This document shows, in pieces, positions 1-64,000 of a stretch of DNA of 64,000 nucleotides. How positions within the stretch are numbered: position 1 is the stretch's first letter; each line of letters opens with the position of its first letter. Below the pieces are notes generated by a model. The model worked only from the letters and a program-made list of their open reading frames with translations, made no database searches and had not been told where the DNA came from. The position numbers and the translations under genes were made by a program. Source of the DNA: Halobacillus sp. Marseille-P3879 (GTDB lineage: Bacteria > Bacillota > Bacilli > Bacillales > Halobacillaceae); the NCBI RefSeq assembly GCF_900240285.1, contig NZ_OESS01000001.1, positions 434,001 through 498,000 on the forward strand. The letters run 5' to 3'.

Positions 1-229
1 TTAGGATGGGGATCTGCTGATTCTCATAACGAACCTGTTTGACGAATTCTAATCCATCCATTACAGGCATATGGTAATCAACGACCAAGATATCATAATG
101 ATTATTATTAAATAAGTATAGTCCGTCCCGCCCATCTACAGCAGTATCAGCTTGTAATCCATCTTTCTCGCATAATTCTTTCATCATTTCCCGCAGTGAT
201 TCATCATCATCGACAATTAATAACCTCAC
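1..229 (-). CDS. Response regulator receiver domain (partial, 3' end outside window)
   Basis: The reverse strand reads from a GTG at 229 into a CheY-like receiver fold: the opening LLIVDDDE carries the acidic pocket, and LVVDYHMPVMDG carries the expected phospho-acceptor aspartate (about residue 53). AGGAGG lies ten bases before the GTG. The ORF is still open at base 1, so only about 76 residues are visible, and any output domain, or a stand-alone Spo0F-like form, cannot be judged. It would act in the cytoplasm, accepting phosphate from a histidine kinase that is not in the window. Family certain; specific role unknown. Confidence 0.85.
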   Translation of the reverse strand, partial: MRLLIVDDDESLREMMKELCEKDGLQADTAVDGRDGLYLFNNNHYDILVVDYHMPVMDGLEFVKQVRYENQQIPIL

Positions 230-357
230 CGAAACGCAACCTCCTTTTCGTACTCTTTACCGCGTCGCCGTATTAATACTATTAATATTATAATTTAACA
301 GCTAGGTTGGCAATGGTTTAAGCATAGAATTTCTACAAATCGCACAATACAATCAAA

Positions 358-386
358 AGCCCCGTGACGGTTCAGGTCACAGGGCT
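358..386 (-). terminator. Rho-independent terminator after the MDR gene
   Basis: Eleven-base arms (AGCCCTGTGAC / GTCACGGGGCT on the minus strand) with a short loop are followed by TTTTGATT on the minus strand. It lies ten bases past the stop of the 396..1388 gene and would end the four-gene operon 3025..396. Confidence 0.75.
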
Positions 387-395
387 GGTGAGCAT

Positions 396-1388
396 TTAGG
401 TGATGGAAAAACCAATCTTTCCGAAATTCTTCGTTTCACGCAAGTATTCAAACGCTTCTTTGTACTCAGACAAGGCAAACATACGGTCCAGCTCCGGCTT
501 AATATTGTGCTGCTCAATAAATTGGAGCATTGCTTTAAATTCTTCAGCACTCCCCATAGTTGAACCAAGAAGGTTATACTGCCCATAGAAGAATTGCCGG
601 ATATCGATAGTTACTTCATCCTCAGTTGTCGCTCCAAAGGTTACGATTGTTCCGCCTTTACGAATGATCTTTAAAGACTTCGAGAAAGTTGCCTGGCCAA
701 TACTTTCCACGAGGATATCGATCTGTTCATCCTTTAACTCTTCATTCCAATCAGACTGCGTTAAAATACCTTTATCGGCTCCAAGTTCTTTTGCTTTGTT
801 TAATTTTTCTTCGCTGCGCGATGTGACAATTACCCGTGCTCCCGCTGCCTTGGCAAATTTTAATGCGAAGGTAAGAACACCACTGCCGATACCGGGCAGC
901 ATAACTGTATCGCCCTGCTTAATTTTTGCCCGTGTAAATAATACACGGTAAGCCGTAAGTGCAGCAAGGGGAAGAACTCCTGCTTCTTCCCAGTTTAAGT
1001 GGGAGGGTTTGGGTTCAACATGATCAGCGGATATAGTGATATATTCTGCAAATGTTCCGTGATCCGGCAGCCCTAGTATTTCAAATCCGGCCGGGGGAGC
1101 GTCACTGTTATGCTTCCAGCCAAGACCAGGGTTTAAAACCACTTCATCGCCTTTGGACAGATGGTTTACATCAGCTCCTACTTCATCGACCACACCTGCC
1201 CCGTCTGAACCTAAAATAAGGGGAGGCTCATCCGTCTTATGCCGGTTCGTGACTGCGACGTCTCTTCGGTTCATACCGGCCGTTTTCAATTTAACCCTTA
1301 CCGTGTGAGGTTCAACAGATGGCGTTTCCATTTCTTCGTATGATAGTCCGTTTAGCCCTTCAGTTTTTGAATGATTTATAGCTTTCAT
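396..1388 (-). CDS. Zinc-type alcohol dehydrogenase / quinone oxidoreductase-like (MDR) protein
   Basis: A 330-aa medium-chain dehydrogenase/reductase. An N-terminal GroES-like catalytic domain (about residues 1-125, with NRRDVAVTNRH and GSDGAGVVDEVG) is followed by a Rossmann domain with a GSGVLTFALKFAKAAG nucleotide-binding loop (about 167-182). The structural-zinc cysteine cluster is absent, as in YogA/YhdH-like and quinone reductase subgroups, so the cofactor is probably NADPH and no catalytic zinc is evident. The start ATG overlaps the stop of the ArsA-like gene by four bases (ATGA), showing translational coupling. Substrate unknown; the operon suggests work alongside the ArsA-like ATPase and the cysteine-motif proteins, perhaps in redox or electrophile stress (inference). 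Confidence 0.85.
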   Translation of the reverse strand: MKAINHSKTEGLNGLSYEEMETPSVEPHTVRVKLKTAGMNRRDVAVTNRHKTDEPPLILGSDGAGVVDEVGADVNHLSKGDEVVLNPGLGWKHNSDAPPAGFEILGLPDHGTFAEYITISADHVEPKPSHLNWEEAGVLPLAALTAYRVLFTRAKIKQGDTVMLPGIGSGVLTFALKFAKAAGARVIVTSRSEEKLNKAKELGADKGILTQSDWNEELKDEQIDILVESIGQATFSKSLKIIRKGGTIVTFGATTEDEVTIDIRQFFYGQYNLLGSTMGSAEEFKAMLQFIEQHNIKPELDRMFALSEYKEAFEYLRETKNFGKIGFSIT

Positions 1389-2341
1389 TTTGCTGCATCC
1401 TCCTTCAATAAAGTAGATAAATGGTCTGCGAAAATAGAGAGCTTGTCCATATCGGACACGTCCTCTTCAAATAAAGGCACTTTAATTGTCTGCTGTCTTT
1501 TAAATTCATAGTCGATTTCATCCAGATAATTCTTTTCCTGTTTTCTGCGCTTTTCTAAAAAGGCACCGTCAGCATGTTCTGGAAGCACTTTATTTACGAT
1601 CAGCGTTTTCACGTGCAGGGCATGCTGAGCAAGCTGTTTTATGGCTTGCTTAGTCTCAAGAATCGGAAGGCGCTCAGGAATTAAAACAAAAATAAAGCCT
1701 GTCTGCCTGCTGTCTAGAATAATGTCCCTGACGGCTGTGAACTTTTCCTTCCTTTTTTGCAGCACTTCGTAAATGGGATCATCTACAGGATCACCATCAT
1801 TCAACAGTTCAGTATAATTATCTGTGATTTTCTTTCTTCGTTCAAGCATTCCGTCGATCCATACACTCATCAGCTCGGGGAGGGTAAGAAGCCGAATCGT
1901 ATGACCTGTGGGCGCTGTGTCAAATACAATCTTATCAAACTGGTCAGCTTCTTCTAAAATAATCGAGATGAGGCGGTCGAATAAAGCAGCTTCATCAGCC
2001 CCTGGGGAAGCACTTGCCATGTCGATCTGCCGGTGGACTTCTTCGACCATTCGTGATTTAACCAGGCCCTGTAAGTTATCCTTAACCCCCTGGATATACC
2101 GTTTTGATTCGCGTTCAGGGTTTACTTCAATACCCCATAGATTTTCTTGAAGCTTGGTTTTCTCGTGTTTAATCTCTTTATGAAAAATATCCCCTAAATT
2201 ATGAGCAGGGTCTGTAGATACGACCAGGGTTTTATGACCAGAGCGTGCAGAAGCAACAGCTAAAGCAGCAGAAGAGGTTGATTTTCCAACTCCGCCCTTA
2301 CCGCCGACGAAGAGGATTTTATTTGAGTGAATAGCCGTCAT
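1385..2341 (-). CDS. ArsA/GET3-family ATPase
   Basis: A 318-aa protein with the deviant Walker A loop GGKGGVGKST at residues 13-22 (signature lysine K15), a switch I-like STDPAHNLGDIF and a switch II-like FDTAPTGHTIRLL. These are hallmarks of ArsA/GET3 ATPases in the SIMIBI class. It has one nucleotide-binding domain, whereas true arsenical-pump ArsA has two, and no arsB, arsC or arsR is nearby. A role as arsenite pump is therefore unlikely; a chaperone or metal/thiol-handling role with its two Cys-motif neighbours is more plausible (inference). Sixteen bases separate it from the upstream CC-terminal gene, and it overlaps the downstream MDR gene. Confidence 0.88.
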   Translation of the reverse strand: MTAIHSNKILFVGGKGGVGKSTSSAALAVASARSGHKTLVVSTDPAHNLGDIFHKEIKHEKTKLQENLWGIEVNPERESKRYIQGVKDNLQGLVKSRMVEEVHRQIDMASASPGADEAALFDRLISIILEEADQFDKIVFDTAPTGHTIRLLTLPELMSVWIDGMLERRKKITDNYTELLNDGDPVDDPIYEVLQKRKEKFTAVRDIILDSRQTGFIFVLIPERLPILETKQAIKQLAQHALHVKTLIVNKVLPEHADGAFLEKRRKQEKNYLDEIDYEFKRQQTIKVPLFEEDVSDMDKLSIFADHLSTLLKEDAAK

Positions 2342-2357
2342 GTTCGATTATCCTTTC

Positions 2358-2633
2358 TTAGCAGCATCTTATCCCATCCAGGGGGGACTTTTCCATTCCC
2401 ATCCGAAGATGCCAGTCATGAAATCTTTCAATAATATAAGGGTATAGTTCCAAAGTGTAATAAAAGGCTGGATTAGGGATGCCGAGCATATCGGAATAAA
2501 GCAGAAGGAGAAACAAGTCGTCCTCGTCTCTTAATTCACGTGCAATTTCATTCTTGTGGGGGAGACTTAGAACTTCATCATAAAACTGGAATAAGCGCTT
2601 TAAAGAAAATTTGCGTTCCCTCATTTGTGTCAC
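2358..2633 (-). CDS. Small protein ending in Cys-Cys (cory-CC-star-like)
   Basis: A 91-aa soluble protein with a charged N-terminus (MRERKFSLKRLFQFYDEVL), a mostly helical body and a C-terminus that ends exactly in IRCC-stop. No other cysteines are present. The terminal CC immediately before the stop matches what I recall of the family named cory-CC-star in NCBI annotation; this is from memory and unverified. It lies between a CCGGVC-motif protein (8 bp upstream) and the ArsA-like ATPase (16 bp downstream) in one operon. A vicinal dithiol at a free C-terminus would suit metal or metalloid binding, persulfide chemistry or docking to the ATPase (inference). Confidence 0.7.
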   Translation of the reverse strand: MTQMRERKFSLKRLFQFYDEVLSLPHKNEIARELRDEDDLFLLLLYSDMLGIPNPAFYYTLELYPYIIERFHDWHLRMGMEKSPLDGIRCC

Positions 2634-2641
2634 CTCTGATA

Positions 2642-3025
2642 TTATTGCTCTTGAGTCAGTATATCTTCAATTAGTGTATCACAATTCTCAGGCATGTCAG
2701 AATATTTGCCATTTACAAAGACAGCATTATATTTCATATGAAGAAACAGATTCCGAATAAGCTGGAGCAGGCTGATTTTTTTATCTTTCCACTGTTTACC
2801 AAAGTAAATCAAGATAGCAAACATGTTGCGAGGGTCAAGATAGGTGATATGAACTTGGTCACCGTATTTCTCCGTTAAAACTTGATACAACTTTCCCAGA
2901 CGCTGGCGATCTGCTTCATGATGCTTGAACTCGTCTTTCATTTCAATAAAACCTTCGCCGCAAACACCTCCACAGCAACCCATGCCGATTTCTCTCTCAG
3001 CCCGCAGCATTATAATTTTCACCAT
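2642..3025 (-). CDS. CCGGVC-motif small protein, first gene of the ArsA-like operon
   Basis: 127 aa from the ATG at 3025, chosen because AAAGGAG lies nine bases upstream; the ATG at 3046 would put that ribosome site inside the gene. Residues 15-23 read MGCCGGVCG, giving Cys17, Cys18 and Cys22; the rest is a compact alpha/beta sequence (residues 25-127) with one further Cys near the C-terminus. No family recognised with confidence. The paired cysteines recall ArsD-type metallochaperones that hand metalloid to ArsA, but overall sequence is not visibly ArsD. It opens the operon running through the CC-terminal protein, the ATPase and the MDR enzyme. Confidence 0.7.
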   Translation of the reverse strand: MVKIIMLRAEREIGMGCCGGVCGEGFIEMKDEFKHHEADRQRLGKLYQVLTEKYGDQVHITYLDPRNMFAILIYFGKQWKDKKISLLQLIRNLFLHMKYNAVFVNGKYSDMPENCDTLIEDILTQEQ

Positions 3026-3105
3026 AAAGAAATACTCCTTTCCCATTGGTCAAGCTGCATAAATAGAGAAAGCCGCACATTCGATGCGCGACTCTCTGTT
3101 TTTTA

Positions 3106-4842
3106 TTAAGCACTTCTGGAGATACGGTCTTTATTACTATTCATTAAAGCTGATGCTGCTGTAAACATTATCCACAAAGCAAAGACGAATATAATGGCGC
3201 CGAAAATAAAGAGTAACCAGTCACTTTCACCAGCCCAAGGCGCCCATTGGGTCATAACCTGCAGGAACATAGCATACAGAGTCATGAACATGAGAAATGC
3301 CATTGGAATAACAGCCGGCCAGTAGTTTCTTCCTTGTCGTTTCAGCCAAATGGCAATCAGTAACAAACTGATACCAGCCAGAAGCTGGTTGGAAGTGCCG
3401 AATAAAGGCCAAAGCAGGTAACCGCCAGAACCAAAACCATTAGGTCCCTGCGGAATCAGGGTTAAAGCAGCGCTTGAAACCACAGCAGCTGTAGTAGCTA
3501 CATGGGTTTTCGTAAGAGGAGTTACTTTGTATTCTGCACCCAGCTCAGAGATAATATATCGCATCAGACGAACGGACGAATCAAGTGTTGTAGCCGCAAA
3601 GCTTACAACTATTACAGATACAATTGTTGACGCTACGGATGCCGGGATCCCTAAACCGCTGGCTAACGCGCCGGCACCTTGAATGAACACGCCCAGACCT
3701 TCACCATTAGCTGCTGTAAACCCACTATAGGTGGAAGAGAATTCCGCCGTGCTAGGAAAGAATGTAATTACAGCAATAATCGCGATTAATGCTAAAGAAC
3801 CTTCCCCAACAGCTCCCAGGTAACCAACAAAACGGGCATCGGTTTCTTTGTCCAGTTGTTTGGAAGAAGTACCTGAAGCTACTAACCCGTGAAAACCTGA
3901 AATTGCCCCACAGGCAATCGTAATAAACAGCAGCGGGAACCACGAGGTATCTGCTGTATTGTTACTCACCGGAGCAGTAATATCAGGGTTTGTAAAGAGA
4001 AGCCCCAAATAAAGCAATGCTAAACCAACGATTAACTGGTGCGAGTTAATATAGTCGCGAGGCTGCAGCAGTTTCCATACAGGAAGCGTGGATGCAATAT
4101 AAACATAAACCATGAGCACAATAATCCAAACAAAAAATGACATAGCCGTGGCATCTAAGCCGAAGAATGCAGTAGCTCCTTCGCCTCCGAAATAGCGTAC
4201 CATGTCAATTTGCAATGCAGGTACATAGCTTGCGACAATGGCAGCCAAATACATTACTCCTAGCGCAATAACTGATGGGAGAAGCATGCTTTTCTTCCGT
4301 TTGTACACGCTGTACCCGATCCAAATCGCCAGTGGAATTTGAATAAATACAGATAAAACGCTCGCTGGGAAGGAGATAAATAAGTTAGCAATAACCCATG
4401 CAAACACAGCGTTCACCATGAGTACCAGCAATAAAATAATAAATAAAAACAATATCTTTGCCCGCTGTCCAATCAGCTTGTTAGCTAGAGTACCAACAGA
4501 TTGTCCTTTATTTCTAACGGACAGGACAAGCGTACCGAAGTCATGCACACCAGCTGCAAATACAGTTCCGAGTAAGACCCATAGTAATGCCGGCAGCCAG
4601 CCCCAGTACACAGCGATGGCGGGTCCTACAATCGGTGCAGCCCCGGCTACCGAGGTGAAATGGTGGCCCCATAAGACAAATTTGTTCGTTGGTACGAAAT
4701 CTACACCATCCTTATATTGATGGGCAGGAGTTTTATAATTTGGATCTAATCGGTAGATCTTTTCTGCAATAAATTTAGAGTAATACTTATAGCCTAGTAT
4801 AAAAATTATACCCCCGGCCACTGCCAACCAGATTGCACTCAT
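3106..4842 (-). CDS. cstA: Carbon starvation protein CstA, peptide/pyruvate transporter family
   Basis: A 578-aa polytopic membrane protein of normal family length, with many hydrophobic segments and the conserved CstA stretches VPTNKFVLWGHHFTSVAGAAP and GFHGLVASGTSSKQL. The start at 4842 (MSAIW) follows TAGGAGGGG by six bases; the longer reading from 4872 has no ribosome site. CstA proteins import peptides or pyruvate when preferred carbon is scarce. A cre-like palindrome lies about 40 bp upstream, so CcpA control is likely. It is transcribed alone, on the same strand as the ArsA-like operon that begins about 80 bp further on. Confidence 0.93.
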   Translation of the reverse strand: MSAIWLAVAGGIIFILGYKYYSKFIAEKIYRLDPNYKTPAHQYKDGVDFVPTNKFVLWGHHFTSVAGAAPIVGPAIAVYWGWLPALLWVLLGTVFAAGVHDFGTLVLSVRNKGQSVGTLANKLIGQRAKILFLFIILLLVLMVNAVFAWVIANLFISFPASVLSVFIQIPLAIWIGYSVYKRKKSMLLPSVIALGVMYLAAIVASYVPALQIDMVRYFGGEGATAFFGLDATAMSFFVWIIVLMVYVYIASTLPVWKLLQPRDYINSHQLIVGLALLYLGLLFTNPDITAPVSNNTADTSWFPLLFITIACGAISGFHGLVASGTSSKQLDKETDARFVGYLGAVGEGSLALIAIIAVITFFPSTAEFSSTYSGFTAANGEGLGVFIQGAGALASGLGIPASVASTIVSVIVVSFAATTLDSSVRLMRYIISELGAEYKVTPLTKTHVATTAAVVSSAALTLIPQGPNGFGSGGYLLWPLFGTSNQLLAGISLLLIAIWLKRQGRNYWPAVIPMAFLMFMTLYAMFLQVMTQWAPWAGESDWLLFIFGAIIFVFALWIMFTAASALMNSNKDRISRSA

Positions 4843-4881
4843 ATTTACCCCTCCTATATTTAATAGATGCAAGCTATTTCT

Positions 4882-4895
4882 TGTATACGCTTACA
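4882..4895. promoter_or_regulatory. Catabolite-responsive element (cre) before cstA
   Basis: TGTATACGCTTACA matches the CcpA consensus TGWAANCGNTNWCA with one mismatch. It lies 40 bp upstream of the cstA start, a location expected for glucose control of a carbon-starvation transporter. Confidence 0.65.
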
Positions 4896-5085
4896 TATAG
4901 TTCATTATACTATGTTAATTTATGAACTTTCAATAAATTTAACTGATTAATCAAAATATTAGATATATTTCCGAAGAACCCTCGTCTGTTTGGATGGAAT
5001 AGGAAAAAAGTTCTAGCGTGAAAAGTGAACCAGAGATCGATATAATAGAATGCGGTACTATTTTGTGAAGATGAAGGAGTTACTC

Positions 5086-5691
5086 ATGATCGTAATAATT
5101 GATAACTATGATTCATTTACGTATAACTTAGTTCAGTATTTTAAACAAATGGAGGAAAGGGTAGTTGTTTATCGTAATGATGAAATTACGCTTGCTCAGC
5201 TGATTCTGCAAAAACCTACTCTGCTCGTCCTTTCCCCCGGACCCGGCCACCCAGGTGAAACCGGGATATGTAAGAAAGCTTTGCAGCATTTCGCTGGATC
5301 TGTTCCTGTACTTGGGGTCTGTCTGGGGCATCAATTAATTGTGGAGCATTTTGGAGGAAGAACAATAGAAGGTGAGCAGCCGGTCCATGGAAAAGTAACA
5401 AGAATAACTCATGATGGTCGAAGTGTGTTTCAAGATTTACCTACCCCAATAAAAGTTACTCGCTATCATTCGCTTCTTGCCTCTTTGGAAGAAATGCCGA
5501 TCTGCCTGGAGATCAGTGCCATGTCAGAGGACTCAGTCGTGATGGCTGTAAGACATAATAAGTTTCCCGTAGAGGGAATTCAATTTCATCCTGAAGCGAT
5601 CTTGACGGAATATGGGTATGAAATGCTTGAGAACGTCTATACCAACGCAGTTCGTTTTATGAAGCAAAAAAAGAAGGGGACCACAGTATGA
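5086..5691 (+). CDS. pabA: Aminodeoxychorismate/anthranilate synthase glutaminase subunit
   Basis: A 201-aa class I glutamine amidotransferase. It opens with the TrpG/PabA signature IIDNYDSFTYNL, has the nucleophile Cys79 in GVCLGHQ, an oxyanion segment LSPGPGHP, and the FHPEA His-Glu dyad near the C-terminus. It frees ammonia from glutamine for the chorismate-aminating partner. ATG 5086 is preferred over 5050 because GAAGGAG sits seven bases upstream. The stop overlaps the next gene by four bases (ATGA), so PabA and the PabB-like protein are made together. In many Bacillaceae this subunit also serves tryptophan synthesis; no trp genes are seen here. Confidence 0.9.
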   Translation: MIVIIDNYDSFTYNLVQYFKQMEERVVVYRNDEITLAQLILQKPTLLVLSPGPGHPGETGICKKALQHFAGSVPVLGVCLGHQLIVEHFGGRTIEGEQPVHGKVTRITHDGRSVFQDLPTPIKVTRYHSLLASLEEMPICLEISAMSEDSVVMAVRHNKFPVEGIQFHPEAILTEYGYEMLENVYTNAVRFMKQKKKGTTV

Positions 5692-7415
5692 GTAATGTCC
5701 ATATGCTATTTGAATTCGAAGATGAAAACGGGAGCATTAAACCTCGTCAGTTTTTCGATCCTATTCTTGTTATCGAAGCTCATAAAAAGGAAGAGGTAGC
5801 GGCCGCCTTTAACAAAGCTGAGCAAGCTCTGAAGGAAGGGTGCTATGTGGCAGGTTATGTTTCTTATGAAGCAGCCCAGGCCTTCGATGCTGCCTATAAA
5901 GTTAGGCAAGATTCGAAATGGCCGCTGGTATGGCTTGGTGTATTCGAAGCACCTATAAATGAACAATTGAGGGAACGGGAAGATAATGATTACCACACCG
6001 ACTGGGAAATAGAGGGGGATTTTGCAAGTTACACCGATGGTATTCATCAAATTAAAGCAGCTATTAAGCGAGGGGATACATATCAAGTCAATTATACAAC
6101 GAAGCTTACAGGTACATTTTATGGTGATGATTTTACATTATTTGATCAGCTTACAAATAATCAAAGATCAGGATATAGTGCTTATTTAAACCTGGATGAT
6201 GAACGTAGAATTGTATCGGCTTCCCCAGAGCTTTTTTTTCATAAGAACGGCAACAGAATTAAAACAAAGCCGATGAAAGGAACAGCACGTCGCGGGCGTA
6301 CGCTTCAGGAAGATGAGGAACAAAAGCAGCATCTCATACAGTCCGAAAAGGAACGGGCTGAGAATGTTATGATTGTAGATTTATTAAGGAATGATATGGG
6401 GAAAATTGCTAAATCGGGTTCGGTGAATGTTTCGTCTCTGTTTGAAGTGGAAACTTATCCAACGATTCATCAAATGACTTCAACGATTGAAGCAGAACTT
6501 CAAGAAGGAATTTCATTGTGGAGTATCTTTGAAGCTTTATTTCCTTGTGGCTCGATTACAGGAGCTCCAAAAATCAGAACCATGGAGTACATTGCTGAGC
6601 TGGAATCCACTCCCAGGGAAGTATACTGTGGGGCCATAGGTTTTGTGACTCCTCAGGGTGAGGCTGTCTTTAATGTTCCAATTCGTACAGTGATGCTGGA
6701 TGGTAATAAAGCGGCTTATGGTACAGGAGGCGGTGTAACATGGGATTCAACTCCTTCAAATGAATATGAGGAAATAAAAGCGAAGGCACAGCTGCTTTTT
6801 GAGAAAAGGCCTGCCTTTCAACTACTGGAATCTATCAAACTTCATGATGGAGAGTATCCTCTTCTGCCGTATCACATGGAACGGCTTAAAAGGTCTGCTC
6901 AATATTTTAATTTCCGGTATGATGAAAAAGAGATTTACGCCAGACTTAAAGAATGGAAAGAAGCGAACAATAAAGGTTTGTATAAGGTTAGGCTTCTCAC
7001 GGGAGAACAAGGTGGAGTGAATGGGGAAATAATTGAGATCGACCAACCTCCGGAGAGGGTGACCTGTTCTCTGGCTGAGGACCCCATTGATGAAACCGAT
7101 CCGTTTTTATATCACAAGACGACCCATCGAGCAGTTTATGATGTTCACAAGAAAGAAGGGGTTTTTTCTGTACTGCTATGGAACTCTAAAGAAGAGCTGA
7201 CTGAATTTACGCTGGCTAACTTAGTCGTGAAACAAAACGGTGAGTACTGGACCCCAAAGGCTGACTCAGGTCTATTAGAAGGTACCTTTAGACAGCAGTT
7301 GTTGAGAAAAGGTAAAATAAAAGAGCGGACGATTTATAAGCAAGAACTAGCTTCTTGTGAAGAGATTTGGTTGATTAATGGCGTGCGGGGCTGGATTAAA
7401 GTTGATTTAGTATAG
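5688..7415 (+). CDS. pabB: PabB-PabC fusion: aminodeoxychorismate synthase I plus 4-amino-4-deoxychorismate lyase
   Basis: 575 aa with two enzymes. Residues about 110-370 are the chorismate-binding domain: PMKGTARRG has the lysine that marks PabB rather than anthranilate synthase, and ENVMIVDLLRND and GSITGAPKIRTME are present. Residues about 380-575 are a class IV aminotransferase fold with HKTTHR (PLP lysine candidate), LTEFTLANLV and GLLEGTFRQ, typical of PabC. One chain would therefore carry chorismate through aminodeoxychorismate to p-aminobenzoate for folate. The ATG overlaps the pabA stop. Fusions of this kind are known, although Bacillus subtilis has separate pabB and pabC. Confidence 0.9.
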   Translation: MSNVHMLFEFEDENGSIKPRQFFDPILVIEAHKKEEVAAAFNKAEQALKEGCYVAGYVSYEAAQAFDAAYKVRQDSKWPLVWLGVFEAPINEQLREREDNDYHTDWEIEGDFASYTDGIHQIKAAIKRGDTYQVNYTTKLTGTFYGDDFTLFDQLTNNQRSGYSAYLNLDDERRIVSASPELFFHKNGNRIKTKPMKGTARRGRTLQEDEEQKQHLIQSEKERAENVMIVDLLRNDMGKIAKSGSVNVSSLFEVETYPTIHQMTSTIEAELQEGISLWSIFEALFPCGSITGAPKIRTMEYIAELESTPREVYCGAIGFVTPQGEAVFNVPIRTVMLDGNKAAYGTGGGVTWDSTPSNEYEEIKAKAQLLFEKRPAFQLLESIKLHDGEYPLLPYHMERLKRSAQYFNFRYDEKEIYARLKEWKEANNKGLYKVRLLTGEQGGVNGEIIEIDQPPERVTCSLAEDPIDETDPFLYHKTTHRAVYDVHKKEGVFSVLLWNSKEELTEFTLANLVVKQNGEYWTPKADSGLLEGTFRQQLLRKGKIKERTIYKQELASCEEIWLINGVRGWIKVDLV

Positions 7416-7426
7416 GAGGCTGATTT

Positions 7427-7798
7427 ATGAAGCACATTGTTTTTTATGATGCTCAGTGCCCTTTTTGCTATTATGTAAAAAAAACGCTGAAACGGCTGGA
7501 CTGGAACAATCGTATGAAATGGGTTTCTGTACAGCAGGTAGAAGAAAACGGCCACTATCCTTACTTAAAAGGAAGACCACTGCTTGAAGAAATTCATTTA
7601 TTAACAGCTAAGGGGCAAGTCATAGAAGGTTTTCGTGCAGTTCGGCTCATTTTATTGCAGCTTCCGACCGTGTTTTTACCAGGGCTGCTTTTGTATCTGC
7701 CGGGAATGGATAAGGTCGGTTCGGTGAGTTACAGATGGTTCTCAAACCGGCGTTATCAATGGTTTGGACGGTATAATAAGCCAAGGTATGATAAATGA
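7427..7798 (+). CDS. DCC-family thiol-disulfide oxidoreductase-like protein (DUF393)
   Basis: A 123-aa protein opening IVFYDAQCPFCYYV, with the thioredoxin-like CxxC at Cys11 and Cys14 after a Y-D pair, the mark of DUF393/DCC proteins. A hydrophobic stretch follows about residues 80-100 (LLQLPTVFLPGLLLYLPG). It begins 12 bp after pabBC with AGGAGG just ahead, so it is probably co-transcribed. Members are thought to be thiol redox proteins but substrates are unknown, and no direct link to folate is visible. Confidence 0.8.
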   Translation: MKHIVFYDAQCPFCYYVKKTLKRLDWNNRMKWVSVQQVEENGHYPYLKGRPLLEEIHLLTAKGQVIEGFRAVRLILLQLPTVFLPGLLLYLPGMDKVGSVSYRWFSNRRYQWFGRYNKPRYDK

Positions 7799-7863
7799 GT
7801 CATGTTAAAAGTATGACCGTTAAAGATCCTGCACTATAAAAAAATGAAGGGAATTCTCAAAAG

Positions 7864-8706
7864 ATGAAAGAAGAGTTACATTTTATAGGAAGTCGTATTA
7901 TTGATCATAAACATGAACTTGCCCGTGAACTTGAACGCTTTGAAGAAACTTCCTATTTGCAGAGTATTAATCAATCTGAATTATCGAGGGAGCAAATAAG
8001 AGAGTGGCGTGCACGTTTGTTTCAATTTCTTGGCGAAGCACTGATTGAAGATATAGATGAAGTCAAAGTGAAAGTAGTTGACTGGGCGAATTCGATTGGA
8101 GAGCAAGCAGTCGACAAGCATATTCCTCTAAATGAAACCATCGCGATTATGGGTTTTTATCGAACGTTAATATGGAATTCATTTGATAAGGAAATTCATG
8201 AAAATAAGTTTGCGGCCATTACGGTGTTAGATGTAAATAAATTTATTAACCCTTTACTGGATGAAATTATTTTTCAATTCAGCCAGATATATATAAGACA
8301 TAATAATGAAGCCTACGAGAAAGCGCAGGATAAGGTCGATCAGTTATCTGTTCCTGTCGTACCCATTGCCGACCGCATAGCTGTATTGCCTGTGGTTGGA
8401 GAACTTGATGCTGACAGGGCGCAGTTAATTATGGAAAAATCACTGGAAAAAAGCGCTCAATACCAATTGCAGTATTTACTAATAGATATCTCGGGTGTTC
8501 CTGAAATCGATGCAACAGTTGCTCATTTCCTTTTTCAGGTGACCCATTCACTCGAATTAGTAGGAGTCGAAGCTACTTTAACTGGAATTCGTCCTGAGAT
8601 TGCTCGATCTGTGGTGGAAAAAGGGGTAAATTTCAGTCAAGTGAAAACGAGAGCAAATTTAAAACAAGCTTTAAATGAAATCGGTATTAGTGTAGAGAAA
8701 GCGTAG
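7864..8706 (+). CDS. RsbR-type stressosome protein (RsbT co-antagonist) with C-terminal STAS domain
   Basis: 280 aa. Residues 1-150 are a helical sensor-like N-domain resembling the RsbR paralogue group; residues about 165-275 are a STAS domain (PIADRIAVLPVVGELDADRAQ, LLIDISGVPEIDATVAHFL). RsbR paralogues form the stressosome with RsbS and RsbT and feed sigma-B activation; phosphorylated threonines sit in the STAS domain. No rsbS, rsbT or sigB is close by, so this is an unlinked paralogue of the kind common in Bacillus. Which paralogue it matches cannot be decided by eye. Confidence 0.85.
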   Translation: MKEELHFIGSRIIDHKHELARELERFEETSYLQSINQSELSREQIREWRARLFQFLGEALIEDIDEVKVKVVDWANSIGEQAVDKHIPLNETIAIMGFYRTLIWNSFDKEIHENKFAAITVLDVNKFINPLLDEIIFQFSQIYIRHNNEAYEKAQDKVDQLSVPVVPIADRIAVLPVVGELDADRAQLIMEKSLEKSAQYQLQYLLIDISGVPEIDATVAHFLFQVTHSLELVGVEATLTGIRPEIARSVVEKGVNFSQVKTRANLKQALNEIGISVEKA

Positions 8707-8730
8707 GGTCGGGAACCCTACGCTTTTTTA
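8698..8730 (+). terminator. Terminator after the RsbR-like gene
   Basis: GCGTAGGGT / ACCCTACGC with a five-base loop, followed by six T residues. The left arm overlaps the stop codon of the RsbR-like gene, and the T-run touches the end of the converging reductase gene. Confidence 0.9.
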
Positions 8731-9732
8731 ATTATTTGGATCAGCTGTCTTAACGAGCTGTTTACCGAGATTCTCTCCTTTAAATAAACCGAAGAATGCT
8801 TCAGGAATCTGGTCAAACCCTTCTGTAATCGTTTCCTCATACGTCAGCCTTCCATCCTTGACCCATTGGGATAAATGGTGAAATCCTTCACCAAAACGAT
8901 CTCTGTAATCCCCAACAGTGAACCCTTTAATGAGAGCACTGGACTTAATGAGGTGCATATGAACCCTCGGACCTTGATCGTTTGGGGTGTTATAGGAGGA
9001 TATTGCCCCGCATTGAACAATACGAGCGAATTTATTCAATAAAGGGTATACATTATCAGATACGCTGCCGCCTACGTTATCAAAGTAAATATCGACTCCA
9101 TCAGGGCATGCAGCCTGTAAGGCCTCCGCAACGTTTTCTTTTTTATAATTAATAACAGCATCTGCATTCAGAGTTTCAGACAGGTAGCGAGTCTTCTTTT
9201 CTGTACCCGCAATTCCCACTACCCGGCAGCCGTAGATTTTGCCGATTTGGACAACAGCTGAGCCTACAGCCCCTGCAGCTCCTGATACGAGAAGTGTATC
9301 ACCTTCTTTAGGTGCTCCGATGTCGAGTAAACCAAAATATGCGGTTAATCCTGGCATACCCAGAACTCCAAGCGATGTAGTAACGGGTCCAAGGGAAGGA
9401 TCAATTTTTCTTACCTCTCTTTCACTTGCTGTTGAATACTCCTTCCACTCCAGTGATCCGGTCACCAAATCTCCTTTATTAAATTGAGACGATCGAGATT
9501 CCTCAACTTCAGCAACAATCCCTCCTGAGATCGGTTTGTTTAATTGAAAGGGTTCGATATAAGACTTGGCATCATTCATTCGCCCTCTCATGTAAGGATC
9601 TACGGAAACGTATAAGGTCTTTAGAAGTACCTCTCCTTCTTCTGGTTCAGGGACAGGACGTTCTACTATTTGTAAGTGCTCATGACTTGGGACGGCTTCA
9701 GGTCTCTTTACTAAATGAATTTCACGATTCAA
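8728..9732 (-). CDS. NADP-dependent oxidoreductase, YfmJ/CurA-like MDR family
   Basis: 334 aa, similar in pattern to leukotriene B4 dehydrogenase/curcumin reductase-type enzymes: VDPYMRGRMND near the N-terminus, SGAAGAVGSAVVQIGKIYGCRVVG as the NADPH loop, and VDIYFDNVGG, all hallmarks of the zinc-free MDR branch that reduces enone double bonds. The start is probably TTG at 9732: AAGGAG lies eight bases before it, whereas the in-frame GTG at 9741 overlaps that site. The gene stands alone between a terminator and a divergent GNAT gene. A detoxifying role on reactive alkenals or quinones is known for the family; the true substrate is unknown. Confidence 0.88.
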   Translation of the reverse strand: MNREIHLVKRPEAVPSHEHLQIVERPVPEPEEGEVLLKTLYVSVDPYMRGRMNDAKSYIEPFQLNKPISGGIVAEVEESRSSQFNKGDLVTGSLEWKEYSTASEREVRKIDPSLGPVTTSLGVLGMPGLTAYFGLLDIGAPKEGDTLLVSGAAGAVGSAVVQIGKIYGCRVVGIAGTEKKTRYLSETLNADAVINYKKENVAEALQAACPDGVDIYFDNVGGSVSDNVYPLLNKFARIVQCGAISSYNTPNDQGPRVHMHLIKSSALIKGFTVGDYRDRFGEGFHHLSQWVKDGRLTYEETITEGFDQIPEAFFGLFKGENLGKQLVKTADPNN

Positions 9733-9853
9733 CTTTTTCACTCCTTATTTTCAGGGTTTCTATTATTGTAAACGGGGAGCTCACCGTTATAAAATAATCA
9801 GCTTTAGGATGAGCACATTCATGGTAGAGTAGTAGAAAAGGAGGAGGCATCTG

Positions 9854-10573
9854 ATGAATCACAATGTAAAGGTGATAGAAGGTGAAAACTTTGTGACTGT
9901 CGAGGAAGCTGAAAATATTGAAGCTCAGGAAGTGACTGCACTTCTGGAACAATTAGAAACAGAATATTCCCTTACAGAACATTTTTCAGTTTTACTAAGT
10001 GATGACAAGACACAGCAAGTTAAGAACGACTTGATGCAGAGGGGCTATCACAAAGAAGATAAGATTACTTATGTATCAAAAGATTTAACCCAGCATAACA
10101 GCATAGCCTCTTCGATAAAGTGTCGATCTATAACGTGCCAACCTGAAAGTGAATTCCTAACCCTATGGAAGAATACGATGACGGGTTCACTAAATCCCCC
10201 CTCAGTGCTAGACATACAGGAGCAAATGAAAAGTGTAAAGAAAGAAATCGGTCCTTCTTACAGACATACATGCATTTCAGCATTTGAAAAAGAGGAAGCC
10301 ATTGGAATCATTATGCCTCATATTGAACAAGGAACCACAGATGAGGGGCGTTTATTTTACTTTGGTCTTTTACCTGAATTTCGGGGAACGGGCAGGGGGG
10401 AAGAGCTTCACCACCTCGCTTTAACCAAACTGAAAGAAGAATTTGGCGCGTCTTCCTATGTTGGGACAACTAGTCATCAAAACTCCCCTATGCTGAATAT
10501 TTTCAGATCTAATGGATGTCGTGTGACAGCAGTGAAAAATATTTTTAAAAAGTGTCGCAGTGGTCAAAGGTGA
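9854..10573 (+). CDS. GNAT-family N-acetyltransferase
   Basis: 239 aa with the acetyl-CoA-binding fold in the C-terminal half: LFYFGLLPEFRGTGRGEELHH contains the motif A pattern R-G-x-G-x-G/R, and GTTSHQNSPMLNIFRSNGC is the usual closing segment. The N-terminal 100 residues are divergent. AAAAGGAGGAGG precedes the ATG. Transcribed away from the MDR gene, followed about 100 bp later by a nucleotidyltransferase gene. Acceptor substrate unknown. Confidence 0.8.
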   Translation: MNHNVKVIEGENFVTVEEAENIEAQEVTALLEQLETEYSLTEHFSVLLSDDKTQQVKNDLMQRGYHKEDKITYVSKDLTQHNSIASSIKCRSITCQPESEFLTLWKNTMTGSLNPPSVLDIQEQMKSVKKEIGPSYRHTCISAFEKEEAIGIIMPHIEQGTTDEGRLFYFGLLPEFRGTGRGEELHHLALTKLKEEFGASSYVGTTSHQNSPMLNIFRSNGCRVTAVKNIFKKCRSGQR

Positions 10574-10674
10574 GAATACGTATAGAAATAGAAGAGGATG
10601 TTTGATATGGTGAAGAAGACGTTAGTAAAAAAGAACCGGCGGGAATAATAACTTAAATAGTTTGGAGAGTGCCC

Positions 10675-11457
10675 ATGAACTTAAAAGACTTAGCTGTGAA
10701 AGCAGCAAATGTTTATAAAGAAAACTCCAAAGTAGAGGCTGTTTACATTGCCGGCTCTCTTTCCAGGGGATGGGAAGATCAGTATTCGGATATTGAACTG
10801 AACGTATGCTGGTATGAAGCACCCAATGAGGCAGACCGTAAATCAGTCATTGATGCTCTGAGTGGTGAAATTATTGAGTTTCACGACTATGAAGAAGAAG
10901 AGTGGTCTGAGTCTTATAAGGTGAATGACATAAAGCTTGAGATCAGCAGTTTCTTAACCGAAGGAGTGCTCAGGAAGATACAGCGTGTAACGAAAGAATT
11001 TCAAGTTAACATCAAAGATCAATGTCTTGCCGCCTCCATTCATTACGGAATCCCTTTGCACGGAGAAGAAGTGTTAGATGGTTTGAAAGCTAAAGTCGTT
11101 GTTTATCCAGAATCACTAAGCCAAAATATGATAGAGGCTCATTTAGATTTAGGAGAAAAATGGCAGAATCGTTATGCATTATTGGAACGTGAAGATTGGC
11201 TGATGTATTACTCGCTGTTAACTATGGCTCAGAAAAAAATTATGGGACTCCTATTCGGGCTAAACTGCTTATACGTTCATCACCCATCCTACAAATGGCA
11301 GAAGCAGAGTTTAGACTTGATGAATATTAAGCCTGAACGAGTAAATGAACGATTGGACCGGGTATTTTTATCCTCTCCAGACGAAGGACTCAAAGAAGTC
11401 GAAGCACTCATGGAAGAAATTAAGCAGTTAATCAAAGAAAAAGATACGACCATATAA
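10675..11457 (+). CDS. Nucleotidyltransferase-domain protein
   Basis: 260 aa. Residues about 22-45 show the pol beta-type signature GSLSRGWEDQYSDIELNV: GS, spacing, then the acidic D-x-E pair. A helical C-terminal half follows, as in aminoglycoside nucleotidyltransferase-like (ANT/KNTase) proteins. ATG 10675 is favoured over the GTG at 10669 because GGAG lies seven bases ahead. No antibiotic substrate can be claimed from sequence. A repeat element begins just nine bases after the stop. Confidence 0.75.
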   Translation: MNLKDLAVKAANVYKENSKVEAVYIAGSLSRGWEDQYSDIELNVCWYEAPNEADRKSVIDALSGEIIEFHDYEEEEWSESYKVNDIKLEISSFLTEGVLRKIQRVTKEFQVNIKDQCLAASIHYGIPLHGEEVLDGLKAKVVVYPESLSQNMIEAHLDLGEKWQNRYALLEREDWLMYYSLLTMAQKKIMGLLFGLNCLYVHHPSYKWQKQSLDLMNIKPERVNERLDRVFLSSPDEGLKEVEALMEEIKQLIKEKDTTI

Positions 11458-11465
11458 GAGGCAGG

Positions 11466-11740
11466 CTGGGACAAAACTGAATAAATAATAAAATAATCCG
11501 AATGATTCTGTAGCAATCAGTTCGGATTATTTATGTTAAAGAGAATTCACACCATCGCTCCGTCAAAATACTCCGCTTTCCGTGGGCACGGCCTCAGCTT
11601 CCTCGAAAAGCAAAGAGCGCTTTCCTGCGGGATCTTCGGCTCGCGCTATTTCCACAGGAGTCTACGTATTTTGACTACGCTAATGATCTGCTTTTATACG
11701 AATGTTCGTTTTTGACGTCACTGCTTTACTTGTGTCCCAG
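11466..11740. repeat. Interspersed repeat, copy A (275 bp, inverted ends)
   Basis: The longest and cleanest of four related copies. It starts CTGGGACAAAACTGAATAA and ends in TGTCCCAG, so the outer eight bases are perfect inverted repeats. Positions 11491-11532 form a hairpin around TAATCCGAA/TTCGGATTA. The central part (about 11550-11690) is a GC-richer core with pairs such as CGCTTTCCGTGGG and CTTTCCTGCGGG. There is no open frame of substance. It lies between the nucleotidyltransferase stop and the converging DUF779 gene. Similar cores recur across Bacillaceae genomes (recalled, not checked). Confidence 0.8.
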
Positions 11741-11754
11741 TCCCCTGTTATTGA

Positions 11755-12123
11755 TTATAATGCTTCTTCTGATTTCAACTGTTTATATTCCTCGTCAGTA
11801 AAAGCTCTGGATCTAGATAAGAATCGTTTTCCTTCCACTCCTTCTAAAGAAAACATTCCACCTCGTCCATCTACAACGTCAATAATTAACTGAGTATGCT
11901 TCCAGTATTCATATTGCTGTTTGTTAATATAAAAAGGTGTTTCCCCTATCTCACCTAATTTTACATCCTGGCTTCCGATGAGGAGGTCCCCTTGCTGATA
12001 GCACATAGGCGAGCTTCCATCACAGCAGCCTCCAGATTGGTGAAACATAAGGGGGCCGTGCTTCTCTTTAAGGGTACCTATAAGCTCAAGAGCAGCATCC
12101 GTTGCAATTACACGTTCAATCAT
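11755..12123 (-). CDS. DUF779 domain protein, aldehyde-dehydrogenase neighbour
   Basis: 122 aa from ATG 12123, which follows GGGAGGTGACTCGCT; the 12141 start would include that ribosome site. Contains the family motif HQSGGCCDGSSPMC with three cysteines and a histidine (a likely metal site), then the KLGEIGETPFYI and LIIDVVDGRGGMFSLEG stretches. DUF779 proteins are commonly encoded beside acetaldehyde-type dehydrogenases, as here (the ALDH gene ends 97 bp upstream on the same strand). The biochemical role is unknown; a function in activating or protecting the dehydrogenase is an inference from linkage. Confidence 0.85.
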   Translation of the reverse strand: MIERVIATDAALELIGTLKEKHGPLMFHQSGGCCDGSSPMCYQQGDLLIGSQDVKLGEIGETPFYINKQQYEYWKHTQLIIDVVDGRGGMFSLEGVEGKRFLSRSRAFTDEEYKQLKSEEAL

Positions 12124-12220
12124 GAGCGAGTCACCTCCCATTTTAATTCATACTGCATTATCTCAAGCCAACTGTTATTATTAGCGGTTTGCCTGAAGGT
12201 AGGGAAGGGTGCTTTTTTCC

Positions 12221-13741
12221 TTAAAAGAATCCTAGTTTCTGTGGACTGTAGCTGACGAGCAGGTTTTTGGTCTGCTGATAATGATCGAGCATCATTTTAT
12301 GGTTCTCACGTCCAACACCGGACATCTTGTAGCCTCCAAAGGCTGCATGTGCAGGGTAGGCGTGATAACAGTTAGTCCATACTCGGCCTGCTTCAATACC
12401 GCGTCCGAAACGGTAGGCCGTATTCATGTCACGGGTCCATACACCGGCACCAAGTCCATATAAGGTATCGTTGGCAATTTTCATAGCTTCTTCATGATCT
12501 TTAAAAGTTGTAACAGAAAGAACAGGTCCGAAAATCTCCTCCTGGAAAACTCTCATATCGTTGGTTCCCTTAAACATAGTGGGCTGAACGTAATAACCAT
12601 CCGCAAATTCGCCATCCATTTGATTGCGTTCTCCACCGATAAGACATTCTGCTCCTTCTTCTTTACCGATGTTCAGGTAGGAGAGGATTTTATCCAGCTG
12701 CTCTGAGGAAGCCTGCGCTCCCATCATTACTTCAGGATCAAGCGGGTTTCCGGTTTTAATAGCTTTTACTCGTTCTATTACGCGATCCATGAATTTATCA
12801 TAAATAGATTCATGAATAAGGGCACGTGACGGGCACGTACATACTTCTCCCTGGTTTAAAGCAAACATCACCATTCCTTCGATCGTTTTATCCAGAAAGT
12901 CATCGTCTTCATTCATAACGTCTTCAAAGAAAATGTTTGGTGATTTACCGCCAAGTTCCAGGGTAACAGGAATAATATTTTGTGATGCGTATTGCATGAT
13001 CATTCGTCCGGTAGTTGTTTCTCCGGTAAAAGCTACTTTGTTAATACGTGGGTTTTGGGCAAGTGGTTTACCGGCTTCAAGTCCAAAGCCATTCACCACA
13101 TTTAACACTCCAGCCGGAAGTAAGTCCTCAATCAATTCGAGTAAGTACATAATAGATGCTGGCGTTTGTTCTGCAGGCTTCAGTACTATGGCGTTTCCAG
13201 CCGCAAGAGCGGGAGCTATTTTCCAGGTTGCCATTAGAATAGGGAAGTTCCATGGAATGATCTGTCCAACTACGCCCAGGGGTTCCTTGAAATGGTAAGC
13301 AACTGTATCGTTGTCAATTTCTCCAATTGTACCTTCTTCGGAGCGAATAACAGATGCGAAATAGCGGAAATGGTCCACTGCTAAAGGGATATCTGCATTT
13401 AAGGTCTCACGGACTGCTTTACCGTTCTCCCATGTTTCAGCGACAGCCAGCTGTTCAAGGTTTTCTTCTATACGATCTGCAATTCGATTTAAGATGAGAG
13501 ACCTTTCTGTCACGGATGTCTTGCCCCAGGTCTCTTTTGCTTTATGGGCAGCGTCAACGGCAAGTTCTACATCTTCTTCTGTCGAACGAGCGACCTGGCA
13601 GAAGTTCTTGCCCGTGACGGGGGAAACGTTATCGAAATACTGTCCTTTGACAGGGGCGGTCCATTTACCGTCAATAAAGTTGTCGTAACGTTCCTTGAAT
13701 TGTACAATCGATCCTTCAGTGTTTGGAAATGCATAGACCAT
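12221..13741 (-). CDS. NAD(P)-dependent aldehyde dehydrogenase (AldB/ExaC-type acetaldehyde dehydrogenase)
   Basis: 506 aa, normal ALDH length. Conserved marks: [20 protein letters not shown], the general-base glutamate in [10 protein letters not shown], and the catalytic cysteine in [11 protein letters not shown] (about residue 300), plus EEIFGPVL. The [11 protein letters not shown] form and the DUF779 partner fit the acetaldehyde/chloroacetaldehyde dehydrogenase branch. It oxidises aldehydes to acids with NAD(P) in the cytoplasm. GGGAGGA precedes the ATG and a cre-like site lies about 30 bp upstream, so glucose repression is likely. Confidence 0.92.
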
Positions 13742-13772
13742 TAGTAGAATTCCTCCCTAAATTAGCTTTTAG

Positions 13773-13786
13773 TGCAAACGCTTCCA
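13773..13786. promoter_or_regulatory. cre-like site before the aldehyde dehydrogenase gene
   Basis: TGCAAACGCTTCCA fits the CcpA consensus core TGNAANCGNTNNCA. It lies 32 bp upstream of the ALDH start, inside the leader or promoter. Confidence 0.55.
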
Positions 13787-13940
13787 AAATCTTTCAATTA
13801 AAGGGATGCACTTATTTCGAAAATATCACTGTATCTGAATTTTGTCAATTATTAGATAATATTGAAGGTGAGCCACTGCTCCACAGGTCTTCTAAATTTG
13901 TTATAATAGATTCATCTTTAAGATAGAGAGGGTAGAAGTC

Positions 13941-14822
13941 ATGACGACAACAAATCGAATTATGCTCGTGGATGGTATGGCGTTATTGTTTAGAGCGTTC
14001 TATGCTACAGCTATGAGCAATTATTATATGGTGAACAGTAAAGGAATGCCGACAAATGGTGTGTATGGGATGATGAAGCATTTATTTACTGCTATTGAAA
14101 CGTATCAGCCTACACATGTGATATGCTGCTGGGATATGGGGAGTAAAACGTTCCGCAATGATTTATTTCCAGATTATAAAGCGAATCGGGGCCAACCGCC
14201 TGAAGAATTGATTCCTCAATTTGATTTAGCAAAAGAAGTTGTGGAATCTCTTAATATACCGAACGTGGGAACAGTTGGATATGAAGCTGATGATTGTATG
14301 GGAACACTCAGCCGTATTTACAGTGAACATTCTCAAGTTTTCATTCTCACAGGAGACCAGGATATGCTGCAGTTGTTAAAACCTAATATATCAGTTGTTT
14401 TATTAAAGAAAGGTTATGGCAACTATGCTGAGTATAGAGAAGATTCTTTCTACGAAGAAAAAGGGATTACGCCGCAGCAGATGGTAGATTTAAAAGCTTT
14501 AATGGGGGATAGCAGTGATAATTACCCCGGTGTTCGCGGTATTGGTGAGAAAACTGCTTTAAAACTTCTGATTCAACATAAGACGATTGAAGGTATTCTC
14601 GAGAATATCGAGCACTTGACTAAAGGGCAGCGGGCAAAAATTGAACAGGACATAGAAATGCTCCATCTTTCGCGAAAGTTGGCGGCTATTCATTGTGAGG
14701 CCGATGTGGACTGTTCACTTGAAGACGCATTATTTTATATTGATGAAGCACGAATGGCACGTAAATTCGATGAGCTGGAATTCAAAAACTGGCAGAAAAA
14801 TATCGTAGGAATTCAAATATGA
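13941..14822 (+). CDS. ypcP: 5'-3' exonuclease, stand-alone homologue of the DNA polymerase I N-domain (YpcP/FEN)
   Basis: 293 aa of the flap-endonuclease type: LVDGMALLFRAFYA, the metal-binding GYEADDCMGTL and LTGDQDMLQLL, and the helix-3-turn-type region LMGDSSDNYPGVRGIGEKTA. It trims RNA primers and 5' flaps, overlapping with the exonuclease domain of PolA. ATG 13941 follows GAGAGGG. Single gene, divergent from the ALDH gene, ended by a strong hairpin pair. Confidence 0.93.
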   Translation: MTTTNRIMLVDGMALLFRAFYATAMSNYYMVNSKGMPTNGVYGMMKHLFTAIETYQPTHVICCWDMGSKTFRNDLFPDYKANRGQPPEELIPQFDLAKEVVESLNIPNVGTVGYEADDCMGTLSRIYSEHSQVFILTGDQDMLQLLKPNISVVLLKKGYGNYAEYREDSFYEEKGITPQQMVDLKALMGDSSDNYPGVRGIGEKTALKLLIQHKTIEGILENIEHLTKGQRAKIEQDIEMLHLSRKLAAIHCEADVDCSLEDALFYIDEARMARKFDELEFKNWQKNIVGIQI

Positions 14823-14826
14823 ATTA

Positions 14827-14910
14827 GGAGAACAGATAGTTTTTACTGGCTGTTCTCCAAAAAAAGACTTCTCACCTGGCCATGTATCCCGGGGATGAGA
14901 AGTCTTTTTT
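14827..14910. terminator. Double terminator between ypcP and the converging regulator
   Basis: First hairpin GGAGAACAG (14827-14835) / CTGTTCTCC (14850-14858). A second, longer one, AAAAAAGACTTCTCA / TGAGAAGTCTTTTTT (about 14860-14909), has A/T runs on both sides and can stop transcription from either direction. Confidence 0.85.
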
Positions 14911-14972
14911 AGCTCCGTGACGCTCTCCTTCTTTAGAGGCGGCGAGCGATTAGTAACTGCTTGGTTGTGATC

Positions 14973-16235
14973 TTAAAGCAGGTCTTTAATTTGGGAAGAT
15001 TTATAGCGGTTAGCTTCAATAAAAAACATTGAGCTTTTCTTATACATTCTGCGCTCATAATAAAGTTCTGCCAGAAACTCCAGATGATTCTTATAGTCAT
15101 TAAACTCGTTTAAAGTAAGGAGATCGGGAATAACGTGTTTCTCAAGCTCTTTGATAAATGAATCCTCTTGAGTGGTTTGGTTGATTTTATTCTTTAACAC
15201 AAAGAATTTATGCTTATACTTAGTATCGTTTCGATCATTCGCTTCCCGTTCGCCTCTTGATAAATACTCCCACGCTGCTTCATTGTCATCAAGCTGGAAA
15301 GACGTCTGTGCTAATAGAAATAACGTACTTACAGGGGATTGCTGTGCTTCCTCTTTAAGTTTTAAAGCGATTAACAGATAGTCAATGGCTGATGAGTACT
15401 TCTTCTGACTGGTGTAAATGTACCCTAGGTTATGGTAAATCCTGCCCTCATCAACTGAACTTAAATGTTCTTTTGAGCCTTTTAATAATTTCCGGAATAA
15501 TCGTTCGGCTACGTTATGAACCCCGAGGAAATTATAGTTAATCGCAAGCATCATGTAACAATCTGTTATTTTGGAGTAAGTAAGCGACTTCTGATATCCT
15601 TCTATAGCAAGGTTGGCGTAATAATTAGATTCCACATACATACGGAGGCGCGTATAGGCGAGAGAAAAATGATAGAATAGTTCATTATCATGATTCGGCA
15701 GCTTCTCCATCATTTCTTCGGCACAATGAAAATGCTTAACCGCTTCCTTGTACTCCGAATTTAAGAAATAATGTACCCCCAACGTTTTATAGTAGAGAAA
15801 ACGATATTCATTTGAAGATTGTGAAAGAACCACGCGGAGTTCTTTTGCGATCTTTTGGGAGAGGGGTTTGTTATGTTTAGTCAGCTTGTATCTGGAATGG
15901 ACGACTTTGTATAGGTTTGACAGCTCAATATTATGATTTTTTTGAAGCAGCTTATGACACTTTTTCTGCAACTTATCCATTAGTTTATAATCTTTTAATT
16001 GAACAGCTTCATGCCAATGGATGATTTCTTTATAAATGGTTTCATCAAACTCTTCATTTAAATTTTCCAGTCGAATGTTTAACCGCTCACCTATAAGCCG
16101 GTAAATTTCGTCGCTCGCATTCATGGTATTATGTTCAATTTTACTAAGGTAGGAAACGGAACAAATCCCTTCTGCCAGCTCTTCTAATGTCATATCTTTA
16201 AATTTTCGATGCTGCTTAATTAATTGACCCTTCAC
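14973..16235 (-). CDS. NprR/PlcR-like (RNPP-type) regulator, N-terminal HTH plus TPR repeats, no linked peptide
   Basis: 420 aa from a GTG with GAGGTG seven bases ahead. Residues about 5-60 are an XRE helix-turn-helix (KDMTLEELAEGICSVSYLSKIEHN); the rest is helical with TPR pairs such as YHNLGYIYTSQKKYSSAIDYLLIALKLKEE. This layout and length match NprR (about 423 aa), whose TPR domain binds a secreted, re-imported peptide. It is a clear paralogue of the 30444..31727 regulator (shared YLSKIE and RMYKKSS motifs). Unlike that gene, the 60 bp after its stop contain no start codon and run straight into a terminator, so no pheromone gene is linked. Confidence 0.8.
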   Translation of the reverse strand: MKGQLIKQHRKFKDMTLEELAEGICSVSYLSKIEHNTMNASDEIYRLIGERLNIRLENLNEEFDETIYKEIIHWHEAVQLKDYKLMDKLQKKCHKLLQKNHNIELSNLYKVVHSRYKLTKHNKPLSQKIAKELRVVLSQSSNEYRFLYYKTLGVHYFLNSEYKEAVKHFHCAEEMMEKLPNHDNELFYHFSLAYTRLRMYVESNYYANLAIEGYQKSLTYSKITDCYMMLAINYNFLGVHNVAERLFRKLLKGSKEHLSSVDEGRIYHNLGYIYTSQKKYSSAIDYLLIALKLKEEAQQSPVSTLFLLAQTSFQLDDNEAAWEYLSRGEREANDRNDTKYKHKFFVLKNKINQTTQEDSFIKELEKHVIPDLLTLNEFNDYKNHLEFLAELYYERRMYKKSSMFFIEANRYKSSQIKDLL

Positions 16236-16410
16236 AAATCGTCACCTCTTCATCACCAATGCCTGCTTCAATGGTATTACGTTCATAAGACTATGCTACA
16301 TTATATCAAAACCTGTATCATTAAGATAACAAATTGGTTATTTTTACATATATTTCTTTAATATTCTTCAGAAGGGGTTCTATGGAAAGGTGACCGCTTG
16401 AACAAAGTAA

Positions 16411-16443
16411 AACGGTTAGAGCATACCACAGCTCTAACCGTTT
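16411..16443. terminator. Hairpin terminator after the YhfK-like gene
   Basis: Perfect twelve-base arms AACGGTTAGAGC / GCTCTAACCGTT with an eight-base loop, with TTT after it on the plus strand and TTTTAC after it on the minus strand. It lies ten bases past the stop of the YhfK-like gene. Confidence 0.7.
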
Positions 16444-16452
16444 GTTCACATG

Positions 16453-17085
16453 TTATAGGGTTTTTAACGCGTCTTCAATTTGGGTATCCCCTGAAATCAT
16501 TTCAAACGTTTTGTGATAAGCATGCTGATACTGCATACACGTAATCATGGTCTTCGCTACATCAGCACGAGGAACTTCGCCGCGTTCAACTTTTTCTCCG
16601 ACCTTGATTTTATTTGTACTTTCCTCATCTGTTAAACCACCTGGGCGGACGATCGTATAATCAAGCTCCGTTCCTTTTAAATACTCATCGGCTTCGCGTT
16701 TCATATCCAGATAAACCTTAAAGTTGCCAGATGCCTCGCTGGAATCCTCAACATTCATGGCGCTTAGCATAACGAACTTTTTGATGCCGAGGTTTTCAGT
16801 ATGTTTGACTAAGTTAATGGCTCCGTCCCGATCGACTGCTTTTGTCTGTTCAGGACCTGTGCTTGACCCTGATCCTGCTGCAAAGATAACAGCATCCATA
16901 CCTTTAACCGCGTGTCCGACATCTTTTGTTAAATCAGCAAGAACCGGAGTTCCTCCTAAATTTTCGATCGTGCTTTTTTGTTCTTCTTTCCGGACCATCC
17001 CATAAGGTTCGTGTCCGTCTGCTTTTAAATATTCTATAAGTAAACGACCTGTTTTACCATTCGCTCCTGCAACTAATACTTTCAT
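16453..17085 (-). CDS. Atypical SDR / NAD(P)-binding protein, YhfK-like
   Basis: 210 aa with an N-terminal NAD(P) loop VLVAGANGKTGRLLIEYLK (GxxGxxG), then DAVIFAAGSGS and an active-site-like YLDMKREADEYLK stretch. This is the NAD(P)H-binding extended/atypical SDR group that includes B. subtilis YhfK and NmrA-like sensors. Single gene with its own terminator. Function unknown for the family. Confidence 0.82.
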   Translation of the reverse strand: MKVLVAGANGKTGRLLIEYLKADGHEPYGMVRKEEQKSTIENLGGTPVLADLTKDVGHAVKGMDAVIFAAGSGSSTGPEQTKAVDRDGAINLVKHTENLGIKKFVMLSAMNVEDSSEASGNFKVYLDMKREADEYLKGTELDYTIVRPGGLTDEESTNKIKVGEKVERGEVPRADVAKTMITCMQYQHAYHKTFEMISGDTQIEDALKTL

Positions 17086-17160
17086 AACTCACACAAACTC
17101 CCTTCAAGTAAGATAACTGTATCCATCTAATATGTATCCGATTCATAATCGTCTTAAACA

Positions 17161-18105
17161 TTAGAGAGAAGGGAAGCATAACTCCTGATAATTGCAGTGG
17201 GCGCAGATACGCGGGTTTTCCTGCATTGGAAACTGCTCAATAGGCTTTGGAATATTTTCCTCAGCGTCTATCAGCAGCGAATGCATTTGTTCGAGACTAA
17301 TCCCGTATAACCGCTGTACATTAACTAAATCCTGTTCCGTTAATTGATGTTCTACGTGAATCCCTTCAAGTAAATACTCGTTTCGGATCACGATATCATC
17401 CAGGGACTCAATATTGTGTTTCTGCTGTAAATAAAGCGCGTAAAGAGCCAGTTGATTACGGTCTTCCTCTGAAGACTTCCCGGTTTTCCAATCAACAATC
17501 ACCCATTTATCTTTTATAACGTCTTTATAGAGTAAATCCATTACAATATAAATTTTAACTCCGCTAACTGTCATATAGCGGAATTTTTCCGACTCCAAAA
17601 AGTTCATTTCTTCCTTATTTAGAACATCAGCAAATGAACGACTTGCAAAAAAGTTACTTACCGTTGTGTGAATACGATTTGTTATTTTTTTGATCTTGTG
17701 ATCTGGCAATTGGGCCGTTTGGCTATAATAGATTTCATGAAGCATCGTATAATGTTTCGGTCGATGCTGCCATAAGTGTTCCTTTCTCGTAGATTCAATA
17801 AAGCTTCGGTTCAGCTGATGGCGGATTTCATCTACAACAGCTTCTTCACTTGGAATCTCTTTATTGCTAAGCACACGCTGGATAATTTGATAGATTAAAT
17901 CGTGAATAACGCTACCGAAATGCATTTCTAAATTCGTGATTTTCTTTAACCGGTAAGCCTGCCTGGCAAGAGTATCAGCGTCATTAAGCCACCCGTTATG
18001 GGAAACGTAATAATCATAAGCATATTTGCGTTGGCATGTCAGCATTGTTTTATGCCTGGATAAGGACCATGACATCTCCGGATACTTTCTTACCTCAAAC
18101 TTCAT
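17161..18105 (-). CDS. PD-(D/E)XK nuclease with C-terminal cysteine cluster
   Basis: 314 aa from ATG 18105 (AAGGGG seven bases ahead). Nuclease motifs: HFGSVIHDLIYQ (GxxxH), an acidic strand (IVMDLLYK), VIVDWKTGKSS (D..K) and NQLALYALYLQ (QxxxY). Cys24 (LTCQRKY) plus three C-terminal cysteines (CAHCNYQELC) form a four-cysteine set like the iron-sulfur cluster of Cas4 and AddB nucleases. It would cut or resect single-stranded DNA ends. It follows the alkyltransferase-like gene by 11 bp, so a joint role in lesion repair is an inference. No cas or addAB genes are near, so it is a stand-alone enzyme. Confidence 0.82.
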   Translation of the reverse strand: MKFEVRKYPEMSWSLSRHKTMLTCQRKYAYDYYVSHNGWLNDADTLARQAYRLKKITNLEMHFGSVIHDLIYQIIQRVLSNKEIPSEEAVVDEIRHQLNRSFIESTRKEHLWQHRPKHYTMLHEIYYSQTAQLPDHKIKKITNRIHTTVSNFFASRSFADVLNKEEMNFLESEKFRYMTVSGVKIYIVMDLLYKDVIKDKWVIVDWKTGKSSEEDRNQLALYALYLQQKHNIESLDDIVIRNEYLLEGIHVEHQLTEQDLVNVQRLYGISLEQMHSLLIDAEENIPKPIEQFPMQENPRICAHCNYQELCFPSL

Positions 18106-18116
18106 ATATAATCCCC

Positions 18117-18413
18117 TTACCAATGGTATTCTTTTAAATTGACTTTTCGGTTTATGACGGTCACACCTTCACGCTCAAGCTCCTGCTGCTGATGAAAGGC
18201 GGTTTCTTCATCCTTTATAGCAATGAGTCCTTTAGAATTAATGACGCGATGCCACGGGAGGTTATATTTTTGACTCATCGAATGTAGAATACGAGCTACC
18301 TGCCTGGCCGCACGAGGATTCCCGGATTCACGGGCAATGCTGCCATACGTCATCACATACCCTTCAGGAATAGTTTGTATAGTATTGATCACTTTTTCAG
18401 TAAAGGGAAGCAT
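18117..18413 (-). CDS. Alkyltransferase-like protein (ATL, MGMT family without the active cysteine)
   Basis: 98 aa matching the C-terminal DNA-binding domain of O6-alkylguanine transferases: YVMTYGSIARESGNPRAARQVARIL with the arginine finger, and PWHRVI where true enzymes have PCHRV. Trp54 replaces the alkyl-accepting cysteine, so it can bind but not repair O6-alkylguanine. Characterised ATLs (E. coli YbaZ, yeast Atl1) flag the lesion for nucleotide excision repair. AAAAGGAG precedes the ATG. Co-transcribed with the PD-(D/E)XK gene. Confidence 0.9.
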   Translation of the reverse strand: MLPFTEKVINTIQTIPEGYVMTYGSIARESGNPRAARQVARILHSMSQKYNLPWHRVINSKGLIAIKDEETAFHQQQELEREGVTVINRKVNLKEYHW

Positions 18414-18509
18414 AGCAAAAACTCCTTTTTCAGCGTTCAGGAGAATAGCCGAACCATAATATAATTTGGTACAATTCAGCTAAATAATATTGAGAACGGA
18501 GACCTAAGA

Positions 18510-19313
18510 ATGAGTATACCACGAGCATTAACCATAGCAGGATCTGCTGCCCAGGGAAGTGCAGGCATTCAAGCAGACCTTAAAACATTTCAAGAATTAG
18601 ACGTTTACGGTATGAGTGCAGTTACAGCCATTGTAGCCAATAATTCCACAACAGAACAAGGGATATTTACTCACCCCCTCCAGGCTATAGAAGCACAAAT
18701 CCATGCATCCTTTGAGCATGTAGAGCCGCAGGCGTTAAAAACAGGCATGCTTTTCACAGAGAAAATCATCGATCGTACAAGTGAGCTTATCTCTTATTAT
18801 GGAATCAAAAATGTTGTAGTCGACCCGGTTATGATTGGAAAAATGGGGTCTCAGCTTCTTCAGGATGAGGCAATTGAAGCATTGTCGAAACACCTGCTGC
18901 CGACAGCCACAATTATTACACCGAATTTAGAAGAAGCAGCAAGACTATTGAATATCTCTACCCCGGATTCACCCACAGCAATGGAGAGGGCAGCCCGTGA
19001 ACTGCACCATACAGGAGCCCAATATGTGCTCATTAAGGGAGGATCCTTAAAGGAATATCCTGCAATCGACATCCTTTATGATGGAGAAGAGATGGTCTAT
19101 CTGGAGTCCGAACGAGTCCCTACGATTCATACGAGTGGAGCCGGTTGTACGTATTCTGCAGCAATTACTGCCGAACTAGCGAAGGGGAATTCAGTGGAAG
19201 AATCTGTTCGAACGGCTAAGGAATTTGTAACAGCAGCAATCGAATACGCCCTTTCATTTAACCGGGGAATTGGATCTACAAATCACGCAGCTCACCGAAA
19301 ATATTATAGGTAG
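18510..19313 (+). CDS. pdxK: PdxK/ThiD-family pyridoxine or hydroxymethylpyrimidine kinase
   Basis: 267 aa ribokinase-fold kinase: ALTIAGS at the start, GIQADLKTFQELDVYGM, VVDPVMIGK, ITPNLEEA and the ATP/anion-hole segment HTSGAGCTYSAAITAELAKG. The tail AKEFVTAAIEYAL recalls Bacillus PdxK more than ThiD. The first loop reads GSAAQGSAG rather than GSDxxGGAG, losing the usual aspartate, so substrate choice (pyridoxal against HMP) is uncertain. The next gene begins 13 bp after the stop. Confidence 0.75.
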   Translation: MSIPRALTIAGSAAQGSAGIQADLKTFQELDVYGMSAVTAIVANNSTTEQGIFTHPLQAIEAQIHASFEHVEPQALKTGMLFTEKIIDRTSELISYYGIKNVVVDPVMIGKMGSQLLQDEAIEALSKHLLPTATIITPNLEEAARLLNISTPDSPTAMERAARELHHTGAQYVLIKGGSLKEYPAIDILYDGEEMVYLESERVPTIHTSGAGCTYSAAITAELAKGNSVEESVRTAKEFVTAAIEYALSFNRGIGSTNHAAHRKYYR

Positions 19314-19326
19314 GGGAGGGATCAAC

Positions 19327-19973
19327 TTGAAGAATCGTCACCTGTTTTTAATAGGAAGTGGACCGCCTATGCCGGAAAAACTTGCTGAGAGCTTTGCAAG
19401 CCTACTGGAGAAAGGCCCCGTTGTCTTATTGTATAAACCGCGTAAAGATATGAGTATACAGGAATACTCTTCCGTTTTTACAGATCCAATTACTTCCCAT
19501 TCCCCTGATATTCCTTTTCATTTTATAAGGATAAAGGAATCGTATGAGGCTGACGAAGTAAAAAAACTAAAGTCTGCTGGTGGCTTAATGATAGGTGGGG
19601 GAGATACGGTGAAGTATCAGCAATATATTGCTGAATCTGAATTAGCACCCATTATTAGAACCTTATACACAGCTGGAATTCCTATTGCTGGTTTTTCAGC
19701 AGGCGCTCTTATTGTACCTGACATGTGTGTTATATCAGCAAAAGACAATGAACAGGAAAGAACGCTTTATAAGAAAGGGCTGGGCCTGGTAAGAATAGAG
19801 CCCTGGCGGTTCACTATTTGAGCTGGAGGGAACAAAACCACCTCAGGAAGACCGTAAATGAGCTGAACGTGTCAGTTGGTTACGGAATAGATGAGAGGTC
19901 AGGAATTTATTTGGAAAACGAGACAGTAAAGGCCGCAGAGGGGTATGTTTATTTTGAAAATTCTTCTTCTTGA
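19327..19973 (+). pseudogene. Frameshifted peptidase E / S51 (cyanophycinase-like) gene
   Basis: Starts at TTG 19327 with AGGGGAGGG ahead. The first frame gives about 155 residues of a class I amidotransferase-like hydrolase: GGLMIGGGDTVKYQ and the serine nucleophile elbow GIPIAGFSAGAL. It then loses frame near 19789-19797 and stops at 19821. A different frame picks up at once with ALAVHYLSWREQNHLRK and GYGIDERSGIYLE, the conserved end of the family, to a stop at 19973. One indel therefore splits an otherwise complete gene. The catalytic serine remains, but the C-terminal part is lost unless frameshifting or a sequence error is responsible. Confidence 0.75.
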
Positions 19974-20002
19974 ACGTTTGCAGAAAGAAAAGGATGAAAT
20001 TG

Positions 20003-20443
20003 ATGTCCAAAAAGAAACCATTTAACGAATTAGATGGAAAAACTAAAATGATGGTGATTACGAGCCTGACTTTTTTAGTGTTATTAGGATTATTCTTTCT
20101 TCTCGGTGTGTTCTTCCTTGGCATGGTCGGTTTGTTTAAGCTTTTAGGAGTGAGCTATGAGTCGAACCGCTCTCTTGTATTGTTCGGTATGCTCGTGTTT
20201 GCAGTAGGATTTTTGTTTGAAGCATTGGCCAAGCTCATCAAAGCCTCCAAAGTAAAAAAAGCAGGACTACAGGCGATTATAGCCGTAGACCTACTTTTTA
20301 CATGGGTTACGGTTTACATTGTAGATGAAATAATTACAGGGGTTACCATGCACTTTTGGTCGCAGTGGATTTTTGCTTTGTTATTAGTAGCGGTAGACTA
20401 TGCATTCGATGATCGAAAAATAAAAAGAGAAAAACTCGCTTAG
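20003..20443 (+). CDS. Four-helix membrane protein, probable YrvL family
   Basis: 146 aa; ATG 20003 has AAGGA eight bases ahead. Four hydrophobic segments (about residues 18-45, 57-75, 88-105, 115-133) with a positively charged N-terminus and KLIKASKVKK loop. The pattern FFLGMVGLFKLLGVSYES and TVYIVDEIITGVTM resembles the YrvL family, a regulator linked in B. subtilis to the SigO-RsoA system, but I recognise it only loosely. It starts 30 bp after the frameshifted peptidase gene and ends inside a bidirectional terminator. Confidence 0.6.
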   Translation: MSKKKPFNELDGKTKMMVITSLTFLVLLGLFFLLGVFFLGMVGLFKLLGVSYESNRSLVLFGMLVFAVGFLFEALAKLIKASKVKKAGLQAIIAVDLLFTWVTVYIVDEIITGVTMHFWSQWIFALLLVAVDYAFDDRKIKREKLA

Positions 20444-20469
20444 CCTGGATGGGTCTAAGCGAGTTCTTT
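20433..20469. terminator. Bidirectional terminator between the YrvL-like gene and trhO
   Basis: Perfect eleven-base arms AACTCGCTTAG (20433-20443) / CTAAGCGAGTT (20455-20465) with TTTT after and AAAA before. The left arm contains the stop codon of the membrane-protein gene. Confidence 0.85.
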
Positions 20470-21410
20470 TAACCGGAAATGCGGTCATATTTATCAATTT
20501 GCTTTTGACGCTCTGCATCCCAGCGGTTCTCGGGATGTTCTTTGCATTCAGTAGTACATGCAGCATGCTGTTCGATTTCACAGTCCTCGCAGCATACATA
20601 CTGACGATTGCAAATTGGGTTGCTGCAGTTGATCATACGATCTTCTGCTTTTCCACAATGTTCACATTCTGCTACTACTTTGTCTTCTACCTGGTTAACT
20701 GGTACGGCAATACGTTCGTCAAACACGTACATTTTACCGTCGAAGAGCTCTCCTTTTACTTCTGGATCTTTACCGTAGGTGGTAATGCCGCCTTCCAGCT
20801 GGTAAACATCTTCTACGCCATTTTTCTTAAGAATACCAGTCAGTTTTTCACAGCGGATGCCGCCTGTGCAATACGTAAGAACTTTCTTGTCCTTCCACTC
20901 ATCTGCATTTTCAGCAATCCATTCAGGAAATTCGCGGGAATGATCAACCCCCGGGCGAATAGCATTGCGGAAATGGCCGATCCGATATTCATATTCGTTA
21001 CGCCCGTCGATGACAATTGTATCTTCATCCTGCAGCATTTCATGAAACTCTTTTGGCTTGAGATGCTTGCCGCCAAACTTCTTCGGGTCGATATCATCAT
21101 TTTCGATGCTCCAGTTTACAAGCTCTGGCTTCACACGGCAGTGCATTTTTTTGAAAGCGTGGCCATCGTGTTCATCGACTTTAAAGTGAATGTCAGCAAA
21201 ACGCTCATCTGAACGTACGTAATCCATATATTGTTCAACCTGCTCCACGGTACCCGATACCGTTCCGTTAATCCCTTCTGGGGAAACGATGATACGGCCG
21301 CGAAGTCCTAAGTCTTTGCAGTATGTTAAATGGTCTTGGCAATACTCTTCATAATCAGGTAAATCAACGTATTTGTAGTACAACAGAACTCGATAATCTT
21401 GTGAGCTCAT
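20469..21410 (-). CDS. trhO: tRNA uridine(34) hydroxylase, rhodanese-type (TrhO)
   Basis: 313 aa from ATG 21410 with AGGAGG ahead. The N-domain (LLYYKYVDLPDYEEY, GRIIVSPEGINGTVSG) is followed by a rhodanese domain with TIVIDGRNEYEYRIGHF and active-loop cysteine in TYCTGGIRCEK, and a C-terminal cysteine-rich segment (ECEHCG, CSNPICNRQYVCCEDC) likely binding zinc. TrhO makes 5-hydroxyuridine at the tRNA wobble base, the first step to methoxyuridine. Single gene; confident. Confidence 0.93.
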   Translation of the reverse strand: MSSQDYRVLLYYKYVDLPDYEEYCQDHLTYCKDLGLRGRIIVSPEGINGTVSGTVEQVEQYMDYVRSDERFADIHFKVDEHDGHAFKKMHCRVKPELVNWSIENDDIDPKKFGGKHLKPKEFHEMLQDEDTIVIDGRNEYEYRIGHFRNAIRPGVDHSREFPEWIAENADEWKDKKVLTYCTGGIRCEKLTGILKKNGVEDVYQLEGGITTYGKDPEVKGELFDGKMYVFDERIAVPVNQVEDKVVAECEHCGKAEDRMINCSNPICNRQYVCCEDCEIEQHAACTTECKEHPENRWDAERQKQIDKYDRISG

Positions 21411-21539
21411 GGTGATTCCTCCTATATTCATTACTGCTTTATATACAAAAACATAAATGTCCATATTTCATCATATTCGATTTTTTCAAGAATAGCAAAT
21501 GGCATTTTTTTGAACATCTTTTTTCAAAAGTTAAAAGGG

Positions 21540-21745
21540 GTTGGAACAAAATTGAATAAAAACATAAAATAATCCGAACGATTTCAATAAAATCGTTCGG
21601 ATTATTTATACGCCAAGAAAGGATTTCCCCCACCGCTCCGTCAAAGTGCGTCGCATTTTCGTGGACACGGCCTCAGCTTACTTAAAAGGTAAAGAGCACT
21701 TTCCTACGGGTGTTTCGGCTCGGGCTGTTCCCATAGGAGTCTTAA
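21540..21745. repeat. Interspersed repeat, copy B (right end lost)
   Basis: Begins GTTGGAACAAAATTGAATAA, with a perfect 17-base-arm hairpin (21567-21583 / 21591-21607) around TAATCCGAACGATT, then the GC-rich core ending near GGAGTCTTAAG. The right-hand inverted end seen in copy A is missing: sequence switches to the 3' end of the nicotinamidase gene within a few bases of its stop. It separates trhO from that gene. Confidence 0.75.
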
Positions 21746-21748
21746 GGA

Positions 21749-22297
21749 CTACTTCACGGTGGCACCTAATACATTTTTGAAATGTTCAAGAGCCCATTCA
21801 TGTCCTGTTTGATTAAAGCTTGCGACGGCGTTTTTATGAACGACCAGCTTATAACCAAGGTTATAAGCTTCAACAGCGGTATGCAGTACGCAAATGTCTG
21901 TGCATACTCCGATCAGGTGCAGCTCAGTGATACCTCGTTCCCTTAGTTTCAGGTCTAAACGGGTGCCGGCAAACGCACTGTATCTCGTTTTGTCCATGTG
22001 GAGTACATTGGAGTTAGTGTTATTTAATTCGTAAACTTCCTGCAGTTTCCCGTAAATAGTCCTTCCGCGTGTATCTCTAATGTTATGGGGAGGAAAGAGC
22101 TTTGCTTCCGGATGGTAAGGATCCTCTTTTTCATGAACATCTACTGCAAAAACTACATACTCTTTCTCATCAATAAAATTCTTTGTTAATCTGACAATAT
22201 TATCTTCTATACTTTGGCCGGGTTCCCCACACGACAACGCTCCGTCGTCTGCCACAAAATCGTAGGTGTAATCAATCACAATTAATGCTTTTTCCAT
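21749..22297 (-). CDS. pncA: Nicotinamidase / isochorismatase-family cysteine hydrolase
   Basis: 182 aa. Catalytic triad candidates: Asp9 in IVIDYTYDF, a lysine in MDKTRYSAF and the cysteine in GVCTDICVLHTA. The metal-binding D-x-H pair appears in VDVHEKEDPYHPE. These fit nicotinamidase (nicotinamide to nicotinate, NAD salvage) and B. subtilis YueJ. A repeat copy abuts its stop codon, yet the C-terminus looks full length. Confidence 0.85.
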   Translation of the reverse strand: MEKALIVIDYTYDFVADDGALSCGEPGQSIEDNIVRLTKNFIDEKEYVVFAVDVHEKEDPYHPEAKLFPPHNIRDTRGRTIYGKLQEVYELNNTNSNVLHMDKTRYSAFAGTRLDLKLRERGITELHLIGVCTDICVLHTAVEAYNLGYKLVVHKNAVASFNQTGHEWALEHFKNVLGATVK

Positions 22298-22356
22298 TTA
22301 ACGTAAACACCCCTTGTGAACTGTATATACACTTATAGTAACACAAGAGAAGGGAT

Positions 22357-23541
22357 TTAGGCAGAGGGCGCATCTGCGATAGAATGAGGGCTCTTCCTAA
22401 CGGCTGCCACTAATACGACTCCACACAATATTAATAATCCGCTTGTCACAAAAAATACAGAAGAGAAGCCATACCACCCTGACAGCATTCCGCCTAATGC
22501 AGGGCCGATAATATTACCCAGGAACCTTAAGCTTGTATTGTAACCGAGCACCTCTCCCTGCATGGCAATAGGGGCTTCCTGACGAATATAAGCAGTTCTC
22601 ACTGGAATAATCCCACCGATAGATATGCCTAACAAAAAACGTAAAACGACAAGCTGCCAAATGTTTGTAACAAATGCAGCTGGAAAATACACAATACCTG
22701 CCATAAATAAAAGGAATATTAGAATCCTGATGTAGCCTTGCTTATCAGCAATCGTGCCCCAGCGTCTAGCCATCATTAAATTGCCAAGCCCGGCAGCGGA
22801 AAAAGCAATACCTGAGAATAAAGCTAAATTCTCAGGTCCGTGAAGGTCTTCTACATAAAGGGAAAGAATCGGCTGGATGCTGAAATGGGCAACTTGAATA
22901 AATAGAGAGATTACCATAACGACCAGCAGTACTGGGTTTTTTAAAATATGAGAGAGCACTTCTTTTGATGTATAGCTGGACTTCTCAGCTTCCTCTTCTT
23001 CAATTTTCTGTTCCTGGATTCCAAAAAAGACAATAAAAGCAGAGATAAATACAAAAATTGAAACAAACTGAAAGGTTAGCCCGTACCCGATGGCATCAGC
23101 AATAACCCCTCCGATCATTGGTCCGAGAAGGGTTCCTGTAATACTTCCGGTCTGAAGCGTACCAAGGACTTTCCCGGCTATGTGTTTAGGAGTCTGCGTC
23201 GCAATTAAAGCTTGAGACATTGGAATGAACCCCGTGAAAATCCCCATAAAAAAACGCAGGAAAAAAAGTTCCCATACTGAATCAGCCAACCCCATCAGCA
23301 GTACGGATAAAGCTAACCCAGTAGAGGAAATAATCAATATCTTTCTTCTGCCATATCGATCTCCGACTTTTCCCCAAATCGGAGAGAAAATAAAAGCTGT
23401 GACAAAAGTAATTCCGAAAATCCACCCGGACCACGTTTGAACATAGGAACTGGAAAAGTCACCAAGGTCATCTATATATAAGGATAAAAAAGGCAGTACC
23501 ATCGTGATGCTGCCCGCAATAAAAAAGTTTGCGAACCACAT
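22357..23541 (-). CDS. MFS drug-efflux-type transporter
   Basis: 394 aa, about twelve membrane segments, with the motif GKVGDRYGRRKIL between helices 2 and 3 and PGMIGGVIADAIGYG-type antiporter region in helix 5 (GPMIGGVIADAIG). This is the DHA1 multidrug exporter group. The reading frame remains open upstream of the ATG at 23541 with family-like residues (TQEQRAKRNVWI), but no ATG, GTG or TTG occurs there, so the true start may be a rare codon (near 23580) preceded by AGGAAGAAGGG. It is divergent from the trehalose operon. Confidence 0.85.
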   Translation of the reverse strand: MWFANFFIAGSITMVLPFLSLYIDDLGDFSSSYVQTWSGWIFGITFVTAFIFSPIWGKVGDRYGRRKILIISSTGLALSVLLMGLADSVWELFFLRFFMGIFTGFIPMSQALIATQTPKHIAGKVLGTLQTGSITGTLLGPMIGGVIADAIGYGLTFQFVSIFVFISAFIVFFGIQEQKIEEEEAEKSSYTSKEVLSHILKNPVLLVVMVISLFIQVAHFSIQPILSLYVEDLHGPENLALFSGIAFSAAGLGNLMMARRWGTIADKQGYIRILIFLLFMAGIVYFPAAFVTNIWQLVVLRFLLGISIGGIIPVRTAYIRQEAPIAMQGEVLGYNTSLRFLGNIIGPALGGMLSGWYGFSSVFFVTSGLLILCGVVLVAAVRKSPHSIADAPSA

Positions 23542-23724
23542 GATCCAAACATTTCGTTTAGCTCTTTGTTCTTGTGTAAGGATAAGTATCCCTTCTTCCT
23601 CAAATGTTTCGCCACACTAAATATTTATACCATAACAGCCCTTTATTATAAAGGAAATAAACTGGAGTAAATCTTATAATTCAGGGAATCTATAAATAAT
23701 AAAAAATTTCCATTTATAAAACGC

Positions 23725-23777
23725 TTGCAAAACTTGTATATACAAATTATAATCATAACTGAATTTTGTATAGACAA
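23725..23777 (+). promoter_or_regulatory. Trehalose promoter with two TreR operators
   Basis: A strong sigma-A promoter: TTGCAA (23725-23730), 17-base spacer, TATAAT (23748-23753). The perfect palindrome TTGTATATACAA (23734-23745), identical to the known Bacillus TreR half-site pair, fills the spacer. A second copy with one change, TTGTATAGACAA, lies at 23766-23777, in the start-site region. TreR from the third gene of the operon should bind both. Confidence 0.85.
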
Positions 23778-23785
23778 GTCACTCA

Positions 23786-23806
23786 GGAACATGGAAGCGT
23801 TTAAGT
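23786..23806. promoter_or_regulatory. Possible cre site downstream of the trehalose promoter
   Basis: TGGAAGCGTTTAAG (inside this span) agrees with the CcpA consensus TGNAANCGNTNNCA except at the last two bases. A similar partial match (TGCAAGCGTTTTAT, reverse strand) overlaps the -35 box. Either could mediate glucose repression; both are imperfect. Confidence 0.35.
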
Positions 23807-23814
23807 AGACTATC

Positions 23815-24004
23815 ATGTTTAGGAAGCTTTCTGGATATAAAGAGAAACGAGTGGAGGTGGTTAAGCAGGTCAAGGGTTGAGGTTATTGACTTTAAGGAAG
23901 TGCTGGAGCCTGTTTTTTGCGGAAAAATGACGGGTGAAGGACTGGCATTTGAGCCGTCGGCCGCATGTGCCGCTGTACTTATGGAAGTCCCAAGGAATAA
24001 TTAG
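23815..24004 (+). pseudogene. Decayed EIIA(Glc)-type PTS domain fragment before treP
   Basis: From ATG 23815 one frame reads MFRKLSGYKEKRVEVVKQVKG and stops at 23880; the adjacent frame continues [20 protein letters not shown] then EGLAFEPS before degenerating and stopping at 24004. Together these align to the first half of a glucose-type EIIA (pattern V-x-x-P-V-x-G-E-V...V-P-D-P-V-F-x-x-K-M-G-x-G-x-A). The phospho-histidine region is gone. So a crr-like gene once stood here and has decayed by a frameshift and a deletion of its 3' half. TreP itself lacks an EIIA domain and must use one encoded elsewhere. Confidence 0.6.
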
Positions 24005-24017
24005 AGGAGGGAAGACT

Positions 24018-25427
24018 ATGAATCACAAAAAACAAGCCGAGTTAATTTTAGAGGCAATTGGCGGCAAAGAAAATATCAATGCTGCAACTCACTGTGTAAC
24101 ACGACTACGGTTAGCATTGAACGATGAAGGGATCGTGGATGATCAAAAATTAAATGATATAGAAGCGGTCAAAGGATCTTTTTCCACAAATGGACAGTTT
24201 CAAATTGTGATCGGACAAGGAACTGTAGATAAAGTATATAAGGAATTAGTAGCCATTGCGGGGATTGGAGAGTCTTCTAAAGAGGAAGTAAAAGAAGCCT
24301 CTGCTAAAAAAATGAACCCGCTGCAACGAGGCATAAAAACGTTAGCTGACATTTTTATTCCAATATTACCTGCCATCGTTACAGCTGGTTTATTATTAGG
24401 TATTAACAACATTTTAACGGGACCGGGAATCTTCTTTGATGAAGAATCCATTATTGATGTTTACCCTCAGTGGGAAGGTATAGCCAATATGATCTTCATT
24501 ATTGCCAATACCGCCTTTGCATTTCTTCCCGGGTTAATTGGCTGGTCAGCAGTTAAGCGTTTTGGTGGTAATCCGCTTCTTGGTATAGTGCTGGGTCTTG
24601 CTCTAGTTCACCCTGAACTCTTAAGTGCCTGGGAGTATGGTTCAGCCGTTGAAGAAGGCTCCGTCCCAGTTTGGAACTTATTTGGATGGGAAATTGATAA
24701 GATCGGCTATCAAGGTCAGGTGTTACCTGTCCTCGTCGCTGCCTGGGTGATGACGAAGATTGAACTCTTTATGCAGAAGCGTACCCCTGATGCCATTCAG
24801 CTCTTAGTCGTCGCTCCTGTAGCACTGCTTGTCACTGGTTTCCTAACGTTTATTCTAATTGGACCTGTCACCTTTGCAATTGGTAACTTTATAACAGATG
24901 GCTTAGTCGGTATCTTTGAGGCAGCTTCAGCTCTTGGAGGCTTCATTTACGGCGGTTTGTATGGAGTTATGGTTATTACAGGTATGCACCATACGTTCCT
25001 GGCTGTAGATATTCAGTTAATCGGAAGTACTGAAACAACTTTCTTATGGCCAATGCTGGCGTTATCAAATATTGCACAAGGTTCAGCCGCGTTTGCCATT
25101 ATGCTTGCTTCACGTGATGAAAAGCTTAAAGGGCTGGGGCTGTCCTCTGGTATATCTGCCTGGTTAGGTGTAACGGAACCGGCATTATTCGGTGTGAACC
25201 TGCGATTTAAATATCCATTTGTAATTGCAATCTCTTCCTCAGCGATCGCCGGACTGTACATTTCCTCTCAAGGCGTACTGGCTAACTCAATTGGAGTCGG
25301 CGGTGTACCTGGAATATTTTCTATTGTAACGCAGTATTGGTTTGACTTTATTATTGGTATGGTTATCGTTATTGTTGTTCCAATTATAGCGACTTACCTT
25401 TATGCCAAACGTAAACGTGATGTATAA
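24018..25427 (+). CDS. treP: PTS trehalose-specific EIIBC component
   Basis: 469 aa from ATG 24018 (AGAGGAGGG ahead). Residues 1-85 are the EIIB domain with the phospho-cysteine in [13 protein letters not shown]; residues about 105-465 are the membrane EIIC domain (about ten segments; [18 protein letters not shown] and [12 protein letters not shown]). It imports trehalose as trehalose-6-phosphate. No EIIA domain is attached. First intact gene of treP-treA-treR, behind TreR operators. Confidence 0.94.
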
Positions 25428-25455
25428 AGACTGATTAGAAATGGAGGAAGCTCAT

Positions 25456-27141
25456 ATGACCGCACAACCATGGTGGAAAAAAGCTGTCGTTTATCAGATT
25501 TATCCAAAAAGCTTTAATGATACAACAGGAAATGGTGTGGGCGACATCCAGGGTATCATTGAAAAATTAGATTATTTAAATACACTCGGGGTCGATGTGC
25601 TGTGGCTGACCCCGATGTATAAATCCCCTCAGAACGACAACGGGTATGACATTAGCGACTACTACGACATTCATGATGAATATGGAACGATGCAGGATTT
25701 CGAACGGCTTCTAGAAGAAACGCACAAGCGCGGAATGAAGTTGATTATGGATATTGTAATCAACCATACTTCTACAGAACATGAATGGTTCCAGGAATCA
25801 AGGAAATCAAAAGACAACCCTTACCGCGACTACTATATCTGGAAAGACCCTGTTAATGGAGGCCCTCCAAGCAACTGGCAGTCCAAGTTCGGAGGTAATG
25901 CCTGGGAGTATGATGAGAAAACAGACCAGTATTATTTACACTTATTCGATGTTACTCAAGCAGATCTCAATTGGGAAAATAAAGAAGTAAGAGAGAAGCT
26001 TTACGAAATGATGCGGTTCTGGGGAGAGAAAGGAGTAGACGGCTTCCGCCTGGATGTGATTAACCTTATCTCCAAGGATCAGGACTTTCCTGACGATGAT
26101 GGTGCTGTGGCGCCGGGAGACGGACGTAAATTTTATACGGACGGACCCAAAGTTCATGATTATATGCAGGAGATGAATCGGGAAGTCTTCACTCCTTATG
26201 ACTTAATGACGGTAGGGGAGATGTCATCTACAACCATCGAGCATTGTATCCGCTATACGGCTCCTGAACGTAATGAATTGAGCATGACTTTCAATTTTCA
26301 TCATCTGAAAGTGGACTACCCCAATGGCGAAAAGTGGACAAAAGCGCCATTTGATTTTCAGGAACTCAAACAAATCCTATCAACGTGGCAGGAGAGAATG
26401 CATGAAGGAAGCGGATGGAATGCTTTGTTCTGGTGCAACCACGACCAGCCTCGTGTATTATCTAGGTTTGGGGATGATGAGAACTACCCTGAAGAATCAG
26501 GGAAAATGCTTGCCACTACCATTCATATGATGCAGGGGACTCCGTATATTTACCAGGGTGAAGAGTTCGGTATGACGAATCCTAAGTTTGAATCCATTTC
26601 TCAGTATCGGGACGTTGAATCTCTGAATGCCTTTCAGATAATGAAGGAAAAAGGTATGACTGAAGAGGAGATTATTGATATTTTAAAACAGAAGTCGCGC
26701 GATAATTCACGTACACCTGTCCAGTGGAGCGATGAGGAACAAGCCGGGTTTACAACGGGTATTCCATGGATCCCTGTTGCAAGCAACTACCCAGAAGTAA
26801 ATGCGGAGAAAGTCATGAACGAGGAAAATTCAATTTTTACCCATTATCAGAAGCTGAATAGACTGCGTAAAACGCATGATATTATTACTCATGGAAACTA
26901 CAAGTGGGTGGATCAAAGCGACGAGCGCGTCTTCGCTTATACAAGGGAATGGAACGGAGAAGCCCTGCTTGTCGTGAACAACTTCTACGGAGAAGAAACC
27001 ACCTTTACTCTTCCTTCAGAAGTTGAGTTTCAAGGAGAGCCCGAAATTCTTATTAGTAACTACGATCAGCCAGAAGCCAATTATCAGAAACTGAACCTGC
27101 GGCCTTACGAATCCATCGTTTACCATTTTCACACAAAGTGA
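25456..27141 (+). CDS. treA: Trehalose-6-phosphate hydrolase (phospho-alpha-1,1-glucosidase)
   Basis: 561 aa GH13 enzyme: VVYQIYPKSFNDT, IMDIVINHTS, nucleophile region GFRLDVINLI, acid/base VGEMSST and FWCNHDQPR. ATG 25456 follows TGGAGGAAG. It splits trehalose-6-phosphate into glucose and glucose-6-phosphate. It lies 28 bp after treP and 24 bp before treR, which fixes the substrate among related oligo-1,6-glucosidases. Confidence 0.94.
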   Translation: MTAQPWWKKAVVYQIYPKSFNDTTGNGVGDIQGIIEKLDYLNTLGVDVLWLTPMYKSPQNDNGYDISDYYDIHDEYGTMQDFERLLEETHKRGMKLIMDIVINHTSTEHEWFQESRKSKDNPYRDYYIWKDPVNGGPPSNWQSKFGGNAWEYDEKTDQYYLHLFDVTQADLNWENKEVREKLYEMMRFWGEKGVDGFRLDVINLISKDQDFPDDDGAVAPGDGRKFYTDGPKVHDYMQEMNREVFTPYDLMTVGEMSSTTIEHCIRYTAPERNELSMTFNFHHLKVDYPNGEKWTKAPFDFQELKQILSTWQERMHEGSGWNALFWCNHDQPRVLSRFGDDENYPEESGKMLATTIHMMQGTPYIYQGEEFGMTNPKFESISQYRDVESLNAFQIMKEKGMTEEEIIDILKQKSRDNSRTPVQWSDEEQAGFTTGIPWIPVASNYPEVNAEKVMNEENSIFTHYQKLNRLRKTHDIITHGNYKWVDQSDERVFAYTREWNGEALLVVNNFYGEETTFTLPSEVEFQGEPEILISNYDQPEANYQKLNLRPYESIVYHFHTK

Positions 27142-27165
27142 TAGGATAGTAGCGGTGATAAAACA

Positions 27166-27879
27166 ATGAAAAATAAATATCTCGTCATTTATAATGATTT
27201 AGTGCAAATGATACAGCAGGGAGAGTTCATAGCAGGAGACACATTGCCTTCTGAGCATGATCTCTCCCAGCAATTTTCTACATCAAGAGAAACCATCCGT
27301 AAATCCCTGAACCTTCTTTCGCAGAACGGCTATATTCAAAAAGTTCAGGGAAAAGGATCGGTAGTCTTAGATCAAAATAAATTTGAGTTCCCAGTTTCCG
27401 GCTTGACAAGCTTTAAAGAGCTTTCTGATCAGCTTGGTCAGGACTTTAAAACCCATGTCCATGAAGTGTTCGTTGAAACAGCGGATAACCAGCTGCGCTC
27501 CCGTTTGAACTGTGAAAGCAAAGTGAAGATATGGAAAATATCAAGGTCCAGGGAAATCAATGGTGAGCGGGTCATATTAGATAAAGATTTCATCCGCGAA
27601 GATATTGTTCCTAATTTAACGAAGTCGATTGCCAAGCATTCGATCTATGATTATATAGAGAATGAATTAGGGTTAGAAATCAGCTTTGCTAAAAAAGAAA
27701 TTGTCGTTGAGCAGGTAACGGAGGAAGATCAGAAGTATTTAGATGTGGCCGAACATTCTCAAGTTGTCGTTATTCGAAGCTACGTCTATCTGGCTGACGC
27801 TACACTGTTTCAATTCACTGAATCAAGACACCGTCCGGATAAATTCCAATTTGTTGATTTCGCAAGACGAACTAAATAA
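27166..27879 (+). CDS. treR: GntR-family trehalose operon repressor
   Basis: 237 aa. Winged helix at residues 1-70 (GDTLPSEHDLSQQFSTSRETIRKSLNLLSQNGYIQKVQGKGSVV) and a UTRA effector domain (about 90-230, ending ESRHRPDKFQFVDFARR). TreR senses trehalose-6-phosphate and binds TTGTATATACAA-type sites, two of which stand before treP. Third gene of the operon, closed by a terminator. Confidence 0.94.
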   Translation: MKNKYLVIYNDLVQMIQQGEFIAGDTLPSEHDLSQQFSTSRETIRKSLNLLSQNGYIQKVQGKGSVVLDQNKFEFPVSGLTSFKELSDQLGQDFKTHVHEVFVETADNQLRSRLNCESKVKIWKISRSREINGERVILDKDFIREDIVPNLTKSIAKHSIYDYIENELGLEISFAKKEIVVEQVTEEDQKYLDVAEHSQVVVIRSYVYLADATLFQFTESRHRPDKFQFVDFARRTK

Positions 27880-27882
27880 AGC

Positions 27883-27910
27883 GCCTATGATTATTGATCA
27901 TAGGCTTTTT
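27883..27910 (+). terminator. Terminator of the trehalose operon
   Basis: GCCTATGAT / ATCATAGGC stem with a small loop, then TTTTT. It begins just after the treR stop. Confidence 0.85.
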
Positions 27911-27997
27911 GTATACAATAAGAGAATGGATATAAGTAGGGGAATTCAAGTGAACCTGTTACACTAGGGAAAAGAAATCAACAAGAGGTGGGACAGT

Positions 27998-28498
27998 ATG
28001 TTTGTCATTGGAGCAACACAAAAACTGACGAAAGAATTAAACAAAGAATTAGAAGCAACCGAAGAATATGAAGATATAGCTGCGATTAATAAATGGCATG
28101 GCAATCTGATAACGATTAACCGAAGAAAATGTTTAATCCTTATGAACAATCAAACAGGTATTAATTTAATTTTATTCGGGCTGAGAAAACCTCAGTTTGA
28201 GAACTTGCATAATGTCATTAAAGGGTCACTTAAACAATTGCTGCAGCTTATAAAGGTCGAAGATGAAATCATTAATCAAATATTATCAGAAGCAGATCCT
28301 CTGGTTTATACGAAAACAGATAACCAGCAGATCCTTGGTATGATGAATCAAGTCCAATTATTAGTGGAAGAAGCAGCAGAAGGATTGAAATATGAAGAAA
28401 TTGATGCGGCTGAAATCAATTATATCAGCAATGCTGAGCTTTTATTTAATCCAATAGGTAAGCCGCCTGTAGAGGCTCTTCGTGAATACTTTAAATAA
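27998..28498 (+). CDS. DUF6933-like protein
   Basis: 166 aa, soluble. Opens MFVIGATQKLTKELN and continues with NKWHGNLITINRRKCLILMNNQT, a pattern I associate with DUF6933 proteins of Firmicutes, whose function is unknown. AAGAGGTGGGA precedes the ATG. Single gene between the tre terminator and repeat copy C, which starts one base after its stop region. Confidence 0.7.
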   Translation: MFVIGATQKLTKELNKELEATEEYEDIAAINKWHGNLITINRRKCLILMNNQTGINLILFGLRKPQFENLHNVIKGSLKQLLQLIKVEDEIINQILSEADPLVYTKTDNQQILGMMNQVQLLVEEAAEGLKYEEIDAAEINYISNAELLFNPIGKPPVEALREYFK

Positions 28499-28499
28499 A

Positions 28500-28650
28500 A
28501 GTTGGGACAAAACTGAATAAAGCATAAAAAATCCGAACGATTTTGTTGAAATCAGTTCGGATTTTTTATGTGCCCTGAAAGAATTCTTTATTATCATTTT
28601 ATTGTTCGTTTTTAACATCTTTGCTTTACTTATTTTCCCACCTCTGTTTA
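28500..28650. repeat. Interspersed repeat, copy C (short, core deleted)
   Basis: Starts AGTTGGGACAAAACTGAATAA with the hairpin AATCCGAACGATT...AATCAGTTCGGATT (28526-28567), then jumps to the right end TTGTTCGTTTTTAAC...TTACTTATTTTCCCACCT. The roughly 125-bp GC-rich core of copies A and D is absent. Ends remain inverted (GTTGGGA / TCCCACC approximately). The hairpin followed by TTTTTTATG probably terminates the DUF6933 gene. Confidence 0.7.
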
Positions 28651-28694
28651 ATAGGTTTTGTGTAAACGGTAATGATAGAAGTAGTCTCCATTGG

Positions 28695-28724
28695 TTTACA
28701 ATATTACCCTAAGGGGTATATAAT
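28695..28724 (+). promoter_or_regulatory. CstB-like promoter with CstR/CsoR-type operator
   Basis: TTTACA (28695-28700) and TATAAT (28719-28724) with an 18-base spacer. The spacer holds ATTACCCTAAGGGGTAT, a near-palindrome of the form TACCC-TA-GGGGTA known for the persulfide sensor CstR and its CsoR relatives. Repression relieved by sulfide or persulfide is the expected behaviour; no cstR gene is in the window. Confidence 0.65.
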
Positions 28725-28755
28725 CAAAGTATAAATTAATGCGGAGGGATCAAAA

Positions 28756-30159
28756 ATGTTTTTTAAATCATATTTTGATGAAAACTTAGCACAAATGTCT
28801 TATCTTGTTGGATGTCAAAAGACAGGAGAAGCCCTGGTAATTGATCCTGCGAGAGACGTTACACCCTATTTAACAACTGCTGAAAAAGAAGGACTTAACA
28901 TTACAAGTATTGCTGAAACTCATATTCATGCCGACTATTTATCCGGTTCAAGAGAGCTCGCTTCTCGGACAGCAGCAAAGCTGTATTTATCTGATGAAGG
29001 AAATAACGATTGGAAATATGGTTTCGCGGAAAATCATAATCATCAATTCCTGAAAGATGGGGAGCAGTTCTATGTAGGTAATGTGAAACTTGAAGTAATC
29101 CACACACCAGGGCATACGCCAGAAAGTCTGTCTTTTCTTTTAACAGATGAGGGTGGAGGATCGGATATCCCTATGGGTATATTTACTGGGGATTTTGTAT
29201 TCGTCGGAGACGTGGGGAGGCCAGACTTGCTAGAGAAGGCTGCGGGTGAGGCCGGCACTGCGGAAGCGGGCGCTAAAGATATGTTTCAATCCCTGCAGCG
29301 ATTTAAAGAACTGCCTGAGTATGTGCAAGTGTGGCCCGGTCACGGAGCTGGAAGTGCCTGTGGTAAATCACTGGGAGCAGTTCCAAGCTCAACTGTCGGA
29401 TATGAAAAAGTAAACAATTGGGCATTAAACCACGACCAAGAAGCCCCATTTACTAGAGAACTCTTGGAAGGCCAGCCTGAATCACCCAATTATTTTGCCA
29501 TGATGAAAAAATTAAATAAAGAAGGTCCCGCACTATTAAAAAATCAGGCTGTGGGCGAAATAGAGATAGAGAAAGTAAGAGAAGAAGTTCAACGAGGAAG
29601 TGCCGTAATTGATACACGCTCCAAAGAAGATTTTGCCCAAGGGCATCTGCCGGGAACAATAAACATTCCATTTAATAAAGCATTTGCCAATTGGGCTGGG
29701 TGGCTGATCAGTTATGACCAGGACATTATTATCATTAGCGATGAGTCGCACGTGGATGATATTCAACAAGCGTTACAATCCATCGGCCTTGATCAACTGA
29801 CAGGTTATGTAAGGAAAGAAGCTGTTGCTCAGAAGGAAGATCTAGAAGCGTATGTAAGCATAACAGCCGATCAGTTAAATGAGAAATTTAAAGATCATGA
29901 AGACTATATTATCATTGATGTCCGGACTCAATCAGAATGGGATAAAGAGCATATGGAAGACGCAATTCACGTGATGGTGGGAACGCTCCCTGACCGCCTG
30001 GATGAGATACCAGAAGGCAAAACGCCGATTGTTCACTGTCAATCAGGAGTGCGTTCAGCTATCGCCACTAGCGTTTTACAGGCAAATGGCTATAAAGATG
30101 TCCTCAATTTAGAGGGTGGTTTTAGTGCCTGGAAAGAATACGGTGGAAAAACAGCATAA
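28756..30159 (+). CDS. Persulfide dioxygenase-rhodanese fusion (CstB-like)
   Basis: 467 aa. Residues 1-245 are a metallo-beta-lactamase fold with THIHADYLSGS, HTPGHTPES, FTGDFVFVGDVGR and WPGHGAGSACGK, the ETHE1-type non-heme-iron site. Then come two rhodanese domains: the first (about 265-345) has no cysteine in its active loop, the second (about 360-467) has Cys428 in HCQSGVR. This order matches staphylococcal CstB, which oxidises persulfides to thiosulfate. Terminator follows at 30173. The other cst genes (cstR, cstA-sulfurtransferase, sqr) are not present here. Confidence 0.88.
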   Translation: MFFKSYFDENLAQMSYLVGCQKTGEALVIDPARDVTPYLTTAEKEGLNITSIAETHIHADYLSGSRELASRTAAKLYLSDEGNNDWKYGFAENHNHQFLKDGEQFYVGNVKLEVIHTPGHTPESLSFLLTDEGGGSDIPMGIFTGDFVFVGDVGRPDLLEKAAGEAGTAEAGAKDMFQSLQRFKELPEYVQVWPGHGAGSACGKSLGAVPSSTVGYEKVNNWALNHDQEAPFTRELLEGQPESPNYFAMMKKLNKEGPALLKNQAVGEIEIEKVREEVQRGSAVIDTRSKEDFAQGHLPGTINIPFNKAFANWAGWLISYDQDIIIISDESHVDDIQQALQSIGLDQLTGYVRKEAVAQKEDLEAYVSITADQLNEKFKDHEDYIIIDVRTQSEWDKEHMEDAIHVMVGTLPDRLDEIPEGKTPIVHCQSGVRSAIATSVLQANGYKDVLNLEGGFSAWKEYGGKTA

Positions 30160-30172
30160 AATAAAAGAGAAG

Positions 30173-30208
30173 AATCGTCGTCCAGCAGCTGGATGACGAT
30201 GTTTTTTT
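30173..30208 (+). terminator. Terminator after the CstB-like gene
   Basis: ATCGTCGTCCA / TGGATGACGAT arms with a six-base loop, followed by seven T residues. Confidence 0.88.
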
Positions 30209-30330
30209 GCAAAAAAAGATCCTTACCACAAGGGCAAGGATAAAGAAATTTATAGGTATAGGATTAGGGGAGGTGTTAATTAAAACACGCAATAAGTAAA
30301 ACTAAAAACTAATAAATACTAAACTAAAAC

Positions 30331-30447
30331 TTAAGCTTCGATAACTAAGGGCCTTGGATGTTGATCTTCAGTAGTATCATAAACAACTGGTGCTGCAGCT
30401 GAGGCTAGCAACGTAGCTAAAGCTACTACAGCAAGAACTTTCTTCAT
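30331..30447 (-). CDS. 38-aa exported propeptide, candidate signalling pheromone of the adjacent regulator
   Basis: Too short for most gene callers. ATG 30447 overlaps the regulator stop by four bases (ATGA) and AGGAGGG lies in the regulator's last codons, so expression is coupled. Residues 1-19 (MKKVLAVVALATLLASAAA) are a textbook Sec signal peptide with an A-x-A site; residues 20-38 (PVVYDTTEDQHPRPLVIEA) are a short polar tail. Size, position, strand and export signal match NprX and PapR, propeptides of NprR and PlcR. By analogy the active pheromone would be five to eight residues from the C-terminus (for example within HPRPLVIEA); this is inference. Confidence 0.85.
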   Translation of the reverse strand: MKKVLAVVALATLLASAAAPVVYDTTEDQHPRPLVIEA

Positions 30448-31727
30448 AAGAGTATCCCTCCTAGTTGAGAATGTTTATTTAACAATTGAATTGCTAACCT
30501 AAGGTAAGATGAAGCTTTTTTATACATTCTCTGCTTCTCAAGTAAATCAGCAAGAAACATAGAATAACGCGTAATGTATATATGATCCTTTCGTTCTTGA
30601 AAATATGGAATCACTTCTGTTTCCAAAAATTCACTCAAAAGGGGATCATTGTTTATAACTTTCTTATAAAATGAAAAATGATAAGCATAAGGTTTTGAAG
30701 GAAAGGTTTCCAATTTCTTTTCACCAAAGCTCACCCAGTTCATGCATCCTTTTATGTCACCTAGTTTATAGTGCTCCATTATTAAACTATGAATTGTATT
30801 TAGCAGTTCCATATAATCGAAAGAAGAGGTGGATTCTTTATTATAATCTAAGCTTTTCTTAAAGTTAGAAATAGCTGCTTGGTGATTTTCTAATCTAGCT
30901 TCTAAGGTACCGATATTAATATAAACTAACCTTAATTGCACAGTGTCGTCCGTTTGAATAGCTATCTTTCTAGCTAAGTGATAGTTTTCTAAAGACTTAG
31001 GATAATTTTTTAAACGACTATAATTAATTCCTTGCACTATATGGCAATCAGCACTTTTAGATAAATCATATTGAGATTTATACATTTCCAAAGCTTGATC
31101 AGCATAAAAAATAGAGGCGGATACGTGAAATGCCTGACTTGTACTTAAAGCCAATAGATAATAAAGATCACTTGCTTCCCAGCTTTCAATATCAATAGAA
31201 AGACTGTAATTTTTAGCGTCCATTAATTCTTGAAATGAATCATTAAAATTCCCTTTATAATATTTAACTAGACCAGCGATCAAGTGGTAGTAAAATTTCA
31301 TTTCATCATCAAGAGTATCTCTGTGTTGCTTTAAATTTTCCCAAGTTTTATAAGCCTCCGCTATCTCATTTTCTAGAAAAAGATAGCGAATGCGGAATAA
31401 CTCAAAGAAGATATACAATTGATGGTTTTCCAGCGTGTTTCTCTGCTTGATTAGCTCATTCCGTATTTTTTTAGCCTCATCTTTACGTTTAAATACTATA
31501 GCCTCGTACCAAACTTTTAACTTTTCTTTGGTAGGATGATCAATAGTAGATTCGTTAAAATCTATTCCAAGCCTCTCGTAAAGCATTTCGAGTACTTCAA
31601 TAGCTGGAACCGTCTGATCGTTTTCGATCTTCGAAAGATAGGCTGCCGAAATGATGCCGTCAGCAAGCTGGTTCTGGGTTAAACCTTGTTTAACCCGATG
31701 AAATCGAAGCGCTTTACCATATTCCAT
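30444..31727 (-). CDS. NprR/PlcR-like (RNPP) peptide-responsive regulator
   Basis: 427 aa from ATG 31727 (MEYGKALRF; AGGTGTG ahead), giving the same start layout and length as its paralogue at 14973..16235 and as NprR. Residues 5-60 are an XRE HTH (GLTQNQLADGIISAAYLSKIEND); residues about 75-425 are helical TPRs (YNRSLKNYPKSLENYHLA-like pairs; final RMYKKASSYLRLA). The frame is open back to 31856, but that region holds two palindromes and is more likely leader. The overlap with the exported peptide gene makes a signal-receptor pair: secreted, processed, re-imported by an Opp permease and bound by the TPRs (inference from RNPP systems). Confidence 0.85.
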   Translation of the reverse strand: MEYGKALRFHRVKQGLTQNQLADGIISAAYLSKIENDQTVPAIEVLEMLYERLGIDFNESTIDHPTKEKLKVWYEAIVFKRKDEAKKIRNELIKQRNTLENHQLYIFFELFRIRYLFLENEIAEAYKTWENLKQHRDTLDDEMKFYYHLIAGLVKYYKGNFNDSFQELMDAKNYSLSIDIESWEASDLYYLLALSTSQAFHVSASIFYADQALEMYKSQYDLSKSADCHIVQGINYSRLKNYPKSLENYHLARKIAIQTDDTVQLRLVYINIGTLEARLENHQAAISNFKKSLDYNKESTSSFDYMELLNTIHSLIMEHYKLGDIKGCMNWVSFGEKKLETFPSKPYAYHFSFYKKVINNDPLLSEFLETEVIPYFQERKDHIYITRYSMFLADLLEKQRMYKKASSYLRLAIQLLNKHSQLGGILL

Positions 31728-31740
31728 TTTCCACACACCT

Positions 31741-31783
31741 AGTTGATCAACTGTGGATTTGAAAGAATGCTGTCTTTCAAATC
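31741..31783. promoter_or_regulatory. Two adjacent palindromes upstream of the RNPP regulator
   Basis: AGTTGATCAACT (31741-31752) is a perfect 12-base palindrome. Three bases on, GATTTGAAAGA (31756-31766) and TCTTTCAAATC (31773-31783) are perfect 11-base arms around a six-base centre. They lie 14-56 bp before the regulator start and could be its own operator or an RNA hairpin in the leader. Confidence 0.55.
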
Positions 31784-32064
31784 TATTTTCAGAATACACG
31801 TTCGATGAAAATATTTCAACTATATTTGGAGGTTTCCCAAGTCGGTCTTTTTTCATAGCTTAAGAGGGGTTAAAAAGGACCAACTTTCACAGATTGCTTT
31901 TTCAATATTTATGTTTAATTTTTGGAAATTGATAAACAATATCTAAGTATTTACACTAATATCCAAATTTGTCGTTAAAGAGGTATGAGTAAACACCCTG
32001 TTAAAAGGGTATAAATGGTATAGGGAAGATTATGACTGTAATAAGTAAAAAAGGAGGAAGAAGA

Positions 32065-34014
32065 TTGGGGTATAATGTCACGCAAAAGTTAATTAAAGAT
32101 CATTTAGTTAAAGGAGAAATGACTCCAGGTGCGGAAATTGGATTGAAAATTGATCAGACCCTGACCCAGGATGCGACAGGTACTATGGTCATGCTTGAAC
32201 TTGAAGCCATGGGAATTGATCGTGCAAAAACAGAGGCTTCTGCCCAATATGTGGACCATAATCTAATACAGGAAGACAGTAAAAATCCTGATGATCACTT
32301 GTTCCTTGAAAGTGCTGCAAAACGCTTCGGACTTTATTTCAGCCGTCCGGGGAATGGTGTCAGTCATCCTGTGCACATGCAGAGGCTTGCTAAGCCGGGA
32401 CAGACCCTGCTGGGGTCAGATAGTCATACTTGTGCCAACGGCTGCATGGGGATGCTTGCGATGGGAGCAGGTGGAATTGATGTAGCTATGGCGATTGCCG
32501 GGGAACCATTCTATGTAAAAATGCCTAAAATATGGGGCGTTAAGGTGACTGGTGAATTCCCGGAATGGGTAAGTGCTAAGGATGCTATTTTGGAAATGCT
32601 TCGACGCCATGGGGTAAAAGGCGGAGTTAATCATATCTTTGAATATTATGGACCAGGAATAAAAAATTTATCGGCTATGGACCGACATGTTATTGCTAAT
32701 ATGGGGGCGGAGCTTGGTGCAACAGCGACCGTTTTTCCATCCGATGAAGAGACTAAAAAATACATGAAGCTTCAAGGCAGGGAAGATGAATGGAAAGAGT
32801 TAATTGCTGATAACGATGCTTCTTATGATCGTCATGATGAAATCGATTTATCTTCTCTAGAGCCGATGATTGCTAAACCGTCCAGCCCGGGCAATGTTGT
32901 CCCGGTGAAAGAGATTGAAGGAGAAAACATTTACCAATCTTATATAGGTTCATCAGCCAATCCTGGCTATCGTGATTTCGCGGTGGCTTCGAAAATTGTG
33001 GAAGGACGCCACATTGCTTCTGGTTTATCGTTTGATTTAAACCCGACATCCAGACAAATGTTAATCGACCTTTCTGAGCAAGGCCATATCGCTAACTTTC
33101 TTCAAGCTGGAGCCCGTCTCCATCAGGCTGGATGTAATGGGTGTATTGGCATGGGACAGGCACCGGCTTCGGGAAGAAACAGTTTACGTACTACTCCACG
33201 TAATTTTCCGGGGCGGTCAGGAACTAAAGAGGACAGCGTCTTTTTATGCAGTCCGGAAACAGCTGCCGTGTCTGCCCTGACAGGTAAAATTACCGATCCT
33301 CGCAATGCGGGATTTGATTTCCCGAAGGTTGAGGAGCTTGAACAGCCTACAATTGACACTGACTTGCTGGATGCACCTCTGCCAAAAGAAGAAGCAGAAA
33401 AAGTAGAGCTGGTGAAAGGGCCTAATATTGCTTCTATCCCTAAGATGGATGAGCTTCCTGAGGAAATGGAGCTTCCAGTGTTGTTAAAAGTCGGTGACGA
33501 TATTTCCACGGATGAGATACTGGCTGGCGGTGCAAGAGTACTTCCGTACCGAAGCAATCTCCCCGAAATCAGTAAGTTTACGTTCGAGATTGTTGACGAT
33601 ACGTATTATGATCGAGCGATGGAACAGAAGGAAAAAGGCGGGCACGTCATTATCGGTGGAACAAACTATGGACAAGGGTCAAGCCGTGAGCATGCAGCTT
33701 TAGCCCCAAGGTATATGGGACTGCGCGTGGCGATTGTTAAGGATTTTGCGAGAATTCACTGGCAGAATCTCGTGAACTTTGGAATACTGCCGTTGACTTT
33801 TTCAAATGATAAAGATTATGAAAAAGTAGAGCAGGGAGATACTTTAGTTTTTAAGGAACTCCGAAAAAATATTAAACGAGATGGCGGATTTGAAGTAGAA
33901 TTGAAAGGAAAAAATGAAACGATACAATTAGAGCATGCTCTTTCTCCGAGACAACTCGAAATGATGGAAAAGGGTGGATTAATTAACTGGTTAAAAGACC
34001 GGTTGGATGCGTAA
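32065..34014 (+). CDS. Aconitate hydratase, short mitochondrial/Aquifex-type form
   Basis: 649 aa from TTG 32065, with AAGGAGG eight bases ahead; the ATG at 32032 has no ribosome site. Iron-sulfur cysteines: SDSHTCANG (C about 126) and GCNGCIGMGQ (two). Substrate residues in GRNSLRTTPRNFPGRSG and the C-terminal swivel domain DDISTDEILAGG and NYGQGSSREHAAL are all present. It interconverts citrate and isocitrate. Much shorter than the roughly 900-aa CitB/AcnA of Bacillus, so either a second aconitase or a homologue for a related acid. Confidence 0.85.
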   Translation: MGYNVTQKLIKDHLVKGEMTPGAEIGLKIDQTLTQDATGTMVMLELEAMGIDRAKTEASAQYVDHNLIQEDSKNPDDHLFLESAAKRFGLYFSRPGNGVSHPVHMQRLAKPGQTLLGSDSHTCANGCMGMLAMGAGGIDVAMAIAGEPFYVKMPKIWGVKVTGEFPEWVSAKDAILEMLRRHGVKGGVNHIFEYYGPGIKNLSAMDRHVIANMGAELGATATVFPSDEETKKYMKLQGREDEWKELIADNDASYDRHDEIDLSSLEPMIAKPSSPGNVVPVKEIEGENIYQSYIGSSANPGYRDFAVASKIVEGRHIASGLSFDLNPTSRQMLIDLSEQGHIANFLQAGARLHQAGCNGCIGMGQAPASGRNSLRTTPRNFPGRSGTKEDSVFLCSPETAAVSALTGKITDPRNAGFDFPKVEELEQPTIDTDLLDAPLPKEEAEKVELVKGPNIASIPKMDELPEEMELPVLLKVGDDISTDEILAGGARVLPYRSNLPEISKFTFEIVDDTYYDRAMEQKEKGGHVIIGGTNYGQGSSREHAALAPRYMGLRVAIVKDFARIHWQNLVNFGILPLTFSNDKDYEKVEQGDTLVFKELRKNIKRDGGFEVELKGKNETIQLEHALSPRQLEMMEKGGLINWLKDRLDA

Positions 34015-34017
34015 TAT

Positions 34018-34062
34018 AAAACTAACCCTGCGCTCATTCCATATCAGCGCAGGGTTAGTTTT
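34018..34062. terminator. Bidirectional terminator between aconitase and mhqO-like gene
   Basis: Perfect 17-base arms AAAACTAACCCTGCGCT / AGCGCAGGGTTAGTTTT. A and T runs are included in the stem ends, so it serves both converging genes. Confidence 0.9.
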
Positions 34063-35014
34063 ATTCTTCAGACGTCTGAAGCGGCGTTAAGCGAGCTTCG
34101 ATATCTTCTCTTTGATCTTCTAAGAATGGAGGAAGGGCAAGGCTTTCACCTAAATGTTCGACCTCTTCATCCGTAGCAAAACCTGGTCCATCCGTAGCCA
34201 GTTCAAATAGGATGTGATTCGGTTCTCTGAAATAAAGCGATTTAAAGTAAAAACGGTCGACAAGCCCAGAGTTTGGGAAACCAGCTTTCTGTATACGTTC
34301 GTGCCATTGTTTCAGTTCTTCTTCATCTTCCACCCTGAACGCTACGTGGTGGACGCTCCCTCGTCCAGGTTTTTCCCGTGATAAGTCTGTCCTTTCCTCA
34401 ATATGAACTTCCGCTCCTGTTCCACCTTCTCCGGTTTCAAGGACCAATTTGCTGTTAACTATTCCAACTTCTTTAAACCCTAGAATATCTACGAGAACCT
34501 GCTTTGTAGGGACGGTGTTTGCCACGGTTAAATGCACCGGACCGAGCCCGGTAATTCCTCTTTCTTCAGGAATGCCGCTTTTATCCCAGGGGATACCCGC
34601 TTTAACTCCCACGTTGTTCTCATCAGAAACGAGGTTTAGTCGTTGTCCTTCTGGATCTCTAAATGGCAGGATCTTTCGGTTTTCCCATTCCTCAATAGGA
34701 TCTTGATCGACTTTAAATTGTTTAAAACGCTCCTGCCAGAAACGAAGTGCTTGATCATTCTTGACGCGTAGTGAAGTAGTAGAAATACTATGGGTACCGG
34801 GGTACGTCTGCCCTGCGCGTGGGATTTCAAAGAAAGTTAAATCTGTGCCGGGACTTCCTTTTTCATCTGCGTAAAAAAGGTGGTACATAGAGGTATCATC
34901 CTGATTAACTGTTTTTTTAACTAAACGCATGCCTAGTACGTTTGTATAAAAGTCATAATTTCGTTTTGCATCAGCGGTTATTGCGGAGACGTGATGAATT
35001 CCTTTTATTTGCAT
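34061..35014 (-). CDS. Ring-cleaving dioxygenase, VOC superfamily (MhqO/MhqA-like)
   Basis: 317 aa with two vicinal-oxygen-chelate modules: residues about 3-125 (IKGIHHVSAITADAKRNYDFYTNVLGMRL) and about 150-285 (GLGPVHLTVANTVPTKQVLVDILGF). Metal ligands are the histidine of IHHVSAI, the histidine of SVHHVAFRV and a glutamate of ILFELATDG. Matches B. subtilis MhqO and YkcA, thiol/quinone-stress dioxygenases controlled by MhqR. GAGGAGGAG precedes the ATG and an MhqR-like palindrome lies 32 bp upstream. Confidence 0.9.
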   Translation of the reverse strand: MQIKGIHHVSAITADAKRNYDFYTNVLGMRLVKKTVNQDDTSMYHLFYADEKGSPGTDLTFFEIPRAGQTYPGTHSISTTSLRVKNDQALRFWQERFKQFKVDQDPIEEWENRKILPFRDPEGQRLNLVSDENNVGVKAGIPWDKSGIPEERGITGLGPVHLTVANTVPTKQVLVDILGFKEVGIVNSKLVLETGEGGTGAEVHIEERTDLSREKPGRGSVHHVAFRVEDEEELKQWHERIQKAGFPNSGLVDRFYFKSLYFREPNHILFELATDGPGFATDEEVEHLGESLALPPFLEDQREDIEARLTPLQTSEE

Positions 35015-35045
35015 CGTTACTCCTCCTCAGTATATGAAATCAACA

Positions 35046-35061
35046 ATCTCGATTTCAAGAT
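35046..35061. promoter_or_regulatory. MhqR-like operator
   Basis: ATCTCGATTTCAAGAT is an imperfect palindrome close to the MhqR box ATCTCGAATTCGAGAT known before mhq genes. It lies 32 bp upstream of the dioxygenase start, suggesting induction by quinones. Confidence 0.55.
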
Positions 35062-35102
35062 AATAATAACCAATTTCTGAGTAATTGTCAATTTTAAGGA
35101 AT

Positions 35103-35131
35103 AAAAAAAGCGAACCTTTAGAGTTCGCTTT
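35103..35131 (-). terminator. Terminator separating the XRE/Sda-like unit from the mhqO-like gene
   Basis: AAAGCGAAC / GTTCGCTTT arms with a seven-base loop; on the minus strand they are followed by a long T tract, so they end leftward transcripts before the MhqR-like site. Confidence 0.75.
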
Positions 35132-35357
35132 GAGATCTGGAATTCAGTTGCGCGTCATTAATTTATCACTTGAAGTCATGAAGCTTATGATAATAGGTTT
35201 AAAGTTATTGTAAGAAAAAGTGGTTCAGGCGGAATTCCTCGTCCTGATTGCACTTTGATATTTATTATAGAATGATTTCGTGTATCTTCAAGAAACCTAA
35301 AAAATGAATAGGAAAGAATCAGCCGATATTATAGCAATAACCACTTGCAGGCAAATT
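35132..35357. other. Intergenic stretch with a large hairpin
   Basis: No gene seen. An imperfect stem at about 35217-35258 (AAAGTGGTTCAGGCGG on one side, TCGTCCTGATTGCACTTT on the other) could be the first terminator or processing hairpin after the Sda-like gene on the minus strand. Confidence 0.5.
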
Positions 35358-35513
35358 TTATAGGTTTGCTTTTTTACTCCGCTCTTCTTTTTCATTCTCT
35401 CTCTGCTGGATTTCTTTTTTAATCCATTTAATAAAATCATCATCTAAATCCAGTTCTACCGCTCTTCGATAAGTAATTAAAAGAATTCGAAGAGGGAGAT
35501 GCTCTAGGTTCAT
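35358..35513 (-). CDS. Small Sda-like protein (possible sporulation histidine kinase inhibitor)
   Basis: 51 aa, AAGGGGGAC about eight bases before ATG 35513, 18 bp after the XRE-PAS gene stop. Residues 10-38 (LLITYRRAVELDLDDDFIKW and on to IKKEIQQR) follow the Sda helical-hairpin pattern LLIESYxKAxExxLxxDFIxLIxxEIxRR. Sda blocks KinA autophosphorylation when replication is disturbed. The N- and C-terminal tails differ from Sda (a charged KEERSKK tail), and the true sda gene of the genome may lie elsewhere, so this may be a divergent paralogue under control of the upstream regulator. Confidence 0.65.
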   Translation of the reverse strand: MNLEHLPLRILLITYRRAVELDLDDDFIKWIKKEIQQRENEKEERSKKANL

Positions 35514-35531
35514 TGGGAAGTCCCCCTTGCT

Positions 35532-36059
35532 CTAAGTTAGTAATTCAGTCGAAACGGTGGCCACACCGATTAATTTATTGACATCATTATATATAGGCTG
35601 AGCGAAAACATCATAAGTTATAACTCCATCAGACAATGGAAATGTAACATACTCGCGGACGGGAAGTTTTGTCTCAATAACCTTGCGTTTAATGGCCATT
35701 AAAGCTTTTGTGCCATCGTTATCATCAAGTTCAACGTCGGTTTTTCCAATGACCCGATCACTATTGAAATCAGGGTGAGGGTTAAACATCCAGGTATATC
35801 GTAAGTCTAAGTCGCAATGAGCGACGACTATCGGGGAATTCCTTAGTGCAAGTGTGAATGGTTCGCTAAGATGTTCAGAGAAAAATAGAAAGGTATTTAT
35901 GTTTAAAAAGCTGGCAATTTGTGAGGCAACTGCCATGCTTGGATTCCTCGTTCCACTTTCGATTTGCGCATAATAGGCACGATCAATATGAGCGCCCTCT
36001 GCGATTTGCTGTTGAGTCAGTTTCTTTTCTTTTCTAAGTTGTATGAGCCATTCTCTCAC
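35532..36059 (-). CDS. XRE-family HTH plus PAS-domain regulator
   Basis: 175 aa. Residues 1-62 are a helix-turn-helix (LRKEKKLTQQQIAEGAHIDRAYYAQIESGTRNPS). Residues about 70-172 form a PAS fold (NSPIVVAHCDLDLRYTWMFNP, VIGKTDVELDD, YDVFAQPIYNDVNKLIGV). A PAS sensor attached to an XRE HTH at this size is uncommon; it could sense a small ligand or redox state. It is co-directional with, and 18 bp ahead of, the Sda-like gene, so it may control a sporulation checkpoint (inference). Confidence 0.8.
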   Translation of the reverse strand: MREWLIQLRKEKKLTQQQIAEGAHIDRAYYAQIESGTRNPSMAVASQIASFLNINTFLFFSEHLSEPFTLALRNSPIVVAHCDLDLRYTWMFNPHPDFNSDRVIGKTDVELDDNDGTKALMAIKRKVIETKLPVREYVTFPLSDGVITYDVFAQPIYNDVNKLIGVATVSTELLT

Positions 36060-36335
36060 TATTTATCACACCCAATATGTCTATTGTCCTACATAATATA
36101 TTCGCAGTCCTGCCCTTAGTATCCTTGTGGCAGTTTGCAACAAAAATAAGTCCATGATTTTATATTCCCTTTTGCAAAAAAAATACTCATGATTAATTCC
36201 TGTTATAATAGGGTTTGTCCGACTTTTAATGATATACATAATCGTTTGCTGCTAATCAACAGTTGGTATTTCTGCTATGCTTATTCAGTCTTCTTATTTT
36301 AAATATATAGAGTGCGCGCTGGGGGGTGGCGAGAA

Positions 36336-36947
36336 TTGGCTTTTGAACTATTAAATATTATAGCGGTCAGCGCTTTTGCATTTAGCGGAGCTATTGTGGC
36401 ATTAAGCGAGAGATATGATATATTTGGCACGTTTATATTAGGGATCGCTACCGCTTTTGCAGGAGGAATTATAAGGAATATAGCTTTAGATGTTCCAGTG
36501 GTTCATGTTTGGGAACAAGGGTATTTTCTTTATGTTGCACTAATCACAATCAGCATCGTTTATTTTTTTCCTAAAGGCTGGGTCATGTTTTGGGACCGCT
36601 GGAACATTTACTTAGACGCGATAGGATTATCAGCATTTGCTCTTCAAGGAGCAGCGTTTGCGTTAGATCATGGTTTTCCGTTAGGAGGGGTTATTTTTGC
36701 AGCCATCTTAACAGGTGTTGGAGGCGGTGTGACAAGGGATGTACTTGCTCAAAGAAAACCAATGGTCCTTCATCAGGAGATTTATGCTGTTTGGGCAATG
36801 TTAGCCGGATTAGTGGCAGGTATCGGAATAGTTAATATTGAAAATGGAGTTCATTACTATACATTATTTTTCCTTATTATAACTTGTCGTGTCACATCTT
36901 ACCATCTGGGCTGGCACTTAAGGTTTAGGGATTTATATCGAATTTAA
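36336..36947 (+). CDS. TRIC-type trimeric cation channel family protein (YvgT/UPF0126-like)
   Basis: 203 aa from TTG 36336 with GGGGGTGG ahead; GTG 36312 is an alternative. Seven hydrophobic segments in two repeats with the GGGxxRD motif (GGIIRNIALD; GGGVTRDVLAQRKPMVL), typical of UPF0126/TRIC proteins of bacteria, which form K+-permeable trimers in structural work. Its terminator overlaps the stop codon. Confidence 0.88.
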   Translation: MAFELLNIIAVSAFAFSGAIVALSERYDIFGTFILGIATAFAGGIIRNIALDVPVVHVWEQGYFLYVALITISIVYFFPKGWVMFWDRWNIYLDAIGLSAFALQGAAFALDHGFPLGGVIFAAILTGVGGGVTRDVLAQRKPMVLHQEIYAVWAMLAGLVAGIGIVNIENGVHYYTLFFLIITCRVTSYHLGWHLRFRDLYRI

Positions 36948-36973
36948 AAACCGCGTGTTAACACGCGGTTTTG
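36948..36973. terminator. Bidirectional terminator between the TRIC gene and cysK
   Basis: AAAACCGCGTGTT / AACACGCGGTTTT, perfect 13-base arms with almost no loop, starting just after the TRIC stop; cysK ends 11 bp further on the other strand. Confidence 0.8.
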
Positions 36974-36983
36974 GTTTAAATGA

Positions 36984-37913
36984 TTATTGGCGGAAAAGGT
37001 CTCCCGAAAGGTATCTCTCACCTGTGTCTGGAGCAATTACTATTACGATATCACCAGGTTTCTTCTGTTTTGCAGCTTCAATTCCTGCCCAGCATGCTGC
37101 TCCACCGGATGTTCCTAGAAGAAGTCCTTCTTCCCGTGCCAGCCTGCGAGTGATTTCATAGGCATCTTCATCACTGACTTGAAAAATCTCATCATACACA
37201 TTTTGATTTAAAATGGAAGGAATAAAACCTGGACTTGTCCCGACTAATTTATGTTTACCTGGTTTACCACCTGAAAGTACAGGAGAGCCGGCTGGTTCAG
37301 CAACGTGTACAGTCATTTCTTTATAGTATTTCTTTAACTCCTCCGCTGTTCCAGTTACTGTTCCTCCAGTACCTGCTGTAGATACAAAAGCGGATAGAGG
37401 CTTACCTAACTCCTTAATTGCTTCCACAATCTCGGAAGCAGTAGTATGGCGATGAGCATCTGGATTAGCTGGATTCTCAAACTGCATTGGCATAAAAGAT
37501 CCTTCAATTTCTTCTACAAGTTCTTTTGCTTTAGAGATGGCGCCCGGCATTTTATCATCTCCGGGGGTTAAGACGATATCGGCTCCATAAGCCTTCAATA
37601 AATTAATACGCTCCTGGGTCATTGTATCGGGCATAACAAGAATCGCCTTGTAACCTCTGGCGGCAGCATTCATAGCAATCCCGATTCCTGTATTCCCGCT
37701 GGTGGGCTCGATAATCGTGGATCCTTCTTTTAAATAGCCGTCCTTCTCTGCCTGAATAATCATATTATAAGCTGCACGATCCTTCACACTGCCGCTGGGA
37801 TTATATTTCTCAAGTTTCAAATAAATATCAGCCCCGCCTTCAGGAGCTAAACGATTTAGTTTAACAAGTGGGGTATCACCTATTAAATCAGCAATATTGT
37901 CAACGACACGCAT
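36984..37913 (-). CDS. cysK: Cysteine synthase (O-acetylserine sulfhydrylase)
   Basis: 309 aa from ATG 37913 (AAAGGAAGTG ahead). PLP lysine in NPSGSVKDRAA, substrate loop EPTSGNTGIGIA, phosphate loop STAGTGGTVTG and C-terminal GTSGGAACW. Makes cysteine from O-acetylserine and sulfide. It stands alone and in the leftward direction after ypmR-ypmS. Gene may be a second copy rather than the main cysK, as the GSSAG-type loop here reads GTSGG. Confidence 0.9.
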   Translation of the reverse strand: MRVVDNIADLIGDTPLVKLNRLAPEGGADIYLKLEKYNPSGSVKDRAAYNMIIQAEKDGYLKEGSTIIEPTSGNTGIGIAMNAAARGYKAILVMPDTMTQERINLLKAYGADIVLTPGDDKMPGAISKAKELVEEIEGSFMPMQFENPANPDAHRHTTASEIVEAIKELGKPLSAFVSTAGTGGTVTGTAEELKKYYKEMTVHVAEPAGSPVLSGGKPGKHKLVGTSPGFIPSILNQNVYDEIFQVSDEDAYEITRRLAREEGLLLGTSGGAACWAGIEAAKQKKPGDIVIVIAPDTGERYLSGDLFRQ

Positions 37914-38007
37914 GATGTCACTTCCTTTACAATTTCTATATAAAAATTTTATCATATCGGTTTATTCTCACAGAAATACTCTGCTTAATGACGAGGGGTG
38001 TTAATTG

Positions 38008-38661
38008 CTATTCCGCTTTCTCTTCTAGTAAGTTGTGATCTGTCAATGAATCTGCGATGCTGAAGGATCGCTCCGGAAAGGCGATCTTAAAGGCCAGCTG
38101 ATTAGCGTTGAGGTTAAAACGGTCGACTTCAATATCAATATTACTTTCGGTCTCCATTTGAGTAACAGCTACGTAGATATTTTCATCATTTGGATTAACG
38201 GTCACCCATTCAGGAAATTGATAATTTTCAGCTACAAACTCCATTACTTTTTTATTAGGGAGGGGGAGCTGCCCTAATGAAATGCGTTCTTGCTCAAGCA
38301 CTAAATCTCCGTTCTCCTGAACCACCGGGGTGAGTTCCACTTTAATAGGAATCGTTTGCTCAAAAGCTCGTATATTTCCAGATAAAGTAACGTTTCTGTC
38401 CAGGGAAATGGAATAATCAAATACAGTTTGAGTTGAAAGTTCACTTAAATATTCATTTGCCAGCTGCTCCAAGTTTTCTTTAGTGGAAACTACAGTGAAT
38501 TCAGCCTCGGAATCCTGCTTTTCACGATCCACATTTACGAGGGTATAGGAGCTGGGGAGAAAAATAAGAGACAGTATCCATACAATAACGGCCACGTTAA
38601 TAATGGCTAATATAAAAAAAGACGTTTTCCAACGGTTGTTTAAAAACATACGCTTTAGCAT
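38008..38661 (-). CDS. ypmS: YpmS family (DUF2140) membrane-anchored protein
   Basis: 217 aa: a short basic N-terminus, one membrane helix (residues about 15-37, FFILAIINVAVIVWILSLIF), then an extracellular domain ending in acidic sequence. Matches YpmS, which follows ypmR in B. subtilis as here (19 bp apart). Function unknown; may sit at the outer membrane face with the lipase. Confidence 0.88.
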   Translation of the reverse strand: MLKRMFLNNRWKTSFFILAIINVAVIVWILSLIFLPSSYTLVNVDREKQDSEAEFTVVSTKENLEQLANEYLSELSTQTVFDYSISLDRNVTLSGNIRAFEQTIPIKVELTPVVQENGDLVLEQERISLGQLPLPNKKVMEFVAENYQFPEWVTVNPNDENIYVAVTQMETESNIDIEVDRFNLNANQLAFKIAFPERSFSIADSLTDHNLLEEKAE

Positions 38662-38680
38662 AAGTGCATTCCCACCTGTG

Positions 38681-39613
38681 TTATTCCTCTATTTCGTCTC
38701 TAATATATTCTAACACGCGCTCGGCCATTTGTTTATAGCCTTCCTCATTCGGATGAAAGTGGTCTTCTTCCCATAAAAGTTCACTTTCATTATTTTCAAA
38801 TACGTCTTCAATTGGGATGAAAGAAGCATTTGAATGATCTTCCACGACTTCTTCACTGACATTGTTCCATTCATTCATAATTTGAGACAGGGCAGGAATG
38901 TTATCAAAATATTGATTAAAAGGGTTATACAAACCAATTAAATAAATAGAAGCGTCGGGGTTTGCTGATTCTACTCTCGTTAGGATTTCATCAAGGTCTT
39001 CACGGTAATTCTCACGAGCTGGAGAAAAATCGTCATAGCTGAGACTTGTAAAGTTATCTTCGATGACCTGGACTACATTATTGGCTCCGATCGTAATAAG
39101 AACTAAATCCGCTTCTTCAACAGAAGAAGAAATTTCCTCAGACTCCATACGGGTCAGCAGCTGATCTGTTCGGTCTCCTTTTTTGCCGAAGTTGTCGATT
39201 GTAAAATTAGCTGTTTCATCATTATCATTAATGTTGTCTTCAAGGAGTCCTACATAACCGCCGTTTTCTGTCCCATCACCTACTCCTTGAGTAAGTGAAT
39301 CTCCCATAGCTACAACTTCTAAATCATCACGAACGAAAAGGTTACGTGCACTATCGATCACACCGGAAAAGACCTCGCGCAGTTCTTCGCTAACAGTACC
39401 TTCCGCTTCAGGTGAATCTTCCGGCTCAGTTTCTTTCTCTTCTGATTCCTGTTCTTCCCTCGGCTGCTCATCACTTTCCATTTCTTCCTTCTGTGGTTCA
39501 TTCTCTTTATTAGTTTGGTTGTCGTCGATAGGGTTACTAACAAATGTGAATATAATTAAAATCAAAAAGATGAATGAGCAGATAAGGAGAGCGAGCCATT
39601 TAGTTTTTTTCAT
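38681..39613 (-). CDS. ypmR: SGNH/GDSL hydrolase, YpmR-like
   Basis: 310 aa: N-terminal membrane anchor (residues 6-27), an acidic linker rich in Glu and Pro (about 30-75), then a GDSL hydrolase with block I VAMGDSLTQGVGD, block III LITIGANNV and the Asp-x-x-His pair in EEDHFHPNEEGY. The acidic linker fits a halophile. Probable cell-surface lipase or esterase. First gene of ypmR-ypmS. Confidence 0.9.
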   Translation of the reverse strand: MKKTKWLALLICSFIFLILIIFTFVSNPIDDNQTNKENEPQKEEMESDEQPREEQESEEKETEPEDSPEAEGTVSEELREVFSGVIDSARNLFVRDDLEVVAMGDSLTQGVGDGTENGGYVGLLEDNINDNDETANFTIDNFGKKGDRTDQLLTRMESEEISSSVEEADLVLITIGANNVVQVIEDNFTSLSYDDFSPARENYREDLDEILTRVESANPDASIYLIGLYNPFNQYFDNIPALSQIMNEWNNVSEEVVEDHSNASFIPIEDVFENNESELLWEEDHFHPNEEGYKQMAERVLEYIRDEIEE

Positions 39614-39844
39614 CTATGATCACACCTGTTATTATTTAATAAGTTATTATATAGTATATGGACATTTGACTAGATCAGGGATAAAAAATACCTTATGACA
39701 GCCAATTTATCTTTTCAATTTTATCTGGGTATTTAATCCCTGTAACCTATATTATAGCACTTAAAACTATAAAATAGACATTCGAAGTAAACGGCTTAGA
39801 GGTGACGGTATAGCGGCAAGAAAACAAGTCAGGGGGTGTAGATT
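39614..39844. other. Divergent promoter region between ypmR and the helicase gene
   Basis: AT-rich, with TATAGTATATG near 39650 and no convincing gene or repeat. It should hold promoters in both directions. Confidence 0.4.
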
Positions 39845-42103
39845 ATGTCGGAGAAGATCAGCATTTCTGTACGAGATTTAATGGAGTATGTCTATCGAAA
39901 AGGAAGCATTGACGATCGGTTTCGTTCAAACACTTCAATGCTTGAAGGCACGGCCATTCATCAAGCTGTTCAGAAGGAGTATGAAGAAGATGATGAAAGT
40001 GAAGTGTACTTAAAACGAGAATACAAGATGGAAGATATAGAACTTTATATTCACGGCCGCTGCGATGGTCTGTTAAAAACCAATAAAGGAATCGTCATTG
40101 ATGAGATTAAATCAACAGCTCTGGAACTTGAAGAGATTACAGAGGAAAGTTACCCGGTTTATTGGGCTCAAGCGAAGGGGTATGCTTATATTTATGCGAA
40201 AAATGAAGAATTAGACGAGATAAAAGTACAGCTTACCTACGTACAGAAAAGAACGAAAGAAAAGAAACGATTTAAATATGTGTTTACGGCACCACAACTT
40301 GATAACTTTATGAAAGAAACAGTAGCAGAATACATGTCGTATGCCAAGGTTCTCTCACACATAAAGAATGAAAAAGAAGAATCTATTCCTCAGTTGACCT
40401 TTCCTTTCCCTCACTATCGAAATGGTCAGCGTCATTTAGCCGGTGCGGTGTATCGAACTTCTCAGGAAAAAAGAAACCTGTTTGCACAGGCACCTACAGG
40501 TATTGGCAAGACGATCTCAACTCTTTTTCCGGCAATTAAATCGATGGAAGAGGGAGGGCAGGAACGGATCTTTTATTTAACTGCGAAGACTGTTACCAGA
40601 TTGACAGCAGAAGAAAGCTTGGAATTGATGGAACAAAATGGATTGAAGCTGTGTTCTGTTACCTTAACAGCTAAAGATAAGATTTGTTTTAAAGAAGAAA
40701 CGATCTGTCAACCGGACTATTGTGAATTTGCTGAAGGTTATTATGATCGAATTAATGGGGCAGTAGTTGATATAGCAAAGAATGAAACCCAGATTACAAG
40801 AAGAGTAATAGAAGAATATGCAAGAAAGCACCGTGTTTGTCCTTTTGAGTTCTCGTTAGATTTAACGGACGTGGTGGATGTAGTCATAGGGGACTATAAT
40901 TATGTCTTTGATCCTCGTGTTGCTTTAAAACGTCTGATGCCAGAGGATAAGAAAAGGACAACTTTATTAATTGATGAAGCTCATAACCTGGTAGAACGGG
41001 CCCGGGACATGTATTCGGCCTCTATTGTGCGCAATTCTTTTTGGGAAGTAGAAGAAGAGTGGGCAGAACGAAATGAAAAGTTGTCTCGTTCGGCTCAAGC
41101 TGTTCGTAAGGATTTGCACGTATTGAAGAGTGATTTCGAAGCAACTATCGAAGAGATTCCCGGAAGTTTAGAAGAGAACCTGGAACGGTTTATTGACCAG
41201 GCCGACTCTTTTTTAAGGGAAGAACATACAGGAGAAGAAGTTGAGAATTTGTTGGATTGCTACTTCGCCAGTCAAAATTTTATAAAAATACTCGACTTAT
41301 TGGACAGTCATTATAGAATTATAACTTCAAATGAAGGGGTTAAAATATACTGTGTGGATCCTTCTTATTTACTGAGAAAAGTAACAAAATCGTTTAGATC
41401 TAGTGTTTTCTTTTCAGCAACTCTGTCTCCATTTGGGTATTACAAAGACATGCTGGGCGGCCAGGAGACCGATTATATTCTTAAGCTTCCATCTCCTTAT
41501 GACGCGCAACAAATAAAAGTAACAATTGCTCCGCTTTCGACACGTTTTAAAGACAGGGAACAAAATGCCGAGAAACTTGCGTCTTTATTGCACAATCAAG
41601 TTAAAAATCAAGAAGGTAACCATTTGTTTTTCTTCCCTTCATACCAGTATATGAACATGGTTTATCAAGCGTTTCGTATTTATTCAGACGTTGATACTGC
41701 AGTTCAGGAATTCGGGATGACGGAAGAAAGAAGAGATGATTTTCTGGCACAATTTATTCCGGGTGGATCTTTAGTTGGTTTTGCTGTACTTGGCGGCGTC
41801 TTTTCAGAAGGTGTCGATTTGAGAGGAGACCGTTTAAATGGAGTAGCTGTCATCGGGATTGGGTTAGCTCCTCGCAGCTTTGAAAAAGAACTGATAAAAG
41901 ATTATTTTACCTCACTTGGGAAAAATGGCTACAAATATGCTTATGTTTACCCTGGCATGAATAAGGTGCTTCAGGCCGGTGGAAGATTAATCAGGTCAGA
42001 AAAGGACCATGGAGTTATCCAATTGATCGACGACAGATTTCTCCACCAAACTTATCAACAGCTTCTGCCGGAAGAGTGGCAGCAATTTACGATTGAGAAA
42101 TAA
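39845..42103 (+). CDS. XPD/DinG-like iron-sulfur helicase with N-terminal PD-(D/E)XK nuclease domain
   Basis: 752 aa. Residues about 1-175 show nuclease motifs: LEGTAIHQAVQKEY, HGRCDGLL, IVIDEIKSTA and AQAKGYAYIYA. Residues about 195-752 are a superfamily 2 helicase: Walker A APTGIGKT, DEAH box in LLIDEAHNL, FFSATLSP, GGVFSEGVDLRGD and a motif VI QAGGRLIRS. Between them four cysteines (KICF, TICQPDYC, VCPFE) form the XPD-type cluster. One polypeptide thus unwinds 5'-3' and can cut DNA. Single gene, ended by repeat copy D. Role in repair inferred. Confidence 0.88.
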   Translation: MSEKISISVRDLMEYVYRKGSIDDRFRSNTSMLEGTAIHQAVQKEYEEDDESEVYLKREYKMEDIELYIHGRCDGLLKTNKGIVIDEIKSTALELEEITEESYPVYWAQAKGYAYIYAKNEELDEIKVQLTYVQKRTKEKKRFKYVFTAPQLDNFMKETVAEYMSYAKVLSHIKNEKEESIPQLTFPFPHYRNGQRHLAGAVYRTSQEKRNLFAQAPTGIGKTISTLFPAIKSMEEGGQERIFYLTAKTVTRLTAEESLELMEQNGLKLCSVTLTAKDKICFKEETICQPDYCEFAEGYYDRINGAVVDIAKNETQITRRVIEEYARKHRVCPFEFSLDLTDVVDVVIGDYNYVFDPRVALKRLMPEDKKRTTLLIDEAHNLVERARDMYSASIVRNSFWEVEEEWAERNEKLSRSAQAVRKDLHVLKSDFEATIEEIPGSLEENLERFIDQADSFLREEHTGEEVENLLDCYFASQNFIKILDLLDSHYRIITSNEGVKIYCVDPSYLLRKVTKSFRSSVFFSATLSPFGYYKDMLGGQETDYILKLPSPYDAQQIKVTIAPLSTRFKDREQNAEKLASLLHNQVKNQEGNHLFFFPSYQYMNMVYQAFRIYSDVDTAVQEFGMTEERRDDFLAQFIPGGSLVGFAVLGGVFSEGVDLRGDRLNGVAVIGIGLAPRSFEKELIKDYFTSLGKNGYKYAYVYPGMNKVLQAGGRLIRSEKDHGVIQLIDDRFLHQTYQQLLPEEWQQFTIEK

Positions 42104-42157
42104 ATAATTTCCTGGGAAATAAAATTTAATTATGTCGAAAAGTTGCAATAAACGAGA

Positions 42158-42434
42158 TTTGGACAAAACTGAATAAATCATAAAATAATCCGAACGATTT
42201 TGTTGAAATCAGTTCGGATTATTTACGTGTCAAGAAAGGGTTTTACCATCGCTCCGTTTAGTCACTTTTTCGAGAGTACAGTCTCAGCCCCCTTGAAAAA
42301 GCAAAGAGCGCTTTCCTTCGGGGGCTTCGTATCGCGTTGTTCCCGAAGGCGTCTTAAGCATTTTGACTAAGCTAATGGTCTGCCTTTATATTTTTCAGCT
42401 TTCATTGTTCGTTTTTTGCTGTCATTGTTGGACT
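42158..42434. repeat. Interspersed repeat, copy D
   Basis: Starts TTTGGACAAAACTGAATAA, with hairpin TAATCCGAACGATT / AATCAGTTCGGATTA at 42183-42224, the GC-rich core (about 42245-42365) and a right end TTCGTTTTTTGCTGTCATTGTTGGAC. It is close to full length but both ends are mutated. It follows the helicase stop by about 55 bp and its hairpin may terminate that gene. Confidence 0.72.
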
Positions 42435-42548
42435 TATGGATCAGCCTCGTTTTTTGGTATATGGAATGGTTAGAGAAATTAGAGTTTTACGTCATATATT
42501 TTAGGTAATGTTTTAACGGAATAGTCAAAAAATATAGGAGGATAGCAT

Positions 42549-43817
42549 ATGGCAGACGAAAAAATAAAAAATAGGTGGCTCATCGCATTAGGAGCTGTTG
42601 GAATACATATTTCAATTGGCTCTGTATATGCGTGGAGTAATTTTACCGGTCCATTGGGTGAGGAATTTGGATGGTCCTCACAAGAAGTGCAAATGACATT
42701 TAGTATAGCCATTCTGTTTTTAGGGTTATCGGCAGCTTTCTTAGGGTGGTTTGTTGAGAAATATGGACCGCGTGTAGCTGGAATTACAGCAGCAGTTTTC
42801 TTTGGTATCGGAGTGTTTGGTTCAGGCTTTGCTGTTCAATTAGAATCCTTATGGGCATTATATTTCTTTTATGGAGTATTAGGAGGAATTGGACTTGGAG
42901 TTGGATATATTGCCCCAGTTTCGACTTTAGTAAAATGGTTTCCGGACCGCAGGGGGCTTGCGACAGGTATGGCGATCATGGGTTTTGGATTTGCGGCCGC
43001 CGTTGCGAGTCCGGTGATGGACTGGTTAATTGGATCTGTGGGAATCGCAATGACTTTCTTTGTATTAGGGGTTAGTTATTTTGCGATAATGATATTGTCT
43101 TCCTTATACCTTTCCCGACCTCCTGAAGGGTGGACGCCAAAAGGGTATAACCCTGACGAAAAAACAGATGTGAAATCACAGGATCTGGCGAATTTACGTG
43201 CAAAAGAATCGCTGAAAACGATACGTTTCTATTATTTATGGATTATGCTTTTTATAAATATTACGTGCGGAATTGCGGTAATCTCAGCTGCTAAACCTCT
43301 CGCGGAAAATACGGTGGGTATGGGAACTGCCGCGGCAGCCACTCTCGTAGGTGTTATGGGAGTTTTTAATGGGCTCGGCCGCATTGGCTGGGCTTCTGCC
43401 TCAGATTATTTAGGAAGGTCTAACACTTATATTATCTTTTTTGTGTTACAAATCCCGTTGTTTATGCTGCTTCCTGTTACCACGTCAGTCACTCTTTTCG
43501 TTATCTTTTTCGGAGTGATTTATACATGTTACGGTGGCGGCTTTGCTACACTGCCTGCATTTATAGGAGACTTGTTCGGAACAAAAGAGCTGGGAGCTAT
43601 TCATGGGTATATACTTACTGCATGGGCAGCAGCTGGTTTGGCGGGACCTCAGTTTGCAGCTATTATGAATGATATGACTGGCAGCTATGCGAACAGCATG
43701 ATTTACTTTGGAATGTTGTTCATCGTGGCCTTGATTGTTGCCATTTTAACTAAGGTCGATATTCGAAAGAAACAAAAGAAAATGTCCCAATCACAGCCTG
43801 GCAGTGAAAATGCATAA
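42549..43817 (+). CDS. OFA-family MFS transporter (oxalate/formate antiporter-like)
   Basis: 422 aa with twelve membrane segments. SIGSVYAWSNFTGPLGEEFGWSSQEVQMTFSIAILFLG is the OFA signature in helices 1-2; GIGLGVGYIAPVSTLVKWFPDRRGLATGMAIMGFGF and LGRIGWASASDYLGR are further marks. Members carry oxalate/formate or other small carboxylates; the substrate here is unknown. ATAGGAGGATA precedes the ATG. Single gene. Confidence 0.87.
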   Translation: MADEKIKNRWLIALGAVGIHISIGSVYAWSNFTGPLGEEFGWSSQEVQMTFSIAILFLGLSAAFLGWFVEKYGPRVAGITAAVFFGIGVFGSGFAVQLESLWALYFFYGVLGGIGLGVGYIAPVSTLVKWFPDRRGLATGMAIMGFGFAAAVASPVMDWLIGSVGIAMTFFVLGVSYFAIMILSSLYLSRPPEGWTPKGYNPDEKTDVKSQDLANLRAKESLKTIRFYYLWIMLFINITCGIAVISAAKPLAENTVGMGTAAAATLVGVMGVFNGLGRIGWASASDYLGRSNTYIIFFVLQIPLFMLLPVTTSVTLFVIFFGVIYTCYGGGFATLPAFIGDLFGTKELGAIHGYILTAWAAAGLAGPQFAAIMNDMTGSYANSMIYFGMLFIVALIVAILTKVDIRKKQKKMSQSQPGSENA

Positions 43818-43912
43818 TGGAATCTTGAACTGGTCCTTCTGGGGCCGGTTTTTGTTTGGCACTCAATAAACTTGTACAATAGAGGTAACATGAATAAGTG
43901 GAGGCTTCGGAA

Positions 43913-44968
43913 ATGAGGAGATTAGGATGGATGTGCTTATTATTGCTAGCGGCGTGTCAAACAAATGAAGATAGGTCCCAGCCTGACGAAGAAGGTGAAG
44001 TTCCGAATTCGAATAGGGGGATGATTGAGGTGGCTTCAGAGTTAGAAGCTCCCTGGGATATTGAAGAAGATGATGAATTGATCTATATAAGTGAACGCGA
44101 AGGTACTATTGCCCGAGTCTCAAGTGATAATCAAATCCAAAGACAACCGGTGGTTACCGACAAGGAAATTTCTCAAATCGGTGAAGGTGGCCTTCTTGGA
44201 TTAAAGCTGGACCCTGACTTTGAAAACAATCAATTGGCTTATGCCTACCATACTTATGAAGAAGCAGGAGAAATAAAAAACAGAGTTGTACAGTTAAAAT
44301 ATAATGGAGAAGAATGGCACGAGGAGCTAAGTCTTCTTGATGATATTCCCGGGAGTAATTTTCATAACGGAGGAAGAATAGAAATTGGGCCGGACCAGTA
44401 TTTGTACGTGACAACAGGAGACGCGCAGGATGAGTCTCTTGCTCAGGACGAAGACAGCTTAGCCGGCAAAATTCTAAGAATGGATATGGAAGGGAAAATT
44501 CCGGAAGATAATCCATTTGAGAACTCTTATGTTTACAGCTATGGGCATCGCAATCCTCAGGGTATGGATTGGGATCAAGATGAGAATTTATATGCGGCAG
44601 AGCATGGACCTACCAACCATGATGAAATAAATAAGATCGAAGCCGGTCATAATTATGGATGGCCTGAAATCGTAGGCGATGAATCCCGCAACGGCATGGA
44701 AACCCCCTTTTATCAAACAGGAAATAGCACGTGGGCGCCTTCAGGGCTGGTAGTGACGAATGAGCATATATATGCAGCGGCCTTAAGGGGAGAGGGTTTA
44801 ATGAAGCTGGATTTGGACGGGAATAATCCCGAGCCCGTTACCGAAGACTTTGGAAGGATACGTGATGTAGAAGTCATAAATGAAGAGCTGTATTTTATTA
44901 CTAATAATACGGATGGACGAGGCAATCCAGGTGAAGAGGATGACAAGTTAATGCGTTATAAACCATAA
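43913..44968 (+). CDS. Lipoprotein PQQ-type sugar (glucose/sorbosone) dehydrogenase
   Basis: 351 aa from ATG 43913 (GGAGG eight bases ahead). Lipobox LLLAAC at residues 14-19. The mature part is a six-bladed beta-propeller: LEAPWDIEEDDELIYISEREG, GGLLGLKLDPDF, NFHNGGRIEIGPDQYLYVTTGD, YGHRNPQGMDWD and EAGHNYGWPE, the latter His/Arg residues lining the PQQ/calcium site. Membrane-anchored outside the cell, oxidising an aldose with PQQ if available; no PQQ synthesis genes are in view. Confidence 0.9.
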   Translation: MRRLGWMCLLLLAACQTNEDRSQPDEEGEVPNSNRGMIEVASELEAPWDIEEDDELIYISEREGTIARVSSDNQIQRQPVVTDKEISQIGEGGLLGLKLDPDFENNQLAYAYHTYEEAGEIKNRVVQLKYNGEEWHEELSLLDDIPGSNFHNGGRIEIGPDQYLYVTTGDAQDESLAQDEDSLAGKILRMDMEGKIPEDNPFENSYVYSYGHRNPQGMDWDQDENLYAAEHGPTNHDEINKIEAGHNYGWPEIVGDESRNGMETPFYQTGNSTWAPSGLVVTNEHIYAAALRGEGLMKLDLDGNNPEPVTEDFGRIRDVEVINEELYFITNNTDGRGNPGEEDDKLMRYKP

Positions 44969-44970
44969 AT

Positions 44971-45003
44971 AAGAGCAGGGCCAGTCATAAGCCCTGCTCT
45001 TGT
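44971..45003 (+). terminator. Terminator after the sugar dehydrogenase gene
   Basis: AGAGCAGGG / CCCTGCTCT stem with an eleven-base loop and a weak T-rich tail; it may also serve the converging gene, whose stop is at 45006. Confidence 0.75.
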
Positions 45004-45005
45004 TG

Positions 45006-45404
45006 TTACGTTTCAGAGATATATTTTCCTTGTACAAAAACTAAAATCGTAAAGCTAATAAAGGCGAACAGCAATATTGTACCACCTACTATAAAGAAGA
45101 TTGTGTTAAAGACACCTAATCCTCCAAAAGGCTGTGTGAAGTAAAGCCACATGCCGACAGTTAAACCAAATACTCCGAAAAAAGAGCTCCAAACGTGAAA
45201 AGAAGCAAGCTTTGAAGTCTTTGGTATGGAGAAAACTTTATAAAAAATAGCAAACGAAAATAATGAGAGCCAACCTACTACTAGAATATGCGCGTGGACA
45301 GCGCTTAGTTGATAGCCGCCGCCTCCAGCCATATGTGAGCCCATAAAAGCTCCGATCAACGCGTAAATTGCTGAAACTCTGACAAAAAATCGAGTTCGAT
45401 CCAT
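45006..45404 (-). CDS. Small four-helix protein resembling cytochrome oxidase subunit I
   Basis: 132 aa from ATG 45404 (GGAGG ahead). Four hydrophobic segments (about residues 8-26, 33-55, 65-88, 96-125). The second contains LSAVHAHILVVGWLSLFSFAIFY, the histidine pattern that in subunit I binds low-spin heme. The rest of the oxidase is absent, so it cannot be a full enzyme; a heme-binding accessory or sensor is possible. Similar short genes occur in other Firmicutes (recalled). Confidence 0.7.
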   Translation of the reverse strand: MDRTRFFVRVSAIYALIGAFMGSHMAGGGGYQLSAVHAHILVVGWLSLFSFAIFYKVFSIPKTSKLASFHVWSSFFGVFGLTVGMWLYFTQPFGGLGVFNTIFFIVGGTILLFAFISFTILVFVQGKYISET

Positions 45405-45567
45405 CGAATGACCTCCGTAACAATTAGTTTCTTCCGTCATTATACAGAAAGTCCCCTTAAAAAAGTAATGATGTATGCAAAATGTCGGAAAAGGTTCATA
45501 TTTCCTGTTCGGTTGGAATGGTCATATTTTTACTATATGATAATGGAAAGAAGGAAGGGGAGAGACT

Positions 45568-46668
45568 ATGTTTAACAGATTGGAAAGGTTTTCTACATAC
45601 TTAAAGCATCACTCGATTGACGCGGCGTTTATTAATTCACCGGAAAATGTGTTTTACCTAACTGGATTTCTCACTGATCCTCATGAACGGTTATTAGGGC
45701 TGATGGTGTTTCCCGACTCTGACCCTCTTGTTGTTTTGCCTGGAATGGAAGCGGGCCAGCTTAAAGATTCAGGATGGGAATTTGAGGTCATTGGATACGC
45801 TGATCATGAAGATCCGTGGGATTTAATGAAAGCCAGCTTAAGAAGCAGAGGGATTTCCACAGTTGGGAGAGCAGGAATTGAGAAGCAAATCCTTACGTAT
45901 GGGCGTAGTGAATCTTTACTTCATTTATTTAAACAGCCGGAAGTCATTGATGTAGAAGGCGAGTTAAATGAAATGAGAGTGATAAAGGATGAACGTGAAA
46001 TAAGCATAATGCGTGAAGCTGCTGAACTGGCTGATTCTGGAGTAGAAGCTGGTATGCACGCTTTAAAAGAAGGGGTTACTGAAATGGAAGTGTTAGCTGA
46101 CATTGAATTTCAGCTGAAGAAAAAAGGTGTAGCTCAAATGTCTTTTTCTACAATGGTTTTATTTGGAGAAAAATCGGGACAGCCTCATGGGAATCCAGGG
46201 GAGAGGAAGCTCAAACGAGGAGATTTTGTTTTATTTGATCTTGGGGTGGTGTGGAAGGGCTATACGTCCGACATTACAAGAACATTTGCTTTTCAATCCA
46301 TATCAGATGATCAGCGAAAAATGTATGAAACTGTCCGCGAAGCATTGCAGGCTTCTCTGACTTTAAGCAAACCAGGAACTCGAATCGGCGATCTCGATCA
46401 GGCCGCTAGAGATGTAATTGAAGAAGCTGGTTATGGAGACCTTTTCCCTCACCGGATTGGGCATGGATTAGGCATCAATGTTCATGAATTTCCTTCGATG
46501 AGCCATTTAAACGATGGGGTTTTAAAAGAAGGGATGACTTATACCATTGAGCCGGGAATTTATGACCCGCAAGTCGGCGGTGTACGACTGGAAGAAGACG
46601 TGCTCGTGACAAAAACCGGTTATGAAACCCTCACCCAAACCCCGACTGAGTTAAAAATTATCGAATAA
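45568..46668 (+). CDS. M24-family aminopeptidase P / Xaa-Pro dipeptidase
   Basis: 366 aa. An N-terminal creatinase-like domain (about 1-130; ENVFYLTGF) is followed by the pita-bread catalytic domain: DLGVVWKGYTSDITRTF (two Asp ligands), HRIGHGLGINVHE (His), EGMTYTIEPGIY (Glu) and GVRLEEDVLVT (Glu). Cleaves X-Pro bonds with two metal ions. Similar to the YkvY/YqhT group. Ends in a strong terminator. Confidence 0.92.
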   Translation: MFNRLERFSTYLKHHSIDAAFINSPENVFYLTGFLTDPHERLLGLMVFPDSDPLVVLPGMEAGQLKDSGWEFEVIGYADHEDPWDLMKASLRSRGISTVGRAGIEKQILTYGRSESLLHLFKQPEVIDVEGELNEMRVIKDEREISIMREAAELADSGVEAGMHALKEGVTEMEVLADIEFQLKKKGVAQMSFSTMVLFGEKSGQPHGNPGERKLKRGDFVLFDLGVVWKGYTSDITRTFAFQSISDDQRKMYETVREALQASLTLSKPGTRIGDLDQAARDVIEEAGYGDLFPHRIGHGLGINVHEFPSMSHLNDGVLKEGMTYTIEPGIYDPQVGGVRLEEDVLVTKTGYETLTQTPTELKIIE

Positions 46669-46672
46669 GACA

Positions 46673-46705
46673 AACCTGCAGCCCAGTCGGCTGCAGGTTT
46701 TTTTA
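46673..46705 (+). terminator. Terminator after the M24 peptidase gene
   Basis: AACCTGCAGCC / GGCTGCAGGTT with a five-base loop, then seven T residues. Confidence 0.9.
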
Positions 46706-46736
46706 CCCATTTTTCAGTTTTTTTCTTTTTTTTCTT

Positions 46737-46777
46737 GGTACCGGGTACACATGAACAATATTTCTGTACCTGGTACC
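46737..46777. repeat. Inverted repeat with KpnI-like arms
   Basis: GGTACCGGGTACA (46737-46749) faces TGTACCTGGTACC (46765-46777): twelve of thirteen positions pair. Each arm is itself a partial repeat of GGTAC. It lies between the peptidase terminator and the lia promoter. Short GGTACC-type repeats occur in other Bacillus-group genomes (recalled); function unknown. Confidence 0.6.
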
Positions 46778-46806
46778 ACACAATTACACAATATACACAT
46801 GTAAGC

Positions 46807-46869
46807 CTCTGGTCTTAGTGAAAGATATATCTCTGGCTCATTATGGTTGGCAGGTTTTGTCGGTATGAT
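46807..46869 (+). promoter_or_regulatory. Probable lia promoter and LiaR-binding region
   Basis: TCTGGTCTTAGTGAAAGA near 46808 resembles the imperfect inverted box used by LiaR/VraR/CesR regulators, and TATGAT (about 46864-46869) would serve as -10. The match is loose. Since liaS and liaR are in the operon, autoregulation from here is expected. Confidence 0.35.
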
Positions 46870-46904
46870 GAAGGTAAGTTATTGAGAAGGAGGGAAACGT
46901 GAAG

Positions 46905-47258
46905 ATGAAGAAATTCTTGTTGTTTCTAGCTGGCCTTGTGGCGCTTGCTGTTTTACTTGCGAATCTGGGACCGATGATCCTGTTGGGAGTGAGTGTCTGG
47001 CTGCTTTATATTGTGTGTAAGCAGTTTATGAAGAGCGATTCCACAGCAGCAAAAATTGGCTGGATCATTGTCGGGCTAATTATATTAAGTGTAGCGGTTT
47101 CTAATATTTATGCTGTTATCGGTCTGGCTGCAGCTTATGGTATTTATTTAATCGCTAAAAACTGGACAAGCAGTAAAGGTGAGTCTGCGCCAGTAACGGC
47201 TTCGAATGATCCATTTACGAACTTCGAAAAACAATGGTCTGAATTACACAATTCTTAA
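46905..47258 (+). CDS. liaI: LiaI-like membrane protein (lmo0954 type)
   Basis: 117 aa from ATG 46905; GTG 46899 is an alternative, as AAGGAGG lies 5 or 11 bases before the two. Three or four short membrane helices (residues about 4-25, 27-42, 52-80) then a polar tail. It occupies the position of liaI before a PspA-like gene, and in Listeria the similar pair is lmo0954-lmo0955. LiaI anchors LiaH to the membrane. Sequence resemblance to B. subtilis LiaI is weak, so the symbol rests on context. Confidence 0.75.
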   Translation: MKKFLLFLAGLVALAVLLANLGPMILLGVSVWLLYIVCKQFMKSDSTAAKIGWIIVGLIILSVAVSNIYAVIGLAAAYGIYLIAKNWTSSKGESAPVTASNDPFTNFEKQWSELHNS

Positions 47259-47272
47259 AGGAGAGATCAACA

Positions 47273-47917
47273 ATGGCTAACTTATTTACACGTTTAAAAG
47301 ACACCATTTCTGCTGATTTTCATGATGCATTGGATCAAAAGGAGAAGAAAAATCCGATCGCAATGTTGAATCAGTATTTAAGGGAAAGTGAAAAAGAAAC
47401 AGAAAAAGTACGTAAGCTTGTCGAACGTCAGTATCGTTTAAAGGACGAATTTGCGAGGGAGTATCAGCGTGCAGAGGATATGGCCGGGAAAAGGAAACAT
47501 CAAGCTGAAATTGCACAAAATGCCGGCGAGGAGGCGATGGTGGAATTTGCTGTTAAAGAACAGCAGGAATATGAAGCCAGGGCTGAACGTCTAAAACAAT
47601 CCCGCTTAGAAGCTATGGAACAGCTGGAAGTACTGGAACAAAAGTATGAAGAAATGAAACACAAGTTGAAAGACATGCATCTTAAGCGCATGGATCTGAT
47701 GGGGAGAGAGAATATTGCAAGGGCTCATCATCGAATGAATCAGGTGATTGAAGATACAGCGGACAAGCCTTATTCAAGGTTTTCAGAAATGGACCGTTAT
47801 ATTGAAGATTTGGAATACAAAGTGAACAGCTCCTATTACCGAAATACGTTTGACAGTAAGGTGGCGCAGTTGGAGAAGGATATGAAGGATAAGGAGAATA
47901 TTCCAGCTCAATCATAA
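47273..47917 (+). CDS. liaH: LiaH, PspA/IM30-family phage-shock protein
   Basis: 214 aa, nearly all coiled coil (about residues 30-180) with the family opening LFTRLKDTISADFHDALDQKE and the charged repeats EYQRAEDMAGKRKHQAEI. Forms large rings on the inner membrane under cell-wall-antibiotic stress. 15 bp after the LiaI-like gene; a terminator-like hairpin follows, so it and its partner can be made in excess of liaFSR. Confidence 0.9.
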   Translation: MANLFTRLKDTISADFHDALDQKEKKNPIAMLNQYLRESEKETEKVRKLVERQYRLKDEFAREYQRAEDMAGKRKHQAEIAQNAGEEAMVEFAVKEQQEYEARAERLKQSRLEAMEQLEVLEQKYEEMKHKLKDMHLKRMDLMGRENIARAHHRMNQVIEDTADKPYSRFSEMDRYIEDLEYKVNSSYYRNTFDSKVAQLEKDMKDKENIPAQS

Positions 47918-47932
47918 TCATGATATGATAGG

Positions 47933-47957
47933 AGGCGCAGAGAACTGCGCCTTTTTA
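47933..47957 (+). terminator. Hairpin between liaH and liaF (probable attenuator)
   Basis: AGGCGCAG / CTGCGCCT with a four-base loop, then TTTTT. Lying inside one operon, it should let only part of transcription pass to liaFSR. Confidence 0.85.
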
Positions 47958-47993
47958 CATAATAAAAAAACCGGCTAAAAGGGGGGAATCGCT

Positions 47994-48710
47994 ATGCTGA
48001 AAAGAATGTCTACAGATACCGTTAACATTATACTGCTGATTGGAGCGGTTCTCCTCGTTATGGAAGTTGTTTTCTTCAATGGCGGGTTGATTTTTTCGGT
48101 GGCGTTCTCAAGCGTTCTTATTTATTTAGGGTGGAGAAGATACAACAGACTTTGGGCAAAGATTATCTTCTGGATTGGGGCTGCCAGCTTATTCATTACG
48201 GTGATTAATATGATGGCTGTTCGGTTTCTGATCGTTGCTGCTCTAGTTATGCTGATCCTCCATTATTACCGTTCCAAAGATGACCCTGCGCGTATCGAAC
48301 CTGTGGTTTTTGAGGATGTGGAACTCAACAGCAGCGAGCCGGTTCTCAAGCAGAAATTCTTTGGAAATGAAGCCACCCCCGATCGTGCGTATAAATGGTA
48401 TGACATTAATATCCATGGAGGGTTTGGAGAACGGATTGTGGATTTAAGCAATACGGTACTGCCGAATGATGAAGCTGTTATTTCCATCAGGCATTTTGTG
48501 GGCAGTCTCTATATTTATGTTCCTTACGAAGTGGAAGTCTCCGTTCAACACAGTGCAGTATTAGGACGGGCCACCATTTTTCAATATAGAAATACAAAGT
48601 TGATGAATCAGACGATTAGTTATCAAACACCGAATTATTCAACTCGTAAACCTCGAGTGAAAATTGTGACCTCAATTGGTTCTGGAAATATTGAGGTGAA
48701 GAGAATATGA
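47994..48710 (+). CDS. liaF: LiaF, inhibitor of the LiaSR two-component system
   Basis: 238 aa. Four membrane segments occupy residues about 10-95, and the cytoplasmic C-domain (about 130-238) has the LiaF/YvqF pattern WYDINIHGGFGERIVDLSNTVLPNDEAVISIRHFVGSLYIYVPYEVEVSV. LiaF holds LiaS inactive without stress. AAGGGGGGAA precedes the ATG; its stop overlaps the liaS start. Confidence 0.92.
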   Translation: MLKRMSTDTVNIILLIGAVLLVMEVVFFNGGLIFSVAFSSVLIYLGWRRYNRLWAKIIFWIGAASLFITVINMMAVRFLIVAALVMLILHYYRSKDDPARIEPVVFEDVELNSSEPVLKQKFFGNEATPDRAYKWYDINIHGGFGERIVDLSNTVLPNDEAVISIRHFVGSLYIYVPYEVEVSVQHSAVLGRATIFQYRNTKLMNQTISYQTPNYSTRKPRVKIVTSIGSGNIEVKRI

Positions 48711-49750
48711 GCACGTGGAAAAGACAGCTGACCATAAGTGTGCTTATGTGTGTAATATTAGCTTGTGTGATTTTGAGTATGACATTGATCGCATTTCCAC
48801 TGCAAAACTGGGGCGAACTGTGGACAACGAAGGTGATTGATCTGCCTTATGTCGTGTTTGTCTTTCTACTCGCTGTATCGATAGGCTTGTTTATTGGCGG
48901 AGGTCAGGCTTGGTTTACACGGCGGAAAATGAATTATATTGAGCATCAGCTGGAAGAGATTTCAAAAGGTCAATCGTTACTATATGAATTTGAACAGCAT
49001 AAAGAGCTTTCTATTATTGAAGAAAAAATGAAGAAAATCGAGGATAAATTTTCATCTCAGGCAGAAATGGCTCAGCGCCTTGCTTCGGAACGCGCTCAGG
49101 AAAGAGAGAAGAGCCTGCAGGAAGTCGTTATTCAAGAAAGAAACCGATTAGCGAGAGAGCTGCATGATTCAGTTAGTCAGCAGCTTTTCGCAGCGTCTAT
49201 GCTCATGTCTGCGGTCAATGAAAACCGTTCATTGGAAGAAGAAGCCGAGCTTAAACAGCAGCTGGCTATGGTCGAAAATATGATTCATCAATCTCAGCTC
49301 GAAATGAGAGCACTTCTGCTTCATTTACGACCTGTAGCATTAAAAGGAAAATCGTTATCAGAAGGGTCGGAAGAACTGCTGGCCGAGCTTACGCAAAAGG
49401 TACCTATGAAAGTGGATTGGACAGTGGAGCCGCTTTCTCTTGATAAGGGAATTGAAGATCAATTGTTCCGAATTCTTCAAGAAGCTGTATCCAACACCCT
49501 TCGCCACGCCAAAGCAGATGCTCTCCATGTTATGCTGATCGAACGAGATCTTCATATTATACTTCGCGTGGTGGATGACGGTGTAGGTTTCGACATCGAA
49601 GATTCCAAAACGAGTTCGTATGGATTGCAGAACATGAAGGAAAGAGCGATTGAAATTGGAGGTACACTCAAAGTAATAAGTCTCGAGGGTGAGGGTACGA
49701 GACTTGAGGTGAAGGTTCCTATTTTAACTAAAGGAGAGGAAATAAATTGA
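48707..49750 (+). CDS. liaS: LiaS, envelope-stress sensor histidine kinase
   Basis: 347 aa. Two membrane helices (about residues 9-30, 43-65) with little outside, a HAMP-like helix, then the HPK7 phospho-acceptor region ERNRLARELHDSVSQQLFAASML (His about 148) and an HATPase domain (LFRILQEAVSNTLRHAKADAL, DDGVGFD). An intramembrane-sensing kinase. ATG overlaps liaF (ATGA) and its TGA overlaps liaR. Confidence 0.94.
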   Translation: MSTWKRQLTISVLMCVILACVILSMTLIAFPLQNWGELWTTKVIDLPYVVFVFLLAVSIGLFIGGGQAWFTRRKMNYIEHQLEEISKGQSLLYEFEQHKELSIIEEKMKKIEDKFSSQAEMAQRLASERAQEREKSLQEVVIQERNRLARELHDSVSQQLFAASMLMSAVNENRSLEEEAELKQQLAMVENMIHQSQLEMRALLLHLRPVALKGKSLSEGSEELLAELTQKVPMKVDWTVEPLSLDKGIEDQLFRILQEAVSNTLRHAKADALHVMLIERDLHIILRVVDDGVGFDIEDSKTSSYGLQNMKERAIEIGGTLKVISLEGEGTRLEVKVPILTKGEEIN

Positions 49751-50379
49751 TCAAAGTACTTTTTGCTGATGATCATGAAATGGTGCGGATTGGCGTATCT
49801 GCTTATCTTTCGTCTCAGGACGATATCGATGTCATCGCAGAGGCTGATGATGGGGCAGAAGCGGTTGAATTAGCATTAAAACACCGACCGGACATCATAT
49901 TAATGGATCTCGTTATGAAAGAAATGGATGGAATAGAAGCTACCAAGCAGATTGTTGAGCAGTGGGATGAAGCAAAGATTATCATTGTGACAAGTTTTCT
50001 TGATGATGAAAAGGTATATCCTGCTCTTGAAGCCGGAGCCACGAGTTATATGCTGAAAACGTCGAAAGCTGAAGAAATTGCAAAAGCCATTCGTGAAACC
50101 TATAAAGGGCAGTCGATTCTGGAACCGGAAGTAACAGGTAAGATCATGAATAAAATGCGCACACCTCAAAACACCCCCCTTCACGAACAGTTGACAGCCC
50201 GGGAAAAAGAAATTTTAATGCTAATGGCAGAGGGGAAAACGAATCAGGAAATCTCGAACGAACTATACATTGCGCTTAAAACCGTAAAAGTTCACGTAAG
50301 CAATGTTTTAGGAAAGTTAGATGTCCAGGATCGTACTCAGGCAGTTATATATGCTTTCAAACATGATTTAATTGAATAA
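49747..50379 (+). CDS. liaR: LiaR, NarL-family response regulator
   Basis: 210 aa from TTG 49747 (TTGA overlap with liaS; AAAGGAGAGG ahead). Receiver domain with DDHEMVRIG and phospho-Asp in IILMDLVMKEMDG (about 54), then a LuxR-type HTH, LTAREKEILMLMAEGKTNQEISNEL. Activates the lia operon. Last gene of liaIHFSR. Confidence 0.94.
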   Translation: MIKVLFADDHEMVRIGVSAYLSSQDDIDVIAEADDGAEAVELALKHRPDIILMDLVMKEMDGIEATKQIVEQWDEAKIIIVTSFLDDEKVYPALEAGATSYMLKTSKAEEIAKAIRETYKGQSILEPEVTGKIMNKMRTPQNTPLHEQLTAREKEILMLMAEGKTNQEISNELYIALKTVKVHVSNVLGKLDVQDRTQAVIYAFKHDLIE

Positions 50380-50582
50380 GGAAATCATGGCTGGATGCTT
50401 TCCGGGAGTGAAGAAGTCATTCGCCATTCGAGTGAAACCTAAATCAGCCTGCAAAAATATAAAAAGTGGTCTCCGTTATGCTTCATTCACGAATACCATT
50501 TTCTTGGAATCTAAACTATTTATGTACTACTGCCTAATCACAAGGATACCCCTGACGGTTATAAGTATTCTTTATAAAAAAT
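50380..50582. other. Leader-less gap after liaR
   Basis: No gene supported. Open frames here lack ribosome sites and run into the following terminator. AT-rich; nothing else recognised. Confidence 0.5.
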
Positions 50583-50584
50583 CA

Positions 50585-50632
50585 AGTGGCCCCCGCCAGC
50601 AAGAACCTTGTGTGCGGGGGCCACTCTTATTT
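50585..50632. terminator. Long GC-rich bidirectional terminator
   Basis: AGTGGCCCCCGC (50585-50596) / GCGGGGGCCACT (50614-50625), perfect twelve-base arms, T-rich on both sides. Closes the lia operon rightward and the small membrane-peptide gene leftward. Confidence 0.88.
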
Positions 50633-50658
50633 TTGTTTACCAGGTTATTGTCTCATCT

Positions 50659-50739
50659 TTATTTTTCCAACATGACAAACAGCAGGCCCAAAAACAGCAC
50701 AATGTAGAATATTACCAGCTTCAAATAAAGTTTACGCAT
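50659..50739 (-). CDS. 26-aa single-helix membrane peptide
   Basis: Below usual calling limits. ATG 50739 has AGAAGGTG six bases ahead; the product is MRKLYLKLVIFYIVLFLGLL and then FVMLEK: a basic start, an unbroken hydrophobic core (residues 8-23) and a polar end. It is followed 30 bp later by a terminator with T-run in the right direction. That layout (ribosome site, helix, terminator) supports a true small gene. No family recognised; possible partner of a larger membrane complex or stress response. Confidence 0.6.
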   Translation of the reverse strand: MRKLYLKLVIFYIVLFLGLLFVMLEK

Positions 50740-50866
50740 GCACTCACCTTCTCTAAGATGCTTCGGGACATAAACCTACTTCATCCTATGTTGGAAAAGG
50801 TTGTTCGATGAATCGAGCGCTTGTTTTCTTTAATTTAGGGAATAACAATAAGGAGAGGTGATAGCT

Positions 50867-51568
50867 ATGAATTGGGATAACCCCTTATCTAATAAACTCT
50901 GCTGGTCTGGTGAAATAAAACAGAAAGCAGAAAAGGAAATATTAGCAGAAACCTTAAGCAATAAAGCTTCAAACGGCGATGTCATTGGGGCAGGTTCAGG
51001 ATCTACTTCCCTTTTGGCGCTTGCTGCCATTGGCCGTCGGGTGAAAAATGAGTCTCTCAAAGTGGCTGCGATTCCTACTTCCCGAGAAGCTGAATTAAAT
51101 TGCCGCTATTATGGACTTCGAGTGACCTCCCTTTTATCAGCTCGGCCTGATTGGGGATTTGATGGTGCAGATGAAGTGGATCCACAGCACAATTTGATAA
51201 AAGGGCGTGGGGGAGCGCTGTTTATGGAGAAGCTGGTGATGGCAAGCTCTCCAAAGACTTACATTTTAGCAGATGAACATAAGCTCGTAAGAAACCTGGG
51301 TGAAAAACATGCTGTACCGGTAGAAATTGACCCAAGAGCCCTTCATCTTGCAGAGACAAGGTTACAACAGGAATTTAACACAACAGCTTCTTCGTTAAGA
51401 ATGGCGGAATCAAAAGACGGTCCAGTCATTACAGAAGCGGGAAATTTTATACTTGACGTTACCTTTAAAAACATTACTCACTCCATGGAAAAGGAGATAA
51501 AAGGGATTCCAGGAGTCATAGAAACAGGATTGTTCTTTGGTTATTCTGTGGAAATTTTAACTTCGTAA
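50867..51568 (+). CDS. rpiA: Ribose-5-phosphate isomerase A
   Basis: 233 aa from ATG 50867 (AGGAGAGGTG ahead). Phosphate loop IGAGSGST, DWGFDGADEVD with the catalytic aspartates, KGRGGALFMEKL with the catalytic lysine and glutamate-type residues, VPVEIDP. Interconverts ribose-5-phosphate and ribulose-5-phosphate. The opening residues are unlike the usual MDxKxxAA start. Single gene. Confidence 0.9.
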   Translation: MNWDNPLSNKLCWSGEIKQKAEKEILAETLSNKASNGDVIGAGSGSTSLLALAAIGRRVKNESLKVAAIPTSREAELNCRYYGLRVTSLLSARPDWGFDGADEVDPQHNLIKGRGGALFMEKLVMASSPKTYILADEHKLVRNLGEKHAVPVEIDPRALHLAETRLQQEFNTTASSLRMAESKDGPVITEAGNFILDVTFKNITHSMEKEIKGIPGVIETGLFFGYSVEILTS

Positions 51569-51652
51569 GCCCATTTATTCAATAATCATTGGTATGTTTT
51601 CATACTTTTTCTATAATAGTAATATATCCTTCCATCACAAAGGGGAATCACT

Positions 51653-53179
51653 ATGGGACTTCCAGCAAGCCTGACGTACCACGATGAACGTTACCCGTAT
51701 ATTATTCTTACTCCAATTGGGAAGAAAAATAAGCAAATCCGTTCGATTGGCCACAAATTTGAAAGGGGTATTCTTTCAAGAGTAAACGAGGCCATTTCTG
51801 AGTATGTGGCTGAACAAAACATTAATATTAAACAGATTCAATCATTTCTAAATATAGAAGGGGAGGCTGTACTGCCAGTTTCATTCTTAAAGGATGATAC
51901 GCTCCATCCTCATTTGTTAAAGCCGGAATTCTTCCTGTGGAAAAAGCATTCCGCTGAACACGGTTTACCTATTAAGGCAGAGTATAGATATGAAACCGAC
52001 TTTACGAGGCTGTCTGCTGAGCAGCTGGACCGCCATATTCGTCAAGTCATTGATGACTATATGTTTGTAGCTGCTGTTAGTTTACAATCAAGGGGAGAAT
52101 GGCTGAATAAAATTATAAACAGCTTTCATAAACATCCGATTGTGGCACTGATGCATGAAAAGAAAGAGACGATATCTTCGATTGAGACAATGAATCAGTC
52201 GGCTTTACTTTCATTATTGAAATATCCAGAAGACGTCGCTTCCTGGCGCAATCGTGCAGATATTGTGATGCGGCCTTTCAGGATGCTTCCTGAACAATGG
52301 ACGATGGATAAAAGCAGCTGTTGTCCGCATGAAAAAGATCTTTATTTTATCTCCAACCAATCGATGATCCACTGTGTGTGTGACGCGTGTGATTTTAGGG
52401 TTTTCTACTTTACTTCAGGGGAAGAGATTCTTTTAGAGGAACAGTTCGATCCGGCATTGGCTCGAAAGCGTGTAGACACCCTCCACCGTAAATTTAACAA
52501 AGTAGCTGATCAAAACACGGAATTACTGCATCAAATACGCCAGCTTTCTTTTCTTAAAGAACGATTTCAGCCTTTTGTTCCTAAATTTGAAGAGGCATTG
52601 CAGCTGGCAGGACAGATTGAACGATATCAGGTTGACGAGCCATTGGTAGAGTCGTACCCTCTTCTGGTTATGTATAAAAAATTGTCCGACTCTAGATTAC
52701 CAATCGGTTCATTTGAATCCAACCTTATTTGGCTTTCCAACGTAGAGCTGGCTGAGGTAGCCATGGTCAAAAGAGTTGATGGATGGCTGAAGACCCTTCC
52801 GGATGACATTGATCATGCTTTAAATCAGTTGATACAGCAGTTAAAGGAACTGCTGAAAGAAGTGACTTATCAGGATGATGATATTATTATCACCATTAAA
52901 GGAAGGTCATTGGATTATCATTCTGTGCAGCATGTGCTGGACCTTATCCATTACTATGGAACAGACTATCCGGCACACACACTGGTCCAGGTTCTGGCAG
53001 GTAAGTCTACAAACAAACTGCGCAGACTTAAGCTTCATGAGACGAGATGGTTTGGGCTGCTGGAGGAGTGGCCGGAAAAACACATTCAGCGATTATTTAA
53101 TCAACTTGAGAAAAAAGGATGGCTTATGAAACAGCAAAAAGGATATTCCATTAGTCAATTTGCAGAAGAAGTCATGTAA
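51653..53179 (+). CDS. RQC-domain DNA-binding protein (RQC-minor-1-like), otherwise unknown
   Basis: 508 aa. The last 95 residues (HTLVQVLAGKSTNKLRRLKL through FNQLEKKGWLMKQQKGYSIS) form a winged-helix RQC domain like that closing RecQ helicases, but there are no helicase motifs. The middle has a possible zinc site: CCPHEKD, then CVCDACDF. A coiled stretch lies near residues 275-310. I recall NCBI families named RQC-minor for such proteins; unverified. Single gene with terminator-like GAGCTTTTAAAACGAGCTC after the stop. Probably binds structured DNA. Confidence 0.65.
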   Translation: MGLPASLTYHDERYPYIILTPIGKKNKQIRSIGHKFERGILSRVNEAISEYVAEQNINIKQIQSFLNIEGEAVLPVSFLKDDTLHPHLLKPEFFLWKKHSAEHGLPIKAEYRYETDFTRLSAEQLDRHIRQVIDDYMFVAAVSLQSRGEWLNKIINSFHKHPIVALMHEKKETISSIETMNQSALLSLLKYPEDVASWRNRADIVMRPFRMLPEQWTMDKSSCCPHEKDLYFISNQSMIHCVCDACDFRVFYFTSGEEILLEEQFDPALARKRVDTLHRKFNKVADQNTELLHQIRQLSFLKERFQPFVPKFEEALQLAGQIERYQVDEPLVESYPLLVMYKKLSDSRLPIGSFESNLIWLSNVELAEVAMVKRVDGWLKTLPDDIDHALNQLIQQLKELLKEVTYQDDDIIITIKGRSLDYHSVQHVLDLIHYYGTDYPAHTLVQVLAGKSTNKLRRLKLHETRWFGLLEEWPEKHIQRLFNQLEKKGWLMKQQKGYSISQFAEEVM

Positions 53180-53266
53180 GAAAAAGATTATTTCCTTCAG
53201 AGCTTTTAAAACGAGCTCTGTCTTACATAGAGATAGACTATGAGTATAATCAAGGAGGACTTCATA

Positions 53267-53911
53267 ATGAAATCAATCTTTCACCGTGCGCTTGGTGAAA
53301 AATTCAACCACCTGCATCCACAACTGCAAAAAAAGTTCGGCTTGACCAGTAACCAAAAAGTGATGATCCTGGGTCAGGGAAGAATGACTGAAATTCGCGG
53401 CACCCCTGTATGGATGCGGCCTTTTTTAAACTTAGGGGCACGTGACCATTTAATTTTTGCGGAGAGGGGGAAGGATGTCCCCTTTACACTTGAAAATTAT
53501 GCTTATGTTGATGACGAGGACCGGGAAGCTATAAGTTATGTGCGCCGGTTCTTTTTTCCGTATGCCATTAGAGGATTCGATGCAGCTATGCATTACGATG
53601 AAGAGCAGGATGCTATAGTGGATAGTTTAGGTAAGTCTGGTTCTGTGGTTACTGTCCTTGATGCTGAAGTAACTAAAGAAGGGGGGCTTCTGTTACAATC
53701 AAGGGAGGTTAACGTAAAGAATACTTGGAAAATGACAGAGCTGACTACTTCGTTATATGAGCATTATGATGAGAAAGAAGAGGCATTCAGGGTCCACGTT
53801 CATGTAGATCATCCATGCCTGGGAACGTTAATTATGTACGAAGGGCTTGTTCATACAGAGTTCCTGCCTATAACCAACTCCCACATACCAGAACGGGGGA
53901 TATTATCCTGA
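53267..53911 (+). CDS. DUF4166 domain protein
   Basis: 214 aa from ATG 53267 (AAGGAGGAC ahead). Opens IFHRALGEKFNHLHPQLQKKFG and contains GTPVWMRPFLNLGARDHLIFAERGKDVPFTL, the DUF4166 pattern, also found at the end of YndJ. Function unknown. The kynA-like gene begins 16 bp after its stop, so the two are likely co-transcribed. Confidence 0.82.
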   Translation: MKSIFHRALGEKFNHLHPQLQKKFGLTSNQKVMILGQGRMTEIRGTPVWMRPFLNLGARDHLIFAERGKDVPFTLENYAYVDDEDREAISYVRRFFFPYAIRGFDAAMHYDEEQDAIVDSLGKSGSVVTVLDAEVTKEGGLLLQSREVNVKNTWKMTELTTSLYEHYDEKEEAFRVHVHVDHPCLGTLIMYEGLVHTEFLPITNSHIPERGILS

Positions 53912-53927
53912 GTAGAGGTGAATGACA

Positions 53928-54764
53928 TTGACTAAAGAAGATGCAAAAGGAAACGAGCAGGTTCATACGGATTTTAAAGAGCGAATGACTTATGGAGAAT
54001 ACTTACAATTAGACCAGCTATTATCTGCTCAAAAACGTTTATCTGACCATCACGATGAAATGCTTTTTATCGTGATACACCAGGTAAGTGAATTATGGAT
54101 GAAACTTATTCTGCATGAGTTGTGGGCTGCGGTTCATTCGATCCGAAAGGGAGAAATGCAGGAAGCTTTTAAGATGCTTTCCCGAGTGTCGAACATTCAA
54201 TCCCAGATTATCCACGGATGGGATGTGTTGTCTACTTTAACGCCGGCAGAATATATTCAATTTAGAGATAAGCTGGGTCAGGCCTCCGGTTTTCAGTCGT
54301 ATCAATACCGTATGGTAGAATTTGCCCTCGGCTACAAAACACCACACGTGTTAAAAATTTACGAAAAAGATCCAGTCCTGCATAAAGAGCTTAAGGAGGC
54401 TTATGAATCACCAAGTATTTATGACGCGGCGATTGAGAAGTTAATGGAGGCAGGGTTTCCTATTAATCCTCAATTAGTGGAACGTGACTATACCCAGATT
54501 TATGAGGCGGACCCTTCGGTCGAAGCTGCCTGGGCTAAAGTTTATAAAAATGTAGATGAGTACTGGAACCTCTATCAATTGGCTGAAAAGCTCGTGGATA
54601 TTGAGGATTGGCTGCAGCAGTGGAGGTTCAGGCACATGAAAACAGTGGAGAGGATTATTGGCCATAAAACAGGTACAGGAGGGTCTTCTGGCGTTGGTTA
54701 CTTAAAGAAAGTTCTCGATCACCGTTTTTTTCCAGAACTGTGGGAGGTAAGAACGAAAATTTAA
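53928..54764 (+). CDS. kynA: Tryptophan 2,3-dioxygenase
   Basis: 278 aa. TTG 53928 is preferred (GAGGTG seven bases ahead); the ATG at 53922 is one base from that site. Heme-dioxygenase marks: [54 protein letters not shown] and the proximal-histidine region [26 protein letters not shown]. Opens the indole ring of tryptophan to N-formylkynurenine. kynB and kynU, which follow it in other Bacillus, are not here. Confidence 0.93.
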
Positions 54765-54856
54765 AAAAATAAATTTTTATAACAAATGTATTAATTCATT
54801 GTTACATTTGTGTTACACTATAGGTTGAATAGATAGAGAATGATGAGGGAATCGAC

Positions 54857-55570
54857 ATGAATTCATTTAATATATATTTATCACTCCTTAGTGTAGTGTT
54901 GTTGACGGCTTGTTCGTTTTTTATGGCAGACGCGAATGGTTCTGAAGACTCCCGTTCAGCAGAACAGGAGCCATATGATATTGCTAGAAAAACAGAGACA
55001 AAAGATATAGAAGAATATCAAGTATCGGTCGAATATCCGCAAACACGCAATGATCAAATCGACCAGTCCATTATTGATTATGTGAATCAATCGAAGGATG
55101 CGTTCAAGAAGGAAAGCTATGAGTCAAAAATGGATAGCGATACTGATCAAAAGCATGCATTAGACATGAAATATGATGTGCTTCATGAGGACGAGCGTGT
55201 GTTTGTTGTTAAATTCACTGAAACCATTGATATGGGTGATGAGCAGCAGGAAAGGTTTACGGTACTAAATTTTGATAAATCCAGCGGAAAACGATTGGAT
55301 TTAAAACATATTTTTACAGAAGATGATGAGTATATGAAGAAATTAACTCAATTAGCGAATGATCGGGTTGATGGCAGCTTTGAAAGAATAGCAGCAAATG
55401 AGAGTTTTAGCAATTTAGCACTTACAGGGGATCAGGTTGAAGTTTATCTTACACAAACGGAACAGCAAGAAGTGAAATCCGAAGCAGCTAAAATCAAAAT
55501 TCCTAAAGCAGAACTCAAAGATCTGATGCGCCCGCGCTACGCCGAGATTCATCGTTCCTGGGTGGAGTAG
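54857..55570 (+). CDS. Lipoprotein with DUF4163/DUF3298 (RsiV/PdaC-like) region
   Basis: 237 aa. Lipobox LLTACS at residues 15-20, then an acidic mature protein. Residues about 52-140 (QVSVEYPQTRNDQIDQSIIDYVN) look like DUF4163 and about 150-235 (GKRLDLKHIFTEDDEYMKKL) like DUF3298, the pair that forms lysozyme-binding domains in RsiV. There is no membrane anti-sigma part or deacetylase, so this is a stand-alone surface lipoprotein. Ends in a bidirectional terminator. Confidence 0.8.
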   Translation: MNSFNIYLSLLSVVLLTACSFFMADANGSEDSRSAEQEPYDIARKTETKDIEEYQVSVEYPQTRNDQIDQSIIDYVNQSKDAFKKESYESKMDSDTDQKHALDMKYDVLHEDERVFVVKFTETIDMGDEQQERFTVLNFDKSSGKRLDLKHIFTEDDEYMKKLTQLANDRVDGSFERIAANESFSNLALTGDQVEVYLTQTEQQEVKSEAAKIKIPKAELKDLMRPRYAEIHRSWVE

Positions 55571-55586
55571 ATTAATAATAACGAAA

Positions 55587-55650
55587 GCCTAAGCGATTCA
55601 TTAGAGGTTTCCTTACAAGGGAAACATCAAGAATCACTTAGGCTTTTTTT
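55587..55650. terminator. Bidirectional terminator between the lipoprotein and hom
   Basis: GCCTAAGCGATT / AATCACTTAGGC outer arms with an inner GGTTTCC / GGGAAAC stem; T-run after it. Confidence 0.85.
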
Positions 55651-55660
55651 GTCGTTTCTA

Positions 55661-56638
55661 TCATACAACTTGTTGGATCAGTGAGGGTTTAGCCTGCCAG
55701 ATTTGGACAAAGTCTTCTATCATCGCACTGGCTGTTGGCAATTGCCCTGCACCTGGACCTCGTAAAGTGACAGAACCTACTAAATCCCCGGTTACGTCAA
55801 TTGCATTATCTACGCCTCCGACGCCAAATAAACCGTGAGTGGACGGCAGCGACAGGGGTTCTACCTTTCCTTTTAGAACACCATCAATCACTTCCAGGGT
55901 AGCTACGTGACGAATTTTTTCTCCTTTTTCTTTTGCTCTATGGAGGTCTTCTTCGCTCAATTGAGAGATCCCTGTTAATGGTACCTCCGACCATTCAGGC
56001 TGTTTACCATACAGAAGCTGACATAGAATCATTAGCTTGTAAAAAGCGTCATGGCCTTCTATATCATTGGTTGGATCAGCTTCCGCATACCCTTTCTCTT
56101 GAGCTTCATAAAGAGCATCTGAGAAGGTTTTATCGTCTTCCTGCATCGCCGTTAAAATATAATTGCTCGTGCCGTTTAAAATCCCCTGTACCTTCGTAAT
56201 ATTATTGGTCTGCAGTAAGCTGGTTAATGTTCCGATAATCGGTATTCCTGCTGCAGTAGTAGCTTCGTAGCCTATTCCAACGCGTGAACCAGCCCGTTTT
56301 ATAAGGTCGTTTCCGCGGGCAGCAAACATTACTTTATTAGCTGTGACGACATGGATGTTTTGGTCAAGCGCTTGATTAAGATAGGAAAAGCTCGGTTCCA
56401 CTCCGACAGTAGCTTCAAAGATTACATCAGGGGCTTGGTGCAGAACGTCCTCAAAGCGGTCTGTGACCGTTACGTGGCCTGGTAAATTTCGGCTCTTATT
56501 CATGTCGTTAACGAGTACGCTCACTAAACGTACTTCTTCTCCGAGCAGGTTATGAAGCTTTTGATGTTTGTCCTGCAAAATGTGATGTATTCCCTGTCCG
56601 ACGGTGCCGAAACCGAGAATGGCTGCTTTAATTGTCAT
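55661..56638 (-). CDS. hom: Homoserine dehydrogenase, short form without ACT domain
   Basis: 325 aa, about 100 shorter than B. subtilis Hom because the C-terminal ACT regulatory domain is missing. NAD(P) loop ILGFGTVGQGIHH; catalytic core EATTAAGIPIIGTL, GILNGTSNYIL, EAQEKGYAEADPTNDIEGHDA. Reduces aspartate semialdehyde to homoserine. It overlaps the end of metX by 11 bp and shares its SAM riboswitch, so this copy is dedicated to methionine synthesis; it should not be sensitive to threonine. Confidence 0.93.
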   Translation of the reverse strand: MTIKAAILGFGTVGQGIHHILQDKHQKLHNLLGEEVRLVSVLVNDMNKSRNLPGHVTVTDRFEDVLHQAPDVIFEATVGVEPSFSYLNQALDQNIHVVTANKVMFAARGNDLIKRAGSRVGIGYEATTAAGIPIIGTLTSLLQTNNITKVQGILNGTSNYILTAMQEDDKTFSDALYEAQEKGYAEADPTNDIEGHDAFYKLMILCQLLYGKQPEWSEVPLTGISQLSEEDLHRAKEKGEKIRHVATLEVIDGVLKGKVEPLSLPSTHGLFGVGGVDNAIDVTGDLVGSVTLRGPGAGQLPTASAMIEDFVQIWQAKPSLIQQVV

Positions 56639-57701
56639 GATGATTCACTGCTCCTTCTGTTAATTTTTGATGAATCCACGTCCCCCATCGGTTGAACTCC
56701 ACTAAAAACCCATCATGACCATAGTCGGTTATTACATGATGATGTTCGCTATTGGGGGTGAGCTGGCTTATAGGTTCAATCAGTTCCTTGGGATAAAGCA
56801 AGTCATGCTGAAAGCTCATTGTATAAAGTGGTGCCTTATAAGCACTTACTGTTTCCTCTAAGGTCCCGCGATCTCTTGTAATATCGTGATGGTTCATCGC
56901 TTCCAATAAATAAAGATAGCTGTTTGCATCAAATCGCTCTTTTATTTTTTCTCCTTGATAATCCATATAAGATTGAATATCATACAGCGATTCGTTTTGG
57001 CTGCGGTCAAACCTTTTCTGAAATAAAGTGCCGCTTCGGTAAGTCACCATTCCGGCCATTCGAGCAATTTCAAAGCCGTGCAGCTGTTCGTTACGACTAT
57101 AGTTTCCGTTCGAAAAAGCGGGGTCATCCTGAATGGCACGAGCCCCAATATGATTAAAAGCAATACCGTGATCACTTAAGAAGGGAGTGGCAGCAAGAAC
57201 ATAAAGCTGCTTCATAAAATCAGGGTAAAGAAGCCCCCATTCATATGTCTGCATTCCTCCAAGAGACCCGCCGACTACCGCATGGACTTCGTTTATCCCA
57301 AGCAGTCGCAAGGCTTTAAATTGAGAGTGGACCATATCGCGAATGCTGACTTGAGGAAAGGTGAGACGGTATGGTTCCCCTGTAACAGGATTCGGGCTCG
57401 CCGGTCCGGTTGATCCATGGCATCCTCCGAGAACATTAAAAGTAATCACTTGAAAAGCTCTGGTATCGATAGGACATCCTTCTCCTGCAAGGCCGTTCCA
57501 CCATCCTGGGTTTTCCTGTGTTCCTATCGCGTATTGATTGCCGGTAAGGGCATGACAAATAAGAATAACAGGCGCATCTTCAGGACCGTAACGTTCATAA
57601 GCTAATGAAACATCGGGGATTGTCTCCCCGGACTCGAGGGTAAAGCTTCCAATTGAGATACGAGAATGGATTCTTTGATTGGTTATGTTTTCTATAGACA
57701 T
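56628..57701 (-). CDS. metX: Homoserine O-acetyltransferase
   Basis: 357 aa from ATG 57701 (AAGGAGGG ahead; the 57773 ATG is before the ribosome site). Alpha/beta hydrolase with nucleophile in VVGGSLGGMQTYEW, an oxyanion region CHALTGN and the C-terminal histidine in YGHDGFLVE. Makes O-acetylhomoserine for direct sulfhydrylation to homocysteine. The family includes succinyl-transferring variants; NVLGGCHGSTGP is of the usual acetyl type. Under a SAM riboswitch. Confidence 0.92.
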   Translation of the reverse strand: MSIENITNQRIHSRISIGSFTLESGETIPDVSLAYERYGPEDAPVILICHALTGNQYAIGTQENPGWWNGLAGEGCPIDTRAFQVITFNVLGGCHGSTGPASPNPVTGEPYRLTFPQVSIRDMVHSQFKALRLLGINEVHAVVGGSLGGMQTYEWGLLYPDFMKQLYVLAATPFLSDHGIAFNHIGARAIQDDPAFSNGNYSRNEQLHGFEIARMAGMVTYRSGTLFQKRFDRSQNESLYDIQSYMDYQGEKIKERFDANSYLYLLEAMNHHDITRDRGTLEETVSAYKAPLYTMSFQHDLLYPKELIEPISQLTPNSEHHHVITDYGHDGFLVEFNRWGTWIHQKLTEGAVNHHDN

Positions 57702-57810
57702 GTACAGAGCCCTCCTTACATAGATTGGCGGTACCGAACGAAAGCTAGAGGCGCCTTGATGACTACCAGACAAGCAGAGGTTAGTTGAAATTAAAGCTTC
57801 CGCACAATAT

Positions 57811-57970
57811 AAAAACCCTCTTCTTAAATAAGAAGAGGGCAGTTCGTTAGGTTCCTCCTCTTATCTGTCAGATCATCAATGATCTGTAGGAATTAGCACC
57901 TTTTCAAGCCGCTGCTTGAAGGTTGCCGGGCGTCACAGGGCCTAGTCCCTCTGCCACTCTAGATAAGAGT
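57811..57970 (-). ncRNA. SAM-I (S-box) riboswitch with terminator
   Basis: Read on the minus strand from 57970: CTCTTATCTAGAGTGGCAGA, then GGGACTAGGCCCTGTGACGC and CCGGCAACC, the conserved S-box core. P1 pairs AGATAAGAG (57961-57969) with CTCTTATCT (57857-57865). The terminator stem CCCTCTTCTTA / TAAGAAGAGGG (57816-57838) with TTTTTAT follows. SAM binding should stop transcription of metX-hom. Confidence 0.95.
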
Positions 57971-58124
57971 TATTTAATTGGTCGTTCATAAAAGGTATGT
58001 ATCGAATTATAGAATGAGACAGCTTTAATGTCAAACTATTTGTAAAAGTAGCCGGGAACGTTTGAAAGCCCGTATTGTTGGGAAAGTACGTAATCAAGAC
58101 CCATAGTAAAGGAGAGTTTAAATC
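57971..58124. other. Intergenic, divergent promoters
   Basis: No gene seen. Should hold the promoter for the riboswitch transcript and, on the other strand, that for the DUF2188 gene, with AAAGGAG at about 58108. Confidence 0.4.
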
Positions 58125-58322
58125 ATGAAGGAATACAGTGTAGCACCAAATAAAGACGTAACAGGCTGGATTGTAAAAATTGAGGATGTGGCTCCTACTG
58201 ATGAATATGATGAACGAGATACTGCGGTTGCCAAAGCTAAAGAATTAGCTCAGGAAAATAAACCGAGTCGTATTTTAATTCTAGATCAAAACCATGAAAT
58301 AGAAGACGAAATCAAATATTAA
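58125..58322 (+). CDS. DUF2188 small protein
   Basis: 65 aa with the DUF2188 pattern: WIVKIEDVAPTDEYDERDTAVAKAKELA then RILILDQNHEIEDEIKY, a tiny beta-beta-alpha-beta fold. Acidic. AAAGGAGAG precedes the ATG. Family function unknown. A hairpin CTCCC / GGGAG and another, GGCTGTCGG / TCGGCAGCC, follow. Confidence 0.8.
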   Translation: MKEYSVAPNKDVTGWIVKIEDVAPTDEYDERDTAVAKAKELAQENKPSRILILDQNHEIEDEIKY

Positions 58323-58652
58323 GAAAAAAGCTCCCTTGATGGGAGTTGCAGGCTGTCGGATAATTTCTCGGCAGCCTTATTTATTAGCTTTTTACCTCCG
58401 TTGTTTTTATTTGAACTCCGCTGTTGAAATCCATCTCGGTTTTGAGCAGCGATCAGGTACCCAGGAAGCCTCCTCACTCGGTCACTTCATCCGGAAATGG
58501 AATCCTTATTAGTCGAAAAACAAACAAGATTCTACCCATCTGAAGTATAAAAAAGTCTTCTCTGCAAGAATCCCTTAAAGTGAGTTTTTAATGGATTATA
58601 ATTCATAAAAGCGGTACTCTGAAGGTAATAAAGTTAAGGGTGTGCGAGTCGT
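58323..58652. other. 330-bp gap after the DUF2188 gene
   Basis: Contains two small hairpins (58328-58347 and about 58350-58377) likely ending the DUF2188 transcript. Beyond them I see no frame with a ribosome site and no copy of the window's repeat; promoter for the FAD gene presumably near 58600. Confidence 0.5.
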
Positions 58653-59870
58653 ATGAAGAGAGAGGCAGATGTAATAATAGTAGGGGCAAGAGTAGCGGGA
58701 TCGAGCCTTGCTATTTTACTAGGCAGAATGGGGAAAAAAGTAATAATCCTTGATAAAGCTTCATTTCCCAGTGATACTCTTTCTACTCACTATTTATCCC
58801 ATCTTGAATATGTCAAACAACTAGGGGTATTAGGAGCAGTAGAAGCCTCTGGATTAAGGAAAATTACACGCATGCGTACTTACATTAAGGATAGTTTTAT
58901 TGAAGGGCCGCGTGCGTCCTACACCTTGATACCAAGGCGTAAACATTTTGATCAAATCCTGTTGGATAAGGCAGTAAGCTATCCAGGGGTAGAGCTTAGG
59001 CCCGGAAGTCAGGTTGTCTCCCTTATTAAAGATACCCGGCATGTTGAAGGGGTAAGAGTCAGGGATCGCCATCGTGTAAGTGAGTATAATATGTACGCCC
59101 CCCTGGTTATCGGAGCAGATGGTAAGCATTCGATGGTTGCCAGCTGGGCAGGTGCCAAAACGTACGGTGAACATTCACCGGTAAGACCGGTTTTTTACGG
59201 CTACTTCCATAATGTTTCGCCTTTATTAGAACCGACCACAGAAATTTTTCTCAATGACGGACGCATAGGTTTTTTATTTCCAATGGAGAAGGGTGTAGAC
59301 TGTTTAGGCCTTGAAGTGCTTCCGGATGAATTTATAGAAATTGCTAAAAAGCCAAAGAAGTTTGAAGAAATCTATCGAAGTTTTTATGGTATGGACAGCC
59401 GATTGGAGCGTTCATCTCTACAGGGTGAGATTAGGGGCACTACCGGCATGCCGAATTTCTTTAGAGAAGCGGGCGGCAGTGGATGGGCCTTACTAGGGGA
59501 TGCTGGCCACAGTAAGGATCCAAGCACCGGATTAGGTATGAACGATGCCTTTCTGCAGTCTTTTCTTCTCGCGGAAATTATTAAGGATTGGGATAATGGG
59601 GGCTCATGGAGTCAGCTTATTCAAGATTTTCAAAAACGAAGGGATAAACAACTCGAGCCAGGATATCGATTAACGATGGACTATATTCAGTCAAGAAGGC
59701 AGCTGACCCCTAATGAAGAGGCGCTTTTTCAGGCAATGGCAGCTAATCCAATGGTGTGGAACAAAATCGTCCCATCCTTGCCTGACCTGTTGAAGCGGCA
59801 CTCTCAAGCTATTCCGGAACTCTATGGATCTGTGGAGCATGAAGCGAGAAGTTTTGGCTTTGAATATTGA
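58653..59870 (+). CDS. FAD-dependent monooxygenase (PHBH-like / geranylgeranyl-reductase-like)
   Basis: 405 aa. FAD loop IIVGARVAGSSLAILLGRMGKKVIILDK, the DG motif LVIGADGKHSMVA and the GD motif ALLGDAGHSKDPSTGLGMNDA. The second loop residue is GARVAGS rather than GAGPAG. Such proteins hydroxylate aromatics or reduce isoprenoids. The next gene starts 16 bp after its stop; the partner is unknown, so substrate cannot be assigned. Confidence 0.82.
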   Translation: MKREADVIIVGARVAGSSLAILLGRMGKKVIILDKASFPSDTLSTHYLSHLEYVKQLGVLGAVEASGLRKITRMRTYIKDSFIEGPRASYTLIPRRKHFDQILLDKAVSYPGVELRPGSQVVSLIKDTRHVEGVRVRDRHRVSEYNMYAPLVIGADGKHSMVASWAGAKTYGEHSPVRPVFYGYFHNVSPLLEPTTEIFLNDGRIGFLFPMEKGVDCLGLEVLPDEFIEIAKKPKKFEEIYRSFYGMDSRLERSSLQGEIRGTTGMPNFFREAGGSGWALLGDAGHSKDPSTGLGMNDAFLQSFLLAEIIKDWDNGGSWSQLIQDFQKRRDKQLEPGYRLTMDYIQSRRQLTPNEEALFQAMAANPMVWNKIVPSLPDLLKRHSQAIPELYGSVEHEARSFGFEY

Positions 59871-59886
59871 TGAAAGTGGGGGTTCT

Positions 59887-60357
59887 ATGAACTGGACAAA
59901 AGAAGCAGCGTTTGCCAAACTACAGGAAATTTATACGGACAAAGTGATGCAGGACGAGAAGCGGAGAGTTTTTCAGCAGGTATACCGGCATTTATACGAG
60001 AACTTAGATAATTTGGCTGTTAAGTCAGGTATGAAAGAAGAAGCAGAGAAGCAGCTTCGTTTCTTCAAGGAATACACTTTTATGCCCGGGGATAACTTAT
60101 TTCAATCCATGCGTTACGTTTTCTTACTGGCCAGGGGAGAGAAGGAGAAAGATCCCATAGAAACAGAGCTGCACCTCAATCGAATTTATCGTTCTCTTTT
60201 CCAGCCAGCTGGGCTGAAAAATCCTTATATCCCTGATTCTTTCTGGTCAACGACGTTAGGGGTAGCCTGCCTCGTAGCGCAGGAAGGAGTTGAATCCGTC
60301 TATCCTGTACTAGATGAAATAGTAGAAGATGAACAGCAAGCCGGCCCCGATTCCTGA
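59887..60357 (+). CDS. Uncharacterised 156-aa protein co-transcribed with the FAD enzyme
   Basis: From ATG 59887 with TGGGGG ahead; the longer frame from 59824 overlaps the FAD gene. Mostly helical, soluble, with charged heptad-like spacing (DEKRRVFQQVYRHLYENLDNLAV) and a hydrophobic stretch ALGV-like (STTLGVACLVAQEG). I do not recognise a family. Its tight coupling to the monooxygenase suggests a shared role. Confidence 0.65.
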   Translation: MNWTKEAAFAKLQEIYTDKVMQDEKRRVFQQVYRHLYENLDNLAVKSGMKEEAEKQLRFFKEYTFMPGDNLFQSMRYVFLLARGEKEKDPIETELHLNRIYRSLFQPAGLKNPYIPDSFWSTTLGVACLVAQEGVESVYPVLDEIVEDEQQAGPDS

Positions 60358-60368
60358 GGCCGGCTTGT
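60338..60368 (+). terminator. Terminator after the monooxygenase pair
   Basis: AAGCCGGCC / GGCCGGCTT stem with an eleven-base loop containing the stop codon; the T-tail is short (TTGTTATATTT). Converges on the tetR gene end. Confidence 0.7.
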
Positions 60369-61213
60369 TATATTTGAAAGAAAGTACGTATTTGTCCCGT
60401 AATCCCTTTAAACAGGTCGTTCTCTTCCAGATTAGAAAGCATACCTTTTATAACGGCAGACCTGGGTTCTGTTTTTTGTATTTCTTCAAGAAGAACGGTG
60501 ATCGTTACTTCGATGTCTCCTTCAGCCTTTTCCTTTACTTCTTCTAGTGTGCGGACGATATTATCAAGTTGATTGTAATGAAAGTCATTTGGAATCACTG
60601 TATTCATCAACTCGTCAGTTATGACCGGTTGGTCACAAGTTCGGTTAAAGCCCTCTACCAAATAATCAGCTCGCTTAAGAATAGATTCACACAATTTCTC
60701 TATATCAAAATCCACGCCTTCCAAAATAATCAAATCCATATAGGCCTTAAACATTCCCTGCATTAATAAAGTCACTTCCCATATGGTATGATCGATCTTC
60801 TTCCCGTAAATGGCGAGGAGGCTTCTTTTATAAAAAAAGTATGACTGAAATCTCATATGGCGGACAAACGCCTCTATGTCTTCATTAAACGGTATAGCCT
60901 GCTCGCGAATCTGCATAATTATAAAATCGCGGTGTTTAATGATCTCCTGATAGGTAACGGTTAGTTGTTTTATGAACTTTGTTCGTGGATCTAAATCCAT
61001 GGCCTGGATCTCATCGGTTTTTTGCTCTATTTCTTTGGAATAATGGGTGAAAATGGCAAGCAGCAGCTCATCCTTCGACTTAAAATGAAGGTAGAATGCT
61101 CCCTTGGATATAGAGCATTCATTTGCGATTTCCTGCACGGATGTAGTACTGAACCCTTTTTGCGCGAACAGTTTTATCGCTTGTTCAATGATTATGATCT
61201 TTTTATCTTCCAT
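60368..61213 (-). CDS. TetR/AcrR-family repressor of the efflux pump
   Basis: 281 aa, longer than most TetR proteins (about 200). Residues 1-60 are the HTH (IIIIEQAIKLFAQKGFSTTSVQEIANECSISKGAFYLHFKSKDELLL). The remaining 220 residues are helical; the last 60 are an added tail. Divergent from the swrC-like gene with two palindromes between them, so it very likely represses the pump and itself. Confidence 0.88.
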   Translation of the reverse strand: MEDKKIIIIEQAIKLFAQKGFSTTSVQEIANECSISKGAFYLHFKSKDELLLAIFTHYSKEIEQKTDEIQAMDLDPRTKFIKQLTVTYQEIIKHRDFIIMQIREQAIPFNEDIEAFVRHMRFQSYFFYKRSLLAIYGKKIDHTIWEVTLLMQGMFKAYMDLIILEGVDFDIEKLCESILKRADYLVEGFNRTCDQPVITDELMNTVIPNDFHYNQLDNIVRTLEEVKEKAEGDIEVTITVLLEEIQKTEPRSAVIKGMLSNLEENDLFKGITGQIRTFFQI

Positions 61214-61256
61214 AGTATAAACTCCTTCATTTTTTATCCTAGTTTGCAGTTTATCC

Positions 61257-61312
61257 TTGACTTATGACTGATTGGTCATTTATATTGTAATTTGAGTTGA
61301 CCAACTAGTCAA
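61257..61312 (+). promoter_or_regulatory. swrC-like promoter with two TetR operators
   Basis: TTGACT (61257-61262), 18-base spacer, TATATT (61281-61286). TGACTGATTGGTCA (61265-61278) fills the spacer and TTGACCAACTAGTCAA (61297-61312) lies downstream: both are inverted repeats sharing a TGAC...GTCA frame. The spacing suggests two dimers of the adjacent TetR protein. Confidence 0.7.
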
Positions 61313-61328
61313 ATGAGAGGTGGAACAA

Positions 61329-64000
61329 ATGAAATCAATTATTAATTTTTCAATGAATAATAAATTTGCGATATGGTTTATGACCATTATTATAACCATA
61401 GCAGGTTTATATGCAGGATTAAATATGAAACTGGAAACAATTCCTGACATTGAACCTCCTGTAATTACCGTGACGACTACATATCCGGGGGCTACACCGG
61501 AGGAAGTAGCAGATGAAATATCAGAACCACTGGAGAAACAGATTCAAAACTTAAGCGGAGTAGGAACAGTAAGCTCGACATCCTATCAGAATGCTTCGAA
61601 CGTCCAGGTGGAATACTCATACGATAAGAGCTTAGACGAAGCAGAAGATGAATTAAGTGAAGCCATAGCGGAAGTAGAATTACCGGATGAAGTGGAGAGC
61701 CCTGACGTTTCCCGGTTAGACTTTAACGCTTTTCCTGTTGTTAGTTTGAGCGCGGTCAGTGAAGATCAGTCTCTGGAAGAATTAACGAGTACGCTTGAAG
61801 ATGATGTGATCCCTTCTTTAGAAGGGCTGGAAGGTGTAGCTGATGTTCAGGTTTCAGGACAGCAGCTGGAAGAAGTTACGCTCGATTTCAATGATGAGGC
61901 ATTAGCTGAATATGGGCTAGATGAAGATACGATAATTGAAATGATTCAAGGATCTGATGTTTCCATGCCTCTTGGTTTATATACTTTTGATGACACTGAA
62001 AAATCAGTGCTTGTAGATGGAGATCTGGGAAGCATTGAAGAACTTGAAAACTTGCAAATCCCTGCTGTACCCGCCCAAAGCCAGGACCAGTCAGACAGCC
62101 AAATGCCACAAGAAGGAATGGAGCAGGGGGGAACATCGGCACAAATGCCGGAAGGAGCACAAAGACAAAATGAAGATATTCCTACGGTTGCCTTAGAGGA
62201 GCTTGCAGACATCGAATTGACCGGTCAGGCAGAATCGATTTCCCGTACGAACGGGGAAGATTCCGTTTCCCTGCAGATTGTGAAGTCTCAGGAAGCCAAT
62301 ACCGTGGATGTAGTTAATCTAGTAAAAGATGAAACAGCGGAATTTAAAGACGAATTAAATGGAGTAGACTTTGTTTATTCTTTTGATCAGGGTGAACCAA
62401 TAGAAGAATCGGTCAGCACAATGCTGAATAAAGCATTATTCGGCGGTTTGTTTGCTATTGTAGTCATTCTGTTGTTCCTGCGTAATATTAAAACAACGCT
62501 CATTTCTGTCATTTCGATCCCATTATCTTTATTAATGGCCATACTGGTGTTAAATCAAATGGGCATTACATTAAATATCATGACTCTGGGGGCTATGACG
62601 GTAGCCATTGGACGGGTAGTAGATGATTCCATTGTAGTCGTTGAAAACATTTACCGGCGAATGTCGCTGCCTGGCGAAGAATTGAAAGGAAAAGCACTAA
62701 TCCACTCGGCAACGAGGGAGATGTTTATGCCGATTTTATCTTCCACCATCGTTACTATTGCTGTGTTCTTGCCGCTTGGGTTAGTGGAAGGAGTGGTAGG
62801 GCAGGTCTTTCTTCCATTTGCCTTAACCGTGGTGTTTGCCTTGATCGCATCATTAATTGTGGCAGTAACAATTGTGCCTATGATGTCTCATTCGTTATTA
62901 AAGCCTGATAAAATAAAACATCATCAGGAAGAAAAAGAAAATGGCAAATTAGCGAAATGGTATAAGTCGTTATTAACACGCACGTTAAATCATAAAATTA
63001 TTGCATCTGTGCTGGCGGTTGGCATTTTAGTTGGAAGTATTGCGCTGCTGCCATTAGTCGGAGTCAGTTTCCTCCCTTCAGAGGATCAAAAAATGGTGAT
63101 GGCCACTTATAATCCTGAACCAGGGCAAACTACTGAAGATGTTGAAGAATTAGCGATAGAGGCTCAAGAATATTTTGAAGGCCGTAAAGGTGCAAATACT
63201 ATTCAGTACTCCGTAGGTGGAGAAAACCCGATGAGTCCCGGGGCTTCAAATCAAGCGGCCTTCAATGTGGAATATGACGAGGACACAGAGAATTTTGAAG
63301 ATGAATCTGAACAGGTCATCAAAGATTTACAAAGCATAACGGACCAAGGAGAATGGGCTTCCCAGGACTTTTCATCGACAGGTTCAAGCAGTGAAGTAGA
63401 GTTATTAGTTTATGGTGATAACCTGGAGGAGATCAAGCCCGTCGTAGAAGAAGTTGAAGGCATCCTTACTGAAAGAGATGATCTGGCTAATGTAGATTCA
63501 AGTGTGGCAGAATCCTATGAGGAATACCAGCTTGTTATCGATCATGATCGTTTAAGCGAGTTAGGATTAACAGCAGGGCAAGTTGGAATGGAATTAAATC
63601 AAAACCCTCAGCGATCGGTTATTACTACGGTACAGCAGGATTCTAAAGAACTTAATGTGTATACTGATGCTGAGGATGAAGAATATCAGGCGATCGAAGA
63701 CTTAACGAGCAAGGAGATTGAAACGGCCACCGGTGAGACGATCGAAATTAGTGAAGTGGTCGATGTTGAAGAGGGAACTACAGCAGATACGGTAACTCGC
63801 CGTGATGGGCAGGTCTATGCTAGTGTAAGTGCCTCCGTTACGTCGGAAGATATCGGAGCCGTTTCTTCAGAAATTCAGGAAGAAATCGATGAATTAGAAG
63901 TGCCTTCGGGTATGGAAATCTCACTTGGCGGAGTAACGGAGGACATTGAAGAATCCTTTACACAGCTTGGATTAGCGATGCTTGCAGCAATTGCTATAGT
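61329..64000 (+). CDS. swrC: RND-family efflux transporter, SwrC/AcrB-like (partial, 3' end outside window)
   Basis: 890 codons visible from ATG 61329 (AGAGGTGG ahead), frame still open at the window edge. First helix IWFMTIIITIAGLYAGLNM, then the RND periplasmic-type domain TTTYPGATPEEVADEISEPLEKQIQNLSGV, a helix block (about 360-500) with AIGRVVDDSIVVVENIYRR carrying the proton-relay aspartates, and a second large loop. A Gln/Met-rich acidic insert (about residues 240-280) is unusual. In B. subtilis SwrC exports surfactin. Controlled by the divergent TetR gene. Confidence 0.9.
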   Translation, partial: MKSIINFSMNNKFAIWFMTIIITIAGLYAGLNMKLETIPDIEPPVITVTTTYPGATPEEVADEISEPLEKQIQNLSGVGTVSSTSYQNASNVQVEYSYDKSLDEAEDELSEAIAEVELPDEVESPDVSRLDFNAFPVVSLSAVSEDQSLEELTSTLEDDVIPSLEGLEGVADVQVSGQQLEEVTLDFNDEALAEYGLDEDTIIEMIQGSDVSMPLGLYTFDDTEKSVLVDGDLGSIEELENLQIPAVPAQSQDQSDSQMPQEGMEQGGTSAQMPEGAQRQNEDIPTVALEELADIELTGQAESISRTNGEDSVSLQIVKSQEANTVDVVNLVKDETAEFKDELNGVDFVYSFDQGEPIEESVSTMLNKALFGGLFAIVVILLFLRNIKTTLISVISIPLSLLMAILVLNQMGITLNIMTLGAMTVAIGRVVDDSIVVVENIYRRMSLPGEELKGKALIHSATREMFMPILSSTIVTIAVFLPLGLVEGVVGQVFLPFALTVVFALIASLIVAVTIVPMMSHSLLKPDKIKHHQEEKENGKLAKWYKSLLTRTLNHKIIASVLAVGILVGSIALLPLVGVSFLPSEDQKMVMATYNPEPGQTTEDVEELAIEAQEYFEGRKGANTIQYSVGGENPMSPGASNQAAFNVEYDEDTENFEDESEQVIKDLQSITDQGEWASQDFSSTGSSSEVELLVYGDNLEEIKPVVEEVEGILTERDDLANVDSSVAESYEEYQLVIDHDRLSELGLTAGQVGMELNQNPQRSVITTVQQDSKELNVYTDAEDEEYQAIEDLTSKEIETATGETIEISEVVDVEEGTTADTVTRRDGQVYASVSASVTSEDIGAVSSEIQEEIDELEVPSGMEISLGGVTEDIEESFTQLGLAMLAAIAI

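Follow-up and report, generated by a model that had tools for sequence, protein, structure and literature searches.

A receptor gene and an overlapping peptide gene

The window, the whole 64,000-nucleotide stretch analyzed here, carries on its minus strand a regulator gene that overlaps a 38-codon open reading frame (ORF) for an exported peptide by 4 bp, ATGA (Table 1). This overlap, the AGGAGGG ribosome site inside the regulator gene, and a 427-aa regulator with HTH and TPR parts had been proposed in the original prediction and were confirmed, the last by Pfam matches to HTH_3 (1.2e-9) and TPR_12 (8.2e-11). A RapH_N match was sub-threshold (20.6 bits versus a cut-off of 27), and the solved structures closest by sequence were those of NprR (6.9e-15) and RapH (1.6e-7). 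The length of 427 aa assumes the start codon that orthologs use; the open frame reaches further upstream, to an ATG at 31856, which would give 470 aa. As in RRNPP systems, a TPR receptor with an HTH adjoins a small propeptide with a Sec-type signal, here called by sequence pattern rather than by SignalP.

Table 1. Features of the predicted receptor-peptide transcript, in the order of transcription; positions are those of the window
Feature	Positions	Strand	Details
Half of predicted operator	31833..31844	(-)	CGACTTGGGAAA (complement TTTCCCAAGTCG)
Promoter-like -35	31814..31819	(-)	TTGAAA
Promoter-like -10	31791..31796	(-)	TATTCT, 17-bp spacer
5'UTR stem-loop	31756..31783	(-)	GATTTGAAAGA...TCTTTCAAATC, near presumed transcript 5' end
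Perfect palindrome	31741..31752	(-)	AGTTGATCAACT, beside regulator's ribosome site
NprR-like receptor/transcription regulator	30444..31727	(-)	427 aa; HTH, Rap-like helices, TPR
Ribosome site for peptide ORF, embedded in regulator gene	30456..30462	(-)	AGGAGGG
Exported propeptide, candidate pheromone precursor	30331..30447	(-)	38 aa, ATG start; tail PVVYDTTEDQHPRPLVIEA
3'UTR C-rich element	30256..30275	(-)	CACCTCCCCTAATCCTATAC; core CCCCTAATCCTATAC at 30270-30256
Intrinsic terminator	30211..30241	(-)	hairpin and T run, after C-rich element

With the ATGA granted, none of 6600 shuffled downstream stretches gave an ORF of 35 to 44 aa that passed the strict signal pattern. Among the window's 62 mechanical ORFs of at least 100 aa, one other had a signal-pattern ORF behind it. 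The genome set comprised 101 genomes, including the window's own, and 86 held a regulator homolog at an E value of ≤0.001. Close orthologs were found at 33 intact loci, own included (58 to 92% identity), and the named loci among them (58 to 77%) all belong to Halobacillus. The peptide ORF sits at exactly the -4 overlap in 33/33 loci, starting with ATG in 30 and GTG in 3, and every one of the 33 peptides passes the strict signal pattern. The original prediction had been staked on conservation of this ORF under purifying selection beside orthologous regulators, and it withstood that test: dN/dS (NG86) over the 33 loci is 0.27, dropping to 0.21 for the closer group and lying at 0.27 to 0.34 for the tail, as rough values with synonymous sites near saturation (pS about 0.65). 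At a 34th locus (L034, genome G042), the receptor gene is broken by stops and the peptide ORF is still open; this may be a signal-only strain or may reflect sequencing errors.

The surroundings of the pair are also kept. Of 14 named Halobacillus loci, 13 are flanked by an aconitase gene on one side, and 13 have an MBL-fold/rhodanese gene at the opposite side (Pfam). We considered a mobile-element origin and rejected it. Matches to 8 viral contigs covered N-terminal stretches only, the longest reaching residue 95, and although 43 plasmid records matched, the best of the 15 matches listed had 32% identity. Because the neighbors are kept and the viral and plasmid matches are partial or distant, we place the locus in the chromosomal core.

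Conserved elements of the transcript

The -35/-10 pair is exact at 31/33 loci and within one change at the other 2. Over the same 33 loci, the six basal pairs of the 5'UTR stem-loop are mostly kept (9 of 198 cells unpaired), with compensating changes at two pairs (TA to CG and GC to AT). The palindrome AGTTGATCAACT is exact in 31 loci and 1 base off in 2. As a regulon marker it was rejected: of 20 further copies retrieved, 18 fall within mechanical ORFs of various unrelated types, so the palindrome marks this gene only.

At the other end of the transcript, the 15-base core CCCCTAATCCTATAC is present in 33/33 loci, with a hairpin and its T run behind it. Among 44 genomes searched, the 17 that carry the system have it once each, and the 27 others lack it. 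The C-rich element is possibly a regulatory RNA or a protein-binding site. We rejected pairing between the 3'UTR and the ribosome site of the regulator itself; the complementarity is suggestive, but L018, L022, and L023 lost ACACC while the ribosome site stayed. A search of Rfam returned 4 matches, all far under the curated thresholds (best E value, 0.13). Tentatively, and we think doubtfully, the transcript could have two outputs, the receptor with its pheromone and a C-rich 3'UTR (core CCCCUAAUCCUAUAC plus terminator) that serves, whole or after processing, as a regulatory RNA pairing with ribosome sites of target mRNAs. Such a transcript would resemble the organization of staphylococcal RNAIII, here built on an RRNPP system.

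A predicted operator shared with protease promoters

A split palindrome of ~60 bp, TTGGGAAA-N~44-TTTCCCAA, was found in several genera at promoters of genes for NprR-like receptors and for secreted S8 and M4 proteases. Upstream of receptor genes, TTTCCCAA and its complement form an inverted pair at a spacing of 51 to 53 bp; at 15 of 66 named receptor loci outside Halobacillus, the exact pair stands no more than 200 bp upstream, and many others have a single half or none. When the 101 genomes were searched for TTGGGAAA-N40-48-TTTCCCAA, 47 places turned up, spread over 24 genomes, versus 6 for the reversed control; the box had been spotted by inspection, and this testing used partly the same data. 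We inspected 24 of the 47 places, one per genome: a receptor gene is no more than 400 bp away at 4 of them and an S8/M4 protease ORF (Pfam) at 14, and 6 have neither nearby. The exact box occurs in 24/86 genomes with a receptor match versus 0/15 without one (Fisher p 0.012, kinship ignored).

In the Halobacillus family the box is degenerate. At spacings of 42 to 46, 38 of 48 S8 protease promoters score at least 13/16, versus 3/480 shuffles and 0/48 for the reversed box; off-spacing windows on the same promoters gave 9, 4, 0, and 10, which blurs the spacing signal. The box start lies 132 to 144 or 161 to 172 bp ahead of the match start in most of the 48 promoters. No exact box was found in the window's genome, and among its 6 S8 genes the promoter box reaches 13/16 in only 2, the other 4 scoring 10 to 11. 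Just beyond the window's left edge lies a subtilisin-type protease gene (L250, G000:C9:432212-433327) with a promoter box of 13/16.

The receptor's own promoter has a single half box only. Its core ACTTGGGAAA is present in 33/33 regions upstream of the receptor, and the full 12-mer is present in 23. In the 4.17-Mb genome, TTTCCCAAGTCG occurs only twice (chance expectation, about 0.5; reversed control, 0), at the receptor promoter and 69 bp ahead of the start codon of the S8 protease gene at C8:278226. In sister genera, receptor and protease genes are adjacent: an NprR-like receptor gene is divergent from the ortholog of this protease gene in 5/5 g2 genomes and is its convergent neighbor in three g6 genomes, the fourth having neither at the thresholds used.

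We also looked at loci nearer to classical NprR. The receptors of L291 and L292 are the closest in our set to Bacillus thuringiensis NprR (37%); each is followed by a peptide gene with the tail EFHPPFRGEADF and then by an M4 protease gene, identified by Pfam on L291. No box scoring 13 was found at these two loci. Among the 397 genomes searched, none had a close B. cereus-group NprR locus at which nprA could be inspected (best identity, 37%).

Together, we interpret the cassette as a quorum-sensing pair of the NprR kind that probably switches on extracellular proteases through the predicted box. The propeptide would be exported by Sec and cut outside the cell, and a short piece around a conserved [HYWF]-P-x-P core would be re-imported and bind the TPR groove of the co-encoded receptor. 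Peptide-bound receptor would then act as a transcription factor at the ~60-bp operator, which precedes secreted subtilisin-type protease genes and is represented by a half site at the receptor's own promoter. The receptor is the presumed binder of the box, and protease activation would follow. A two-part box would suit a tetramer of the NprR-NprX type, which is thought to bind two DNA sites simultaneously (PMC4970707, in part). Known NprR activates the protease gene nprA, and nprR-nprX is reported not to be autoregulated (PMC4147580, in part), whereas a half site is predicted here at the receptor's own promoter.

The box might instead belong to another regulator, with the pair still a quorum-sensing cassette; we regard this as a possible, if unlikely, alternative. 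One candidate is a second NprR-like TPR protein encoded in the window (15018-16229, minus strand), a paralog that lies 15 to 18 kb from the first receptor in several related genomes; a general protease regulator is another. In the paralog's 406-aa ORF, Pfam found TPRs and no other domain, and our filter found no convincing exported peptide downstream of it; it may be an orphan or eavesdropping receptor. That the paralog could be the binder, that the receptor promoter has only half a box, that 4 of the 6 S8 genes of this genome score 10 to 11, and that L291 and L292 have receptors near NprR but no box scoring 13 all count against the reading that we favor. However, the same box occurs at promoters of NprR-like receptors in several genera, and the 12-mer is common to the receptor and protease promoters and found nowhere else in the genome. 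Promoters of the paralog, in 11 upstream stretches from 10 genomes, reach at best 9 to 11/16 and have no exact half site. The paralog scan and the 2/6 result for the genome's own S8 genes pull in opposite directions on the protease-box reading.

Receptor fold, functional residues, and peptide tails

An AlphaFold model of the receptor (pLDDT, 88.7; pTM, 0.78; 57-row alignment) had its best Foldseek matches in apo NprR (5dbk_B; TM by query/target length, 0.71/0.85) and, at similar TM, in Rap proteins. We mapped the functional residues of NprR by alignment at about 20% identity, at which single positions may be off. N275, which we take to be the groove Asn of functional importance in NprR, corresponds to N271 here and is present in 33/33 orthologs and 24/24 distant rows. 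The NprX-binding and clamp residues are altered, with R126 replaced by N in 28/33, W167 by F or Y in 33/33, and H201 by Q in 33/33; Y165 is mostly G (25/33), and R343 aligns to a gap.

Residues tested in B. thuringiensis NprR include, in the portion of PMC4970707 available, the Spo0F contacts D107, Y118, E188, and Y223 and the tetramer residue F225. In the orthologs, D107 is N in 32/33, Y118 is R in 29/33, and E188 is E in just 7/33, while Y223, which serves both Spo0F contact and the tetramer, is kept as Y220 in all 33. F225 is L in 33/33, and the dimer residues N407 and Y410 are S/T and L, respectively, in 33/33, making the oligomer state less certain; the F225 change also counts against the NprR-type activator that we favor. 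From the alignment, the changed clamp and Spo0F-contact residues suggest a receptor that binds a different ligand and has no Spo0F function. It is accordingly unlikely that this is a canonical bifunctional NprR, which without peptide holds Spo0F and blocks sporulation and with peptide becomes a tetrameric activator: the NprR/Rap fold and the kept Y223 would suit such a protein, but three of the four tested Spo0F contacts (D107, Y118, and E188; PMC4970707, in part) are not generally kept, and F225 is changed throughout. In a quick tree, NprR has a long branch and lies apart from the Halobacillus clade.

The peptides differ from NprX as well. All 33 orthologous tails contain [HYWF]-P, which extends to [HYWF]-P-x-P in 32 and to [HYWF]-P-x-P-L in 28; only 17, the window's own peptide not among them, have the longer D-[ST]-A-x3-[HYWF]-P-x-P-L. 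The tail had been judged not to be of the SKPDIVG type, which agrees with the [HYWF]-P-x-P core. The original prediction noted that in RNPP systems the pheromone is cut from the C terminus; here, the conserved core sits a few residues inward and the last residues vary, so the mature pheromone could be one of several pieces of the tail. A distinct signal-receptor pair, as originally predicted, fits both the altered clamp residues and the differing tail. Since the tested residues and the peptide differ, we keep the cassette apart from NprR-NprX proper; it would work like NprR, with predicted binding and activation, but is not that system.

Beyond the ortholog group, our filter gave a candidate exported peptide in 48 of the 66 named non-Halobacillus receptor loci and none in 18. 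The motif [DE]-x(0,1)-[HYFWLE]-P, chosen after the data were seen, matches 45 of 54 hand-picked tails outside the ortholog group (1000 shuffles: mean, 13; maximum, 22). Receptors of the NprR-like kind with such tails occur in other Bacillaceae too, and the proposed restriction to halophiles was not borne out. In the g2 genomes, the -4 peptide ends in DEDHPEY in the 3 tested (L282 and L283 left out). Two Metabacillus propeptides (L085 and L088) have three identical SEPDHPKIV units.

The small ORF could alternatively encode a membrane or structural mini-protein, or serve as a coupling ORF for translation or stability of the regulator. We find this improbable. The ORF's strict coupling to the receptor gene speaks for such a role, and its secretion and processing are predictions; yet the hydrophilic tail is conserved along with the signal, and the tail unit is tandemly repeated in the precursors of L035, L044, L085, and L089, as reported for NprR-type precursors in the accessible text of PMC9765709.

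"NprR/PlcR-like," the class first proposed, stands in its NprR part, extended to Rap, and falls in its PlcR part: the model matches PlcR (3u3w_A) at a TM of 0.36/0.52, well under NprR and Rap, and by predicted fold the receptor is NprR/Rap-like, not PlcR-like. The cassette shares with PlcR-PapR the plan of a quorum-sensing transcription activator of secreted enzymes, an HTH and TPR regulator adjoining a small exported peptide, and differs in its peptide and operator, the predicted box being unlike the PlcR box quoted in the part of PMC4147580 available; a PlcR-PapR type system is thus highly improbable. With Rap-Phr it shares the fold of the TPR part and a Sec-exported propeptide downstream, and differs in that the receptor has a DNA-binding domain.

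Place among known systems

We conclude that this NprR-like quorum-sensing cassette is real and conserved and that it has a peptide tail of its own and a predicted operator for proteases. Quorum sensing of the NprR type has been worked out chiefly in the Bacillus cereus group. The cassette resembles NprR-NprX (RRNPP/RRNPPA) of that group in its receptor of HTH, Rap-like, and TPR parts, in its propeptide downstream in the operon, and in a link to extracellular protease genes, which here comes from the box and gene adjacency. It differs in the changed R126/H201/W167 clamp and three of the four Spo0F contacts, in a [HYWF]-P-x-P tail core in place of SKPDIVG, and in the 4-bp gene overlap.

In surveys with RRNPP_detector and related work (PMC9765709, PMC10075063, and PMC11343458, each in part), NprR is recorded from 21 genera, along with 21 candidate subfamilies described as novel; NprR-like pairs were thus already known outside Bacillus. 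Close relatives of this cassette may already be in the tables of PMC9765709 or PMC10075063; "Halobacillus" was not found in the accessible main text of either, nor was an operator for this branch. In a Halobacillus genome paper of 2025, nprR appears in the list of quorum-sensing genes, with neither a peptide nor an operator given for it in the portion available (PMC12167742). For this branch, no published box was found in the accessible text of PMC3325205, PMC7756075, or PMC4147580, most subscription journals lying outside the search, and searching the literature by motif letters returned only unrelated work among the matches listed. In 2014, according to the available part of one review, the DNA sequence bound by NprR-NprX was still to be determined (PMC4147580).

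What is new here is the split-palindrome box at the promoters of receptors and secreted proteases. For one NprR-like branch, it provides a concrete predicted bipartite operator and protease targets, together with a matching peptide tail. The branch belongs to salt-loving environmental bacteria, in which operator and targets are directly testable, and the conserved 3'UTR element may give a peptide quorum-sensing operon an RNA output as well.
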